DNA of 64,000 nucleotides from Burkholderiales bacterium (GTDB lineage Bacteria; Pseudomonadota; Gammaproteobacteria; Burkholderiales; Ga0077523), in NCBI GenBank assembly GCA_022843925.1, contig JALHMS010000014.1:28473-92472 (forward strand), in the 5' to 3' direction. Under the pieces are notes generated by a model. That model worked only from the letters and a program-made list of their open reading frames with translations. It had not been told where the DNA came from and did not search any database. The position numbers and the translations under genes are program-made. Below, piece by piece: positions 1 to 64,000 of the stretch (positions are counted from its first letter, which is position 1; every line of letters starts with the position of its first letter).

Positions 1-2
1 TG

Positions 3-854
3 GATTCGTATCGCGAGAATGGTTTCGTGGTGGTGGAGGACGTCATCGATGCTGCGCTGCTCGCACGGTTGCGCGATACCGTCCGGGATGTCATGGAGGG
101 CGCGCGCGGGCTCACGACGCACAGCGATGTCTTCGATCTTGAACCGGGTCACCTGCCGGAGCAGCCGCGCGTCCGCCGCATCAAGAAGCCGCACCTCGTG
201 CGGAGCGTGTTCCGGGAAGTGCTCGATGCGCCCGTGCTGAAGGACGTCCTGCGGCACTTGCTCGGCCCCGACGTGCGCCTTCACGGATCCAAGCTCAATC
301 TGAAGTCGGCAGGGTTCGGCTCGCCGGTCGAATGGCATCAGGACTGGGCGTTCTACCCGCACACGAACGACGACATCCTCGCCATCGGGGTCATGCTGGA
401 CGACGTCGTGATGGAGAACGGCCCCATGCTCGTGCTGCCCGGCACCCACCGGGGCCCCACGTACGATCACCACGCCGACGGCCGCTTCTGTGGCGCGATG
501 GATCTCTCGGCAACCGGTCTGGATGTCTCCAAGGCGGTGGCATGCACGGGCCGCGCGGGCTCGGCGTCCTTCCACCACGTGCGTCTCGTCCACGGATCGG
601 CCCAGAACACGTCCACGCGGGAGCGCCAGCTCCTGCTCTACGAATGCGCTGCCGCCGATGCGTGGCCCCTGGTGAATTTCACGAACCTCGAAGACTTCGA
701 CAGTCGCATGCTCTTCGGGAAGCCCACCATCGAGCCGCGCGTGGTGCCCGTACCGGTCCGCATGCCGTTGCCGCCCGCCCTCAATCAAGGCTCCATCTAC
801 GAGAACCAGACCGCCGTGGCGAACCGCTTCTTCAAGGTGAGCGCAGCCACCTGA
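3..854 (+). CDS. Phytanoyl-CoA dioxygenase (PhyH) family protein, 5' end outside window
   Basis: Frame is open from the window edge (DSYRENGFVVVEDVID...); PhyH-like WHQDWAFYPHTNDD and LVHGSAQN motifs (2OG-Fe(II) ligands). Confidence 0.85.
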   Translation, partial: DSYRENGFVVVEDVIDAALLARLRDTVRDVMEGARGLTTHSDVFDLEPGHLPEQPRVRRIKKPHLVRSVFREVLDAPVLKDVLRHLLGPDVRLHGSKLNLKSAGFGSPVEWHQDWAFYPHTNDDILAIGVMLDDVVMENGPMLVLPGTHRGPTYDHHADGRFCGAMDLSATGLDVSKAVACTGRAGSASFHHVRLVHGSAQNTSTRERQLLLYECAAADAWPLVNFTNLEDFDSRMLFGKPTIEPRVVPVPVRMPLPPALNQGSIYENQTAVANRFFKVSAAT

Positions 855-864
855 CGTCGGGCGG

Positions 865-1731
865 TCAAGGTGAGTGCCGCGACCTGACCGTTGTCTTCGG
901 TGTCGTCGACGCCACCGGGTCCGTGGCGGTCTTGTCGGACACCGCCTGCTTCCAACCGAGGGCGCGCGAGATCTTCGCCGCGGTGTCGCGCAGGGCGCTG
1001 CGGGCCTTGGGCACATTGACCTTCGCGTCGCGCTGCTGCACGTGCACCACGTTCAATGCCGCAACGATGCCGAACCGGTCGAAGATGGGGAAGCAGATAT
1101 CGGTGACCCCGGGGACCGTGTCGCTGGGACCCTCGTCGAAGCCGTGCTCGCGGATGGCGGCAAGGCGTCCGGCGAGTGAGGATCTGCGGTCCCGGATCCC
1201 TTTGCCGCCGGTCAGCAGTTCCGCCATGAACGGCGCCCGCTTTGCCTCGGGCTGGAAAGCGGCGATCACGCGCGCGGACACACGGTCGTCGCGGAACGGG
1301 AAGTGCGCACCGGGGCGTACGGAATAGCCGATAGGCTCCGGCGACTCCGCCCGTGCCAGCACCACCAGACGCGCATCGTGATGTACGCAAAGGTGCGTCG
1401 ACTGTCCGATCGCCCGCGCCAGGGACTGCATGTCGGGCTGAGCTGCGCTCACGAGCCGATCCACCGGTGGATGTCGGTGGGCGAGGTCGAAGAGCAGCAG
1501 CGTGAGGGCGTAGGTGCCATCCGTCTGGCGCGCGAGATAGCCGCGGCGGACGAGCACGTCGAGCATGCGGAAGAGTTCGTTCGCGGTGCGCCCGAGGCGC
1601 CGCGCGATCTCCTGGAGAGACAATCCGTGCTGCTCCGCAACAAGCAGTTCCAGGATGTCCAGCCCCTTCTCGAGGGCGGGGGCCGCATAGCGACTTTCCT
1701 CGTCCGGTCGTGCTGCTTTGCGCATTGACAT
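865..1731 (-). CDS. IclR family transcriptional regulator
   Basis: MSMRKAARPDEESRYAAPALEKGLDILELLVAEQHGLSLQEIARRLGRTANELFRMLDVLVRRGYL: IclR wHTH, then effector domain. The longer 414-aa ORF start is unlikely. Confidence 0.85.
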   Translation of the reverse strand: MSMRKAARPDEESRYAAPALEKGLDILELLVAEQHGLSLQEIARRLGRTANELFRMLDVLVRRGYLARQTDGTYALTLLLFDLAHRHPPVDRLVSAAQPDMQSLARAIGQSTHLCVHHDARLVVLARAESPEPIGYSVRPGAHFPFRDDRVSARVIAAFQPEAKRAPFMAELLTGGKGIRDRRSSLAGRLAAIREHGFDEGPSDTVPGVTDICFPIFDRFGIVAALNVVHVQQRDAKVNVPKARSALRDTAAKISRALGWKQAVSDKTATDPVASTTPKTTVRSRHSP

Positions 1732-1846
1732 TCGTCTCCGCTGGTTTTTATCGTTGAAACGGGATTTCAATAATAAAGAGCTGTTGCGTGCCCCGCATCG
1801 CCACGCTGGGTAGTCCGTTCTGAGAGAGCAACCCCGGCTTCGGCAG

Positions 1847-2989
1847 GTGCCGACACCGGATCCGTCCACCACGCTGGAGGAGCATCTCGTGAGCACGTCA
1901 AAACTCGTCACCCGCACTGTTCGCCGCATGATTCGCAACGTCGCCGCAGTTTTCGCCCTGGCCCTCGCCGGGGGCGCCCAGGCGGCTGACCCCGGCTTTC
2001 CACCGCCCTCGGGTGATCCGGCCTTCGTACCGTCCAGTGCCCGGCTGGATCGCATCTTCGACGGCGGCTGCATGCTGACCGAAGGCGTCGCCGCCGGCCA
2101 CGACGGCATGATCTACTTCAGCGACATCACGTTCACAGCCTTCTGCAAGGATGCCGATGGCCGGTTCAGCCAGGCGGGGAACATCTTCCGGTTCGATCCG
2201 AAGAGCGGCCAGACCACGGTGTTCCGCAGCCCCTCCGGCATGTCGAACGGACTCAAGTTCGATCGCGACGGCAACATGATCGCAGCGCTCGGTGCCGACT
2301 ACGGCGGCCGCATGCTGATCAAGACCGACATGAAGACCGGCCGCAGCTACATCCTCGCGGGCAAGTACGACGGGCGCGCCTTCAATGCGCTGAACGACGT
2401 CACCATCGACGAGAAGGGCCGGATGTATTTCACCGATCCGCGCTACCTCGGTCACGAGCCCATCTTCCAGGACGGCTACGCCGCTTATCGACTCGATCCC
2501 GACGGCACGGTGACCCGGGTCGCGGCCAACTGCGGCAAGTGCAACGGCATCCTGATCTCGCCCGACCAGAAGACGATGTACATCGTCAGCAACGACAACG
2601 GCTGGTTCGAGTTCCAGAACCTGAAGAAGGGCGAGAGTCCGCTGCAGAACGCGCATCTGCTGCAGGCATTCGACGTCGATGCCGACGGCAATCTCTCGAA
2701 CCGGCGCGTTCTCATCGACTACGGCAAGCTCGCGAAGCCCTGCAGCGGACCCGACGGCATGATCGCGGACCAGGATGGCAACCTCTGGGTGGCATCGCGT
2801 TGCGAGTATCGACCGGGCATCCAGGTGCTTTCGCCGGCCGGGAAGGAACTCGCGTTCATCCCCACCGGCACCGAGCTGCCCACCAATGTCGGTTTCGGGC
2901 GCGGCGCCGATGCGAACCTGCTGTACATCACTTCCGGCAAGAGCCTCTACCGCATCCGTGTCGGCAAGAAGGGCTATCAGCTACCATGA
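1847..2989 (+). CDS. SMP-30/gluconolactonase-like beta-propeller protein, exported
   Basis: Signal-peptide-like N-terminus (...VFALALAGGAQAADPGF) and SMP-30-like DGMIYFSDIT, GLKFDRDGNMIAA, NDVTIDEKGRMYFTDPRY. Start may be downstream (GTG 1889 or ATG 1928). Confidence 0.8.
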   Translation: MPTPDPSTTLEEHLVSTSKLVTRTVRRMIRNVAAVFALALAGGAQAADPGFPPPSGDPAFVPSSARLDRIFDGGCMLTEGVAAGHDGMIYFSDITFTAFCKDADGRFSQAGNIFRFDPKSGQTTVFRSPSGMSNGLKFDRDGNMIAALGADYGGRMLIKTDMKTGRSYILAGKYDGRAFNALNDVTIDEKGRMYFTDPRYLGHEPIFQDGYAAYRLDPDGTVTRVAANCGKCNGILISPDQKTMYIVSNDNGWFEFQNLKKGESPLQNAHLLQAFDVDADGNLSNRRVLIDYGKLAKPCSGPDGMIADQDGNLWVASRCEYRPGIQVLSPAGKELAFIPTGTELPTNVGFGRGADANLLYITSGKSLYRIRVGKKGYQLP

Positions 2990-3060
2990 TGCGCGGAACT
3001 CGACGGTGAACCGACGGTTGCGGTGCCGCCCTGCGGACCCGCGACCGGCCCACGAAGGAA

Positions 3061-3939
3061 GTGCTGCTCATGACCACCCACACCTGGCACGCGCGGAACG
3101 CCGCTTCGCATCACGTCCTGTCGGCAGGCGAGAAGGAGGCCTTCGATCGCGACGGATTCCACTTCCCGGTCCGCGTGTTCACGCCCGACGAGATCGCCGG
3201 CCATCGCGCGCGTCTCGAAGCCTTCGAACGCCGCATGGGCGGGCCCCTTCGCGGGCAGATGCGGAACAAGCCGCACCTGCTGTTCACCTGGGCCGACGAG
3301 ATCGTGCGGCATCCGCGCATCCTCGACGCCGTCGAGGATGTCCTCGGCCCGGACCTCATGGTGTGGAGTGCCAACTTCTTCACGAAGGAGGCCAGCGATC
3401 CCTCGTACGTCTCGTGGCACCAGGACTCCACCTACTGGGGGCTGTCCGAACCCGACGTGGTGACCGCGTGGGTCGCGTTCTCGGACTCCGTGCCGGAGAA
3501 CGGCTGCATGCGCGTGATGCCCGGAACCCACCTGATGGACCAATTGCCCCACGTCGACACCTTCGCGACGGGCAATCTTCTGACGCGCGGACAGGAGGTG
3601 CAGGTGGACGTGGACCCGGCGCTCGCCGTCGACATCTCCCTGCAGCCTGGCGAAATGTCCCTGCACCACGTGCTGCTCGTGCACGGATCCGAGCCCAACC
3701 CGTCGACCCGGCGTCGGATCGGTTTGGCGATCCGCTACGTGCCGCCGTACGTCCGGCAGACGGCGGGGCCGCGGGACTCCGCGATGCTCGTGCGCGGTAC
3801 CGACCGCTATCACCACTTCGATCCGGAGCCGCGTCCCAAGGTCGACTTCGGCGACGCCGAGCGCGCGGTACACCAGCGCATCACCGAGGATGCAGCCCGT
3901 ATCCTGTACCGCGGCACGGAGAAGGCCGCGCCGATATAG
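3061..3939 (+). CDS. Phytanoyl-CoA dioxygenase (PhyH) family protein
   Basis: FDRDGFHFPVRVFTPDEI, SWHQDSTYWGLSEPDVVTAWVAFSDSVPENGCMRVMPGTH, HHVLLVHGSEPNPSTRRRIGLAIRY. Confidence 0.88.
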   Translation: MLLMTTHTWHARNAASHHVLSAGEKEAFDRDGFHFPVRVFTPDEIAGHRARLEAFERRMGGPLRGQMRNKPHLLFTWADEIVRHPRILDAVEDVLGPDLMVWSANFFTKEASDPSYVSWHQDSTYWGLSEPDVVTAWVAFSDSVPENGCMRVMPGTHLMDQLPHVDTFATGNLLTRGQEVQVDVDPALAVDISLQPGEMSLHHVLLVHGSEPNPSTRRRIGLAIRYVPPYVRQTAGPRDSAMLVRGTDRYHHFDPEPRPKVDFGDAERAVHQRITEDAARILYRGTEKAAPI

Positions 3940-4012
3940 TCGCGGCACCATGCGGTATCGGGCGGCGGGGTCGGGCAGACATCACGGCGGATCGAACCAG
4001 GGGGAGAGATCG

Positions 4013-5038
4013 ATGGATGCTTTCGGACGGAGCCTGCTTGCCGGGCTCGCGCTGCTCACGGCGTGGGGGCTGCCGCCGGCGGTGCAGGCCCAGCAGCCGA
4101 TCCGGTGGAAGATGATGTCGCTGTGGGGCGCGGGATCCCTGCCCCAGAAACTCGACGACCAGTTCGCGGCGCGCGTGAAGGCACTGAGCGGCGGCCGCCT
4201 CGTGATCGAGTCGCTGCCCGGCGGCGCGATCGTCGCGGCCAGCGAGAGCCTGGATGCGCTGAGCGCGGGTGTGCTCGACATCCAGAACAGCGGCCCGGCC
4301 TACAACACCGGGAAGGACGCCGCCTTCGCGCTGATCGGCGATCTCTGCGGCGGTTGGGAGAGTCCCGAGCAGGCCCAGGCCTGGATGGACAACGGCGGCG
4401 GCCGCGAACTCGCGCGCGAGCTGTACCGCAAGTACAACGCCCATTTCGTCCGCGGCATCTGGTACGGGCACGAATCGCTCGTCTCGAAGAAGCCGCTGCG
4501 CACGCTTGCCGACTTCAAGGGGCTGAAGCTGCGTGCGCCCACGGGCATGGGACAGGACATCTTCCGCCTGCTGGGCGCAGCGCCCGTCAACCTGCCGGGC
4601 AGCGAGGTGTACACGGCGCTCGAGCGCGGCGTGGTCGACGCGGCCGACTGGGGCACGCTCTCGATGAACCAGGACCTCGGTTACCACAAGCTCGCGAAAT
4701 ACCCGAGCCATCCCGGTTTCCATTCGATGCCCATGAGCGATCTCGTGGTCAACGCCAGGAAGTGGAAGGCGCTGCCGGACGATCTCAAGCAGGTGGTCGA
4801 ACAGGCCGCCGACGAACTGAATCGCGACATGATCGCGAAGAACCGCGAGGCCGACGAGCGGGTGGCGCGCGCCGCGAAGCAGGCCGGCTTCGAGACCGTG
4901 GATCTCGCGGCGCCGGACCGCCGCCGATTCCGCGAAGTGGCCGAGGGCGTGTGGAAGACCTTCGCGGCACGCAGTCCGATGGCGAAGCGGGTGCACGAAT
5001 CGCAGGTGGCCTACCTCAGGAAGCTCGGTCTCCTGTAG
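4013..5038 (+). CDS. TRAP transporter substrate-binding protein (DctP family)
   Basis: Signal peptide; GGRLVIESLPGGAIVAASESLDALSAGVLDIQNSGPAY and LKLRAPTGMGQDIFRLLGAAPVNLPGSEVYTALERGVVDAADWG are DctP-like; followed by DctQ and DctM. Confidence 0.92.
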   Translation: MDAFGRSLLAGLALLTAWGLPPAVQAQQPIRWKMMSLWGAGSLPQKLDDQFAARVKALSGGRLVIESLPGGAIVAASESLDALSAGVLDIQNSGPAYNTGKDAAFALIGDLCGGWESPEQAQAWMDNGGGRELARELYRKYNAHFVRGIWYGHESLVSKKPLRTLADFKGLKLRAPTGMGQDIFRLLGAAPVNLPGSEVYTALERGVVDAADWGTLSMNQDLGYHKLAKYPSHPGFHSMPMSDLVVNARKWKALPDDLKQVVEQAADELNRDMIAKNREADERVARAAKQAGFETVDLAAPDRRRFREVAEGVWKTFAARSPMAKRVHESQVAYLRKLGLL

Positions 5039-5059
5039 GCCAGCGATGAATCAAGACCG

Positions 5060-5548
5060 ATGCGCACGCTGATCGATCGCGCGGTGGGGGCGATTGCCAC
5101 CGGCACCAGCGCGTGCTTCGTCGCCATCGTCGCCATCTCCGCGCTGGAGGTCGTGCTTCGATACGGGTTCGATTCACCCACGATCTGGGCGCACGAACTC
5201 TCGGTGGCGCTCGCCGCGTGCGCGTTCCTCCTCGGTGGGCCGGTCGTGCATCACCGGCGCGGGCACATCGCCATCACGTTCTTCCTGGAGCGCATGTCGC
5301 CATCCCGGAAGCGCCTCCTGGCCTGTCTCAACTCGCTGCTGACGGTGGTCTTCCTCGCATTGCTCTCGTGGGCGGCCACCGGCCAGGCGCTCCAGGCACT
5401 CGACAACCTGGAGACCTCGGGGACCGCGACGAACTGGCCCACGCCGGTCGTGCTGAAGAGTCTGCTCGCGCTCTGTGCGCTGTGGATGCTGCTGCAGACC
5501 CTGGTGCAGTTCTGGCGCGACGTACGCGCCGTCGGCCGTTCGCCATGA
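5060..5548 (+). CDS. TRAP transporter small permease (DctQ family)
   Basis: 162-aa membrane protein between dctP-like and dctM-like genes; WAHELSVALAACAFLLGGPVVHHRRGHIAITFF. Confidence 0.9.
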   Translation: MRTLIDRAVGAIATGTSACFVAIVAISALEVVLRYGFDSPTIWAHELSVALAACAFLLGGPVVHHRRGHIAITFFLERMSPSRKRLLACLNSLLTVVFLALLSWAATGQALQALDNLETSGTATNWPTPVVLKSLLALCALWMLLQTLVQFWRDVRAVGRSP

Positions 5549-6858
5549 GCATCGAATGGATCACGATCCTGATGTTCGGCGGCATGCTCGCGCTGCTGAT
5601 GCTCGGGCTCCCGCTCGCGTTCGTCACGGGTCTGATCGGGACCGTCTTCTGCGTGGCCCTCTTCGGTCTCGACGGCCTCCAGCTCGTCGCGACGCGGATC
5701 TACAGCTTCGTCGGCGAGTACGTGCTGGTCTCGGTGCCGATGTTCGTGATGATGGCGTCGATCATGGAGCGCTCCGGCGTCGCCAAGGACCTCTTCGACG
5801 CCATGCGCGTGTGGGCCGGTCGCCTGCCGGGCGGACTCGCGATCCAGACGATGGTGGCGGCGACACTGATGGGGGCCATGACCGGGATCATCGGCGGCGA
5901 GATCGTCCTCCTCGGGCTGATCGCGCTGCCGCAGATGCTGCGCCTCGGCTACGACAAGCGCCTCGCCATCGGGACGATCTGCGCGGGCGGTTCCCTCGGC
6001 ACGATGATCCCGCCGTCCATCGTGCTCATCATCTACGGGCTCACGGTGAACGTGCCGATCGGCGATCTGTTCGTCGCGAACCTCGTCCCCGGCCTGATGC
6101 TGTCGGTGGCCTACATGGGCTATATCTTCGTGCGCTGTCAGATGAATCCCCGGTTCGGCCCGCCGGCACCGGCTCACGAACACCGGATCTCGCTCGGCGC
6201 GAAGCTTCGCCTGATGCGAAGCCTCCTGCTGCCGCTGCTCGTCATCGCCTCGGTGCTCGGGACCATCTACACCGGCATCGCTTCGGTGACCGAGGCGGCC
6301 GCCATGGGCGTGGTCGGGACGATGATCGCGTCCGCCCTGCGCGGGGAGCTGAACCTGAAAGTGCTGCGGGAGGCTTCGCGGATCACGCTCGACACGTGCG
6401 GCATGCTGCTCTGGCTGTCGTTCGGCGCCACCGCCATGATCGGCGTCTACAACCTGGCGGGCGGCCCCGGCTTCATCCGCGATCTGTTCCTCGGATTCGA
6501 CCTGCCCCCCATCGGCACGGTGCTCGTGATGCAGGCCATCCTGATCGTGCTCGGCTGCATCATGGACTGGGTCGGCATCTGCCTGCTCACCATGCCGATC
6601 TTCGTGCCGATCGTCGTCGGCCTGGGCTACGACCCCGTGTGGTTCGGCGTGCTCTTCTGCCTCAACATGCAGATCTCGTACATCTCCCCGCCCTTCGGGC
6701 CGGCGGCGTTCTACCTCAAGGGTGTCGCCCCGCCCGAGATCAGCCTCAACGACATCTTCGCGTCCGTCTCGCCCTTCATCATCCTGCAGGCGATCGTGCT
6801 CGCGCTGGTGGTGAGCGCACCCGGGATCGCCCTGTGGCTGCCTGGCCTGAAAGGTTGA
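5545..6858 (+). CDS. TRAP transporter large permease (DctM family)
   Basis: MSIEWITILMFGGMLALLMLGLPLAFVTGL...; GTMIPPSIVLIIYGLTVNVPIGDLFVANLVPGLML. Start overlaps dctQ stop by ATGA. Confidence 0.93.
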   Translation: MSIEWITILMFGGMLALLMLGLPLAFVTGLIGTVFCVALFGLDGLQLVATRIYSFVGEYVLVSVPMFVMMASIMERSGVAKDLFDAMRVWAGRLPGGLAIQTMVAATLMGAMTGIIGGEIVLLGLIALPQMLRLGYDKRLAIGTICAGGSLGTMIPPSIVLIIYGLTVNVPIGDLFVANLVPGLMLSVAYMGYIFVRCQMNPRFGPPAPAHEHRISLGAKLRLMRSLLLPLLVIASVLGTIYTGIASVTEAAAMGVVGTMIASALRGELNLKVLREASRITLDTCGMLLWLSFGATAMIGVYNLAGGPGFIRDLFLGFDLPPIGTVLVMQAILIVLGCIMDWVGICLLTMPIFVPIVVGLGYDPVWFGVLFCLNMQISYISPPFGPAAFYLKGVAPPEISLNDIFASVSPFIILQAIVLALVVSAPGIALWLPGLKG

Positions 6859-7142
6859 CCCCCTGGGATTCCCCGCGGCGGCGCGGAAAGCCGGTCCGCC
6901 AGCCCCCCAAGGCTGCCGGAGAAGTCGAAGGCGGGACCCTGCGTGGCGACGACCCTCCGCCGACATTTCCTCACCGGCCGTCGGAACCGTTCCCGGGCTG
7001 GCCGGTCACAGCCCCGTTCGGCGCCTGACACGAGCAAGGTTTTTCGTGCGACGCCGTGCACCGGGGTGGACCCAAGATATCGGAGCGGCGCGATTCCGGG
7101 GAGGATTGCGCCATTCCCACTCACGCTCGCAGGAGAGCATCG

Positions 7143-7559
7143 ATGAAACGCCAGATCTGCCTCGCCATCCTCGCGCTCGCCTCCACCGGGGCTGCGCTCG
7201 CCGAGGAGCAGTACTACACCAACATCGAGGATGCGGCCCTCATCCGCGAAGAGCACCTGTGGCGGTTCGAGTCCGACTCCGTGACGCGCCAGGCCGACAT
7301 GGTCCGCTTCGACGTCAAGGCCGGTTGGAAGTCGCCGGAAACGAGACCCGCCACCGAGGCGCCCGGGCGCGTGATCCGCTTCCTCGCCCGCTGCGAGTCG
7401 AAGGAGCTGGCCCTGATGGCCGTCGCGGTGCTGGACAACAGCCGGCGGGTCGTGAAGACCTTCGGCATCGCCCCGGGTGGTTGGGACTGGGCCCTGCCCG
7501 CCAAGGGCACGACCGAAGCGGAACTGCTCGACAAGGCGTGTTCGGTGCGGTTGCTCTAG
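7143..7559 (+). CDS. Small exported protein, surface-adhesin E-like (tentative)
   Basis: Signal peptide MKRQICLAILALASTGAALA; WRFESDSVTRQADMVRFDVKAGWKSPE; C-terminal DKACSV. Confidence 0.55.
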   Translation: MKRQICLAILALASTGAALAEEQYYTNIEDAALIREEHLWRFESDSVTRQADMVRFDVKAGWKSPETRPATEAPGRVIRFLARCESKELALMAVAVLDNSRRVVKTFGIAPGGWDWALPAKGTTEAELLDKACSVRLL

Positions 7560-7587
7560 GGGGTGATCCGCCGCAGCGGCCTCGCGG

Positions 7588-8097
7588 CTAACGGTTCCGA
7601 GCCCGATGTCTCCAGTGATACGGAGACACGGGGTTCGGCGCCTGCCAGAGACCGCGCCTCGCAGCCCGCGCCTCCCGCTCCGCCGCCTCGTACCGCCGGC
7701 GCATGGCGCCCCGTGCATTCGCCCACGCATGGCCGCGCCGGACGAGTTCGAGATTGACGTCGAGACCATCCGACACCCGCCGGAGATGGCCCAGCGTCCG
7801 GGCGTAGCGATCCCTCCCCCGGGTCTCCAGCCGCACGCGCTCGACCCGCACCAGTTCCTGCAGCGCACGACGGGCCTCGCGTCCTCCCGGCTGGTCGTGC
7901 TCCGGCGCATCGATGTAGAGGAGTCGTACGGTCTCCGGCTCGCCGCCGCGCGACCGGATCCGCACGGTGTCGCCGTCGGCCACGCTCACGACGCGCGCCT
8001 CGACGGTACGCGCGAGCGACGGCGGCGCGCACAGAAAGCAGGTCAGGGCGCACAGCAGGGTGGCTGAGAGCCGCGATGCGAGCCGACCCGTCGCCAT
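7588..8097 (-). CDS. Thermonuclease (SNase-like) family protein, exported
   Basis: ARVVSVADGDTVRIRS...VRLLYIDAPEHDQ...GRDRYARTLGHL...VNLELVRRGHAWA: SNase fold motifs after a signal peptide. Confidence 0.9.
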   Translation of the reverse strand: MATGRLASRLSATLLCALTCFLCAPPSLARTVEARVVSVADGDTVRIRSRGGEPETVRLLYIDAPEHDQPGGREARRALQELVRVERVRLETRGRDRYARTLGHLRRVSDGLDVNLELVRRGHAWANARGAMRRRYEAAEREARAARRGLWQAPNPVSPYHWRHRARNR

Positions 8098-8106
8098 CAG
8101 CGCATC

Positions 8107-8195
8107 ACACCGGTGATGGCACCCAATTTCACACCGGTGACGGCACCCACTTTCACACCGGTGATGGCACCCAATTTCACACCGGTGATGGCACC
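8107..8195. repeat. 24-bp tandem direct repeat, about 3.7 copies (acaccggtgatggcacccaatttc)
   Basis: Units at 8107, 8131, 8155 and partial 8179; each contains palindrome CACCGGTG; two units identical, one with two substitutions. Overlaps the pncB stop and lies upstream of the SNase-like gene on the minus strand. Confidence 0.9.
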
Positions 8196-9355
8196 GCGAA
8201 CACCTCCCTCAGGTAGGCCACGTACGACGGATCGTAGTCCATGGTCTTCTCGGGAGTGTCGCTGATCTTGGCCACCGGTTGGCCGTTGCAGCGGGTCATC
8301 TTGATGACGATCTGCAACGGGTCGACGCCCAGATCGTTGGTCAGGTTGGTGCCGAGCCCGAAGGCGGGCTTGCAGCGTCCGCGGAAGCGTTCGTAGAGGT
8401 CGATGCACAACGGGACGTTGAGGCTGTCGCTGAACACGAACGTCTTGGTGCGCGGATCGACCCGCATGCGGTGATAGTGGGCCAGCATCTTCTCGCCCCA
8501 CTCGAACGGGTCGCCGGAATCGTGGCGTACGCCGTCGAAGAGCTTGCAGAAGAAGAGATCGAAGTCGCGCAGGAAGGCGTCCATGCCGCACACGTCGGTG
8601 AGCGCTATCCCGAGGTCGCCGCGGTACTCCTCTGCCCACTTGTCGAAGGCGAAGCGCTGGGAGTCGCGCAGCCGCGGTCCCACGGCCTGACAGGCCTGCA
8701 GGTACTCGTGGGCCATGGTGCCGAGCGGCAGCATGCCTAGTTCGCGCGCGAAGAACACATTGCTGGTCCCGGTGAGACGCCCGCCGATCTCGTGCTGCAG
8801 CGTGCCGAGCACGCGGCGCTGCCAGTCGCCCGAGAAGCGTCGGCGCGTTCCGAAATCGGAGATGCGGAAGTCCTGATCGGGATACGCCTGCACGCGCTGG
8901 ATCTTCTCGGCGAGACGCCGTTCGCCCTCGGCCGTATCGAAGCCGGGCAGGCGGTTGCGGAACCAGACCTCGCTCACGATCGCGAGCACCGGCACCTCGA
9001 AGAGGATGGTGTGCAGCCAAGGACCGCGGATGGTGATGTCGATCCCGCCCGGGACGTCCGGCGCCCGGGAGACCTCGATGAAGCTCTCGTCCAGCTGGAA
9101 GAGCCGCAGGAGATCGACGTAGTCGCTCTTGAGGAACCGCAGGCCCCGCAGGTAGTCGAGTTCGTCGGGGTGGAAACGCAGGCTGCACAGGTGACGGATC
9201 TCGGCGCGGATCTCGTCCGCGTACGGTGCAAGGTCCACACCGCGGCTGCGGCAACGGAATCGATACTCGACCTGGGCGCCAGGGAACTGATGCAGGACGA
9301 CCTGCATCATCGAAAACTTGTAGAGGTCGGTATCGAGAAGGGACTGGATGACCAT
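8177..9355 (-). CDS. pncB: Nicotinate phosphoribosyltransferase
   Basis: [37 protein letters not shown]...[17 protein letters not shown]...[13 protein letters not shown]...[10 protein letters not shown]. Start at cat 9353-9355 rather than the longer ORF start. Confidence 0.94.
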
Positions 9356-9728
9356 CGCGCCCCTGGCGGTCGGCGGTGAAAGTCCGGCATTCTCGCCGAA
9401 AGCCGCCCAAGCGGGTACTGCGGTGGCGGGACGGCGCAGGAAGATGCCGAAACGACGCAGGCCATCGACCACGTTGTCGCGCACCGCTCGAACCCGATGG
9501 TTGTTGGGCTGCGCCTGGGTACGGATCCGACAGAAAGGGCGGCGGCGCCGACGATCTGAAGAAGTTACTGAAGTCTTGACGGTCCGCGATACTGGCTCTT
9601 CGCGACGGCGCTGCAGGCTGCGGTTCGGCTTGCTTGGTTCGCGCACCGTGTCGCCGGGTCTTTCCTCGCGGCCGTTGCGCGTTTCCGACTTCGAATACCG
9701 AGCGGCAACGATCGCTTTCGGAGAGCCC

Positions 9729-11108
9729 ATGCCGTTCCGCATGCCGACTTCGCCCACCGTGGAGTTGCAGGTGCCCGCTGACCTCCTTCCATCTCGACAA
9801 CCGCCGGCATGCTGGATCGTGCTCGTCGCTGCCATCGCGGTCTACGCCGGTGCGATCGGCGCGAGTTTCCAGTTCGACGACTGGAACGTGATCGTCGCGA
9901 ATCCGATGGTGCAGTCGTGGTCGGCCTTCTGGAGCGGCATGCCGGGCATCCGCCCTTTGCTGAAGGTGACGTACACGGCCTCCTGGACGGCCGGATTCGG
10001 TGTTGCGGGCTTCCGCGCATTCAACGTCGCACTGCACGCGGGCAACGCATTGCTGGTGCTGGCGCTGGTGCGCCGGATCGCGCCGTGCTTGCGGATCGCG
10101 CATCCGTCCGTCGCAGCCCTCGTCGCCGCGCTGATCTTCGCCCTGCATCCCGCGCAGACCGAGGCGGTGACCTACATCTCCGGGCGTTCGTCCGCGCTCA
10201 TGGCGACCTTCTATCTGGCGGCGGTGCTGGCGCATCTGCGGGCGGCCGACGACCCGTCGCCGCAGCGCTGGCGGATGCTCTCCGGCCTCGCATTCTGCGC
10301 GGCGCTCGCGGTCAAGGAGAACGCATGGGCACTGCCCGGCCTGCTGCTGCTCTGCGAGGGGATCCGGCCGGACTTCCGCTGGGGCAGGGCGCTCGCGCGG
10401 CTGTGGCCGCACGCCGCGGTACTGTGCTTGGCGATGGGCCTGGTGCTGCTGGTGCCGTCGTACTGGCGTCTGCTCTTTGCCAGCCTGGCCACCCGGACCC
10501 TCGGGGAGAACCTGCTGACCCAGGCCGACGGCGTTTTCCACCTGATCACGGGCCCGCTGCTCGGTATCGACCTCTGCATCGATCCCGATCTCGCCGTCCG
10601 GACCGCCTGGACCCCCGACCTCGCCGGCAAGGCCGCTGCGCTCGCAGGGATCCTGGTGACTGCGGTGGTCAAATGGCGCCGGCGACCCTGGCTCGGATTC
10701 GGACTCGCGTGGTTCCTCGTCGCGCTGCTGCCCACGAACTCCGTGCTGCCGCGCCTCGACGTGGTCAACGATCGCCATCTCTATCTTGCGCTCGTCGGGC
10801 CTGCGGTGATCGTGGCGCACGTGGTCGCCGGCCGTGCCCGGGGGATCCGCTGGGCTGCGCTGGCGGTCATCGCGCTTCTCGGCAGCACGCTCACGGTCCT
10901 GCGCAACGAGGATTACCGGACGGAGGTCTCGCTCTGGGAGGCCACCGCGGGGACGTCGCCCCGCAAGGCGCGGGTCTGGAACAACCTCGGATACGCCTAC
11001 GAACAGGCCGGCCGCCGCGACGAGGCCATCCTCGCCTACGACCGCGCCCTCGAACTGGACCCGGAGCTTTGGAAGGCACGGCTCAATCGCCAGGCGCTCA
11101 TCGAGTAG
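9729..11108 (+). CDS. Polytopic membrane protein with C-terminal TPR (TMTC-like)
   Basis: Multiple TM segments; [18 protein letters not shown]...; [40 protein letters not shown]-terminal [43 protein letters not shown]. Confidence 0.82.
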
Positions 11109-11138
11109 TCGGGCGCCCGGCGACCTGCCGCCGCATCG

Positions 11139-11861
11139 TCACTTCATGGTGTAGCCGCGCCCGTCCATGCAGGCGTCGAGGGCCCGGCGGTAGTCGGATC
11201 GCTTCCGGGGCGCCTGGTCGTCGTCGGCGGCGAGGCCCAAGCGCGGGTCGTAGGCGGTCTGCCCCGTCGCCCATTCGTTGCACTGCTCGCGGTCGGCCGC
11301 CTGTTGCGCGAGATCCTGTCCTTCACGGGGATGGACGAAGAACTCCGCGGGGGTCGGCGCAAGTGGCGCGACGGGTGCCCGGGGTGCCGCGGCCGCGACT
11401 CGGGTCGGCGGCGCCACCACGGCGTACCCCTGCGGGACCTGCATGTAGTACGTGCTGTTCGCGTAGTAGTAGGGCGTCTGGCCGAAGTACAGGGTCGAGT
11501 GGACGGGCGGCAGCAGCCGCACGACGATGCCCGGTGGCGGAATCACGACCGCGTAGCGGCCGGGGCGGTCGTTCGAGTACCAGAGTCCGCCGCCGTAGTA
11601 GAACCGCAGTCCGTTGTGAACGGCCACGTCGTGGTGGCGGGGGAGGGCGCGCACCGTCCGCACCCGCGGACCGCGGTCGTGCCGGAAGTCACCGGGGCCC
11701 CGGCCGCGGTCTCGGAAGTCCTGGTCGCGCGGACCGCCGCGATCGCGGTCCGGTGGTTCGGCCAGGGCCGCGGGCGATGCGAGCAGCGCGCCCGCCATCG
11801 CGGGGGCTGCCAGCAGACTCGCGGCGAGCCGGCGGATGTGTCGATGAAGTCGTGCGTGCAT
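11139..11861 (-). CDS. Exported hypothetical protein (DUF6515-like, tentative)
   Basis: Signal peptide; Arg/Asp/Gly-rich N-terminus; FYYGGGLWYSNDRPGRYAVVIPPPGIVVRLLPP; C-terminal Cys pair region EQCNEWA...LDACMDGRGY. Confidence 0.6.
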   Translation of the reverse strand: MHARLHRHIRRLAASLLAAPAMAGALLASPAALAEPPDRDRGGPRDQDFRDRGRGPGDFRHDRGPRVRTVRALPRHHDVAVHNGLRFYYGGGLWYSNDRPGRYAVVIPPPGIVVRLLPPVHSTLYFGQTPYYYANSTYYMQVPQGYAVVAPPTRVAAAAPRAPVAPLAPTPAEFFVHPREGQDLAQQAADREQCNEWATGQTAYDPRLGLAADDDQAPRKRSDYRRALDACMDGRGYTMK

Positions 11862-12221
11862 GGGATGGCTCCTCGGAGATCCAGGGAGACTCTGATCTGT
11901 ACGCGCGATCCGCGCGAACGAACCAGCGTCTTCCCGGGAATCGTGCTCTGCGGAATCGTGCCCCGCCTACCCGTGACAGGGCTGAGCCCGCATCGTTCGG
12001 CGGCGCCCATGTCCTGCCCTTCCCGGCGCAACGCCACCGGGCATCCGCCGGACGACGCGGACACGCGAGGTTCATGGTCCGTGGTCCCCGGCCGGCGTCG
12101 CCGGCGCATCGATTCGCGGGCGAGTCTCCGCGGAAGGGCGTATCGTCGCGCCTCCTTCGGGCGCGAAGCGTGTGCCCGTCCCGCGGTCGCCGCCGCCCTG
12201 CTCCCACGGACCTCCACGTCA

Positions 12222-12857
12222 ATGCATCCCCGCCACCGTGACATCCCCGGCGTCCTCGCTGTCGCCCTGCTCCTCGCCGCTGCCGCGCCCGCGTCGATGG
12301 CGCAGTCGGCACCCGCCGCTCCCCGGGCGGCGGCGGGCAGGACCTACGTGCAGCCCGAGCGGAATTTCGGCGACAGCCTGCTCACCTATGTCGGTGCGAG
12401 CTTCGGCGCGACCGAGTTCGACGTGGTCTGCCCCACCTCCGCCGCCTGCGACCAGAGCGGGGTGGGCGGCCGTCTCTACGCCGGCGGGCAGTTCAATCGG
12501 AACCTGGGGCTGGAAGTTGCCTACGCGAACCTCGGCAGGCCGGACGGCACCGGTGGCGGCAGGCGCCGTTCCCAGGGGCTCGGCATCAGTCTGGTCGGCA
12601 TCCTGCCGGTGGGCACCATCGGCGAGTTGAATGCGCGGGTCGGCACCTTCTACTCGCGGTCCCAGAACAGCGGGATCCTGGCGTCCACCTACGGTGCGAG
12701 CGCGAAGGGATTCGGGCTCGCCCTGGGCGCCGGCCTGGGCGTCAACATCACGCCGAACGTGCAACTCCGCGTCGACTGGGACCGGCACAACCTCGAGATC
12801 AACGGGCGCGACACCCACGTCGACATGCTCGCGGCCGGACTGCGTTTCATGTTCTGA
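12222..12857 (+). CDS. Outer-membrane beta-barrel (OmpA-like fold) protein
   Basis: Signal peptide MHPRHRDIPGVLAVALLLAAAAPASMAQ; YVGASFGATEFDVVC...CDQSGVGGRLYAGGQFNRNLGLEVAYANLG...; terminal aromatic LRFMF. Confidence 0.75.
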   Translation: MHPRHRDIPGVLAVALLLAAAAPASMAQSAPAAPRAAAGRTYVQPERNFGDSLLTYVGASFGATEFDVVCPTSAACDQSGVGGRLYAGGQFNRNLGLEVAYANLGRPDGTGGGRRRSQGLGISLVGILPVGTIGELNARVGTFYSRSQNSGILASTYGASAKGFGLALGAGLGVNITPNVQLRVDWDRHNLEINGRDTHVDMLAAGLRFMF

Positions 12858-12872
12858 GCGGCGCCTCCGGCA

Positions 12873-13106
12873 TCAACGCAGCGGCGTGTCGCGGTGCCCC
12901 TGCATCTCGCTGTCGATCTGGGCCATCAGCGCGCCGGACAGCGCGTCCACGGAGGCCACGGTCATCGACGGCGCGGAATCGACGAAGCCGGTTCCCGATC
13001 GCTGTCGCGCGATCAGGAACTCCACGTAGCTCGTCACCTCGGCGATGCGTTCGGGCGGAAGCTGCTTCAGCTTGTCGAGGAAGGCCTGGGCGGCGCGCGG
13101 CGTCAT
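12873..13106 (-). CDS. Small hypothetical protein (77 aa, antitoxin-like appearance)
   Basis: MTPRAAQAFLDKLKQLPPERIAEVTSYVEFLIARQRS...; short helical N-terminus resembling DUF2281-type proteins; no toxin partner adjacent. Confidence 0.5.
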   Translation of the reverse strand: MTPRAAQAFLDKLKQLPPERIAEVTSYVEFLIARQRSGTGFVDSAPSMTVASVDALSGALMAQIDSEMQGHRDTPLR

Positions 13107-13212
13107 GGGAAGGTTCCTGTCGTTGGCGATGGTCCGGATGTTTCCGGGTGACGCACGTTACGCCCGAACCCGCGTGACCGGTGAACTGTCGGCGGTGGTG
13201 GACGACAGGCCC

Positions 13213-13381
13213 CCTAGGAGCCTGTCGGACTTGGGGTGATTCGGCTGCAACGGTGGGAGAGTGGTCCATATTCCGCCGCTTTCTCCTCACGTATTCCCGA
13301 TACGTTCGTCGAAAACGTCAAATCTGTCCTCACTCGCCCCCCGTTTCGCTATCGACCACCCAAGCCCGACAGGCTCCTAGG
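13213..13381. mobile_element. MITE-like element with ~23-bp terminal inverted repeats (IS1182-like ends)
   Basis: Left cctaggagcctgtcggacttggg (13213-13235) and right cccaagcccgacaggctcctagg (13359-13381) are inverted repeats with one mismatch; ~123-bp non-coding interior; palindromic CCTAGG at both ends. Confidence 0.75.
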
Positions 13382-14978
13382 AACTGCACGAGAGCATCGA
13401 GCATCCCGCGCGATGCCGGGCCCAGTCGGGACGTCGGCCGGCGAACGGCTCCCGGCCCGGCTGATCGTCGTACGGCCGCCGCAGCACTTCGAGCAGTTCG
13501 TGGATGCCCGCGTCGTCGCCCTGCGTTGCGCGCTCGATGGCCTGCTGCGCGAGATAGTTGCGGAGCACGTACTTCGGATTCGTGGCCTGCATGCAGGCGC
13601 GCCGTTCGGCGGGCGTCCAGGCGTCCTCCCGCACCCGGGCGGCGTGGCGCGCCAGCCAGTCGGTGAGTGCGGGCTCGGCGTGGTGCCGCTTCGCGTCGTC
13701 GTAGAAGGCATCCGGGAGCGGCGCCATCGAGGGTGCTGCGGGGTCCACGTCGGCCAGCGCGCGGAAGAAGATCGTCATGTCGACCTCGTGCTCCTGCAGC
13801 AGGCCGCGCAGCGCATCCATCAGTTCGAGGTCTTCGTCCCGGCACTCGCGCAGACCGAGCTTCGCGGCGGTGTGCCGGCGGTCGGTTTCCACGAAGACGT
13901 CGACGTAGCGCTTCAGGCCCGCTTCGAGGTGCTCCGGACCGGGGAACACCGGCGACAGTGCGGCGCCCAGCCGGCTCAGGTTCCAGTACGCGATCTGCGG
14001 CTGATTGCCGAACCGGTAGCGGCGCCCTTGCGCATCGGTGGTGTTCGGCGTCCATTCGAGATCGTAGTTGTCGACCCATCCGTACGGACCATAGTCGATC
14101 GTGAGCCCGAGGATCGACATGTTGTCGGTGTTCATCACGCCGTGGACGAAGCCCACGCGCATCCAGTCCGCGACCATCCGCGCCGTGCGCTCGCAGACTT
14201 CGGCAAACCAGCGGGCGCGATACTCGACGCGGTCCTCGCCGGGCGCGGCGGGGAGGTCGGGGAAGTCGCGCGCGATCGTGAAATCGATGAGCCGTTCCAG
14301 CAGCGGGATGTCGTCGCGCGAGGCCGGCAGTTCGAAATTGCCGAAGCGGATGAACGACGGCGCTACGCGGCAAACGACCGCGCCCGGCTCGGCCTCGGGG
14401 TTGCCGTCGTAGAACATGTCGCGCACCACGGCGTCGCCGGTGGCGACGAGCGACAACGCCCGCGTCGTCGGGACGCCCAGGTGATGCATCGCCTCGCTGC
14501 ACAGGAACTCCCGCACGGAGGACCGCAGCACGGCGCGGCCGTCCGCGGTCCGCGAGTAGGGCGTGGGGCCGGCGCCCTTCAACTGCAATTCCCAGCGTTG
14601 CCCCGGGGCGGTGACGACCTCACCCAAACCGATCGCGCGACCATCGCCCAGCTGGCCCGCCCAGTGGCCGAACTGATGGCCGCCGTAGTTCGCGGCGTAG
14701 GGTTCCATGCCGTCCATCAGGGCGTTCCCGCCGAAGACCCGCGCGAAGGCGGGATCGGCCACGTCGGCCTCGTCGAGACCGAGCATCGCGGCCACCTCGC
14801 GGGAATGGGCGACGAGCCGGGGCGCCGACACCGGCGTCGGCATCACCCGGGAGTAGAGGGCGCCGCGGACCTGGCGGGTGCCGGGGGCGGTGGACGGGTC
14901 GGCGGGCAGGTCGCGGACGAAGGCGTTGTCGAATCGGAGGGCGGGCATCGGGGGTGGCAGTGAGAAGAGTCGGGGCAT
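13377..14978 (-). CDS. selO: Protein adenylyltransferase SelO (YdiU family)
   Basis: [15 protein letters not shown]...[28 protein letters not shown]...[42 protein letters not shown]-terminus ...SCSS. Start could also be 14948. Confidence 0.93.
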
Positions 14979-15049
14979 TGTCCCCCGCGAGTCGGGCGGG
15001 CTCCACCGCGCGCGGAGCGGGGTCTTCCGCGGGGATCCCGGTCCACGAA

Positions 15050-15076
15050 AGGAAACGGGGGGCCGGAGCCCCCCGT
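15050..15076 (-). terminator. Putative rho-independent terminator downstream of the PEP-CTERM gene
   Basis: acggggggc-cgga-gccccccgt stem; read on the minus strand it is followed by TTTCCTTT. Confidence 0.6.
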
Positions 15077-15102
15077 CGCATGCTGCCGTTGGGACGTCTA
15101 CT

Positions 15103-15957
15103 TCAGGCCGTCGGTCGCCCGGCGCGCCGACGCGCCGCGAGGAGGAGTGCCAGGCCCACGGCGCACATCGCATATGTGCCCGGTTCCGGGACCGCGGGGG
15201 TGTAGATCGTGCCGCTGCCCGTGATCGTCTCGCTTCCGGTCGGCCCCGAGATGCCGAAGACCGCAGTGTTGAACATGTCGATCTCGCCGTCCTCCTCGGC
15301 GTACGTGGCGAGCACGCTGAACAGGTAGAAGGTCTGGCCGTACGTGCCTTCGACCTGCCCCATGGCCGTGAACGAACCGGGCTCGGAATCGCCGCCGTCG
15401 CTGCTTGTCCCCAGCGCGATGACTTCCTGGAAGCCGGGCCCGAGTGGCAGGCCGCTCACGATGAGGTCGAACACGAACTCGTCGCCGCCGTTCAGGATCG
15501 CACCGTAGAGATCGCCCGTGACGGCAAAGAGTCCGTAGGCAGCCTCGGCATACGTCCCCGGCCCGAACTGGCCGCTCAGGGTGACGCTCACGTCTGCCGT
15601 GAAGTCGCCGCTGCCACCGGTCAGGGTGAAGCTGTCGGCCCACGCGGACACTGCGGCGGTGAACGGGCCCGAAGTGAAGCTGCCGCCCGTCACCTTCGAA
15701 TACGCCCTGTTGATGCCGTAGTCGGAGGCGGCCTTGGAGTGATAGCCCAGTTCCGCGCTGATCACCTCGGCCACCGAGGTGTCGTACTGGAAGTCCATGT
15801 CGAAACCGGGCTCGGACCCGTCGTCCACGTCGACGAGTGCACCGGAGAAGAGGGCGCTCTGGGGTACGGCAACGACGGCGGAAGCGATCGGGCTGGTCGC
15901 GATCAGGGCGGCGCCCAGGCAGGCAGCGAGCGGGCGCGAGAAGGTGTCGAGATTCAT
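15103..15957 (-). CDS. PEP-CTERM sorting-signal protein
   Basis: Signal peptide and C-terminal [29 protein letters not shown]. Confidence 0.9.
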
Positions 15958-16108
15958 GGCAGGTCTCCAGACATCGGATGTTCGGCCGGCCCCGCGAAGG
16001 GACCGATTGCCCCGACTGGCAGGCGGGCGTCAGCCGCCGTCGGGATCTTGTGGCGAGTCTGCCACAGCGCCCTGCGGGCTGGAACGGGACTTTGGTAGGG
16101 GCCGGTCG

Positions 16109-17188
16109 TTAGGCGAGCGCTTCCACCGCGAGGATCGCACGATGGAGCCGCCCCTCGTCCACCGGCGCCACCAGGTTCCGCACGTAGGGTGCCCGCTCCC
16201 AGGTGACGGCGGCGATGCGCGGTGCCACCGAGGCCGGGTCCCCCGGGAATCCCAGGTCGCGCAGTTTCCGGGGCAGGCCGGTGCGTGCGTAGAAGTCGGT
16301 GACGTTCGCGATGAACGCGGCGTCCCGGCCCTCGAGCACCAGCTGCACCAGCAGGCCGTACGCGACCTCCTCGCCGTGCAGCGCGCCCGACAGCGCCGGA
16401 ATCGCGGAGAGTCCGCGGATGATCGAGTGCGCGATCGACAGGCCGGCATTCTCGAAGGCGAGGCCCGACAGCAGGATCGTCGCCTCGACGGTGCGCTCGA
16501 AGGCGTCGTCGGGGACGCCGCGCCGCAGCGCCGCGAGGGCACCTTCCGCGTGATTCAGGAGCGTGTCGAAGCAGGCATCGGCCAGCGTCAGCGCGATCCA
16601 GGGCGGGCGTGCCCCGTAGAAGTTGTCGCCGCCGGATTCGAAGCACTGGGCGCCCTCGAACCTCTTCGAGATGGCATCCCCGATGCCCGAGACGAAGAAC
16701 CGTTCGGGCGCCGCGATGATGATCGACGTGTCCACCAGCACGACGTCCGGGTTCGACGGCAGGCGACGCACCTCGCGCAGCACGTGTTCGTCGTCGTACA
16801 CGATCGACAGGCGGCTCGTCGGCGAATCGTTCGACGCGATCGTCGGCACGATCACGAGGCGCGCGCCCGTGAGGATCGCCGCACCTTTCGCCGCGTCGAT
16901 GGCCTTGCCGCCGCCTGCCGCGATCACGACCTCCGCATCGGCTGCGCGGGCCGCGGCGGCGAGGGCGTCGATGGCGGCCGCGGTGCACTCGCCGGAGAAC
17001 GGTGCCACGGTGAACGCGAGCTCCGCCGCCGAGAGCGGCGCCTCGATGTGGTCGCGATAGCGCGCGAGGACCGCAGCGTCTGCCACCACCAACACGCGCT
17101 GCCCGAACTCGCGAGCGATCGTCCCCAGTCGCTCGATGGCGCCGGGGCCCTGCACGTAGCGCCCGGGGGCGCCGAAGATGCGGATCAT
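16109..17188 (-). CDS. Iron-containing alcohol/glycerol dehydrogenase (GldA-like)
   Basis: [41 protein letters not shown]...[18 protein letters not shown]...[20 protein letters not shown]; His ligands in [11 protein letters not shown]. Confidence 0.85.
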
Positions 17189-17667
17189 GGAATCTCTCCT
17201 GGGGTGCCCGTTGCGGGTTTCGCGCTCTCGTTGGTAAGGAAACGGTCGAGCCGGTTCGCGAATTTCTGTCGGTCGGCGGAGGACAGCGCCTCGGGGCCGC
17301 AGGTCTGCACGCCGACGCTGCGCAGTGTGTCCGTGAAGTTTCTGAGATCGAGCAACTCGCGCACGTTCTCGCGGGTGTAGAACTCGCCGCGCGGGTTCAG
17401 CGCGAAGGCGCCCTTCTCGACGACCGCTGCCGCGAGCGGGATGTCGGCGGTGACGACGAGATCCCCCGGGCCCACGGCGTCGGCGATGTGCTTGTCCGCC
17501 ACATCGAAACCGCTCGGCACCTGCACCGCCCGGATCCACGCCGACGGCGGTGTCCGCAGCATCTGGTTCGCGACGAGCGTGACCATCACCTGCGTCCGCT
17601 GGGCGGCGCGGTAGAGGATCTCCTTCACGGTGACGGGACACGCATCGGCGTCCACCCAGATCTTCAT
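17185..17667 (-). CDS. YaiI/YqxD family protein (DUF188)
   Basis: [35 protein letters not shown]...[32 protein letters not shown]. Overlaps downstream start by ATGA. Confidence 0.92.
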
Positions 17668-18096
17668 GGCGGTGCGGGGAGTGGCGAAGTCGTAGCGAAG
17701 GGGCCGGATGATACGCGGCGGACGCCGCCATCGGCGTTCGCCCCAGGACCGCTTTGATGCCGTGCTTCGATCCCGGCAAGAGGTGCACTGCCGCCTGCGG
17801 CCCGAGCGGTCTGCGCGACGCCGGCGAGCGAGTCCGCTCCAACACACCGCGCCCCGCACGCAAGATCAAGCGCCCGGATGTCTGGCACAGGGTGCCCGCC
17901 GGTTCTTTTTCACGCCTGCAATCGAAAGGGTGCCAATGGGTCGAATAGACCAGTGACGGAATGCGCTTCGTAATACATACTTCCGGGGCGCGGACATTCT
18001 CCTGATGCGCCATCGGCAAAAGTCGACAAAGAGCCAAAGTGCCAAAGTCAGACGAAGCTCGCGCCGAGACCAGACCGGAACCAGAACCGGCAGGGG

Positions 18097-21000
18097 ATGA
18101 CTCAGCGCGGCCTGCTGCGGCCGCCGCGGGAGACCTGGATGATGAATGGTTCCTCAGGCGGAGGGCGGCTGAATGTCGCCGGCCCCGGCGAAACGGTTGG
18201 TAACGATCATCGCACCAACTCGGGGCAACCGTTCCCCATGTCGTGCGCATCCTGGATTCGATCGGGGGCAGGGTTTCTCGCTGGATTGTTCGCCGGGAAG
18301 CGTGCATCGGTCGCCCTGCCGTTCCGACGGACCCCGCTCCTCGAAGCGTTGGAAGGCCGCATCCTGCTCTCCGCCGACGTGGTGCCCGGTCCGCCGATGG
18401 CGCCGGCCGTTGTCTTGTCGACAACGCCTTTGATGTTTGCCGCAGTCGCGCCCGGCGGAGCCCACGCGATGCTGGCGATCGGAGGTGGCGATCTGCCCGA
18501 TGTGGGGAACGGGCGGCAGTTCGTGTTCGAAGCCTTGGCGGGTCGTCGATTCGACGTGCTCCTCGAGCCTGATTCCGCCGCATTGCAGGCGACCCTGGAA
18601 GTCGCAGGTGCGAGCGGCACGGCCCTCGTCACAGCCGACGTCGCTGGCGAGAGCCTTCTGCTGAGCGGTCTCGTCGCCGACGGCGGGCCCATCACGGTGA
18701 CGGCGGCTGCATTCGAGGGCGTCGGGGCGTTCACCGCGCGCGTGCTGGTCGACGGTGTCTTCGAGCGGGAGATCGCGACGGGCTCGCCCAATGGCGATAT
18801 GGCGACGGCCCAACCCATCGACGAGTCGGCACTGGTGCTCCCGGGCCCCGCAGCCGATCGTCTCTTCGTCCAGGCCGTCAGCGACGACGGTGGAGACGTC
18901 TTCGCGTTCGATCTTGCCGCCGGTGCGAATGTGTCGATCGCTCTCGGGCGCTCCGATCCGGTTGCCCCCGGGGATCTGCGGATCGAACTGCTGGGTCCGG
19001 ACGGCACCGTCCTCGCCCGGGGTATCGACGGCCTGCGGGCCGGCACGCTCGCTCCAGCCCCCGCAGGGGGCGACCGATTCATCGAGGATTTCGTCGCGAC
19101 GGCGGGCGGGCGGTATCACGTCAGGGTCAGCGGCGATGCGGGAATCGACTACGGGCTCGCTGTCGTTCGAGGGGTCGGCCTCGTCCCCGCACGCGAATTC
19201 GTCGAGATCTCCGGCCCGGTGCACCTGCTCGGAACGCTGCGGGAACGCGCGTCCGACACCTATTACCTCTCGGCCGGCTTCTCGGGAAGTCCGGAAATCG
19301 CGGCCTACGCCCTCGTCGACGGCGTCATCGACGCGACCGCTCCGCTGGCGCTGCGTGTTCAGGTCACAGGCTATCTTGTCGGGAGTGTCGACGATTTCGG
19401 GATCCCGAGTTTCCAGGAATTCTCGTACGACACCGGTGCCTACGCCGCCGAGGCGCACCTGGTCGTCGACGAAGTGACATTCGACTACACGATCACGGTC
19501 TCGCGCGATGCGGGTGCGGCCGGTGGCGAGTACGTCCTCGTAGTGGGCGGTGTGCGGGCCCAGGAATCTCCGCCCTTCATCGTCGCCCGGTCACCCGAAA
19601 ATTCCCAGCGCTTCCTCGTCCCTCCGACCGACCTGACGCTCCGCTTCTCGGAGGCCCTGCTCGCGACTTCGGTCTCTGCCGCGGACCTCGTCATGACCGG
19701 CGCGACCGTGGTCGGCGACCCCGTCTTCGTCGACGGGCGAACGGTGCGATTCGGTATCGCCGTCGACGAGGCCGTCACGCGGGTCTCCTATCGCGTCGAA
19801 GCCGGCGCGGTCGTGGATCTTCAGGGCGGGTCGAACCAGTACTCAGAAGGCGGGACGTTCGATCTCGATCGCATCGGGCCTCAGGTGACATCGGCCGACA
19901 CGTCCATCCGGACCACGGGGTTCCTCTCCCGCGCCCTCTTTGCGTTCGACGAGCGGATCGACGCAGCCTCCGTGTCCCAGGACAGTATCGTGAGCTTCAC
20001 CGGGCCGGATGGCGTCGACCTGCTGGCTGCGCTGCGGGCGGGAAGCAGCGGCGCACAGCCTGCGGTACGCGCCAGGTCGAGCAGCGTCGAGCTCACGTTC
20101 GCCGAACAGTCCACTCCGGGGACCTACGAGATCGTGTTCGGCCGTGGCATCCGCGACAGCGTCGGGCGGCCCATCGACCAGGATCGGGACGGCAACGGCG
20201 GTGAACTCGTCGATGACCTCTACACGCTACGCGTCGAAGTGGAGGGAACGACGAGCCCACCGGATCTGCGTGCTGGCAGCGTGAGCGTGGGCTACAACGA
20301 CCTGAACGGCGAGCGGCTCTTCCGCTATGGTCCCCATTCGCCCGCGTTCTCCTGGAGTTACTCCGCACTGAACGGCGGCGCCGGGCGTACCGATGCTGCC
20401 GATCGCTGGACCGACCGCGCCTATCTGTCGACGGATCCGGAGATCAGTGTCGACGACATCGTGCTGGGCACCTTCGCCGGCGTCCCGAGCGGATCGGTAG
20501 GACCCTCCAGCCTGCCTGCCGGGCAGACCTACTCCCGAAGCGGCAGCGTCTCGGCATCGGCGCACACGATTCCCGTCGGTGAGTACTATGTCATCGTGCA
20601 ACTCGACGAGGCGGCGACGCTCGAGGAGTCGGACGAAACCAACAACATCCTCCTGAGCTGGCCGTTCTACATCGACTACGACGCCGCACCCGATCTCGTG
20701 GTGACCGACATCGTTTCGCAGGAGGTGGCGGCTGCCGGCGACACCATTGACGTGCGCTGGACGGTGGTGAACCAGGGATCGGATCGCGTCGAGGAGTACG
20801 TGAGCTTCGATCTGGCGGCGTCCGCGGACGCCTTGATCGGTGCCGACACGGCGATGGGTTCGCTGTACGAGTTCATCGCACTCGATCCGGGCGAGATCGT
20901 CAGCCTCGGAAAGAGCGTCCGTCTTCCCGTGGGCGGGACAGGCCCGTATCGCATCGTCGTGACCGCCGACAGCGGCCAGAACGTCTTCGAAGGGATGGGT

Positions 21001-24000
21001 GAGCGCAACAACGCGACGCTCGATGACCGGGCGGTGACGATCGCGAACCCGAATCTCCAGGTGATCGCCCTCACTGCGCCGACGACCGGTACGGTCCTCG
21101 AGACGATCACGGTCGACTGGACCGTGCGCAACACCGGGTCGGGTGCGACGGGTGCCGCCGCCTGGGTGGATCGTGTCTGGCTCTCGCCGAAGTCCGAACT
21201 CGGGGCCGGCGCAGTGCTGCTGGGCGAGGTCGCGAATCCCTCGGGACTGGAGGACCGCCCGCTGGGTGACACGTATGCCGGCACGCTCACGGCCCCCATT
21301 CCCTTCGGCGTCCGGGGCGGCGACTACCGGATCATCGTCGATACCGACGGTGCGGGCGTGGTCGGCGAGATGGACGAGACCGACAACCTCGCCGTCGGCG
21401 ACATCATCCGGGTGCTCCCGCCCGCCGTGCCCAACCTGCGGGTCCACGGGGTGACCACGTCCGTCGTGGAAACGCTCTCGGGGCGTGCCGTGGATTTCAC
21501 CTGGACCGTCGAGAACGCCGGACGCGGAGATTTCTCGGGCCGGTTCACCGACAAGCTGGAACTGGTCGGCCCCGAAAACGTCGTCCTCGGCAACTTCGTT
21601 TTCGAAGGTGCCCTCGCGGCCGGCGGTGGCGTCGTCACGCGCACGCAAACGATCGTCCTGCCTGCAGTTCTGGCGGGCGCGTTCCAGGTGGCCGTCACGA
21701 CCGACAGCGCCGACGTGGTAGACGAGTACCTGGACGAAGATGACAACCGCGCGCTCGGTGCGCGGCCGCTCGACGTGATCCTGCAGCCATTCCCGGATCT
21801 CGTCGTCACGGAGGTCTCGGCGCCCGACCGCGTGTTCGCCGGCGACGACTTCACCGTCACGTGGACCGTGCGGAATCAAGGCAACGGTGCCACCAGCGTT
21901 CCGCTCTGGTACGACGCCGTCTATCTTTCCGTGGACGACGTCATCGACGAGAGCGACGTGCTGCTGGGCACGGTCGCGAATCCGACGTTCCTGGGGACGG
22001 ACCCGACCAACAACGGCTACGTCAATCGGTTGACGGTCCGGACCTCGCCCCGGTTGTCGGGCGACTACCGGGTCCTCGTCGCCACCGACGACGGCAATCG
22101 CGTGTTCGAGAACGCCGGAGAAGCCAATCACCTTCCGACCTCGGCGCGTTCGATCAGCGTCCTCGCTGGACCGCACCCGGATCTCAGGGTCACCGACGTG
22201 CGCGCGCCGGGGCAGGCGTTCTCCGGCCAGCCGATGGCCATTTCCTGGACGGCAGTCAACGACGGCAACGCCGCCGTGTCGTTGCAGACGATTCACGACC
22301 GCATCGTGCTGTCTCGCAACGAACTGCTGGGCGATGCCGACGATCGCGAGATGGCTTCCCTGTCAGCAGCGAACTTCGCGCCCCGCGCAGGCGGGCTCTC
22401 TCACGACACCGATCTCGCACCCGGTGAGACCTACACCGGTCGGATCGACATCCGTCTTCCTGTCGGGGAGGCCGGCGCATTCCATGTGTTCGTGATCACC
22501 GACGAACGCGACGCCGCCTTCGAGCAGGCCGGCGAGACCAACAACGTCGCCCGCACCGCCACGCCAACGGACGTGCGCCTGACGCCGCCCCCCGATCTCG
22601 AACTGATCGCGCTCGACGTGCCGCCGTCGCTGCGTGCCGGCGCGACCATCGAGGTGCGCTACGGCGCGGCGAATCTCGGCTCCACGAGTACCCCGGAGTC
22701 CTACTGGACCGACGAGTTCTGGTTGTCGGAAGACACCGTGCTCGACGCGTCGGACGTCCGCGTCGGTTCCGCCGTGCGTGTCGGTTCCCTCGGTGCCGGG
22801 CAGGACTACGAGGCAGTGGTGCGCCTCACGATTCCCCACGAGGTTGCCGGGCCCCGCTACCTGCTCGGTCACATTGACAGCGGCAATGCCGTCTTCGAGC
22901 TGGACAATGCCAACAATGCGGCGCCGAACAAATTTCTGCTCGCGGCGGACTTGCTCACCGAGGTCGTGTCCCTGCCGGCGAATCTGGTGGTCCGGGATGT
23001 GTCGGCGCCGACGGTTGCGGAGTCCGGCACGCCGCTGCGCATCGGCTGGACCGTGGCGAACATCGGTGCCGGCGACACGATCACCGACACGTGGTTCGAC
23101 ACCGTCGTCCTGTCCGGTGACGACATCCTGGGCAACGCCGACGACGTCCGCCTCGGCACATTCCGCCGGACCGGCCTGCTCGGCGCCGGCGGCAGCTTCA
23201 ACCGTACGGAGTCCGTCACCGTGCCGTTCGATCGGGTCGGTGCGCATCACCTGTTCGTGATCACGGATGCACCGGTCGATGACGGCGCGGGACGTGTCCA
23301 CGAGGCCGCCGCCGAAGCCGACAACGCGTCCGTCGCGCACCCGGTCACGCTTTCGCGCGGGACTCCCAATCTCGTGGTCAACGGCGTGACGGTGCCCGAG
23401 GCCACGACCAACGGGCAGACGATCCCCATCACCTGGCGCGTGACCAACGCCGGCGGCGCGACGACCAACGCGAGTTTCTGGTACGACCGCGTCCACCTGT
23501 CGGCCGATTCTGTGCTCGACGACGGTGACGTCGTCCTCGCGTCCGTCCGCCGCACCAACCCACTTGCCGCGGGCAGTGCATACGACGCGCGTCTCGATTT
23601 CCGGATTCCGTCGCCCTACACCGCGGGTGACTACTTCGTGTTCCTGACCACCGATGCCGACAACGGTGTCCTGGAGGACGGTCTCGAGAACGACAATGTC
23701 GCGGTCTCGGCGCCGCTCAAGATCACGTTCGATCCGGCCGTGCCCCCCGACGTGCCGATCGCCGATCTGCGCCTCGACCTCGTGGCGGCGCCGGACCGGG
23801 TCGCGAGTGGTCAGGAGATCCGCGTCGACTATCGCGTCTCGAACCAGGGGGACGCCATTGCGGGGCGCGCCTGGTTCGACAGCTTCTACCTGTCGCGGGA
23901 CCGCATCTTCGACCGGGCCGACGACGTCCTGCTGGGCTATGGCTACGTCGGACCCGTTCTCGGTCACGGTGCCTCCTACGAGAACACGCTCCGGTTTCGC

Positions 24001-27000
24001 GTGCCGACGGGCCTGTCGGGAAGCTATTGGGTCATCGGTGTCGCGGACGCCGGGGATGCCCTGAAGGCCGAGCCCGACAATGCCGACAACATCGGCTTCG
24101 ATCCGGTGCCGCTCGTCGTCGAGATTCCGCCGCCGGGCGATCTCGCGGTGGTGACGGTGACGGCGCCGCCCAGCAATGCTTCCGGGACGCTGACGGGTGT
24201 CGAGTACGAATTGCAGAACGTGGGCAACGGCATCGTGAGCGGCAGCTGGGTGGATGCCTTGTACCTGTCGACCGACGCCGTGTGGGATCCGTCCGACCGG
24301 TTCGTCGGCAATTTCCCTCGAAACGCGACACTGGATCCGCAGGCACTTCTGGCGTTGGTCCGGACCGACTTCAACATCAGCGGGCTGCTACCCGGCGAGT
24401 ACCACGTGATCGTCCGCGCCGACGTCGGCAATGCGGTCCTCGAGACACGCGAAGACAACAACGCCGGCGTGTCGCTCGGCACCGTCCAGCTCGATCTGCC
24501 GGCACTCGATCTGATCGGCACCGCAACCGCCAGACTCGGCGGCCCGCAGTACTACAAGCTGGTCCTGGATGCGCCGGACGCGATCGACTTCAACCTGGAG
24601 CTGCGCGACGCGTTGGCGCCCATCGGGGACACCATCTTCACGCGAAGCATCGAGCTGTACGTGCGGCGCGGCGATCTGCCTACGCGCACCGAGTTCGATT
24701 TCGCCGACCGTGCCGGATTCGCAAGCGAGCGAAGGGTCGTCGTTCCGGATGCGCAGGCCGGGACGTACTACGTCCTCGTCCAGCCGGGCGACATCCGCAT
24801 CGCGGCCACGCGCACCACGACATCGTCGGGCGGCGGCGCGGGCACTACCGTCGAGCCCCCGGGCGGCGGTGTCCCCGTGACGCCCTCCGACCCGCGGACG
24901 GTGCTTTCCGCACGCTCCATTCCGTTCTCGGTGCGCGGCATCGAGGCCGATGCCGTCGGCAACGATGGCCTCGCCACCGTGGCCGTCGACGGCGCGCGCT
25001 TCGACGCGGACACCTGGTTCGAACTGGTGGACGCCAGCGGTCTCGTGCTGTCCGCCTTCGACGTGATGGTCGAGAACGGCAGCCGGGCGTATGTGACGTT
25101 CGACCTGACGGGTCTGACCTTGGGGGCCTACACGCTGCGTGCCCTGGATAGGGACGGCCACCCGGCGAGCGGATCCGTGGTCCTCACGATCGTCGAAGGC
25201 GAGGGCGCGCAGATCGACGTGGCCTTCAACGGGCCCGATCGGGTCCGCCCCGACAGACTGAATCTCGTCACTCTCTCGTACGCCAACGTTGGCGACAACG
25301 ACCTCGAGGCACCGCTGCTGATCGTCCGGTCGCAGAGCGGCGTCGCCTTCGGCACCCGCGCCGATGCGCTCGGCACGACGGACCGGTTCTTCCTCGGCGC
25401 GCCGGGAGATGGTCCTGCAGACATCCTGCGGCCAGAGTCGCGGCATGCCATCCCCCTCGTGTATCGCAGCCCAGGTGCGGGAGGGCGGGTCGGCTTGCTT
25501 GCGTACTCCGTGACCGCTGACGACGCGACCGTCATCGAGGACTGGGCGGCGATCGAGGCCGCTGTCCGGCCGGCAGGTGTGGACGATGCAAGGTGGCTGC
25601 CCTACTGGACCTACACGCGTGCTCAGCTTGGCGACACCTGGGGCAGACTCGTTCGTGTTCTGAACGAGCTGATGCTCGACGTGTCCGCCGGTGGGCAGCC
25701 CGTACGCGACGTACGCGAGGTGTTCGCGCGGCTGCTCGATGCCGCGCCGGCACGCCTGAGCGTGGTCACATTCGAGGGGCGCCTGCTGAACGCCGCCGAC
25801 GGCACACCCGTCGCCGACTTCGACATCGCGGCGATGTTGCAGACCGTGAACGGCAGCGCTGTCGTCGGCCGCACGACGACGGATGCGGAGGGTCGCTACT
25901 CGATGGTGCTTCTCGGGCCGGCGCCGTTGGACCTAGTGCTCGGCAGTCGGGCATCCATCCAGGCTGACGGCAGCGTTTTCTTCGAGGAGACCCACCTCTT
26001 CGACATGGACCGAAACGGCATTCCGGACGAGACCGCACCACATGTCGCGACCGATGGATCCGTCGACATGGGTGCCACCCTGCTGTACGTCATGCCCGTC
26101 CCGGCCCCTGTCGTGGAGCCTCCGCCACCGGCGTTCGATTCCGCGCCGGCGATCACGTCCGATGCCGCCGGGCGCCTCCACATGGTCTGGATGCGGGAAG
26201 GTCAGATCTGGCATGCAGTGAACGACGGTACTGGATGGGCGCATGCCACCGCGATTCCTCGCGCCTACGCCATGTCGGCGACGATCTCGGCACACGAACG
26301 GCTCATCGACGGCACATCGGCTGGTCTGCTGGTCGCTTGGCAGAAGGGGGACAGTGACAACTCGGAGATCTTCCGTAGTGTGGGCCGCCAACGTCCGGAC
26401 GGGAGCTACGAGTGGTCGGCTCCGTTGCGTGTCACGGAAAACAGTGTCTTCGACGGCGACCAGGCCGTCGCGATCAACCCCGACGGCACGGTGCTCGTCG
26501 TGGTGCAACGCCGGGATCAGGCCTCGTCCGACGATGCGGATCTGTACGGAAAGGTCCTCGCGGTGGCGAGTGCCGTGTTCGAACCGGGCGCGACGGGTGG
26601 TACCACTTCGTCCGTGGCGGCCACCAACGACGTCGAACTGACCACGAGCGCTGAGCGTACGGTGCGCTATCGCGCGGGATGGGACTCAAAGAATATGGCC
26701 AGGCTCTTGGGTCACACGGCCATCAACGCCCAGTTTCGTTTCGCGCTGGAGGGGCGGCTCTCGTGCAACCCTTTGCTCACCGGTAGCGTGGCTGTCGCTG
26801 TCAAGGACGGGCAGAACGAGACGGAGGCCGCCGCGACCGGTGAACTGAGGCTCCGAGTCGAGCGGCTCCAAGGCGGGCTGCGTCGATGGGCAGTCGATGC
26901 GCTCCGTATCAAGCTCCAGACGACGTTTGCGCACTCGGTCAAGATTGCCTCATTCGAGGCGATCGAGAAGTTGATTCCAGTCCCATACAGCATCCCGGTT

Positions 27001-30000
27001 TCGATGCTTTTCGCGGTGGTCAACAAAGTGACAGACGCCTTGAATGGTGACCGCCTGGAAGAGGCTCGCTATGACAACAAGCTCGAGATGCGCTACGAGA
27101 TCAGCGTCAACGGTGTCTGGGGCTTCAAGGGTCTTCATTTCCCGCCAGACGAAGCGTCTGGTTCGCTCCGCCTTTCGGCCGGGTTGAATGGGCAGGTGAC
27201 CGTGCCCTGGACCTTCCCGATGCCTTGGGACGCAGAGAAGGTCACGGTCCGTGCACTCGCCAATGGCACGTTTCCCTTCAAGTGGCCGACCCAAGTCGAA
27301 CCGTCGTTCACCTTTCTCGTGAGGCTGGAGAAGACGGTCGCCAAGGAGGTGGTGTTTCAGGACTTTACCTACACGTGGAGCAAGGGCGGCATCACGCAGA
27401 CCCCACCCATGCCTCTCAGTGTCGCTGCAGCTGATCCGCAGGCCGGCACACCGGCTGTGACCTCGACGCTCTCCGTCGGTCCGCAGTCGCCTGAGGGTAC
27501 CCTCGTGAGCCATGCCGATCCCGGGGATATCGCGCTGACGGCCGATCGAGGCTTCGACGGCCGGCCAGTGATTGCCGAAGGGCCGGAAGGCGAGCGCCTG
27601 CTCGCCTGGGCTTCGGAGAGGGGCATCGTGGTTCGTGAGTGGGAGGCGGCCACCGCGCAGTGGGGCGCCGAGCAACTCGTTCCGGAGACTGCCGGGTACG
27701 ACAACCGCGCACTGGCGGTGGCATTCGACGGGACGGGCCAACCCCTCATCGTCTGGAACAGGCTCGATGCGCGGGCCCTCACGGCGGGCGCCTCGCAGGA
27801 AGTGTTGCGGCAGTTGCTCGACGCGGGCGGCGAGATTGTTCACGCGAAGCGCGATGCCGCGACCGGCGGATGGTCGGTCCTCGCGGGGCCTGGCGCCGGG
27901 GAGTCGGCATCCTCGGTGAGTCTCCACCGGACCGCATCCGGTGAGGTGCTCGCGGTCTGGAAGACGAGTCCGGGTATCGAAGGAAGCCATTTGCGGTCCG
28001 CGTTGTGGAGTGCGCGCAACGGGACATGGGGCGCGATCGAGACGGTCGGTAACGGCTGGTTCGCCGGCAACGTTGCGATGGCGAATGACGCCACCGGTGT
28101 CGTCGCCATCTGGTCGGAACTGGTGGACGCCCTCCGAGGTGGATCGGTTCTGATGTCGCGCCACTGGGATGGTCAGGCGTGGGGAGCCGTGTCCGCCGTG
28201 ACGTACGGTGTCGCCCCATTGGCGGGCGCAGCGTTCCCATCTGAAATAGGGTCCGACTCCTTGCAGGCGAGTAACGGGGACGCTGGCCTGCCAGCGCCAG
28301 GATTCTTTGATATTCCGGTACCCGCCGAATGCCAAGATCCTCCCCCGACGCGCAGCAGTGGCCCGCCACCACCCGACGACGCTCCCGACGACGACGGAGA
28401 TGCCGGCGACGGCGACACCCCGATCGGTCGCGACGCGGGCTATCCCCCGGACGACTACGAAGCCCAGGTCATCAACCCCATCGACCCCAACGACATGCTC
28501 GGCCCCGAGGGCTTCGGCGCCGAGCGGTGGGTCGCCGCGTCGTCGACGATGCCGTACACGATCCGCTTCGAGAACCGGGCGAGTGCCACTGCGCCGGCGC
28601 AGCAGGTGACGATCACCCACACGCTGGATCCCGATCTCGATGCGCGCACCTTCCGGTTCGGTGACTTCGGGTGGGGGGATGTCGTCGTCGATGTGGACGA
28701 GGCCACCGCAGCGTTCATCGAGACCCGGGTCGACCTGACCGCGACGAAAGGTTTCCGCGTCGATGTGTTCGCGTTCATGGATCTCGCGACGCGGACCGCG
28801 ACGTGGACGCTCACGACGATCGACCCTGCGACGGGTGACCTCCCGGTCGATGCGCTTGCAGGCTTCCTGCCGCCGGACGATCCGGACGGCGTCGGCGACG
28901 GGTTCGTGAGCTTCGGCGTGAAGGCGGACCGGCTCGTGGCGACCGGTGCGCGTCTCGACGCCCGGGCGCGCATCGTGTTCGACACCGAGGAGCCGATCGA
29001 CACGCCCGACATCATGAACACGATCGATGCCGTCGCCCCCCAGAGTGCCGTAAGTGCCCTTGCCGAATCGACCGATCAGTCGACGTTCCTGATTTCGTGG
29101 ACCGGTGTGGACGATGACGGCGGTTCCGCGATCGCGGCCTACGACATCCGGGTCTCCATCGACGGCGGTGCCTTCGGCCTGTGGCGGGCCGGCGCGACCG
29201 GCAACTCGGCGATCTACACCGGCGACTACGGCCGCACGTACGCCTTCCAGTCGATCGCGATCGACAACGCCGGCAACCGCGAACGCCCGCCGGCCGGTGC
29301 GGATGCGACGATCCGCGTCGTCGGCACTGCGAGCATCGCCGGCGTGAAGTATCACGATCGCGACGGTGACGGCGTGCGCACGAGCGGTGAGGAAGGCCTT
29401 GCCGGATGGACCATCTTCCTGGATGCCGACGCCGATGGTGTGCGGGATGCGGGCGAGACTGCCACGGTCACCGACGCAGACGGGCGCTATCGGCTCGATG
29501 CACTTGGTCCCGGCAGTTATCGCGTCGCGGAGGAGACGCGCGACGGCTGGGCCCAGACCGCGCCGGCGGCCGGTGTGCATGTCATTGCGCTCTCCACAGG
29601 GGAGGTCGTGGAAGGCCGCGACTTCGGCAATCGCCTGGTCGTCGGCAGTCTCGCCGGCGTCAAGTTCGAGGATGTCGATGGCGATGGCTTCCGCGATGCC
29701 GGCGAACAAGGCCTCGCCGGCTGGACCATCTTCCTCGACGCCGACGAGGATGGCCTGCTCGACGCCGGGGAACGCAGCGCGCTCACCGACGCGACCGGCG
29801 CGTACTTGTTCGCCGATCTGTCGCCCGGCCGCTACGTCGTGGCCGAGGTGCAGCAGACCGGATGGACGCAGACCACGCCTGCGCCGGACCCGTCCGTGGC
29901 ACGGGCGGCCGCATTGACGACAACGGCGTCCGGTATCGCCATCCAGGTCGAGGGATGTGCGTGCGGTACGACCTGGTCACCCGCCAGCGGCACGACCGTC

Positions 30001-32811
30001 GAGAGCGCCGCTGGTGGTTCGGGCGGGAACACCGGCATCACGACGATGGATCTCGGTGCGCAGTCGATGGCGAACGCGCTTGCCGTCACCGGCATCACTG
30101 CCGCTCGGGACAGTGGCCGCTTCGGCATGCTCGACGGGCGCGGCGTGCGCACCGTCGTCATCGACACCGGCATCGATCTCGACCATGCGTTCTTCGGCGT
30201 GGATGCGAACCGCGACGGCCGTGCCGACCGCATCGTCTACGGCTATGACTTCGCGAACGTCGACACCGACGCGTCCGACCGCAGCGGGCATGGCTCCCAT
30301 GTCGCCAGCCTGATCGGTGGCGAGGGCGACGGGTCGGTGGGGGTCGCCCATGCCACGGACCTGATTGCCCTGAAGGTGTTCGAGGACGGCGGGGCCGGGA
30401 GCTTCGCCTACCTCGAGCGCGCGCTGCAGTGGGTTGTCGCGAATGCGCGCGCGTACGACGTCGGTGTCGTCAACCTGTCGCTCGGGGACGGCGGTGTCTG
30501 GCAGCACGAAGCCTCGCGTTACGGACTTGGCGACGAGTTCGCCGCGCTCGCCGCGCTCGACATCGTCGTCGTGAGTGCCGCTGGCAATGGCTACTACCCG
30601 TCCAATGCGCTCGGTGTCGCGTACCCGGGTGCCGATCCGGCAGTCATTGCCGTGGGGGCAACCTGGACCGGCGATTTCGGTGGTCCGTGGACCGTGGCAG
30701 GCGGCGCGACGAACTACGAGACCGGAATCGACCACGTCGCTGCCTTCAGTCAACGGGACGGTGAGACAGTGGACGTCTTCGCACCGGGCGCCCGCTTCAA
30801 TGGCGCCAGTGCGACAGGCGGCGTACGCACGATGCAGGGGACGAGCCAGGCCAGCGCCTTCGTGTCGGGTGCGGCGGCACTTGCGCAGCAGTACGCGAAG
30901 GCGACCTTGGGGCGCCAGATCTCCACCGGCGAGTTCGCCAGGCTCCTGGCTACGACGAGCGACACCATCGTCGATGGCGACGATGAAGTGGACAACGTCC
31001 GCAACTCCGGGCTCTCCTTTCCGAGGCTCAACCTCCAGCGGCTGCTGCTCGCCGTCGACGGTCTCCCCATCGAATCACCGCGTGACGGCGGTGGCGCATC
31101 CGGTGGCGATGGAGCAGTCGGGGGGGGCGGGGGCGTTCCGGCACCCGTCCAGATCGCGGCTCCCGGTGTGCACATCGTTCAGCTCGCAATGGGCGCGACG
31201 GTCGCCGGCCTGGATTTCGGGAACCGCAATCCGGCGCCCGAAGCGCGTGACGATGCGTTCGTGCTCGACATGGACGGCACCCTCGAGATCGACATCGCGG
31301 ATCTGCTGGCGAACGACGTCGAGGCGTTCGGCGACGTCGTCGTGTTCGCAGGTGCCGGCGAGCCCTCGCATGGCCTGGCGGCTCTCACCTCGGGCGGTAC
31401 GGCCCTGCGGTATGCACCGGACGCCGGCTTTCATGGCGTCGATACGTTCGTCTACAACGTCCGGGATGCCCACGGCAGTGTCGCGTCGGCCACAGTGACC
31501 CTCGACGTGCGGCGTCCGCCCCTGCGAGTGACCAGCGTGGCCCCGCTGCCGAGCGGCGTCCAGGTCCGCTTCGACAGACCCTTCGATGCCGCGGCGATCG
31601 GCCTCCACGGCGGGACCGGCGTCGCGGACGTCCGGCTGGTGCACGAGACGTTCGGTCGCGTGGACGGTTCGGTCGTGATCGACAACGACGCTCAGGGTTT
31701 CGTTTTCCTGCGGACGGGAATGCCGATGCCGGCCGGCAGCTACCAGTTGACGCTGCGTGCCGGGGCAGGCGGCTTCGCGGACCTGCTCGGCAACGCACTC
31801 GACGGGGATCGGGACGGTGCGCCGGGCGGAGACTTCGCCGCGAGCTTCTCGATCGTGCGCGCCAGTGAGGTCGTCGTCGGATTGGCCGACATCGTGCGCG
31901 GTCCCGGTCAGGCCGCCGGAGTGCCCGCCGGATCTGGCTCGTCCGCAGGGCTACCGGTGCATCTGAGCGATGCCGCAGGCGTGCGTCGATTCGTGGCGGA
32001 CATCCGCTTCGACCCGTCGCTCCTTGCGATCGATGACATTCGGCTAGCGTCAGGCGTCTCCGGAACGGTATCCCGTACCGGAAGTGCCGGCGTCGTTCAC
32101 GTCGACGTCCAGCTCGACACCGCCCTGCCCGCCGGCGCACGCACGCTACTCCACCTCGCCGCCCGCGTCCCGGCAGCGGCGACCTATGGCGCGATGGGGC
32201 GGATCGACATCACCGATGTCGTCCTCGAACGCGACGACGGTTCCACCATCGGCGTCGTCGCCGATGGTGCGATTCAGGTCGTTGGCTATCTCGGAGATAC
32301 CGATGGCGACGGGCGTTACTCGCGGGCGGATGTGGACGCGCTGATGCAGGTGGTTACGGGCGGCGCAGCCGGTCTCGGCGCCTGGAGGAACGCCGCGCCG
32401 CTCCTGTTGGGAGACATCCACGCGAATGGCCAGCTCACCTCGCTCGACGTGAGCCGGCTCGCGCAGCACGTCAGCGGTGTGCCTCGGCCGGAGATCCCGC
32501 CGATCCCGGTTGTTGCGCCACCGATGCCGCCAGTGGTGCGATCGGCGGCGGCCGGCTATTCTGATCAGGCTGCGCAGATCGGGGTGATGATGGGCGCCGA
32601 ACTCACCGCAAGCTCGACGGGATGGGGAAGACTCCAGCAACCGTTCCAACCCGGTACGGGCAGCGTGAGCGTCGGCGAACGCACTTCGGACGAGGGACAA
32701 TGGCGTCGGACAGTCTGGGCGCGCGACCTGACGCAGCGGCTGCAACAGTTGCCCGTGGCGAAGTTCCCGAGCATCGCTGTCCACGGCAGCCACCTCCCAG
32801 GCCCGAGGTGA
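18097..32811 (+). CDS. Giant multidomain surface/exoprotein: LEPR-XLL, ~10-11 CARDB repeats, propeller-like repeats, FN3-like, SdrD-like B domains with nested subtilase, Big/cadherin-like, cohesin-like and dockerin-like domains
   Basis: One uninterrupted 4904-codon ORF. LEALEGRILLSAD near the N-terminus; repeated PDLVVTDV...GxxxxVxWTVxNQG CARDB units (~20.25-24.5 kb); subtilase D/H/S; C-terminal GDTDGDGRYSRADVDALMQVV / GDIHANGQLTSLDVSRLAQHV dockerin-like pair. Start codon uncertain. Confidence 0.9.
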   Translation: MTQRGLLRPPRETWMMNGSSGGGRLNVAGPGETVGNDHRTNSGQPFPMSCASWIRSGAGFLAGLFAGKRASVALPFRRTPLLEALEGRILLSADVVPGPPMAPAVVLSTTPLMFAAVAPGGAHAMLAIGGGDLPDVGNGRQFVFEALAGRRFDVLLEPDSAALQATLEVAGASGTALVTADVAGESLLLSGLVADGGPITVTAAAFEGVGAFTARVLVDGVFEREIATGSPNGDMATAQPIDESALVLPGPAADRLFVQAVSDDGGDVFAFDLAAGANVSIALGRSDPVAPGDLRIELLGPDGTVLARGIDGLRAGTLAPAPAGGDRFIEDFVATAGGRYHVRVSGDAGIDYGLAVVRGVGLVPAREFVEISGPVHLLGTLRERASDTYYLSAGFSGSPEIAAYALVDGVIDATAPLALRVQVTGYLVGSVDDFGIPSFQEFSYDTGAYAAEAHLVVDEVTFDYTITVSRDAGAAGGEYVLVVGGVRAQESPPFIVARSPENSQRFLVPPTDLTLRFSEALLATSVSAADLVMTGATVVGDPVFVDGRTVRFGIAVDEAVTRVSYRVEAGAVVDLQGGSNQYSEGGTFDLDRIGPQVTSADTSIRTTGFLSRALFAFDERIDAASVSQDSIVSFTGPDGVDLLAALRAGSSGAQPAVRARSSSVELTFAEQSTPGTYEIVFGRGIRDSVGRPIDQDRDGNGGELVDDLYTLRVEVEGTTSPPDLRAGSVSVGYNDLNGERLFRYGPHSPAFSWSYSALNGGAGRTDAADRWTDRAYLSTDPEISVDDIVLGTFAGVPSGSVGPSSLPAGQTYSRSGSVSASAHTIPVGEYYVIVQLDEAATLEESDETNNILLSWPFYIDYDAAPDLVVTDIVSQEVAAAGDTIDVRWTVVNQGSDRVEEYVSFDLAASADALIGADTAMGSLYEFIALDPGEIVSLGKSVRLPVGGTGPYRIVVTADSGQNVFEGMGERNNATLDDRAVTIANPNLQVIALTAPTTGTVLETITVDWTVRNTGSGATGAAAWVDRVWLSPKSELGAGAVLLGEVANPSGLEDRPLGDTYAGTLTAPIPFGVRGGDYRIIVDTDGAGVVGEMDETDNLAVGDIIRVLPPAVPNLRVHGVTTSVVETLSGRAVDFTWTVENAGRGDFSGRFTDKLELVGPENVVLGNFVFEGALAAGGGVVTRTQTIVLPAVLAGAFQVAVTTDSADVVDEYLDEDDNRALGARPLDVILQPFPDLVVTEVSAPDRVFAGDDFTVTWTVRNQGNGATSVPLWYDAVYLSVDDVIDESDVLLGTVANPTFLGTDPTNNGYVNRLTVRTSPRLSGDYRVLVATDDGNRVFENAGEANHLPTSARSISVLAGPHPDLRVTDVRAPGQAFSGQPMAISWTAVNDGNAAVSLQTIHDRIVLSRNELLGDADDREMASLSAANFAPRAGGLSHDTDLAPGETYTGRIDIRLPVGEAGAFHVFVITDERDAAFEQAGETNNVARTATPTDVRLTPPPDLELIALDVPPSLRAGATIEVRYGAANLGSTSTPESYWTDEFWLSEDTVLDASDVRVGSAVRVGSLGAGQDYEAVVRLTIPHEVAGPRYLLGHIDSGNAVFELDNANNAAPNKFLLAADLLTEVVSLPANLVVRDVSAPTVAESGTPLRIGWTVANIGAGDTITDTWFDTVVLSGDDILGNADDVRLGTFRRTGLLGAGGSFNRTESVTVPFDRVGAHHLFVITDAPVDDGAGRVHEAAAEADNASVAHPVTLSRGTPNLVVNGVTVPEATTNGQTIPITWRVTNAGGATTNASFWYDRVHLSADSVLDDGDVVLASVRRTNPLAAGSAYDARLDFRIPSPYTAGDYFVFLTTDADNGVLEDGLENDNVAVSAPLKITFDPAVPPDVPIADLRLDLVAAPDRVASGQEIRVDYRVSNQGDAIAGRAWFDSFYLSRDRIFDRADDVLLGYGYVGPVLGHGASYENTLRFRVPTGLSGSYWVIGVADAGDALKAEPDNADNIGFDPVPLVVEIPPPGDLAVVTVTAPPSNASGTLTGVEYELQNVGNGIVSGSWVDALYLSTDAVWDPSDRFVGNFPRNATLDPQALLALVRTDFNISGLLPGEYHVIVRADVGNAVLETREDNNAGVSLGTVQLDLPALDLIGTATARLGGPQYYKLVLDAPDAIDFNLELRDALAPIGDTIFTRSIELYVRRGDLPTRTEFDFADRAGFASERRVVVPDAQAGTYYVLVQPGDIRIAATRTTTSSGGGAGTTVEPPGGGVPVTPSDPRTVLSARSIPFSVRGIEADAVGNDGLATVAVDGARFDADTWFELVDASGLVLSAFDVMVENGSRAYVTFDLTGLTLGAYTLRALDRDGHPASGSVVLTIVEGEGAQIDVAFNGPDRVRPDRLNLVTLSYANVGDNDLEAPLLIVRSQSGVAFGTRADALGTTDRFFLGAPGDGPADILRPESRHAIPLVYRSPGAGGRVGLLAYSVTADDATVIEDWAAIEAAVRPAGVDDARWLPYWTYTRAQLGDTWGRLVRVLNELMLDVSAGGQPVRDVREVFARLLDAAPARLSVVTFEGRLLNAADGTPVADFDIAAMLQTVNGSAVVGRTTTDAEGRYSMVLLGPAPLDLVLGSRASIQADGSVFFEETHLFDMDRNGIPDETAPHVATDGSVDMGATLLYVMPVPAPVVEPPPPAFDSAPAITSDAAGRLHMVWMREGQIWHAVNDGTGWAHATAIPRAYAMSATISAHERLIDGTSAGLLVAWQKGDSDNSEIFRSVGRQRPDGSYEWSAPLRVTENSVFDGDQAVAINPDGTVLVVVQRRDQASSDDADLYGKVLAVASAVFEPGATGGTTSSVAATNDVELTTSAERTVRYRAGWDSKNMARLLGHTAINAQFRFALEGRLSCNPLLTGSVAVAVKDGQNETEAAATGELRLRVERLQGGLRRWAVDALRIKLQTTFAHSVKIASFEAIEKLIPVPYSIPVSMLFAVVNKVTDALNGDRLEEARYDNKLEMRYEISVNGVWGFKGLHFPPDEASGSLRLSAGLNGQVTVPWTFPMPWDAEKVTVRALANGTFPFKWPTQVEPSFTFLVRLEKTVAKEVVFQDFTYTWSKGGITQTPPMPLSVAAADPQAGTPAVTSTLSVGPQSPEGTLVSHADPGDIALTADRGFDGRPVIAEGPEGERLLAWASERGIVVREWEAATAQWGAEQLVPETAGYDNRALAVAFDGTGQPLIVWNRLDARALTAGASQEVLRQLLDAGGEIVHAKRDAATGGWSVLAGPGAGESASSVSLHRTASGEVLAVWKTSPGIEGSHLRSALWSARNGTWGAIETVGNGWFAGNVAMANDATGVVAIWSELVDALRGGSVLMSRHWDGQAWGAVSAVTYGVAPLAGAAFPSEIGSDSLQASNGDAGLPAPGFFDIPVPAECQDPPPTRSSGPPPPDDAPDDDGDAGDGDTPIGRDAGYPPDDYEAQVINPIDPNDMLGPEGFGAERWVAASSTMPYTIRFENRASATAPAQQVTITHTLDPDLDARTFRFGDFGWGDVVVDVDEATAAFIETRVDLTATKGFRVDVFAFMDLATRTATWTLTTIDPATGDLPVDALAGFLPPDDPDGVGDGFVSFGVKADRLVATGARLDARARIVFDTEEPIDTPDIMNTIDAVAPQSAVSALAESTDQSTFLISWTGVDDDGGSAIAAYDIRVSIDGGAFGLWRAGATGNSAIYTGDYGRTYAFQSIAIDNAGNRERPPAGADATIRVVGTASIAGVKYHDRDGDGVRTSGEEGLAGWTIFLDADADGVRDAGETATVTDADGRYRLDALGPGSYRVAEETRDGWAQTAPAAGVHVIALSTGEVVEGRDFGNRLVVGSLAGVKFEDVDGDGFRDAGEQGLAGWTIFLDADEDGLLDAGERSALTDATGAYLFADLSPGRYVVAEVQQTGWTQTTPAPDPSVARAAALTTTASGIAIQVEGCACGTTWSPASGTTVESAAGGSGGNTGITTMDLGAQSMANALAVTGITAARDSGRFGMLDGRGVRTVVIDTGIDLDHAFFGVDANRDGRADRIVYGYDFANVDTDASDRSGHGSHVASLIGGEGDGSVGVAHATDLIALKVFEDGGAGSFAYLERALQWVVANARAYDVGVVNLSLGDGGVWQHEASRYGLGDEFAALAALDIVVVSAAGNGYYPSNALGVAYPGADPAVIAVGATWTGDFGGPWTVAGGATNYETGIDHVAAFSQRDGETVDVFAPGARFNGASATGGVRTMQGTSQASAFVSGAAALAQQYAKATLGRQISTGEFARLLATTSDTIVDGDDEVDNVRNSGLSFPRLNLQRLLLAVDGLPIESPRDGGGASGGDGAVGGGGGVPAPVQIAAPGVHIVQLAMGATVAGLDFGNRNPAPEARDDAFVLDMDGTLEIDIADLLANDVEAFGDVVVFAGAGEPSHGLAALTSGGTALRYAPDAGFHGVDTFVYNVRDAHGSVASATVTLDVRRPPLRVTSVAPLPSGVQVRFDRPFDAAAIGLHGGTGVADVRLVHETFGRVDGSVVIDNDAQGFVFLRTGMPMPAGSYQLTLRAGAGGFADLLGNALDGDRDGAPGGDFAASFSIVRASEVVVGLADIVRGPGQAAGVPAGSGSSAGLPVHLSDAAGVRRFVADIRFDPSLLAIDDIRLASGVSGTVSRTGSAGVVHVDVQLDTALPAGARTLLHLAARVPAAATYGAMGRIDITDVVLERDDGSTIGVVADGAIQVVGYLGDTDGDGRYSRADVDALMQVVTGGAAGLGAWRNAAPLLLGDIHANGQLTSLDVSRLAQHVSGVPRPEIPPIPVVAPPMPPVVRSAAAGYSDQAAQIGVMMGAELTASSTGWGRLQQPFQPGTGSVSVGERTSDEGQWRRTVWARDLTQRLQQLPVAKFPSIAVHGSHLPGPR

Positions 32812-32899
32812 TGCACGGAGGAGAGCTGGGCGTAGCGGTCCGCGACACGGCGGGCGTCCCGCACCCAGCGAACCGCTGTATTGCCTCGGTCGGATAACT

Positions 32900-33427
32900 T
32901 CAGCGCGCTCGGCCCGCTTCCAGGTCGAGCAGGAACCGCTTCCGCTCCAGCCCGCCTGCGTAACCGGTGAGCGAGCCGTCGCGACCGATCACGCGATGGC
33001 AGGGCACGATGATCGCGATCGGGTTGCGGCCGTTCGCGGCGCCGACCGCGCGCACGGCAGTGGGAGTGCCGAGGTCGTACGCGACGTCGGCGTACGACAC
33101 CGCCACGCCGTAGGGGATGCGGCCGAGGCGCTTCCACACCTTCTGCTGGAACGGCGTGCCCTTCGGTGCGAGCGGGAGGTGGAACTGGCGCAGCTTGCCC
33201 GCGAAGTATTCGTCGAGCTGCGTGAGGGCCATCGCGATCACGGGGTCGGTCGTGTCCTCGATCGACCGCTCCGGCGCCGAGGCTGCGTGCGGGCCGTCCG
33301 TGAATCGCAGCTCCGTGAGCACGCCGGGCTGCGCGCACAGCAGCAGACGGCCGACGGGCGAGTCGAGCCACGCGTGCCGCGGCGTCATGTGGGTGGTGTA
33401 CCGGCCTCGATCGTCGGGGGCGTTCAT
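32900..33427 (-). CDS. ogt: Methylated-DNA--protein-cysteine methyltransferase
   Basis: [25 protein letters not shown]...[50 protein letters not shown] active site. Confidence 0.95.
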
Positions 33428-34854
33428 GCGAGCTGTCTCCAGAGGTGCATCACGGCATAGCCGCGCCAGGGTCGCCAGGCTTCGGCGGCGGCGAGCGTGT
33501 CGCGATCGTTGGTGGTGCCGAGCGCCTTGCGCACACCGAGGTCGCCGTGCGGGAAGGCATCGGGCCAGGCGAGCGCGCGCATCGCGATGTACTGCGCCGT
33601 CCAGTCGCCGATGCCCGGCAGCGCGCGTAGCGCATTCATCTGGGCGCCGACGTCGGCGGCAGGGGTCAGCGCCAGTGTGCCATCCGCGACGGCCCGCGCG
33701 ATCGCGAGGATGGCTGACGCGCGCGTGCGGATCACGCCGAGGCTAGCGATGTCGGGGACGTCCAGCGCCGCGATGCGTTCCGGTATCGGGAAGACGGCGT
33801 CGATCCCGGCGATGGTGGACACGAGCGGCTCGCCGAACGCGCGGGCGAAGCGCCCCGCGAGCGTGCGCGCCGCCTTCACCGTGACCTGCTGCCCGAGCAC
33901 GGCGCGTACCGCCAGTTCGAAACCGTCGAACGCGCCGGGCAGACGCAGCCCCGGTGCGGCGGCAGCGATGTCGCCCAACTGCGCGGCGATCGCGCCAGGG
34001 TTCGCCGCGAGATCGAAGAGGCGCTGCGTCCGCTGCAGCACGGCCGGGATCACGGGCACGAGGCCGGGCGACAGCGTCACGCGCAGCCCCAGGCGATCGG
34101 GTGCGTGCGAAACGACGATCCAGCCCCTGTTCACGCGGTCGCGCTGAACGACGCGAACGCTGCGCGCGTACTGGCCTTCGGCGACGACCTCCACGCCGTC
34201 AATCGTGCGCGCGCCCAGGAATGTCAGCAGCGCATCGAACTCGTAGGGCGGGCGATACGAGAGCAGGAAGCCCGGGTTCGCGGGCGCGGGGCCGTGGCGC
34301 ACGTGGCGGAGGTCAGACGGCGCCATGCGATAGCGCGCGCGGAAGAGCGCGTGGAAGCGCCGGAAGCTGCCGAAGCCGGCGGCGTACGCGATGTCGGTGA
34401 TCGCCAGGTCCGTGTCGGTCAGCAGCCGCTTCGCGAGCAGCAGGCGCTGCGTCTGTGCGTAGGCGACGGGGGCGACGCCGAAATGGTTCGAGAACACGCG
34501 GCGCAGATGGCGATCGGTGACCGAGAGGCGCGACGCCAGGGCTTCCAGACTGCCGTCGTCCAGCGCGCCTGCGTCGATGAGATCGGCCGCGGTGCGTGCG
34601 AGCCGTTCCGGCGCATCGAGCGGTGCGGCGCCGGGCGCCAGTTCGGGACGGCAGCGCAGACAGGGCCGGAAGCCCGCGGACTCCGCTGCGGCGGCACTCG
34701 GATGGAACGTGCAGTTCTCGCGCCGCGGCCGGCGGGCCGTGCAGACGGGCCGGCAGTAGATCCCCGTCGACGCGACGCCCACGAAGAACTCGCCGTCGAA
34801 GCGGCGGTCGCGGGCGGCGAGGGCGCGGTAGCAGAGGTCGGGATCAAGCAGCAT
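33424..34854 (-). CDS. AlkA-type DNA-3-methyladenine glycosylase with Ada-like N-terminus and AraC-type HTH
   Basis: [71 protein letters not shown] (Ada Zn/Cys domain), AraC HTH, then AlkA/HhH-GPD. Overlaps ogt by ATGA. Confidence 0.93.
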
Positions 34855-34930
34855 GGGCCGAACGATAGCCGCGCGAGGCCCCGGCCGCATGCCGGATTCG
34901 GACATCGCAGCCATGCGGGCTGCTGCCGCT

Positions 34931-35659
34931 TCAGAGCGTCGCCTGATTCACGCGCTTCGATAGCGCTTCGGCGTCTTCCTTCCGCTCGCTGTAGCGGTCG
35001 ACGAGATGCCCGGCGACGTCGCGCGTGAGCAGGGTGAACTTCATCAGTTCCTCCATCACGTCGACCACGCGGTCGTAGTAGGCGGAGGGCTTCATGCGCC
35101 CGACGTCGTCGAACTCCTGATACGCCTTGGCGACGGACGACTGGTTGGGGATCGTGATCATCCGCATCCAGCGGCCGAGCACGCGCAGCTGGTTCACCGC
35201 GTTGAACGATTGCGACCCGCCACTCACCTGCATCACGGCGAGCGTCTTGCCCTGCGTCGGCCTCACCGCGCCGACCGCGAGCGGGATCCAGTCGATCTGC
35301 GACTTCATGATCCCGGTCATCGCCCCGTGGCGTTCCGGCGAGCACCACACCATCCCCTCGGACCACTGCGCGAGCGTGCGGAGTTCCTGCACCTTCGGAT
35401 GCGCCTCGGGCGCGGCATCGGGCAGCGGCAATCCGGCCGGATCGAAGATGCGCGTCTCGCCGCCCATCGCTTGCAGCAGGCGGGCGGCTTCCTGCGCCAG
35501 CAGGCGGCTGTACGAGCGCTCGCGAAGCGATCCGTACAGCAGCAGGAATCGCGGCGCGTGGGTCGATGGTGCCGAGGGGCGCAACGCCTCCTGCGACGGG
35601 CGCCGGAAGTGGGTCGGATCGAGGGCGGGCAGGTCGGTCATGGGGCTGGCGGCGGGCAT
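34931..35659 (-). CDS. arsH: Arsenical resistance flavoprotein ArsH
   Basis: [46 protein letters not shown]...[28 protein letters not shown]; in ars cluster. Confidence 0.95.
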
Positions 35660-35669
35660 GGGGGGCTCG

Positions 35670-36689
35670 TCACGCGGGGAACCAGTGGCGCGTGCGATTG
35701 GCGAGCGCCACCAGCGAGAGCATCACGGGGACCTCGACCAGCACGCCCACCACGGTGGCGAGGGCCGCGCCGGAATCGAGGCCGAAGAGCGAGATGGCGA
35801 CGGCCACCGCCAGCTCGAAGAAGTTCGATGTGCCGATCAGGCACGCAGGGGCGGCGATGCTGTACGGAAGGCGCATCCACCGCGCCGCGACGTACGCGAT
35901 CGCGAAGATGCCGTACGACTGCAGGATGAGCGGCACGGCGATCAGCGCGATCACGAGCGGCTTCGCGATGATCGTCCCGGCCTGGAAGCCGAAGAGCAGG
36001 ACCACGGTGGCGATGAGACCGACCACGGACCACGGCTTCAGCGCCGCGACGCCGCGTGCGAGCCGCGCCGTGCCGCCCGACCGCAGCCACAGCGCGCGGG
36101 TGATCGCGCCAGCCACGAGCGGCAGCACCACGTAGAGGATCGTCGACAGCGTGAGCGTCTGCCATGGCACCGTGACGTCCGTGACGCCGAGCAGGAACGC
36201 GGCGATCGGCGCGAAGGCGAAGACCATGATGAGATCGTTCACCGAGACCTGCACGAGCGTGTAGTTCGGATCGCCCTTCACGAGCTGGCTCCACACGAAC
36301 ACCATCGCCGTGCAGGGCGCGACGCCGAGCAGGATCATCCCCGCGATGTACTCGCTGGCCGACTGCGGGTCCACCCACGGCGCGAACACGTGCTGGAAGA
36401 ACAGCACCGCGAGCGCCGCCATCGTGAAGGGCTTGATGAGCCAGTTGACGACGAGCGTGAGCACGAGCCCGCGCGGTCGGCGGCCGACGTCCTTCACGGC
36501 TGCGAAGTCGATCTGGATCATCATCGGGTAGATCATCACCCAGATGAACACGGCAACCACGAGGTTGACGTGCGCCCACTCGATGCGGGCAATGGCCTGG
36601 AAGGCGCCCGGCATCTGCAGGCCGAGCACGACCCCCGCGACGATGCCGAGGCCGACCCAGACGGTCAGGAAGCGTTCGAAGAGTCCCAT
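35670..36689 (-). CDS. ACR3 family arsenite efflux transporter
   Basis: [23 protein letters not shown]...[23 protein letters not shown]...[34 protein letters not shown]. Confidence 0.94.
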
Positions 36690-36707
36690 GGTGTTCCGCG
36701 GATGCCG

Positions 36708-37223
36708 TCAGACGCCGTCTGCAGGCGGTGTTGCCTTGCCGATGTCGTCGAGTTCCCGCTGGAGCGACAGGCGCTCGAGTCGATGCAGCGGTAGCGCCAG
36801 CAGCAGTTCGATGCGGCGCCGGAGCACGACGGCGGCGGTCATGAAGGCGCGGCGCTTCGCGTCGTCCGTTCCGGTGACCGCTGCCGGGTCGGGCACGCCC
36901 CAGTGCGCGGTCATCGGCTGCCCCGGCCAGATCGGACAGACCTCGCCGGCGGCGTTGTCGCAGACGGTGAAGACGAAATCGAGCGCGGGCGCGCCGGGGC
37001 CTTCGAATTCGCTCCACGACTTGCTGCGGAAGCCGTCGACAGGCATCCCGAGCTGCGCGAGCGTCGCCAGCGCGAACGGGTTCACCACGCCGGTCGGGCT
37101 GCTACCCGCCGAGAAGGCGCGGAAGCGCGTGGCGCCGAGGTGGTTCATGAGCCCCTCGGCGAGAACGGATCGCGCGGAGTTGCCCGTGCACACGAAGAGC
37201 ACATTGAGATTGCGGTCGCTCAT
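36708..37223 (-). CDS. arsC: Arsenate reductase, LMW-PTPase-like
   Basis: NVLFVCTGNSARSVLAEGLMNHLG: CX5R catalytic loop; in ars cluster. Confidence 0.93.
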   Translation of the reverse strand: MSDRNLNVLFVCTGNSARSVLAEGLMNHLGATRFRAFSAGSSPTGVVNPFALATLAQLGMPVDGFRSKSWSEFEGPGAPALDFVFTVCDNAAGEVCPIWPGQPMTAHWGVPDPAAVTGTDDAKRRAFMTAAVVLRRRIELLLALPLHRLERLSLQRELDDIGKATPPADGV

Positions 37224-37231
37224 GGTGGGCC

Positions 37232-37759
37232 TCAGCAGCAGTTCTTCGCAGCCGTGACCGGGATGCCGATCGGCTTCCCGCGAGTGGCCGGTGGGCAGCA
37301 CGCGACAGGTTCCGCAGCAGCCTCGACCATCGCAGGTGCCGGCGGTGCGCAGCACGCGGAGTCGCTGGCCGCGATGTCCTCCGCTTCGTGGAACACCGGG
37401 ATGTTCTCCAGCGTGTGGAAGTGCTCCCACGCAATGCCCTGAGGGTCGGTGATCCAGTGCTTCTCGCTTCGCGCATAGCAGCACGTCGTGGTGCCTTCGT
37501 TGCGCATCGCCATGTCTGCTTCCTCGGCACGCGCCTTCATCGCAGCGAGTTCCGCGGGGTCGTCCGTCTGGATACCCAGATGATCGACGCCAGGATGCGT
37601 GCCTCGCGTCGAGATCGCGAAGTTCACGGGCGGATCGTCGAGCATCCACTTCGCGTAGTCGCCCTCGAGGCGGGCCGGATCCGTGGCAAACAGCTGCGAG
37701 TAGAAGCCGACGCTCTTCGCGAGGTCGTCGACGTGCACGTGGACGTGGAAGCGCTTCAT
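37232..37759 (-). CDS. arsI: ArsI/CadI family VOC protein, probable C-As lyase
   Basis: MKRFHVHVHVDDLAKSVGFYSQLF...GVDHLGIQTDD...GTTTCCYARSEKHWITDPQGIAWEHFHTL with vicinal CC, plus Cys-rich C-terminus. Confidence 0.85.
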   Translation of the reverse strand: MKRFHVHVHVDDLAKSVGFYSQLFATDPARLEGDYAKWMLDDPPVNFAISTRGTHPGVDHLGIQTDDPAELAAMKARAEEADMAMRNEGTTTCCYARSEKHWITDPQGIAWEHFHTLENIPVFHEAEDIAASDSACCAPPAPAMVEAAAEPVACCPPATRGKPIGIPVTAAKNCC

Positions 37760-37772
37760 GGAGATCTCCGTT

Positions 37773-38099
37773 TCAGCAGCGTTTGCGGGCTTTCGGTACG
37801 ACGAGGTCGCAAGGTGCGCCCTGACAGCAGTGCGCGGTGAGGTAGTCGAGCAATGCGCCCATGCGGTCGAACGCCGGGCGGTAGATGAGATTGCGGCCGT
37901 CGCGCTCCTGCGAGGCGAGCCCGGCGTGCATCAATTCCTTCAGGTGAAACGACAGCGTGGAGGCCGGTACGTCGAGCGCCTCGGACAGCGCCCCGGGTGT
38001 CATGCCATCGGGCCCGGCACCGACGAGCGCACGGAAGATGCGCAGGCGCATGGCGTGGGCGAGGGCGACGAGGGCTAGGACGGCGGCTTCTTCTTCCAT
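37773..38099 (-). CDS. arsR: ArsR family transcriptional regulator
   Basis: MRLRIFRALVGAGPDGMTPGALSEALDVPASTLSFHLKELMHAGLASQERDGRNLIY; Cys motif HCCQGAPC near C-terminus. Confidence 0.92.
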   Translation of the reverse strand: MEEEAAVLALVALAHAMRLRIFRALVGAGPDGMTPGALSEALDVPASTLSFHLKELMHAGLASQERDGRNLIYRPAFDRMGALLDYLTAHCCQGAPCDLVVPKARKRC

Positions 38100-38281
38100 G
38101 ATTCGACGATAGTGGAAATATGGAAGCGGGTAAAGCGTGGTGTGTGCTTCTGGCGTGAGCCGATCGGCGCAGGCGTTGTTCCAATCCCGCGATCGATCGA
38201 TCGAAGCGAAGTTGATGCAGGCGCTGGCATGGCCGCCTCGCGGGCCGGTGGCCCGCGGCGGCATTGCAGCGTGGTGTACCA

Positions 38282-38301
38282 ACAAGGGGAGGACCCCTTG
38301 T
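38282..38301. repeat. Short perfect inverted repeat upstream of arsR
   Basis: acaagggg-agga-ccccttgt. Confidence 0.45.
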
Positions 38302-38348
38302 ACATCCCCCCGTGGATGCGCCGCCAGTCCTCGGAGTGGCCAATGCTT

Positions 38349-38440
38349 TTGTAGGAGCGGCCCATGGCCGCGAAAGCGAGTGTCCTCGTCGATGCGGATC
38401 CGCGCACTCACCGCTTTCGCGGCCCTGGGCCGCTCCTTCA
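38349..38440. repeat. REP/BIME-like inverted repeat element, copy 1
   Basis: ttgtaggagcggcccatggccgcgaaagcg ... ccgctttcgcggccctgggccgctcct: long arms that are inverted complements; intergenic. Confidence 0.75.
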
Positions 38441-38690
38441 AGGTCCAACCCGGCGCGGGAGAGCCCTCGCCAGCGTGAGAGGAACCCGCCCCTGGTGCCC
38501 CATGCGGGACATCTGCCCGAAGCTGGCCTTCGCGATCCGTGATTCCGGACCAGCGCCACGTCCTCACGTGAACCTAGGCAGCCGTGAAAACAGACCCGAA
38601 TCCGACTCCCAACCGACGCGCCCGTGCAGTCACCAGACTCGTCGCCCTCAGCGCCGGGCGGCGGGTCGTGATGTCGCGACCCCGCGGTGA

Positions 38691-39266
38691 CTAAGCCCGA
38701 CGGCGGCGCGCCAGGGCGGCCAGGCCGAGCATTTCGGCGGCCAGCAGCCCGAGCGAGGCGGGTTCCGGGACGCGGTTGCTACCGAGGTCGGCGAAGGTGA
38801 AATCCACCACAACCGAGGCGCCGGGGACGGCACCGAATCGGCCCGGCGCGAACGTCAGCGTGTTACCGGACAGCGCCACATCGGACGCCGCGAACTCCGT
38901 GAAGCCGGTGATGGTCGCGGTGAAACCGGTGATCGGCATCGCGCCCGGATCCAGGGCCAGCGTGATCCGGAAGCTCCTGTCGAAGTTCGCGAAGTCGTTT
39001 CCCCGCAGGTACGAAAAGATGAAGGCCGATGCCTCCACGTTGCCGGAGAAGACGTCGATCACGGAACCGAATTGGGTGATCGAATAGGTGAACTCCGGTG
39101 TGCTCGCTGCGACCGTGGCCGAACTCGGGCTCACGCCCAGTCCGAGGCCGACGTCATCTGAAGTGAAGGTCGTGGAAGCCGTGCTGCCGATCAGGCCGGC
39201 GGAGGCGGGTGCCGCGATGACGAGGGTGGCCACCAGTCCGGCGGCGGTAACGAGGTGGCGGATCAT
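38691..39266 (-). CDS. PEP-CTERM sorting-signal protein
   Basis: Signal peptide MIRHLVTAAGLVATLVIAAPASA; C-terminal VPEPASLGLLAAEMLGLAALARRRRA. Confidence 0.88.
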   Translation of the reverse strand: MIRHLVTAAGLVATLVIAAPASAGLIGSTASTTFTSDDVGLGLGVSPSSATVAASTPEFTYSITQFGSVIDVFSGNVEASAFIFSYLRGNDFANFDRSFRITLALDPGAMPITGFTATITGFTEFAASDVALSGNTLTFAPGRFGAVPGASVVVDFTFADLGSNRVPEPASLGLLAAEMLGLAALARRRRA

Positions 39267-39587
39267 ATTCGAAGGTCTCCTGGGCGGGGCGTAGGCACGA
39301 TTGGTAGCAGGCGGAAAGCAGCCCGGCGTCAAGCAATGCGCATTCCTTTCCGAAGGGCGCGCAGTAACCGATTGACCTTGCGAGACTTCCGTTCGTGACA
39401 GTCGATTGGCATGCAGAAGCATGTAAGGAGGATCGACAGCTGGATGGCATTTGCACCATCGTGATCCTTATTCCGTGGCTGCGAGCTTTCCCCGCAGGTC
39501 GGACCTCAGTCCGACGCAGCGTGTTCATGGGGACGACGGTGGACTTCTACGCGTGGTCGTCGGGCTGAAGCCTGGCCTGCCATGCAT

Positions 39588-39680
39588 TCGTAGGAGCGGC
39601 CCATCGCCGCGAAAGCGAGTGTTCCGGTCGTGGCGTTTCGTTGTATCGACCGATTTCGGGGCCATGGGCCCCTCCTACAA
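39588..39680. repeat. REP/BIME-like inverted repeat element, copy 2
   Basis: ttcgtaggagcggcccatcgccgcgaaagcgagtgttccgg ... cgatttcggggccatgggcccctcctacaa; near-identical left arm to copy 1. Confidence 0.72.
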
Positions 39681-39718
39681 AGTGAGAACGTTGCATGGGT
39701 CCGACCCCAGAATGCACG

Positions 39719-39985
39719 GAAGAGGACGGCCCACGTCGCCTGATTCGGCGTCGCTCCGGCTACGTTGCCTCCGGCTGCCAGATCGGTTAGAAAGGTCTCG
39801 ACCGCCTGCGCGCCGAGCTTCTCGGGATGTCGCAGGCGATGGAAGGGCACGCAGCGGTGCGCCCATTCGATGTAGGGCTTTTCGGTGCGGATGCTGTAAT
39901 GCTTCACGCGGATCTTGTGGCGTACCCGGTCGAGCAAACGTGGTGGCGGAGTGGCAACGTCGAAGGGCTGGGAAGCCTGCGGCAT
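39719..39985 (-). pseudogene. intI: Integron integrase (intI) N-terminal remnant, C-terminal catalytic part missing
   Basis: MPQASQPFDVATPPPRLLDRVRHKIRVKHYSIRTEKPYIEWAHRCVPFHRLRHPEKLGAQAVETFLTDLAAGGNVAGATPNQATWAVLF matches the IntI N-terminal SAM-like domain, then diverges; no R/H/R/Y catalytic region follows. Confidence 0.85.
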
Positions 39986-40001
39986 GGGGAGGCTCCAAAT
40001 G

Positions 40002-40017
40002 CTGTACAAAAAGACAG
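40002..40017. promoter_or_regulatory. Candidate LexA (SOS) box upstream of intI remnant
   Basis: ctgtacaaaaagacag fits CTGT-N8-ACAG exactly, 16 bp upstream of the intI ATG (cat 39983-39985). Confidence 0.8.
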
Positions 40018-40106
40018 TACACCTGCCGCATCTTATACGTCAAATTGACGTGTTTAAACACGTCAAGCGAGGGTGCGTGGTCGCGTCGATAGAGAGGAGC
40101 CCGCAT

Positions 40107-40113
40107 GTTAGAC
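40107..40113 (+). other. Candidate attI recombination core
   Basis: GTTAGAC (GTTRRRY) between intI and the first cassette ORF. Confidence 0.5.
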
Positions 40114-40159
40114 GTCAATTCCCCGTCCACTTCTAGTTGGGCCCTCGGCACATAGTCAG

Positions 40160-40666
40160 ATGCGGCGAATCCTAAAGACGATTGACGGGTGGTCACTTCA
40201 AACGCTCGTTCGCGTCAATTGCTTTGTAGGTGCGTTCGTCGCGATCGCGAACGGCGGGTTCTTGGTGGTGACTCAGACCCAAGAGCCAAGTTTCCCTGTA
40301 GGGGTTCGGTTGGAGGCTGGTGCGCTCTTCGTCGGAGGGCTTATCTGTCTGCTGGTGGGGCTGAGGCGCTTCCCACGCCTCGGCAGGGCAACGCCAGCGC
40401 AAGTTCAAGGGGCGTTGCTTCTGTTGTTTGCGTGTGTCGTTCTTCTTGATGGAGTGCAGGTTGTGCTGCGCGGCCCCCCGACCGATGTTCGCTTCACATG
40501 GAACGCTCCATTGGTCGTTGCATTCATCGGTTACGCCGTCTATTTTGGGCGCCGTTCCTTTCTCACACCTGCTCAGATGGTATCGCCAGTTTTCCGGTTC
40601 GCGCACCTCTGGGCTGCGGGTGCGGCGGCAGTGCTCAGCGCTCTTGTCCTGGGTAGGCTGTCATGA
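40160..40666 (+). CDS. Integron cassette 1: hypothetical membrane protein
   Basis: 168 aa, several hydrophobic segments; stop immediately precedes an attC. Confidence 0.7.
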   Translation: MRRILKTIDGWSLQTLVRVNCFVGAFVAIANGGFLVVTQTQEPSFPVGVRLEAGALFVGGLICLLVGLRRFPRLGRATPAQVQGALLLLFACVVLLDGVQVVLRGPPTDVRFTWNAPLVVAFIGYAVYFGRRSFLTPAQMVSPVFRFAHLWAAGAAAVLSALVLGRLS

Positions 40667-40670
40667 GCGG

Positions 40671-40766
40671 GCCCAACCCGCGCTTCGAGCGGACCGCCGA
40701 GAAGCGTCGCTTCTCGGTACCCCGTCGGCTGCGCCGCCGGGCGGCCTCTCAAGCTTCACGTTAGGC
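40671..40766 (+). other. attC site 1
   Basis: R'' GCCCAAC ... R' GTTAGGC (both match RYYYAAC/GTTRRRY), 96 bp with imperfect internal dyad; ~90% identical to 46563-46657. Confidence 0.85.
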
Positions 40767-40772
40767 CTCCGA

Positions 40773-41225
40773 ATGCGCGCACTCGCAGTTCTCGTTGCCT
40801 TCGCGTCGTTCTGGTCGCCGGCCGAGTCAAAGAGTTCAGATTGGTCGACTCCGGAAGCCGCCTTCCGAGAACACCAAGATGCGTGGAAATCGAGAGATAT
40901 TCCTCGGTTCCTTCGAACAATCAGTTTTCGCCGTGATGCTGAGGAACAATTGGCGAAAGAGAAGAAAGTGCGAGTTTCGAAGCTACTGGAGGCCGATGTT
41001 CTCGGCCGCGCCACTCTCCTTGAATCGGAGCTAAGGCATCGTCTTCAATCCCGTGGCTTCAGGCCAGATGAACTTAGTAGCTGCGCGATCGTTACGAAGT
41101 GGCAGGATTCAGATGATCAGGTTCGATTTCCGCTTCGGTGTGACGGCCCCGGTGGCGGCGACTCGTTCTGGCCCATCAGACTTGTTTTGTCTGCAAATGG
41201 GTGGAGAGTTGTGAGTGCGCCTTGA
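40773..41225 (+). CDS. Integron cassette 2: exported hypothetical protein
   Basis: MRALAVLVAFASFWSPAESKSSDWSTPEAAFREHQDAWKSRDIPRFL... lies between two attC sites. Confidence 0.6.
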   Translation: MRALAVLVAFASFWSPAESKSSDWSTPEAAFREHQDAWKSRDIPRFLRTISFRRDAEEQLAKEKKVRVSKLLEADVLGRATLLESELRHRLQSRGFRPDELSSCAIVTKWQDSDDQVRFPLRCDGPGGGDSFWPIRLVLSANGWRVVSAP

Positions 41226-41231
41226 CCATGA

Positions 41232-41294
41232 GCCTAGCCCCGCCGTCAAGGGGACGTCCCGCAAGCGGGTCGCCCCTTACGTCGAACGTTAGTC
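41232..41294 (+). other. attC site 2
   Basis: GCCTAGC ... GTTAGTC, 63 bp, inner dyad aaggggacgtcccgc/gcgggtcgcccctt. Confidence 0.65.
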
Positions 41295-41301
41295 GGCGCC
41301 A

Positions 41302-41910
41302 ATGGACCATTCAACCATTGCGCATACCTATGACCAACTCGCCATCCGGTGGCGTAACGACAAGTTCAGCCGTACAGATGGTGTACGCCAACATGAACGA
41401 GCTCTCGCGTTTCTCGGTTCACCGAGCGACGGCTGGGCTTTGAGCGTTGGGTGCGGCGCCAATACGAGGTTCAACGCCTTGCTGCGCGAGCACGCCCTTC
41501 ACCTTGAAGGCGTTGATATATCGGAGCAGATGGTCGCGCTTGCTAAGGCGGCGGATCCATCCGTTGTGCTGCACCACGCGGACGTCTGTGACTGGAAGCC
41601 GCCTCGGATGTATCGCTTCATCTCGGCATGGGACAGCATCTGGCACGTGAACCTTCATCGTCAGCGGCCGCTGATGCTGAAGTTGATGGAAGTGCTCGAG
41701 GTCGGGGGAGTCTTTCTGTTCACGGCCGGAGGACTAGACGCTCCGAGCGAGCATTTCGACTCGACGATGGGGCCGGAGGTGTACTACGCCACCCTAGGCA
41801 TCCCTTGTCTGCTTGAAGCCTTAAATGACGGGCATTGTGTTTGTCGCCATCTCGAGTTCGATCAGTTCCCGCAGAATCACCTTGCCGTCATCGCCCAAAG
41901 AGTCGCCTAA
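41302..41910 (+). CDS. Integron cassette 3: class I SAM-dependent methyltransferase
   Basis: ALSVGCGANTRFNALLREHALHLEGVDISEQMVALAKAADPSVVLHHADVCDW: SAM-binding motif I and downstream motifs. Confidence 0.82.
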   Translation: MDHSTIAHTYDQLAIRWRNDKFSRTDGVRQHERALAFLGSPSDGWALSVGCGANTRFNALLREHALHLEGVDISEQMVALAKAADPSVVLHHADVCDWKPPRMYRFISAWDSIWHVNLHRQRPLMLKLMEVLEVGGVFLFTAGGLDAPSEHFDSTMGPEVYYATLGIPCLLEALNDGHCVCRHLEFDQFPQNHLAVIAQRVA

Positions 41911-42000
41911 CCGGTGGCCCGAGCGGACATCCGGTCAGCGGTGCTGGCGGGTACCCTCCGCGCTGCGCGCTACGGCTGCCGCGCAGCCACAACGTCAGGT
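41905..42000 (+). other. attC site 3
   Basis: GCCTAAC ... GTCAGGT, 96 bp; first third resembles attC 1 (cgagcgga). Confidence 0.6.
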
Positions 42001-42003
42001 TTC

Positions 42004-42401
42004 ATGGTGCCCGCCTTGAAGCTGATCCTCATGCTCACGCTTGCGTTCCTTGCCTCTTGTGACAAAGACACAGGATTAAGCGATCGCCTCGAGAAACTGG
42101 CTGCGGGCAACGTCGGACGGTCGGTGGACATGAGCATCGCTGCGCCGTTTGCCTGGGATGAGGTCGCTGTATTTGGCGCTTACTACCCAAAGAAAGCCGC
42201 TTGTAGCGAACTCAAACTGTCGGTGTGGGGCTGCTTCTGGCTTAGTTATCCTGAGCCAGATGACGCTTCGCCGTCATTGATCGCTTTCCTGAGCAAAGGA
42301 GACTTGGCCGCCACCGCGTTCCTTCAACGATGCAAGATCGAGGTGGCCTTACGTGGCGGCGCAAAAGCTAAGCGAGGTACTGCAAGGTTCATCTCAGCTA
42401 G
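42004..42401 (+). pseudogene. Integron cassette 4: lipoprotein gene disrupted by an IS5-family insertion (5' part)
   Basis: MVPALKLILMLTLAFLASCDKD: lipobox LASC; frame enters the IS at 42402. Collapsing the CTAG duplication gives ...RFISASSDTGCMQGVHRLSQE* ending near 43671. Confidence 0.75.
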
Positions 42402-43617
42402 GGAACCTCTGCACAGCCTCCTCGCCGTCGAGCACAATCCGACCTGTCGCCGAAACGTATCTCTGAGCCACCGATGAAGCAACGCAGCCTCGCCGAATCC
42501 GGATTCGAACGCCGCTCTAAGTTGACCAAGCGGCAGCGCTTCCTGAACGAAATGGATGTGGTGATGCCTTGGGCGCAACTGGTGGCGCTGGTGTCGCCCG
42601 CTCAGCCCACGCTCGGTCCGCGCGGCGGGCGCGTGCCGTTTCCCGCGGAGACCATGCTGCGCATCCACTTCATGCAGCAGTGGTTCGCCCTCTCGGACCC
42701 CGCGATGGAAGAGGCGCTGCACGACATCCCGGCGATGCGCGCCTTCGCGAAGCTCGATGCGGGCGAGGACGCGCTCCCGGATGAGAGTTCGATCCTGCGC
42801 TTCCGTCACCGGCTGGAGAAGCACGAGCTCGCTGGCCAACTCCTGGCAACCGTCAACGCCGTGCTCGAGGACAAAGGGCTGCTGCTGCGCCAGGGCACGA
42901 TCGTGGATGCCACCCTGATCTCGGCGCCCAGTTCCACGAAGAACGAGACCGGCACGCGCGACCCCGAGATGCACCAGACGAAGAAGGGCAACCAGTGGTA
43001 CTTCGGCATGAAGGCGCACATCGGAGTGGATGCCGAATCGGGTCTCACCCATACGGTCCAGGGGACGGCCGCCAACGTCAACGACGTCACTCTGGCGCAC
43101 GCGCTGCTGCACGGCGAGGAGAAGCATGTCTTTGCTGATGCGGGCTACCAAGGCGTCGAGAAGCGCGAGGAAAACCAGGAGACGCCGGTTACCTGGCACG
43201 TGGCCATGAAGGTCAGCAAGCGACGCGCGTTGCCGGACACTCGCTGGGGCCGAATGATCGAGAAGGCCGAGCACGCCAAGGCGAGCATCCGGGCGAAGGT
43301 GGAGCATCCGTTCCGGATCGTGAAGCGGCAGTTCGGCTACATGAAGACACGCTACCGCGGCCTGGCGAAGAACACCGCGCAGCTCACCGTGCTGTTCGCG
43401 CTGGCGAACGTGTACCAGGTGAGGCGATTGTTGATGCCCGAGGCACAGGTGCGTCCATGAGGGCCGCAATGCCCGGGAATCTGGCGCCAAACGGCGCCAC
43501 CGAGTACGCAATGTCGATCCGAAGGGGTTCGTTTCCGCCTCATTCACCGCGTCCGATCTCCGGAGTGACCAACTCATCCCCTACGTGCTGCCGAATCGGT
43601 GGCTCTGCAGAGCTTCC
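42402..43617 (+). mobile_element. IS5-family insertion sequence
   Basis: 17-bp imperfect TIRs ggaacctctgcacagcc / ggctctgcagagcttcc (15/17), CTAG target duplications at 42398-42401 and 43618-43621, full-length transposase. Confidence 0.93.
42474..43460 (+). CDS. IS5-family transposase
   Basis: MKQRSLAESGFERRSKLTKRQRFLNEMDVVMPWAQLVALVSP...; VDATLISAPSSTKN; FADAGYQGVEKRE; KVEHPFRIVKRQFGYMKTRYRGLAKN (DDE Y-2-R-3-E-6-K region). Confidence 0.96.
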   Translation: MKQRSLAESGFERRSKLTKRQRFLNEMDVVMPWAQLVALVSPAQPTLGPRGGRVPFPAETMLRIHFMQQWFALSDPAMEEALHDIPAMRAFAKLDAGEDALPDESSILRFRHRLEKHELAGQLLATVNAVLEDKGLLLRQGTIVDATLISAPSSTKNETGTRDPEMHQTKKGNQWYFGMKAHIGVDAESGLTHTVQGTAANVNDVTLAHALLHGEEKHVFADAGYQGVEKREENQETPVTWHVAMKVSKRRALPDTRWGRMIEKAEHAKASIRAKVEHPFRIVKRQFGYMKTRYRGLAKNTAQLTVLFALANVYQVRRLLMPEAQVRP

Positions 43618-43698
43618 CTAGCAGCGATACAGGATGTATGCAAGGCGTGCATCGACTCAGTCAAGAATGAAACCTTATTTTTCAATCGAGAGGACTTC

Positions 43699-43740
43699 AC
43701 CCAACGCACTGGGCGCAGCCTGTCATCTCAAACGTTGGGC
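43699..43740 (+). other. Short/degraded attC site 4
   Basis: ACCCAAC ... GTTGGGC match the consensus and each other, but only 42 bp apart. Confidence 0.5.
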
Positions 43741-43773
43741 AGTGAAGCGAGTCCGAGAGCAGCCAGCACCAGA

Positions 43774-44163
43774 ATGAAGAAATCACTGCCGATCCCGAGA
43801 ATCGCCGCGGCCCTCGAACAAGAGTGGGCCAAGGAACTGGCCGCACGCGCAGGTGTAGCCACCGAAGCGTTTCTGAGCTCGCCGTCAACGCACATGACGT
43901 ACCCGACTGAAGGTGTACGCATTGAGTTGATGGACGGTTCAGTAGTCGAGTTCAAGTACGCGTTCGCCTTGGTCAAGCTGGAGTGGCGCGCCATAGCGGT
44001 TTTCACGGAACATTGCGGGCATCACGTCTACCCTCACCACGAGGCACGGGTCTATCAAGAAGGTGTCCTTGTGTTCAGAGACGACATAGCCCAGCCCACT
44101 GTTTCACCGGCGCCCGCGAGCTGGCGTTGCCCGCTCCCGGACGCCGGTGAACAGAGTCGCTAG
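43774..44163 (+). CDS. Integron cassette 5: hypothetical protein
   Basis: MKKSLPIPRIAAALEQEWAKELAARAGVATEAFLSSPSTHMTYPTEGVRIELMDGSVVEFKYAFALV...; stop inside the following attC. Confidence 0.6.
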   Translation: MKKSLPIPRIAAALEQEWAKELAARAGVATEAFLSSPSTHMTYPTEGVRIELMDGSVVEFKYAFALVKLEWRAIAVFTEHCGHHVYPHHEARVYQEGVLVFRDDIAQPTVSPAPASWRCPLPDAGEQSR

Positions 44164-44165
44164 GC
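44089..44165 (+). other. attC site 5
   Basis: GCCCAGC ... GCTAGGC, with arms ctgtttcaccggcg/cgccggtgaacag containing one unpaired base. Confidence 0.6.
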
Positions 44166-44182
44166 CTCGAGTTCAGCTCCCC

Positions 44183-45124
44183 ATGATCACCACCCGCATC
44201 GCAACGCTCGCAGACCTTGACGTCGTCGCGGAACTGTTCGATGCCTACCGGCGGTTCTATTTGCAGCCATCTGATCTGGGGTTGGCCAAGAGTTTCCTCA
44301 CGGCCCGACTTCGGAACAAGGAATCGGTGGTTATCTTGGCAATCAACGCGGCCCACGAGGTAGTGGGCTTCTGTCAGCTCTACCCGACTTTCTGTTCGGT
44401 CGAAGCGAAACCCATCTACACGCTTTACGATCTTTTCGTCGCCCCAGCAGAAAGAAGGTCAGGCGCAGGCAGCATCCTTCTGCGCGCAGCGGAGAAGCTG
44501 GCAGCGGCGAACGGAATGGCTCGCATGGACCTGACTACCGCAAGGAGCAACAAGCCGGCGCAAGCCACTTACGAAGCACTTGGTTGGGTGCGAGACGAAG
44601 TCTTTTTCGCGTACAGCAAGCGCGTCGAGGCTCAACCACTCGTGCAATCGGACGCGCTACGGCAGGCCACCTCGGCCCCGTCGGCGGCAAGCGGTACATT
44701 TTCGTCAACCGAGCCAAGGCGTCCTGCCGAAGCGCGCGTGTCAACTCGAACGTCGAGTGCTCACGTGAAACTCCAGTACTTCCTTCGGGCGCCCAAGTTT
44801 CCAGTGATCGTCGATTTTCGTAGTCATTTGATTGGCATCGAGTCGCGGGATAAGTGCTCCAAGGTGCTTCTCGGCGCTAGTCATCCTGATACAGCCGAGC
44901 AGTTCGACGTAATCGACTCCAATGCAGAGAACTTCTCCTTCCATCCGAGAATGTCCGCGATCAGCGTCCTCGCGATCAAGAAGCGGTGGACGAAATCGGC
45001 ATTGGTCGCTTTATACAATTCGCGTCGTACACCGGACACACCTGCATACGAGCCCCGGTCACTCGGGAACAAGCGTTTTGACCAAGTGCTCCTTGATGTT
45101 GTCCGGCTGCTCGATGAACGCTAG
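44183..45124 (+). CDS. Fused cassette ORF: GNAT acetyltransferase (cassette 6) read in frame through attC into cassette 7 hypothetical protein
   Basis: N-terminal GNAT (IYTLYDLFVAPAERRSGAGSILLRAAEKLAAANGMARMDLTTARSNKPAQATYEALGW); attC at 44630-44758 lacks an in-frame stop; downstream VKLQYFLRAPKFPVIVDF... begins at a GTG near 44764. Confidence 0.7.
   Translation: MITTRIATLADLDVVAELFDAYRRFYLQPSDLGLAKSFLTARLRNKESVVILAINAAHEVVGFCQLYPTFCSVEAKPIYTLYDLFVAPAERRSGAGSILLRAAEKLAAANGMARMDLTTARSNKPAQATYEALGWVRDEVFFAYSKRVEAQPLVQSDALRQATSAPSAASGTFSSTEPRRPAEARVSTRTSSAHVKLQYFLRAPKFPVIVDFRSHLIGIESRDKCSKVLLGASHPDTAEQFDVIDSNAENFSFHPRMSAISVLAIKKRWTKSALVALYNSRRTPDTPAYEPRSLGNKRFDQVLLDVVRLLDER
44630..44758 (+). 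other. attC site 6, inside an ORF
   Basis: GCTCAAC ... GTCGAGT with inner dyad gcgctacggcagg/cctgccgaagcgc. Confidence 0.65.
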
Positions 45125-45163
45125 CCCGGTGCTCATCCTCGCGCCCAGCGGGACTTCACCGAC

Positions 45164-45671
45164 TGCCCCTTGAGAGCCCAGTGTCTGCGCCATCCCGAAC
45201 GCACCCCCACACGCTCGGTGGCCGTGTTCCTCGGTCGCCATGGCAACGCCCCCGAGACGGCGAGCGAGCGCATGAAGCGACGCATCGACAGCCCGCTGGG
45301 CCGAGACATGATCAGCCGTCGCTTCGCCACCGTGGAGCCCGTGTTCGGCAACATCCGGCACAACAAGGGGCTCGATCGATTCACGTTGCGCGGGAACGCC
45401 AAGGTAGAAGGTCAGTGGAAGTTCTACGGCCTGGTGCACAACATCGAGAAGCGCGCACCACGGGTACCGAGGGAAGAAGGCTGAAAGAAGCGGCGTACAA
45501 CGATTAGGGCAGGGGATGCGAAGGAATTGTGCGGGCGGCCCGCCGACGGACCTGAGCTCGAAAATGACAACGCAGATGGCGTGATGAGCGCTACGGCCAA
45601 CAGGAAAGAGGATGGACTATGATCGGTAGCGTGTCGTCGCAGAGACGGCTTTTTCTACAGCGTCGTTGGGC
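45164..45671 (+). mobile_element. IS1182-family remnant (C-terminal transposase fragment and right end)
   Basis: TASERMKRRIDSPLGRDMISRRFATVEPVFGNIRHNKGLDRFTLRGNAKVEGQWKFYGLVHNIEK, truncated at N-terminus; downstream ggctttttctacagcgtcgttggg end-like sequence. Confidence 0.75.
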
Positions 45672-45904
45672 CGCAACCGCGTGTGGTTCTTCTGCAACCG
45701 CAGTCCCTGGTCGCAGCACCGGAGAGCGATGGTGAGTCCGCTGGTGTCCATTGAGTCGTCGGGTCAGGCGCGCGCTGCGCGGGGTGTGGCGCTGGGCATC
45801 CCCTGTTGTGGACGCAGCTCGGCGATCACAGAAGATATCTTTCGAGGGAGCAGTGCGGTCTGCCCCCTCCTTCAGACGAAAAAGTGGGTTAATGGACAGC
45901 TTGG

Positions 45905-46306
45905 TTAGACGTCGCAGTTCACCACACGGAGCGCGAGGTGCTTCTCAAAAACATCAAAGGCGCGATCGTCGTGAAGCAAGCGCAAACCGCTGGTCAGGCA
46001 ACGCGTGGCTATCAATACATCGACGGTTCCGCGCACCGTCACGCCCAAAGTCCGAAGCTTTCGGTAGTTCCGCGCAGCTTCAATGGCAACGTCGAAGCCA
46101 GCGACTCCAACTTTCTCCAAGTTCCCCAGCAGTCGCTTGGCTTCATTGAAGCCGCGATCGTCCCTAAATCCTTGCAGCACCTCGGTCAGAATCAAATCAC
46201 CAACAACCAAGCCTTCCACGCCAAGGTTGCGGTCGAGCCACTCCGCCTGCGCTGTCGGCTTGTTGCGAAAGAAGTCGATCCAAACGCTGGAGTCAACAAG
46301 AATCAC
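45905..46306 (-). CDS. vapC: VapC-type PIN-domain toxin (cassette 8)
   Basis: MILVDSSVWIDFFRN...EVLQGFRDDRGFNEAKRLL...GVTVRGTVDVLIATRCLTSGLRLLHDDRAFDVFEKHLAL: PIN acidic residues. Confidence 0.92.
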   Translation of the reverse strand: MILVDSSVWIDFFRNKPTAQAEWLDRNLGVEGLVVGDLILTEVLQGFRDDRGFNEAKRLLGNLEKVGVAGFDVAIEAARNYRKLRTLGVTVRGTVDVLIATRCLTSGLRLLHDDRAFDVFEKHLALRVVNCDV

Positions 46307-46497
46307 TTGTCACGCCTCATCGCATCCAGATCACCCACCCACTCGAATTTGCCGCGCAGCTTGCGCAGTTCAGTCTGCTGTTTCAGTCGGAGGAGCGTTC
46401 GCAAACCCTCTTCCACCGCTTCGCGCTTGGTCTTCAAGCCAGTCGCCTTAAGAGTGGCTTCCATGAGCTTGTCGTCAATCACAATGTTGGTTCGCAT
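46303..46497 (-). CDS. vapB: VapB-type antitoxin (type II)
   Basis: MRTNIVIDDKLMEATLKATGLKTKREAVEEGLRTLLRLKQQ; overlaps vapC start by ATGA-type overlap. Confidence 0.92.
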   Translation of the reverse strand: MRTNIVIDDKLMEATLKATGLKTKREAVEEGLRTLLRLKQQTELRKLRGKFEWVGDLDAMRRDK

Positions 46498-46562
46498 GTG
46501 TGTATATCCAAGAGTAACGTACACATCGTACCCCCGCGCTCGGAGCTCAGCAACCGAGGCGA

Positions 46563-46657
46563 GGCCAACCCGCGCCTCGAGCGGACCGCCGAGAAGCGGC
46601 GCTTTTCGGTACCCGGTCGGTTGCGCCGCCGGGCGGCCTCTCGAGCTCCACGTAGGC
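46563..46657 (+). other. attC site 8, near-duplicate of attC 1
   Basis: ggccaacccgcgcctcgagcggaccgccgagaagcggcgc...ccacgtaggc; ~90% identical to 40671-40766, R' missing one T. Confidence 0.78.
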
Positions 46658-46670
46658 CACGGTCCCAGCC

Positions 46671-47192
46671 ATGATGCTTGATCCCATGGCCGCCAATACC
46701 TACATCCAGAGCTATAAGGCCGTCTTGCTGGAGATCGGGAGTACGAGTTCGGGTTCCAAGCATCAGAATGTCTTGGCAGTCCTTGTCGCGGCTCGAGCAC
46801 GTTTGGTCGAAGATCCGCGGCGCCTCGATGAGGCGGTTGAACGTCTGAGGTCGAAGGCGGAACCTGTCGACGAACGCGTCATCGCTGCCCTCCGAACGCT
46901 GTCGGTGCAGGACTGGATGTTCCTTCGCGACACGACGCGGTACTCGTTGTTCCTGAACGCCTCGGGGTCTGATGCGTATGCGGTCGTAGGTCTTACGGAA
47001 CCGATACGGAAGTTCAGCCAGGGCAGTGGGGTCTTGATCAAGACCGGGGTTGTCGAGTTCGCTGGCAGGTTCGTATGCGACGGTCTCGTGACGCGGGTCG
47101 TTCATGTCGGTGCTGGTATTCGAAAGAGCTTGGCGGATGCGTACCGCGAGGTGAAGGCGGTCGGGAGGTTCCATGCGCGCCCCGGGGCCTAG
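46671..47192 (+). CDS. Integron cassette 9: hypothetical protein
   Basis: 173-aa ORF between attC 8 and attC 9. Confidence 0.6.
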   Translation: MMLDPMAANTYIQSYKAVLLEIGSTSSGSKHQNVLAVLVAARARLVEDPRRLDEAVERLRSKAEPVDERVIAALRTLSVQDWMFLRDTTRYSLFLNASGSDAYAVVGLTEPIRKFSQGSGVLIKTGVVEFAGRFVCDGLVTRVVHVGAGIRKSLADAYREVKAVGRFHARPGA

Positions 47193-47282
47193 CAGGGTCA
47201 GCCAGGGGACTGCCGGCAAGCGATGCTGTTCAGTGTGTTCCGGTCTGCGGCTTTCGCCGGCCGTTCGTGCACAACGTTGGAT
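47187..47282 (+). other. attC site 9 (right end of recognised array)
   Basis: GCCTAGC ... acaacGTTGGAT, 96 bp like attC 1 and 3. Confidence 0.55.
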
Positions 47283-47542
47283 GTCGTGGTCACCGCCTTC
47301 GGCAAGCCTGCGCGTTCTGGCTTGCTGGCCGCGACCGTCGTGACGAGGGCGTAGCGCTCGGCTTCGAAGGTGGGTGGCAGGGCCCGACCTTGCGCGCGGT
47401 CGGACCGGCCGCCCAAGGCGCCCAGCCCCACAGCGCTATTCGCTGGACAGCGTCGCCCGAAGCCGACGCGTCCGAGGATGTCGCTGATCTCCCGCTTCGC
47501 GATACCCTTCGCCGACGCGCTTCCTCCTCGGACCTCATCTCC

Positions 47543-48157
47543 ATGAAACTCATCGGCTCCCCCAACAGCCCGTTCGCCCGCAAGGTATCCATCCTTCTCA
47601 TCGAGAAGGGCCTCCCGTACGAATGGATCGCCGACATGCCGTTCGCGCCGGACACACGGGTGCCCGAGTTCAATCCGTTGGGCAAGGTGCCGGCGCTCCT
47701 GACCGATTCTGGGCGGACGCTCTTCGATTCCCGCGTGATCGTGGAGTATCTGGAGACCCTGCCGCCTCGTGACGCCTTCATCCCCACCGATGACGCCGGC
47801 CGGATCGAGGTGAAGCGCTGGGAGGCACTGGCCGACGGGTGCATCGATGCCCAGGCCGTGATCGTCTTCGAGCGCCGTCGCACGGACCCGGCGACGATCA
47901 GCCAGAGCTGGATCGCGTGGCAGTCCGCGAAGATCGACCGCTCGCTCGCCGAGATGTCCCGCGAACTGGGCAGCGCCCGCTGGTGCTATGGCGACCGAAT
48001 CACGCTTGCGGACATCGCCGTGGTGTCGGCGCTCGGTCACCTCGATCTGCGCCTCAAGGAATTCCCGTGGCGCGACCGCCATCCGAACCTCGTCGCCCAC
48101 TTCGACCGGATGCACGAGCGGCCGTCGGTGGCGGAGACGATGCCGCCGGGGCCGTGA
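47543..48157 (+). CDS. Glutathione S-transferase family protein
   Basis: MKLIGSPNSPFARKVSILLIEKGLPYEW...NPLGKVPALLTDSGRTLFDSRVIVEYLE: thioredoxin-fold GST N-terminus and alpha-helical C-terminus. Confidence 0.93.
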   Translation: MKLIGSPNSPFARKVSILLIEKGLPYEWIADMPFAPDTRVPEFNPLGKVPALLTDSGRTLFDSRVIVEYLETLPPRDAFIPTDDAGRIEVKRWEALADGCIDAQAVIVFERRRTDPATISQSWIAWQSAKIDRSLAEMSRELGSARWCYGDRITLADIAVVSALGHLDLRLKEFPWRDRHPNLVAHFDRMHERPSVAETMPPGP

Positions 48158-48280
48158 GCATCCCGTCGTCGCGTTTGCGGACCTGTTCTCGGTGAGGGCA
48201 CAGAGAGCGCCATGACAGGTCGGCGCCTCGTGCGCCCCACCAGCTAGAATCCAGCCTCCCCCGCCCCGCACGCCTCCCCG

Positions 48281-51200
48281 TTGTCCAAGCCCGACTCCCC
48301 CGCCGCCGTCCCCGCCCAGCGCATCTCCGCCCTGTTCCGCCGTCTCGACGAGTGCATGCTCGCCGACCGCGGGCGCATCGGCGGGCGCCTTGCCCGTCTG
48401 CGCGAGGCGAAGGAGTCCGTGCGCGAGGCGGAGCTGCCGCAGATCGAGACGGCCATCGCGTCGTCGATCGCCCGGGTCGCGGCGCGGCGCGCGCGGGTGC
48501 CGGTGGTCACGTATCCGGAGGAACTGCCGGTCAGCGAGCGGCGCGAGGACATCGCGAAGGCCATCGCCAACCATCAGGTGGTGATCGTCTGCGGCGAGAC
48601 CGGTTCGGGGAAGACGACGCAGCTGCCGAAGCTGTGCCTCGAACTGGGCCGCGGTGTGACCGGGGCCATCGGGCACACGCAGCCGCGACGCATCGCCGCG
48701 CGGACTGTGGCGACGCGCATCGCGCAGGAACTCGCCTCGCCGCTCGGCGACATCGTCGGCTACAAGGTGCGGTTCAACGAGGTGACGGGCGGCGAGCCGC
48801 TCGTGAAGCTGATGACCGACGGCATCCTGCTCGCCGAGACGGTCACCGACCGCGCGCTGCGCGCCTACGACACGATCATCGTGGACGAGGCCCACGAGCG
48901 CAGTCTCAACATCGACTTCCTGCTGGGCTATCTGCACCAGCTCCTGCCGAAGCGGCCGGACCTCAAGGTCATCATCACGTCGGCGACGATCGATGCCCAG
49001 CGCTTCGCGGAGCACTTCCACGACGCGCCGGTGGTGGAGGTGTCGGGCCGGTTGTATCCGGTGGAGGTACGCTACCGGCCGCTCGTGGAGGACGAGACCG
49101 GCGAGTTCCCCGATCTGCCCGAGGCCATCGGGGACGCGCTCGATCATCTCTATGCGTCCGACGGGCCCGGCGACGCGCTCGTCTTCCTGCCGGGCGAGCG
49201 CGAGATTCGCGACGTCGCCGAGCATCTGCGCAAGAACCCGCCGGGGCGGCTGCGCATGGGCGGTGCGGGTGTGGAGATCCTGCCGCTCTTCGCGCGGCTG
49301 TCCGCCGCGGAACAGGACCTCGTGTTCAAGCCCGACAAGGGCCATCGCGTCGTGCTCGCCACGAACGTCGCGGAGACGTCGCTCACCGTGCCGCGGATCC
49401 GGTACGTGGTCGACCCCGGCGTCGCGCGCCTGAACCGCTACAGCTACCGGAACAAGGTCGAGATGCTGCAGGTGGAGCCGGTGTCGCGGGCGTCCGCCAA
49501 CCAGCGCGCGGGGCGCTGCGGTCGCGTGTCGAGCGGCGTGTGCGTGCGGCTCTATTCGGAAGAGGACTTCGGCCTCCGTCCGGCCTTCACCGACCCCGAG
49601 ATCCTGCGGTCGTCGCTCGCCTCGGTGATCCTGCGCATGAAGGCGCTGAAGCTGGGTGAGCCCGAGAGCTTCCCGTTCGTCGAACCGCCGCTGCCGAAGA
49701 TGATCTCGGACGGCTACCAGCTCCTCACGGAACTCGGTGCCGTCGACGACAACCGCAATCTCACGCCCGTCGGCACGCAGCTCGCGAAGCTGCCGATCGA
49801 CCCGCGCATCGCCCGGATGATCGTCGAGGGGAAGAAGCACGACTGTCTGCGCGAGATGCTGGTGATCGCGTCGGCGTTGTCGGTGCAGGATCCGCGCGAT
49901 CGGCCGCTGGAGCGGCAGGAGGCCGCCGACCAGGCGCACGCGAAGTTCGCCGACGAGCGGTCGGATCTCGTCGGGCAGTTGCGGCTGTGGGACTTCTACG
50001 ACGACCTGCTCAAGCACAAGAAGTCGACGCGCAAGCTGCAGCAGGAGTGCCGCGAGAACTTCCTGTCGTGGCTGCGGCTGCGTGAATGGCGCGATCTCCA
50101 CGGGCAGCTCCACGCGCTGGTGTCCGAGATGGGCTGGAAGGAGAACACGAAGCCCGCGGCGTACCCCGAGATCCACAAGGCGCTGCTCGCCGGTCTGCTC
50201 GGCAACATCGGGATGAAGGGAGAGGAGGGCGGCGAGTACCTGGGCGCGCGCGGCATCCGCTTCCACATCTTCCCCGGCTCGGCGCTGCGGAAGAAGCAGC
50301 CCAAGTGGGTGATGGCGGCGGAACTCACCGAGACGACGCGGCTCTTCGCGCGCGGCGTGGCGGCGATCGACCCGGAGTGGATCGAGCAGCAGGGCGGGCA
50401 CCTCGCGCACAAGCACTACTTCGATCCGCATTGGGAGAAGACGACCGCGCAGGTCGTGGCCTACGAGCGCGTCACGGTCTACGGGCTCACGGTCGTGCAC
50501 AAGCGGCGCGTGAGCTACGGCACGATCGACCCGGTGGAGTCGCGGAGGCTCTTCATCCGCGGCGCGCTGGTCGACGGCGACGTGCATCTCGACGCGCCGT
50601 TCCTCCGCGCGAACCGGTCGCTCGCCCGCGACGTGCAGGACCTCGAGCACAAGTCCCGCCGCCACGACGTGCTGGTGGATCCGGAGACGATGGCCGCGTT
50701 CTACGAGGCGGTCGTGCCGGCGGGCATCCACAGCCTCGCGGCCTTCGAGCGCTGGCGCAAGGACGCCGAGCGTGCGAATCCGAAGCTGCTCTTCATGACG
50801 CGCGAGCACCTCATGCGGCACGCGGCGGAGGAGATCACGGTCGAGCGGTTCCCCGACACGATCGAGATGAACGGCGTGAAGTACAAGCTCGCGTACCGGT
50901 TCGAGCCCGGGCACGCGCTGGACGGCGTGACGTTGATCGTGCCGCTGCACCTGCTGAACCAGGTGGACGAGCGGCGCTGCGAATGGCTCGTGCCTGGCCT
51001 GCTGCGCGACAAGGTGACGCATCTGCTGAAGGGCCTGCCGAAGGGCATCCGCCGCAACTTCGTGCCGGTGCCGCAGGTGGTGACGGCACTGCTCGGCGCG
51101 ATCGAACCGGACGCCGTGCCGCTCACCGACATCCTCTCGGAATCGCTGCTCCGGCAGACGGGGGTGGAGGTGCCGAAGGACGCCTGGGACCTCGACGACC

Positions 51201-52237
51201 TGCCCGGCCATCTGCGCATGAACTTCCGCATCGTCGACGAGAAGAATGCCGAGGTGGCGTCGGGCCGCGATCTTCCGGCGTTGCGGCTGCAGCTCGGCGT
51301 GAAGGCGCGCCGCCAGTTCACCGAGAACGCGCGCGGGTCGTTCGAGCGTCGCGATGTCACCCGGTGGGACTTCGGCGAGCTGCCCGAGCAGGTCGAGTTC
51401 ACGCGCGCCGGGCAGAAGCTCACCGGCTACCCGGCCGTCGTCGACGAAGGGAAGTCGGTGTCGCTGGTCCTGCTGGACACCGAGCACGAGGCCGAGGCGG
51501 CGACGCGGCGCGGATTGCGTCGTCTGTTCCAGCTCTCGGCCGTGGACCAGGTGAAGTACCTCGGGCGGCATCTGCCGGGGATCCAGGAGATGGCGCTGCG
51601 CTACTCGCTGCTGTCCGAACTGGAAGGGAAGGGCCAGGACAAGGCGTCCGCCATGGAGCGACTCGGCGACGAGATCGTGCAGGCCGTGTGCGACCGCGCC
51701 TTCTTCGTCGACGCCGAACCCGTGCGCACCCAGGCCGTCTTCGACGCGCGGGTGGTGAAGGCGCGGACGCGCCTCGTCGACGTCGCGAACGAGGTCTGCC
51801 GGCTGGTGGGCGAGATCCTCGTGGAGGTCCACCAGTTGCGCCCGCGGCTGGCCCAGCCCGGCGCCCAGGCGTGGCAGCGGTTCATGACCGACCTCAAGGC
51901 CCAGCAGAAGGCGCTGCTGGTGCCGGGCTTCATCGTGAACACGCCGTACGTGCGGTTGCGGGAGTTCCCGCGGTATCTGCGTGCCATGGGGATGCGGATC
52001 GACAAGTTCCCCTCCAACCCGGCGCGCGACGCCCAGTGGCAGGACGCCATCGCCCAGTGGACACGCCAGTGGCAGCAGCGACTCGACACCGACCGTGCCC
52101 GGGGCATCCGCAACCCGCGCCTGGAGGAGTTCCGCTGGATGCTCGAGGAACTCCGGGTCTCGCTCTGGGCCCAGCAGCTGAAGACGCCGTACCCCATCTC
52201 GTTCAAGCGGCTGGAGAAGGCCTGGGCGGAACTTTGA
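48281..52237 (+). CDS. hrpA: ATP-dependent RNA helicase HrpA
   Basis: GETGSGKTTQLPKLCLELG, DEAHERSLNIDFLLGYL, SATIDAQRFAEHF, NQRAGRCGRVSSGVCVRLY; ~1318 aa; start probably TTG. Confidence 0.95.
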   Translation: MSKPDSPAAVPAQRISALFRRLDECMLADRGRIGGRLARLREAKESVREAELPQIETAIASSIARVAARRARVPVVTYPEELPVSERREDIAKAIANHQVVIVCGETGSGKTTQLPKLCLELGRGVTGAIGHTQPRRIAARTVATRIAQELASPLGDIVGYKVRFNEVTGGEPLVKLMTDGILLAETVTDRALRAYDTIIVDEAHERSLNIDFLLGYLHQLLPKRPDLKVIITSATIDAQRFAEHFHDAPVVEVSGRLYPVEVRYRPLVEDETGEFPDLPEAIGDALDHLYASDGPGDALVFLPGEREIRDVAEHLRKNPPGRLRMGGAGVEILPLFARLSAAEQDLVFKPDKGHRVVLATNVAETSLTVPRIRYVVDPGVARLNRYSYRNKVEMLQVEPVSRASANQRAGRCGRVSSGVCVRLYSEEDFGLRPAFTDPEILRSSLASVILRMKALKLGEPESFPFVEPPLPKMISDGYQLLTELGAVDDNRNLTPVGTQLAKLPIDPRIARMIVEGKKHDCLREMLVIASALSVQDPRDRPLERQEAADQAHAKFADERSDLVGQLRLWDFYDDLLKHKKSTRKLQQECRENFLSWLRLREWRDLHGQLHALVSEMGWKENTKPAAYPEIHKALLAGLLGNIGMKGEEGGEYLGARGIRFHIFPGSALRKKQPKWVMAAELTETTRLFARGVAAIDPEWIEQQGGHLAHKHYFDPHWEKTTAQVVAYERVTVYGLTVVHKRRVSYGTIDPVESRRLFIRGALVDGDVHLDAPFLRANRSLARDVQDLEHKSRRHDVLVDPETMAAFYEAVVPAGIHSLAAFERWRKDAERANPKLLFMTREHLMRHAAEEITVERFPDTIEMNGVKYKLAYRFEPGHALDGVTLIVPLHLLNQVDERRCEWLVPGLLRDKVTHLLKGLPKGIRRNFVPVPQVVTALLGAIEPDAVPLTDILSESLLRQTGVEVPKDAWDLDDLPGHLRMNFRIVDEKNAEVASGRDLPALRLQLGVKARRQFTENARGSFERRDVTRWDFGELPEQVEFTRAGQKLTGYPAVVDEGKSVSLVLLDTEHEAEAATRRGLRRLFQLSAVDQVKYLGRHLPGIQEMALRYSLLSELEGKGQDKASAMERLGDEIVQAVCDRAFFVDAEPVRTQAVFDARVVKARTRLVDVANEVCRLVGEILVEVHQLRPRLAQPGAQAWQRFMTDLKAQQKALLVPGFIVNTPYVRLREFPRYLRAMGMRIDKFPSNPARDAQWQDAIAQWTRQWQQRLDTDRARGIRNPRLEEFRWMLEELRVSLWAQQLKTPYPISFKRLEKAWAEL

Positions 52238-52389
52238 TGCGCCGCACGGCGATCGCCCGTGCATGGTGGTCGGACATGCAACAGGATTGAAAAAGAAGCA
52301 GGCCTGCGTTAAGTTCACGGCATCCGTCCGAACGGCTGGTCCCGCGGGCATCCTGTCCCGGTGAACCGCCACGAAGGAGACCTGCTCCG

Positions 52390-53334
52390 ATGTTGCACGC
52401 CGAAACCACCACCACGTCCACCTGTCATCGTTCAGCGATCGTGTCCGGATCGTTGTCCGCGGCATTGATTTCGCTGGCCTTCATCTCCCTCACCGCCGCA
52501 ACCCCGGTCGCCGCCCAGCACCTCGACGTGCGCGTCGACACGAGCAACGGCCCGGTGGCCGGCAGCAAGATCACCACGGACGTCTATGGGGATGTCGCGT
52601 GGTTCCTGTCGAACGTCGGCTCGCTGCCGTACACCCACGACACCGGGCGGTTGATTGTCCCGGGGAACTTCGGCGACGCCGCCGGCGGCCCGTTCTCGAC
52701 AGACAACCCCGGGTTCCAGAGCTTCCGGGGAGATTTCGGGGCCTTCGAGGAAATGTGGTTCCGGGCCTCGGGGGTTCTGCAGTATCTGGCGCCCGGCGCG
52801 AACGATTGGGTGGCGGCGGCGCCGGGGGGTGGCATCCGGCTGTACGGCGCGATCCCCGAGGACGTCGTATTCGACTTCGTATTCAACGGCGTCCGCGAGA
52901 GCGACTACCTCTTCTACGAGGGCGGCACGCTGTTCTCGGGAACCGGGATCCAGGGTCCCACGACTGCCCCGGTCGGCTCGGCGTCGGCACTGGGGGCGAT
53001 GCACTATCACCTCGACTGGTTCCTGGAGGGCACCGCCCGCACCAACGAGGGTGCCTACCTGCTCGAGATGCAGCTTTTCTCCAACGCGAAGGTGGGTGGG
53101 GTCGACAAGTACCTCGCCTCCGAGACCTTTCATGTGCTCTTCAATCACGGCATCACGACGGCGGAGTACGCCGATGCCCTGAAAACGCTGACTGTCGCGC
53201 CCGTGATCGCAGTCCCCGTCACGGTCGAGCCCCCGCTGGTCACTTCCGTTCCGGAGCCGGCGTCCGTGGCGATGCTTGCACTCGGCGGAGCCTTGCTCGC
53301 TGCCCAGGTGGCACGGCGCCGCGGGAAGGCCTGA
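52390..53334 (+). CDS. PEP-CTERM protein, paralogous to 55757..56494
   Basis: C-terminal VPEPASVAMLALGGALLAAQVARRRGKA; shared pattern TxNPGFxS...G.L..W and HYHLDWFLEG...GAYLLEMQL...FHVLFNHGI. Confidence 0.85.
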   Translation: MLHAETTTTSTCHRSAIVSGSLSAALISLAFISLTAATPVAAQHLDVRVDTSNGPVAGSKITTDVYGDVAWFLSNVGSLPYTHDTGRLIVPGNFGDAAGGPFSTDNPGFQSFRGDFGAFEEMWFRASGVLQYLAPGANDWVAAAPGGGIRLYGAIPEDVVFDFVFNGVRESDYLFYEGGTLFSGTGIQGPTTAPVGSASALGAMHYHLDWFLEGTARTNEGAYLLEMQLFSNAKVGGVDKYLASETFHVLFNHGITTAEYADALKTLTVAPVIAVPVTVEPPLVTSVPEPASVAMLALGGALLAAQVARRRGKA

Positions 53335-53353
53335 GACCGGGAAGCGGGGGCTG

Positions 53354-55573
53354 TCAGAAGTCGGCGCGCACCCCCACCTCCAGGCGTCGCCCCGCTTCTG
53401 GCGAGAAGCTGCGCAGGAACGAGGCCGAGTTCCGGATCTCGTCGTTCAACAGGTTGCGGGCGTGCACGAAGACCGTGTACGAAAATGCGCCGTTTCTCTC
53501 GAAGCGCTTGTCCAGGGAGAAGTTGACGAGGTCGTAGCCCTCGGTCGCCGTCTCGTTGAGCCCCGGGTTCGACTGGGCGGCGGCACGGGTCCATCGGAGC
53601 CGTACGGTCCAGTCGTCGTCGCGGAACCATGTCACCTCGACGCCGGTGCGTCGCGGAGGAATCCGCGGGACGTCACCCAGCCTCGCCGACTGGAAGCGCG
53701 CCCGCACGGCGTCGGTGAAGAAGGTCGTCTCGAAGGCGCCCCAGCGCGTGTCGGGAAACCGGAGCAGGAACTCCCCCTCGTAGCCGTTGAACACGGCGTC
53801 CTGCTGCTGATATCGCAACACGGGCAGGCAGCGTCCGACGCTGATGCACCTCGGCCGGATCGACCGCGAGTCCAGGTCGTAGAAGGTGCCTGCGTTCTCG
53901 AGATAGATGAAGCCGTCGGCCTCGTAGCGGAACGCATTCAGCTTCACCGCGCCGCGTGACCACTCGTGGGTGATCCCGAGGTCCGTCCGGCGCATCGATT
54001 CCACGTCCAGGCGCCGGTTGCCGATGTTGTAGCTGCGTGTCGCGAGGTGCGGTCCGAACGAGTACAGCTCCTGGATGTCGGGTGCCCGTTCCGGGCGGGA
54101 CCACATGCCGGTCAGACGGGTCCCGGGCCCGAGCCTGAGGGTCGCGGAGGCGGCTGCGCTGCGGGCGCGATAGGTCATCTCCGGGAAGACCGACACCGTG
54201 TTGCCTCGCCGGATGGATTCCGGATCCATGAATTGCCGCTCGTCGCGCCAGGCGGCCTCGAGCGTCACGGGCCCGAGATCCAGTTTCTCGGAGAGATGGA
54301 AGGCGTGGGTCCGTGCCGCGGTCGGCGGCACGAAGACCTCGATCCCCAGCGCCGAGAAGTTCCGGTCGATGAGATGCCCGCCTACCGTCCCCGACAGGCG
54401 TGTACCGATCCGGTGGTCGGCCTCCAGGCGGTACTCGTTCACGCGGTTGAGGAACGACGTGGCGATACGCGAGCCGTCGACTTCGTCGTGGCGGTAGTCC
54501 ACCGATCCGCCCCGGGCGCGGACTGCTTCGAGCCAGGGTCGCCCGGGCTTCCATTCCGCCTTGTAGTCGTGGCGGGTCTGCTGCATGTCGATCCGGACGT
54601 TCCCGCCCTCGATGATCGTCGGGTCCAGCAGGGGCGTATTGGTGTGAACGTGCCCGCCGGGGGGAATGCCGTAGTTGTTCTCGATCGACCCGGTGGAGAT
54701 GCCGAGAAGCAGGCGGTCCCCCACGTACGTGAGGCCGGCACCGCCGCCGTGCGTGCGCAGATCGGTGTTGGGAACGGAGTGCGTCGTGTTGGGGATGCCC
54801 GTCAGTCCGAACTGTTCGGCCACCGCGGCCTCGTCGATGGCCTTGCCGGGGATGCCGAGGTTGCCGCGCTCCCGGAAGAATCCGTCCACCTCCAACACGA
54901 GGGGCCCGGTCCCGCCCTTCAGCTTCACGGCCCCCGATTTCTCGCGCCCGTTCGTGCCGTACCGACCCTCGGCACTGCCGGCGAACGGACGGTCGAGGCG
55001 ACGCCGGGCGATGCGTCCGTCGCTCACCTCCACTGCGCCGCCGATGGCACCGCTGCCGTAGCGGATGGTCTCGGGCCCCCGCAGCACACGGATCTCCTCG
55101 GCGAGCATGGGCTCGACGGTGATGGCGTGGTCGGGGCTCATGGAGGACGCATCGTGGGTGCCGATGCCGTCGACGGCGATCCTGACCCGCGGCCCCGACA
55201 TGCCGCGGATGACCGGTACGCCGACGCCGGGTCCGAAAGACGAGTTGTGCGTCCCCGCCATCTCCGAGACGGTCTCGCCGAGGGTGTTCGAGAGGCTGCG
55301 GCGCAGGGTGTCGCCGGTCAGCGTGGCAGCCGGCTGCGCGCCGCGGACGGCTTCGGTTTCCGCGCGCCCGCGTACCTGCACCTCGGGCGCCTGCACGGCG
55401 GCGGGTTCCTGCGCGGCGGCGATGCCGGCGAGGTGGAACGTCAGGAGAAGCGGAAGGGCACGCAGGGCTGGCACGGTGTGGGTCTCGAAGCTGATCTCTG
55501 TATGCGGGCGGCTGCGTGGGACCGCCCGTACGCCCGTCCGGCTGGTGCTGCGCCGCGGGCATTTCGTTGACAC
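53354..55573 (-). CDS. TonB-dependent receptor (ZnuD-like)
   Basis: Plug APEVQVRGRAETEAVRGAQPAATLTGDTLRRSLSNTLGETVSEMAGTHNSSFGPGVGVPVIRGMSGPRVRIAVDGIGTHDASSMSPDHA; NYGIPPGGHVHTN; C-terminal ...LEVGVRADF. Start uncertain. Confidence 0.88.
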   Translation of the reverse strand: MSTKCPRRSTSRTGVRAVPRSRPHTEISFETHTVPALRALPLLLTFHLAGIAAAQEPAAVQAPEVQVRGRAETEAVRGAQPAATLTGDTLRRSLSNTLGETVSEMAGTHNSSFGPGVGVPVIRGMSGPRVRIAVDGIGTHDASSMSPDHAITVEPMLAEEIRVLRGPETIRYGSGAIGGAVEVSDGRIARRRLDRPFAGSAEGRYGTNGREKSGAVKLKGGTGPLVLEVDGFFRERGNLGIPGKAIDEAAVAEQFGLTGIPNTTHSVPNTDLRTHGGGAGLTYVGDRLLLGISTGSIENNYGIPPGGHVHTNTPLLDPTIIEGGNVRIDMQQTRHDYKAEWKPGRPWLEAVRARGGSVDYRHDEVDGSRIATSFLNRVNEYRLEADHRIGTRLSGTVGGHLIDRNFSALGIEVFVPPTAARTHAFHLSEKLDLGPVTLEAAWRDERQFMDPESIRRGNTVSVFPEMTYRARSAAASATLRLGPGTRLTGMWSRPERAPDIQELYSFGPHLATRSYNIGNRRLDVESMRRTDLGITHEWSRGAVKLNAFRYEADGFIYLENAGTFYDLDSRSIRPRCISVGRCLPVLRYQQQDAVFNGYEGEFLLRFPDTRWGAFETTFFTDAVRARFQSARLGDVPRIPPRRTGVEVTWFRDDDWTVRLRWTRAAAQSNPGLNETATEGYDLVNFSLDKRFERNGAFSYTVFVHARNLLNDEIRNSASFLRSFSPEAGRRLEVGVRADF

Positions 55574-55756
55574 CCCGAGTGTAGCAACCTAACATGCAAC
55601 TGAGTAGCAGACGACAGGGCGGGGCAGAAGAGAGCGCGACGCACAAGTCATCCGGCAGCACGTGGCTCCGGATGACGCGCAATCCGCTAGACGTGTCCAT
55701 TCCCTCGCGGATAGCTGCACGAGAGAGACCGAATCATTCGTTTCAGGAGCCTGATC

Positions 55757-56494
55757 ATGTGGAATCAATTCAAGGGACTTGCCCGCCTGGCGCCTGCCGT
55801 CGCCGGGGCCTTGCTGCTGTGCCAGGCCGGCGCACTGCGCGCCCAGGAGCATCTGCACGAGGGTGACATCGAGCTCGAGATCGAGGCGGGCAAGCTGCAC
55901 GTGCACGGAGCCGCCGAGACGGCCTTCGGCACCGGGTACGCCATCTTCGAAGGCAGCTTCACGACGGCGCTGGCCGGCCCTCGCTGGCGCACGACCAACC
56001 CGGGCTTCGATTCCGCTTCCGGGACGTTCCAGTCGACGGACATGGTGTACTTCAGCGCTTGGGGCACCCTCGCCTTCTGGGACGGCGATTCCTGGGAGAA
56101 CACCGCGCCGAAGGGCGAGGTCATCGTGATTCGCGACTCGCTCGACGAGACCGTGACCGTCTCCACCAGCGGGATCACCTCGTCGGAATTCTTCACCGGC
56201 TTCATCTCCGATGGCGGCCCGACGGGCAGCATCCATCAGCACATCTCCTTCACCGTCCAGACGACGCCGCTCGGCAGCCAGCCGACCATCGGCGCCTACC
56301 GCATCGGCCTGCAGATCACGTCGCCGCAGTACGAGAGTTCGGATCCGTTCTATCTCGTGCTGAACCGCGGGCTGTCGTCCGAGGCTTTCGAGGAATCCGT
56401 GCATGCCCTGGCAGTACCGGAGCCAAGCACGTACGCGATGATGGGTCTCGGGCTCGGCCTGATCGGGTTCCTGGCGCGCCGCCGCATGGCCTGA
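55757..56494 (+). CDS. PEP-CTERM protein, paralogous to 52390..53334
   Basis: Signal peptide; EHLHEGDIELEIEAGKLHVHG; TTNPGFDSASGTF; GSIHQHISFTV...GAYRIGLQI...FYLVLNRGLSSEAFEESVHAL; C-terminal VPEPSTYAMMGLGLGLIGFLARRRMA. Confidence 0.88.
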   Translation: MWNQFKGLARLAPAVAGALLLCQAGALRAQEHLHEGDIELEIEAGKLHVHGAAETAFGTGYAIFEGSFTTALAGPRWRTTNPGFDSASGTFQSTDMVYFSAWGTLAFWDGDSWENTAPKGEVIVIRDSLDETVTVSTSGITSSEFFTGFISDGGPTGSIHQHISFTVQTTPLGSQPTIGAYRIGLQITSPQYESSDPFYLVLNRGLSSEAFEESVHALAVPEPSTYAMMGLGLGLIGFLARRRMA

Positions 56495-56522
56495 TCGCCG
56501 GCCTCTCCGTAAGCTCTACCCG

Positions 56523-56558
56523 AAACGGGGGCGGCGCCATGCGCAGCCCCCGTTTTTT
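56523..56558 (+). terminator. Rho-independent terminator
   Basis: acgggggc ... gcccccgt followed by TTTTTT, after the PEP-CTERM stop. Confidence 0.85.
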
Positions 56559-56648
56559 CATGCTGCACTGCATGCAGCATGGCGCCTATCGTCCCGCCCG
56601 GGTTTGCGCCTACACTGGGGCCACCAAACCATACCGGGGGGAAACGTC

Positions 56649-57077
56649 ATGTCCACCGTGGCGCAGGTTCTGGAGAAGAAGCAGGCCGGTCTGCTCTCCG
56701 TCACGCCGGAGACGACCGTCTACGATGCGTTGAAGCTCATGGCCGACCGCGAGGTCGGCGCGGTCGTGGTGCTCGAGGGCACGCATCTGGCCGGCATCCT
56801 GTCGGAGCGCGACTACGCGCGGAAGGTCATCCTCCTCGGCAAGTCGTCCCGCGACACCCCCGTGCGCGAGATCATGACGTCGAAGGTGGTCTGCGTGTTT
56901 CCGACCAACACCATCGACGAATGCATGGCCCTCATGACCGACAAGCGCGTGCGGCATCTGCCCGTGCTGGTCGAGAACGCGGTGGTGGGCGTGATCTCCA
57001 TCGGCGACGTCGTGAAGGAGACCATTGCGGAACAGCGGTTCATGATCGAACAGCTCGAGCAGTACATCATGAGCTGA
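56649..57077 (+). CDS. CBS-domain-pair protein
   Basis: LLSVTPETTVYDALKLMADREVGAVVVLEGTHLAGILSERDYARKVILLGKSSRDTPVREIMTSKVVCVFPTNTIDECMALMTDKRVRHLPVLVENAVVGVISIGDVVKE. Confidence 0.94.
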   Translation: MSTVAQVLEKKQAGLLSVTPETTVYDALKLMADREVGAVVVLEGTHLAGILSERDYARKVILLGKSSRDTPVREIMTSKVVCVFPTNTIDECMALMTDKRVRHLPVLVENAVVGVISIGDVVKETIAEQRFMIEQLEQYIMS

Positions 57078-57188
57078 GCGAGATTCGCCGCTCCGCGGAC
57101 CGAAAACGGACGCAGGCCCTTCCGGGCACAACTTGCGCGCGGATTCGGAGTCCGAGAGCGGTCATCCATCGACCGAGGAGGCAGGACC

Positions 57189-57560
57189 ATGAAGCAATGG
57201 GGAAGGTTTGCACGGACCGTCGCGACGGTGGTTGTGGTGGGCGTGATCGCGGGATGCGCGACGATGAACGTCGGGCGCGACTTCAACTACGGCGACTTCG
57301 TCTCGCGGGCGAAGCAGGGCGAGACCACCCGCGATCAGGTGCGCGAATGGCTCGGAGCGCCGGCCGGGACCGGCATGGTGCTCGAGGCCGACGGTCAGAA
57401 GAACGACCAGTGGACCTACTACTACGGCACCGGCAAGCTGCCGAGCGGCTCCGAGACGCGCTTCAAGCTCCTGCAGATCAAGTTCGACCCGAAGGGCTCG
57501 CTTCTGTCGTACACGTGGTCGGGTGACATCGGCGACACCAGCAAGGACAAGCCGCAGTAG
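57189..57560 (+). CDS. SmpA/BamE-like lipoprotein
   Basis: Lipobox VIAGC; GDFVSRAKQGETTRDQVREWLGAPAGTG...WTYYYGTG. Confidence 0.75.
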   Translation: MKQWGRFARTVATVVVVGVIAGCATMNVGRDFNYGDFVSRAKQGETTRDQVREWLGAPAGTGMVLEADGQKNDQWTYYYGTGKLPSGSETRFKLLQIKFDPKGSLLSYTWSGDIGDTSKDKPQ

Positions 57561-57625
57561 GGCTGGTGTTCCGCGCGCCGCAGTGAGGCCGGCGTCACGC
57601 GCCGGGGCGGGCCGCCGGAGGAACG

Positions 57626-60238
57626 TCAGGAGGGCGGCAAGTCCACCGCCAGTTCCGACCCCAGCAGGAAGCGGCTGCGGAATTCCACCGGGGGAAGCGC
57701 CGGGGACCGCAGCCAGCCCTGGAATGCGTTGCATTCGAGCGTTCGGAGTGCGTCGAGTTGCGCGGTCTGCTCGACGCCCTCCGCGATGGTGTAGAGACCG
57801 AGCGATCGCGCCATCGCGAGGATGGCGTGGACGATCGCCCGCGCATCGGTATCCGCCACGACGTCGGCGATGAAGCTCCGGTCGAGCTTCAGGACGTGGA
57901 CGGGCAGCCGACGCAGCGATGCCAGCGACGAATAGCCCGTCCCGAAGTCGTCGATCGCCACCCGGACACCGAAGTCCCCCAGCGGATCGAGCGAATGCAG
58001 CGCCCGTTGGAGATCCTCCATCAGCACGGACTCCGTGATCTCGATCTCCAGGCGTTCCGGGGCCAGTCCGCAGGCCGCGAGGGCATCCTGCACGGAGTCG
58101 AAGATACCCGCGCGGAACTGCGCGCTCGACACGTTCACGGCGACCCGCGGCAGCCGTGTGCCTTCCTTGCCCCAGGTGGCGAGCTGGAGGCAGGCCTCGC
58201 GGATCACCCATTGTCCGATCTGGACGATGAGTCCGGTCTCCTCGGCCACGGGTATGAACCGCCCCGGCGGGATCGCCCCGTGCACGGGGTGGTCCCACCG
58301 CAGCAGCGCCTCGGCGCCGATCAATGCGCCGGTGGCCACGTCGAACTGCGGCTGGTAGTGCAGCCGGAACTCCTGCCGTTCGAGAGCGAGACGCAGATCG
58401 CGTTCGAGGTTGAGGCGTTCGACCGCGCGCGCATTCATGCCCGGGAGGTAGAAGCGGTACCCGTTGCCGCCGTGCTCCTTGGCGGTGTGCATGGCGACGT
58501 CGGCATGGCGCATCAATTCCTCGGGATCGCGGCCGTCGTCGGGGAACACGCTGATGCCGATGCTGCACGACACGTTGAAGACGTGGCCGGCCGTCCAGAC
58601 GGGTTCGGCGATCTCGTGCAGCAGTCGCTCGGCGACGTGCGCAGCCTCCTCGGCCATCTGCAGCCCGGTGCACGCCACGGCGAATTCGTCGTCACCGATG
58701 CGGGCCACGATGTCGTTGCCGTCCAGGGCCGCGTGCAGGCGACCGCCCAGGCCCACGATCAGGTTGTCCCCTGCATCGTGGCCCAGCGATTCGTTCACCA
58801 GCTTGAACCGGTCGATGTCGATGAAGAGGAAGGCGAGCTTGTCCCCGCGCCGGCTGCTGTCGGCCAGCTCCTTCAGGAGCAGCTCCTTCAAGGCGCGGCG
58901 GTTGGGCAGCCCGGTGAGCTCGTCCCGCGTGGACACGCTCTCGGCGCGTGCCTCGGCCCGTCGCACCTCGCTCACGTTCACCAGCAGCATGCGCAGGCGC
59001 CGGCCGCCGGCTCCGGTCGCCACGCGCTGCAGGCGGCCGCGCAGCCAGACGGGTTCCCCCTGCGCGCTCAGCATGCGCAGCTCGATCGCGCGCTCCTCGC
59101 CGTCCTCGGCGCACGCGAGCACGCTGCCCATCACGCGATTGCGGTCGTCCTCGTGCAGCGTCTGGTTCCAGAATCCCGGCTGGTCGCGCCACCACGCGAG
59201 CCGGTAGCCGAGCAGCCGTTCCGCGCCCCGGGAGATGTAGGTCACATCGAGCGAGGGCGAGGCGATCTCCAGGGCGAGACCGTCGATCGCATCGATCAGT
59301 GCCTCGTGGAATCCGGCGGTCTGCCGGAACGCCGACTCGGCCTGGCCGCGGGCGCGCAGCTCGCGTTCCAGTTGCGCGAACTGACGACGCAGTTCGAAGC
59401 GTGCAAGGACCTGCCGCGCGAGGATCTCGAGGGTCTCGGCCATGAGCGGGGCCAGCTTGCGAGGCGTATGGTCGATCACGCACAGCGTCCCGACCGCCAG
59501 CCCGTCGGCGTCCCGCAGCGGTGCGCCCGCGTAGAAGCGGATGCGCGGTTCCGAGACCACGAGCGGGTTCTGCCGGAACCGCGGATCCACGGCTGCATCC
59601 TCGACCACCATGACGCCGCTACCCTCGATCGCGTGCGTGCAGAACGAGACGTCGCGGGACGTGGATTCCACGTCGAGACCGATGCGGGCCTTGAACCATT
59701 GGCGGTCGTGATCGACGAGGCTGATCAGGGCGACCGGCGTGCCGCAGAGCAGGGCGGCCAGGCGGACGATCTCGTCGAACTCGAACTCTGGTGGGGTGTC
59801 GAGCACCCGGTAGCTCTCGAGCGACCGCAGGCGGCGCGACTCCGCGTCTTCGGGCGTCGACTGCATCCGGATGACGACCTGATGCGCGAGATTCCCCAGG
59901 ACGCGCCGCACCTCGCCGGGATCCTCGCGGCGGGAGATCACGTAGTCGGCGCCGGCGCTCACGCAAAGCGAACGGAAGCGCGCAGGAATGTCGTCCGCCA
60001 CCACGACGACCACCGCAGTGGGGCACAGCTCCTCGATCTCCGCCACGAGACCCGGGCCGGAGCCGTCGGCCGGATGCAGGCCGAGGACGAAGACGTCCGG
60101 GCGCAGGGAGGTCGCGTCGGCCGAGACCATCGGCGCGATGTCCGAACTCCCGACCAGCTCGGCATTGGGTACGCCCGCGACGAGCGCTGCCAATTCGGCT
60201 CGTCGTTCCACCAGGCGATCGAACAGGTAGACCTTCAT
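57626..60238 (-). CDS. REC-like/GAF/PAS/GGDEF/EAL signalling protein
   Basis: N-terminal receiver-like MKVYLFDRLVERRAEL; GAF; GGDEF-domain LTGLPNRRALKELL...RIGDDEFAVA; EAL domain IGAEALLRWDHP, DDFGTGYSSL. Confidence 0.92.
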   Translation of the reverse strand: MKVYLFDRLVERRAELAALVAGVPNAELVGSSDIAPMVSADATSLRPDVFVLGLHPADGSGPGLVAEIEELCPTAVVVVVADDIPARFRSLCVSAGADYVISRREDPGEVRRVLGNLAHQVVIRMQSTPEDAESRRLRSLESYRVLDTPPEFEFDEIVRLAALLCGTPVALISLVDHDRQWFKARIGLDVESTSRDVSFCTHAIEGSGVMVVEDAAVDPRFRQNPLVVSEPRIRFYAGAPLRDADGLAVGTLCVIDHTPRKLAPLMAETLEILARQVLARFELRRQFAQLERELRARGQAESAFRQTAGFHEALIDAIDGLALEIASPSLDVTYISRGAERLLGYRLAWWRDQPGFWNQTLHEDDRNRVMGSVLACAEDGEERAIELRMLSAQGEPVWLRGRLQRVATGAGGRRLRMLLVNVSEVRRAEARAESVSTRDELTGLPNRRALKELLLKELADSSRRGDKLAFLFIDIDRFKLVNESLGHDAGDNLIVGLGGRLHAALDGNDIVARIGDDEFAVACTGLQMAEEAAHVAERLLHEIAEPVWTAGHVFNVSCSIGISVFPDDGRDPEELMRHADVAMHTAKEHGGNGYRFYLPGMNARAVERLNLERDLRLALERQEFRLHYQPQFDVATGALIGAEALLRWDHPVHGAIPPGRFIPVAEETGLIVQIGQWVIREACLQLATWGKEGTRLPRVAVNVSSAQFRAGIFDSVQDALAACGLAPERLEIEITESVLMEDLQRALHSLDPLGDFGVRVAIDDFGTGYSSLASLRRLPVHVLKLDRSFIADVVADTDARAIVHAILAMARSLGLYTIAEGVEQTAQLDALRTLECNAFQGWLRSPALPPVEFRSRFLLGSELAVDLPPS

Positions 60239-60428
60239 CCTGACTCCGTCGCGTACGGCAGACCCCGTATGGCAGGAAGATTGATCCGGTCCGGCGCGCG
60301 GCGCCATCGGCCGGGACCCCGACTTCGTGTAGGCGCCGGGGTGACTCGTCTGTAGGCGTATTCCTACATTTGCACGGATGGCAGCGATACGGCCGCGCAC
60401 GCTGCCCGTTCAGGGCGTCGACAGGACG

Positions 60429-61058
60429 TCAGCCGACGAGCCCGTTGCGCTGGCAGTACCGGGCGACTTCGGCGTTCGAGCCCATCCCGAGCTTCTCGAG
60501 CACGCGCGTGCGGTAGGTGCTGATGGTCTTCACGGAGAGCGCCAGTTCGTTCGCGATGTGGCTGAGGCCATGGCCTTCCGCCAGCATGCACATGACGCGG
60601 AACTCGCGGGCGGAGAGCCTGCCGTGGGGCGGTCCGTCGAGGTCGCCGGCCACCTGGCCCGCGAGGATCTCGGCGAGGGCGGGGCTGAGGTATCGCCCGC
60701 CGGACATGATCCGCGAGATCGCGGCGAGCAGCAGGTCCGACGCGTGGTCCTTCGTCATGTAGCCCGATGCGCCGGCGCGCAGTGCCTGCACGGCGAACTG
60801 CTCCTCGGCATGCATGCTCAGCACGAGGACCCGCTGGCCGGGGCGGGTCCGGTGGATGCGCTCCATCGTCTCGAGCCCCGAGAGGCCGGGCATGGAGATG
60901 TCGAGCAGCACCAGATCGAAGCCCTCGCTGCGCACGCAGTCCACGGCCCGCTCGCCGCTCTCGGCCTCGGTCACGGCGGCGTCGACATAGGCTTCGTCGA
61001 GAATCTGGCGCACGCCACGGCGCATGAGCGGGTGGTCGTCGACCACGAGGAACTTCAT
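60429..61058 (-). CDS. NarL/LuxR-type response regulator
   Basis: MKFLVVDDHPLMRRGVRQIL...FDLVLLDISMPGLSGLETM...LSAREFRVMCMLAEGHGLSHIANELALSVKTISTYRTRVLEKLGM. Confidence 0.95.
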   Translation of the reverse strand: MKFLVVDDHPLMRRGVRQILDEAYVDAAVTEAESGERAVDCVRSEGFDLVLLDISMPGLSGLETMERIHRTRPGQRVLVLSMHAEEQFAVQALRAGASGYMTKDHASDLLLAAISRIMSGGRYLSPALAEILAGQVAGDLDGPPHGRLSAREFRVMCMLAEGHGLSHIANELALSVKTISTYRTRVLEKLGMGSNAEVARYCQRNGLVG

Positions 61059-62932
61059 GGCGCCTCCAGGGCGTCGGCCTGGGAAGGCGCCGCCGCGACC
61101 GGTACTCGCACGCGGACGACGGCGCCCTGGCCCGGCGTCGAATCGATACGGGCCTGTCCGCCGGCAAGCATCGCCCGCTCGGTGATGCCCACCAGGCCCA
61201 TGCCGGACCCCGACAGGCTGCGCGGGTCGAACCCCGCCCCGTCGTCCCGGACCTCGAGCACGGCATCCGCGCCCTCGGCCCGCAACGAGAGCCAGATGTG
61301 CGTTGCCCGGGCGTGGCGCGCGACGTTCGTGCAGGCCTCGAGGGCGATGCGGTAGAGGGCGGTTGCGGTGGTGCGGGGGAGCGGAAGCTCGGCGACGTCA
61401 CAGTCGAAGACGATCTCGGTGCGGCGGGCGAAATCGAGGGCGTGGGCGCGCAGGGCCGGGGCGAGCCCGAGGCTGTCGAGGATCGCCGGGCGCAGTTCGC
61501 CCGCGAGGCGCCTGGCGACGACGATGGTCTCGTCGATGAACGTGGCCATGCCGTCGAGCCGGTCGGTGATGGGGGCACCCGTGACGGCCTCGACGTCACG
61601 CGACAGCCGGCGCCGCACCCACGCGATATCCATCTTGAGACTGGTCAGCGCCTGCCCGAGGGCGTCGTGGATCTCCCGCGCGATGCGGGTCCGCTCGGCC
61701 TCGATCGCCAGGGTGAGCGTCTCGGCGTACCGGGCGAGCCGCGTCCGCGATTCCGCAGCCTCGCGCTCGGCCTCCCGGCGGGCGGTGACGTCCTCGATGA
61801 TGGCGGAGAAGAACGGTTCGCGGCCCGCGACCGGACGCACCAGCGAGACCGTGATGGTGACCCAGACGACCTTGCCATCGGGGCGCAGGTACCGCTTCTC
61901 GCGGGAGTAGCTGAGCGGGGCGCCGCGCTGCAGGATCTGCAGATGCGCCCGTTCGGTCCCCCGGTCGTCGGGGTGCGTGAAGTCGCCCAGACGCCGGCTG
62001 AGGATGTCGCCCTCGCTGCGGCCCAGGATCTCGCAGTACCGCGGGTTCACGCGCGTCAGCCGACCGTCGATCGTGCCCTCGGCGACGCCCAGCGCGGTCT
62101 GGTCGAACGTCGCCTGCATCCGCGCCTGCTCCTCGGCGAGCGCGTTGCGCAGGCGCACGCTGTTCGTCACGTCCCGCAGCAGACCTTCGATCTCCACGAC
62201 CGCGCCTGCGCCATCCCGCCGGACCACGCCGCGGTCGTGGAACCAGCGGTAGTTCCCGTCGGCGGTCCGCAGGCGATACTCGCTGTCGATCCGCGTGTCG
62301 TCGGAGGCTTGCAGGTCTGCCAGGATGGCCCCGGCCACGACGACATCATCGGGATGCAGGAGTGACCGCCAGCCGTCGAGGTGTCCGCGCTGCGCTTCGG
62401 GCAGCGTGTCGAACAGACCCTCGATCGCTCCGGTCCAGCGGATCTCGTCCGTGGCGATCAGGTGGTGGTACGCGATGTCGTGCATGGCGCGGACGAAGGC
62501 TTGGCTGCGCACCTCCCGCGCCTGCGCTTCCGCCTCCAGCCGGGCGACGCGGGTGCGAAGGGCCGACTCCCGTGCCCGACCGGCGCGCCCGGTCCACCAG
62601 GAGATGGCGATCAGCAACCCACCCGCGAGGGCGATGATCAGGGCCGTCCGGAGGTCGCGGGCGACGAGCCACGACACCACCGCCAGCGCGGCAGCCGACA
62701 CGAAGGCCTGGAAGATCCGGCGCGACCCCAACAACGGGCCCGGGTCGGCGGGCGAGCCTTCGAGCAGCGACGATCTGGACAATTGAGGACCTCCGGCGGG
62801 CAGCGGCCCGAAGGGTGGTGCCGGACGCCGGAAGTGAAGTCCGCACCATTGCAATTTTTCCGGGCGGTGGCTTTCCGGTTCCGCCGGTCGTTCAGTCTTC
62901 ATGATCATGAGCATCCGAATCTCCTCGCGCAA
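61055..62932 (-). CDS. PAS-domain sensor histidine kinase (NarX/HisKA_3 type)
   Basis: Two PAS/PAC units; RTRIAREIHDALGQALTSLKMDIAWV; RIALEACTNVARHARATHIWLSL...DDGAGFDPRSLSGSGMGLVGITERA. ATGA overlap with regulator. Confidence 0.93.
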   Translation of the reverse strand: MREEIRMLMIMKTERPAEPESHRPEKLQWCGLHFRRPAPPFGPLPAGGPQLSRSSLLEGSPADPGPLLGSRRIFQAFVSAAALAVVSWLVARDLRTALIIALAGGLLIAISWWTGRAGRARESALRTRVARLEAEAQAREVRSQAFVRAMHDIAYHHLIATDEIRWTGAIEGLFDTLPEAQRGHLDGWRSLLHPDDVVVAGAILADLQASDDTRIDSEYRLRTADGNYRWFHDRGVVRRDGAGAVVEIEGLLRDVTNSVRLRNALAEEQARMQATFDQTALGVAEGTIDGRLTRVNPRYCEILGRSEGDILSRRLGDFTHPDDRGTERAHLQILQRGAPLSYSREKRYLRPDGKVVWVTITVSLVRPVAGREPFFSAIIEDVTARREAEREAAESRTRLARYAETLTLAIEAERTRIAREIHDALGQALTSLKMDIAWVRRRLSRDVEAVTGAPITDRLDGMATFIDETIVVARRLAGELRPAILDSLGLAPALRAHALDFARRTEIVFDCDVAELPLPRTTATALYRIALEACTNVARHARATHIWLSLRAEGADAVLEVRDDGAGFDPRSLSGSGMGLVGITERAMLAGGQARIDSTPGQGAVVRVRVPVAAAPSQADALEAP

Positions 62933-63004
62933 CCGGCCGATGCATTCGACGATGCAGAAAGGATGGGGAAGAGGAAATCCAACGCGATATCCGGGAGCCT
63001 CTTC

Positions 63005-64000
63005 GATGGCGTGGGCACAGCGATGAATCCAGGGACGCGGGCGTCGAGCAGTGCTCGACCCACGGGGGTTTTCTCAGCGCCGCTGCGCCCAATGGCGAGG
63101 CTCCTGCGTGGGTCGAGCAATGGCTCGACACGGCGATGGCGTGGGCACAGCGATGAATCCAGGGACGCGGGCGTCGAGCAGTGCTCGACCCACGGGGGAT
63201 TTCTCAGCGCCGCTGCGCCCAATGGCGAGGCCCCTGCGTGGGTCGAGCAATGGATCGACGCGGCGATGGCTTGGGCACAGAGGTGAATCCAGGGACGCGG
63301 GCGTCGAGCAGTGCTCGACCCACGGGGGTTTTCTCAGCGCCGCGGCGCCCGATGACTTGGCCCTAGCGTGGGTCGAGCAATGGCTCGACGCGGCCATGGC
63401 CTGGGCACAGAGGTGAATCCAGGGACGCCGGCGTCGAGCAGTGCTCGACCCACGGGGGTTTTCTCAGCGCCGCTGCGCCCGATGACTTGGCCCTAGCGTG
63501 GGTCGAGCAATGGCTCGACACGGCGATGGCTTGGGCACAGCGATGAATCCAGGAACGCGGGTGTCGAGCAGTGCTCGACCCACGGGGGTTTTCTCAGTGC
63601 CGCTGCGCCCGATGGCGAGGCCCCTGCGTGGGTCGAGCAATGGCTCGACGCGGCCATGGCTTGGGCACAGCGATGAATCCAGGGACGCGGGCGTCGAGCA
63701 GTGCTCGACCCACGGGGGATTTCTCAGCGCCGCTGCGCCCAATGGCGAGGCCCCTGCGTGGGTCGAGCAATGGCTCGACGCGGCGATGGCTTGGGCACAG
63801 CGATGAATCCAGGGACGCGGGCGTCGAGCAGTGCTCGACCCACGGGGGTTTTCTCAGCGCCGCTGCGCCCGATGGCGAGGCTCCTGCGTGGGGCGAGCAA
63901 TGGCTCGACACGGCGATGGCTTGGGCACAGCGATGAATCCAGGAACGCGGGTGTCGAGCAGTGCTCGACTCACGGGGGTTTTCTCAGCGCCGCTGCGCCC
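63005..64000. repeat. Strict 130-bp tandem repeat array, at least ~7.5 copies, continues past window edge
   Basis: g(c/t)gtcgagca recurs at 63041, 63171, 63301, 63431, 63561, 63691, 63821, 63951: exactly 130 bp each; only substitutions between units. Confidence 0.97.

Follow-up and report, generated by a model that had tools for sequence, protein, structure and literature searches.

A tandem array of GTGG-tagged REP sequences, very probably of the BIME/REPIN type, in an uncultured Burkholderiales genus

The stretch of DNA analysed here, hereafter the window, comprises 64,000 nucleotides of a Burkholderiales genome (G000, contig C14, positions 28473-92472) and ends within a tandem array located between two divergent genes, a PAS-domain sensor histidine kinase on the left and an efflux adaptor on the right (Table 1). 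The start codon of the kinase is uncertain because its predicted first ~35 residues fall in a non-conserved stretch. The array is preceded by a 172-bp leader occurring once in this genome and matched elsewhere in the genus over 29 bp only; given this single occurrence, the leader was rejected as part of a repeated mobile unit. Beyond the efflux adaptor, the region to the right (L041:6572-12699) encodes an M50/PqqD/HlyD-like protein, a SecA-like protein whose scores fall well short of the SecA cutoffs, and a RuBisCO-like protein, the latter being nearest to 3-oxo-isoapionate-4-phosphate decarboxylase and below its cutoff. At positions 8105-8195 of the window, a 24-bp direct repeat (3.8 copies) corresponds on the minus strand to AITGVKLG repeats at the 3' end of a long ORF.

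The initial annotation had described a strict 130-bp tandem array of stem-loop units free of indels. This was borne out at the locus by TRF, which gave a period of 130, 7.7 copies, 94% matches and 0% indels over 63004-64000, and the stem-loops are present in the sequence; the strict period does not extend to the whole family, in which it is mostly 127-134. At 63000-63030, the REPIN interior comes immediately after CTTC, as though one REP had been removed. The right boundary, which had been left to be established, was reached outside the window. Indeed, the array runs past position 64000, over a 10-N scaffold gap placed directly after it (C14:92473), and continues for ~2.8 more units to C14:92837, giving way there to unique sequence. 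The contig ends overlap exactly by 119 bp, the last 119 bases on the left of the gap recurring unchanged on its right, and the copy number is therefore uncertain: the repeat was probably collapsed or doubly counted at the gap, and the scaffold may count one copy twice. Contigs C1, C2, C11, C13, C18, C19 and C51 also start or end in arrays of the same family.

Twenty-one columns vary among the units, and the variants reported to be shuffled between them were found again (gggggat in units 2 and 6, aggaacgcgggtgtcgag in 5 and 8, gatgacttggccctag in 3 and 4). Among the seven full units, 19 of the 66 pairs of informative columns failed the four-gamete test. No simple tree accommodates these pairs, which supports exchange between units, in line with the unequal exchange or conversion proposed at the outset. 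ORFs cross the array in several frames, but a coding array was rejected, in agreement with the initial annotation, because 130 is not divisible by 3 and the units found elsewhere vary by single bases.

Table 1. Features of the array locus and RAYT genes (window positions unless a contig is given; G000, own genome; G006, related MAG).
Feature	Position	Strand	Basis
PAS-domain sensor histidine kinase (HisKA_3/HATPase_c), divergent, left of array	61055..62932	-	Domain matches
172 bp of non-repeat sequence beside array	62832..63003	.	Likewise absent from the G006 empty site (alignment)
Tandem BIME/REPIN array (very probable assignment), period 130 bp	63004..64000	+	TRF; extends beyond window to G000:C14:92837 across 10-N gap
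First unit, left-truncated: REPIN interior and inverted REP (GTCGAGCAGTGCTCGACCCAC at 63043-63063), first REP missing	63004..63063	+	Sequence; comparison with full units
REPIN 1, 86 bp: REP A GTGGGTCGAGCAATGGCTCGAC at 63108-63129, interior, inverted REP B ending CCCAC at 63193	63108..63193	+	Sequence; family definition
Further REPINs, every 130 bp	Starts 63238, 63368, 63498, 63628, 63758, 63888	+	Sequence; family definition
Inter-REPIN linker, 44 bp, every 130 bp	63194..63237	+	Linker lengths cluster at 43-46; linkers conserved between arrays
RAYT gene, own genome	C33:35178-35603		NCBIfam NF047646, 117.2 bits vs cutoff 80; PDB 4er8 TnpArep, E=1.4e-7
Second RAYT gene	G000:C27:59750-60184 (L156); G006:C56:58670-59104 (L159)		C27 gene over NF047646 cutoff; same gene neighbourhood in both MAGs

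A REP-like family had been suggested, and a search of the own genome returned 493 matches to the 130-bp unit on many contigs and in dozens of arrays. Each unit is made of two REPs, inverted and head-out, forming a pair of 85-86 bp, plus a linker of 44-45 bp. The REP sequence is GTGG + GTCGRGC-loop-GCYCGAC (GTGG + GTCGAGC-loop-GCTCGAC in the window units), i.e., a GTGG tag, a 7-bp stem and a 3-4 nt loop, and the outer GTGG..CCAC is fixed in 78/78 array representatives, whose REP copies were picked by that head with one mismatch allowed. The exact 11-base head GTGGGTCGRGC was counted 840 times versus 34 for the reversed pattern, and the strict 21-base REP 624 times versus 0. These 624 copies exceed the 100 expected of a REP family and are mainly extragenic; according to a home-made gene caller, arrays share >60 bp with a predicted gene in 6 of 71 cases. 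A distant blastn search of a plasmid collection gave no match.

Nearly all sampled REP copies sit in arrays of alternating orientation with a period of ~127-134. A census of 763 kb of own-genome DNA, picked for containing matches and therefore not an unbiased sample of array size or gene context, contained ~60 clusters of at least three heads with periods mostly of 127-134. In most of the 56 arrays with at least five heads, the spacing was 74-75 from plus to minus heads and 55-56 from minus to plus heads; 394 of 417 REP pairs measured 85-86 bp, and no array of mixed unit orientation was seen. Linkers are mostly of 43-46 bp, with others of 10-33 bp, and their mean identity between arrays is 0.72. 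In an array of 119-bp period lying beside the RAYT gene of contig C33, the 75-bp spacing is retained and only the other spacing is shorter, which points to the head-out pair, i.e., the REPIN, as the conserved element. Regularly spaced REPs of alternating orientation in tandem modules correspond to a BIME, and an inverted head-out pair with fixed spacing and a predicted long hairpin corresponds to a REPIN. In these selected regions, with genes called by a home-made codon-usage gene caller, convergent genes flanked 25 of 71 arrays versus 62 of 363 intergenic spaces overall (Fisher p=3e-5); the divergent context of the window array is the least common one.

Left edges devoid of linker similarity (n = 56) carry before GTGGG a T (44), then T (39) or G (13), then C (52), and base -4 is not conserved, the common stretch being only T-(T/G)-C directly before GTGGG. 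These edges suggest T-(T/G)-C as an end point of the mobile unit or of its target. Cutting at CT or CA dinucleotides beside the REP is described for TnpAREP enzymes (PMC8266576).

The fifth pair of the REP B stem was G-C in 67, A-T in 10 and unpaired in 1 of 78 arrays (one representative each, which are not independent events), the window array being of the A-T type, and this G-C/A-T change is compensatory. At the same position, the long-range REPIN stem shows an A.C mismatch in 68 of the 78 representatives; hence, of the two structures, the local REP hairpin is better preserved. Single-strand folding of the unit with DNA parameters beat that of shuffled sequences (z about -4 to -6), as expected of any palindrome. 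Rfam returned no match above gathering score, the sole hits being miRNA models that fell far short of it.

Among 12 genomes of the genus, the family was found only in G000 and in a related MAG, G006, which gave the same results as the MAG 'Betaproteobacteria bacterium Ga0077532' (locus L061). G006 contains 426 strict REP copies and 0 of the reversed pattern, the ten other congeners contain 0 strict REPs, and elsewhere, across 400 genomes of the order, matches were only stray (one to three per genome, in three genomes). The kinase and efflux-adaptor genes of G006 are arranged as in the window, without an array between them. This empty site (L061) reads GACGCCGG directly followed by CACGCTGCG, whereas in the occupied site GACGCCGG is followed by 172 bp of different sequence, by the array and by CACCGG, which directly adjoins CACGCTGCG. 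The array could equally have been inserted here or deleted in G006, and the CCGG present at each end may represent a target duplication or a deletion microhomology. Of the other own arrays compared, 12/12 have G006 arrays between the same flanks, in regions fetched for holding arrays, so that this fraction is not a genome-wide estimate. REPIN counts at orthologous arrays were 10 versus 5, 11 versus 5, 6 versus 2, 8 versus 4, 6 versus 3, 5 versus 7 and 6 versus 6. Mean identity was highest within arrays (0.912), lower between orthologous arrays (0.880) and lowest between the remaining ones (0.845), and orthologous arrays shared no identical REPIN; together, these are the mark of concerted evolution.

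The product of the C33 RAYT gene aligns with E. coli TnpArep (PDB 4er8) at the HxH and YxxxNP motifs. As expected of a REP-associated RAYT, this gene is flanked by arrays of the window REP, with heads at 34623-35141 and 35770-36008. The nearest REPs are not inverted, heads C33:35141 and C33:35770 being both on the minus strand, and inverted copies stand next outward on each side. The C33 RAYT, with arrays of this REP on both sides, is the likely partner of the REP family. No close homologue of it was found in G006 (42% at most, at the other RAYT locus), nor did a search for its site via neighbouring DNA give a convincing match. The gene may have been lost, may have been missed in this 89%-complete MAG or may not be what maintains the arrays, and because of this missing homologue the RAYT-REP link is drawn from G000. 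A second RAYT is shared by both MAGs, and the repeat family around it is apparently different, of GTAG type. This C27 RAYT and the Y1-transposase matches on contig C3 (344-366 aa) were rejected as obvious partners, since the window REP is absent from their fetched flanks.

RAYT genes are flanked by REPs, and BIMEs are regularly spaced alternating REPs (Nunvar et al., 2010, PMC2817692), the X. campestris REPs being mostly in BIME-type clusters (Nunvar et al., PMC2817692). The arrays resemble E. coli BIME-2 and the Xanthomonas campestris and Stenotrophomonas clusters (PMC2817692) in regular spacing, alternating orientation, head-to-tail modules, extragenic position, linked RAYT gene and variable copy number, but have another REP sequence and a GTGG tag throughout. 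Unlike in Stenotrophomonas BIMEs, where inter-REP segments lack mutual homology, interior and linker are conserved at dozens of sites and most arrays share one ~130-bp module. In Pseudomonas fluorescens SBW25, REPINs with a GTGG tag and 71-bp spacing form ordered tandem clusters of up to four (Bertels and Rainey, 2011, PMC3116915). The present pairs are likewise inverted, head-out and of fixed length (spacing of 74-75), with the same tag, a RAYT nearby and ordered tandem clusters; however, REPINs are mostly single in SBW25, with four in the largest ordered cluster, whereas arrays of 3-11 REPINs predominate in the regions sampled here. GTGG is a recorded variant of the REP tetranucleotide tag (Di Nocera et al., 2013, PMC3733652). 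A tetranucleotide tag at one end, a 5-13 bp stem, a short loop, head-head dimers and clusters are shared with REPs of the GTAG superfamily (PMC3733652), the stem GTCGRGC/GCYCGAC being set beside the family description. Save for the same-orientation REPs nearest the RAYT, the array features fit the published BIME, REPIN and GTAG descriptions, and the REP sequence, the uniform module and the array length are new details. The window array is thus very probably a BIME-type tandem array of REPINs belonging to a GTGG-tagged REP family; the REP sequence family appears to be new, and the BIME/REPIN kind of element is already known.

The near-constant 130 bp most plausibly reflects common descent of a single unit, and the arrays presumably originated from RAYT-mediated dispersal followed by local amplification and exchange. 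By analogy with the TnpAREP of E. coli, Stenotrophomonas and Marinomonas, a RAYT would bind the folded single-stranded REP hairpin via tag and stem and would cut beside it, carrying REP pairs into intergenic sites elsewhere. The units would then be amplified and homogenised locally through unequal recombination or strand slippage, perhaps under the action of the RAYT, yielding tandem arrays of near-fixed length. Effects on neighbouring genes (termination, RNA stability, binding of gyrase or another protein) are possible by-products.

Constant length had initially been taken as a sign of constraint, either as a structured RNA or as a protein-binding array. The similar length recurs at dozens of unrelated intergenic sites and, because unit and near-same length recur as expected for BIME/REPIN copies, a locus-specific constraint is not needed. 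An array of binding sites for gyrase, a nucleoid protein or another factor, with spacing kept near 130 bp, would be compatible with the REP identity and would differ as to what maintains the spacing. E. coli BIME-2 arrays are reportedly discussed as gyrase targets, a lead from the literature only, and both the very constant REP spacing (74-75, 55-56) across dozens of arrays and the conservation of linkers as well as REPs speak for such a constraint. We consider it rather unlikely, since common descent already accounts for the constancy, periods range mostly from 127 to 134, linkers of 10-33 bp and a 119-bp-period array exist, copy number varies freely at orthologous sites and ten congeners lack the family. 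It is also improbable that the whole ~130-bp unit (REPIN plus conserved linker), not the REP pair alone, is what replicates and is selected; in this reading, it would enter directly 3' of a TTC-like target, the RAYT would amplify it on the spot, and the resulting fixed-phase arrays, spread genome-wide, would have a chromosome-organising role.

Slippage or unequal crossing-over is likely within an array, as copy-number differences, four-gamete incompatibilities and within-array homogenisation would indicate. As the only process, producing an ordinary VNTR with no transposase link, it is very improbable, since it does not account for why one unit recurs at dozens of unrelated sites and is missing from the orthologous G006 site and from ten congeners, or for the RAYT gene flanked by the same REP. 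A structured non-coding RNA with an effect on the adjacent kinase or efflux genes would agree with the folding stronger than shuffles and with the stem covariation; but palindromes fold by construction, the same structure lies at dozens of unrelated loci, no Rfam family was recovered and the orthologous kinase in G006 has no array beside it, making this extremely unlikely. An assembly artefact, to which the 10-N gap with its identical flanks and the several contigs ending in such arrays might point, is scarcely credible, as the units vary at 21 columns, unique sequence adjoins the array on both sides and an independent MAG has the family at orthologous sites; only the copy number is doubtful.

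As a warning, arrays of such REPs break short-read assemblies. The REPIN/BIME identity accounts for the array, and a locus-specific function is no longer needed. Besides, the sister MAG, with its orthologous arrays of other sizes and its empty site, is useful for asking how BIMEs grow, and these results add a well-populated REPIN/BIME family from an uncultured genus.
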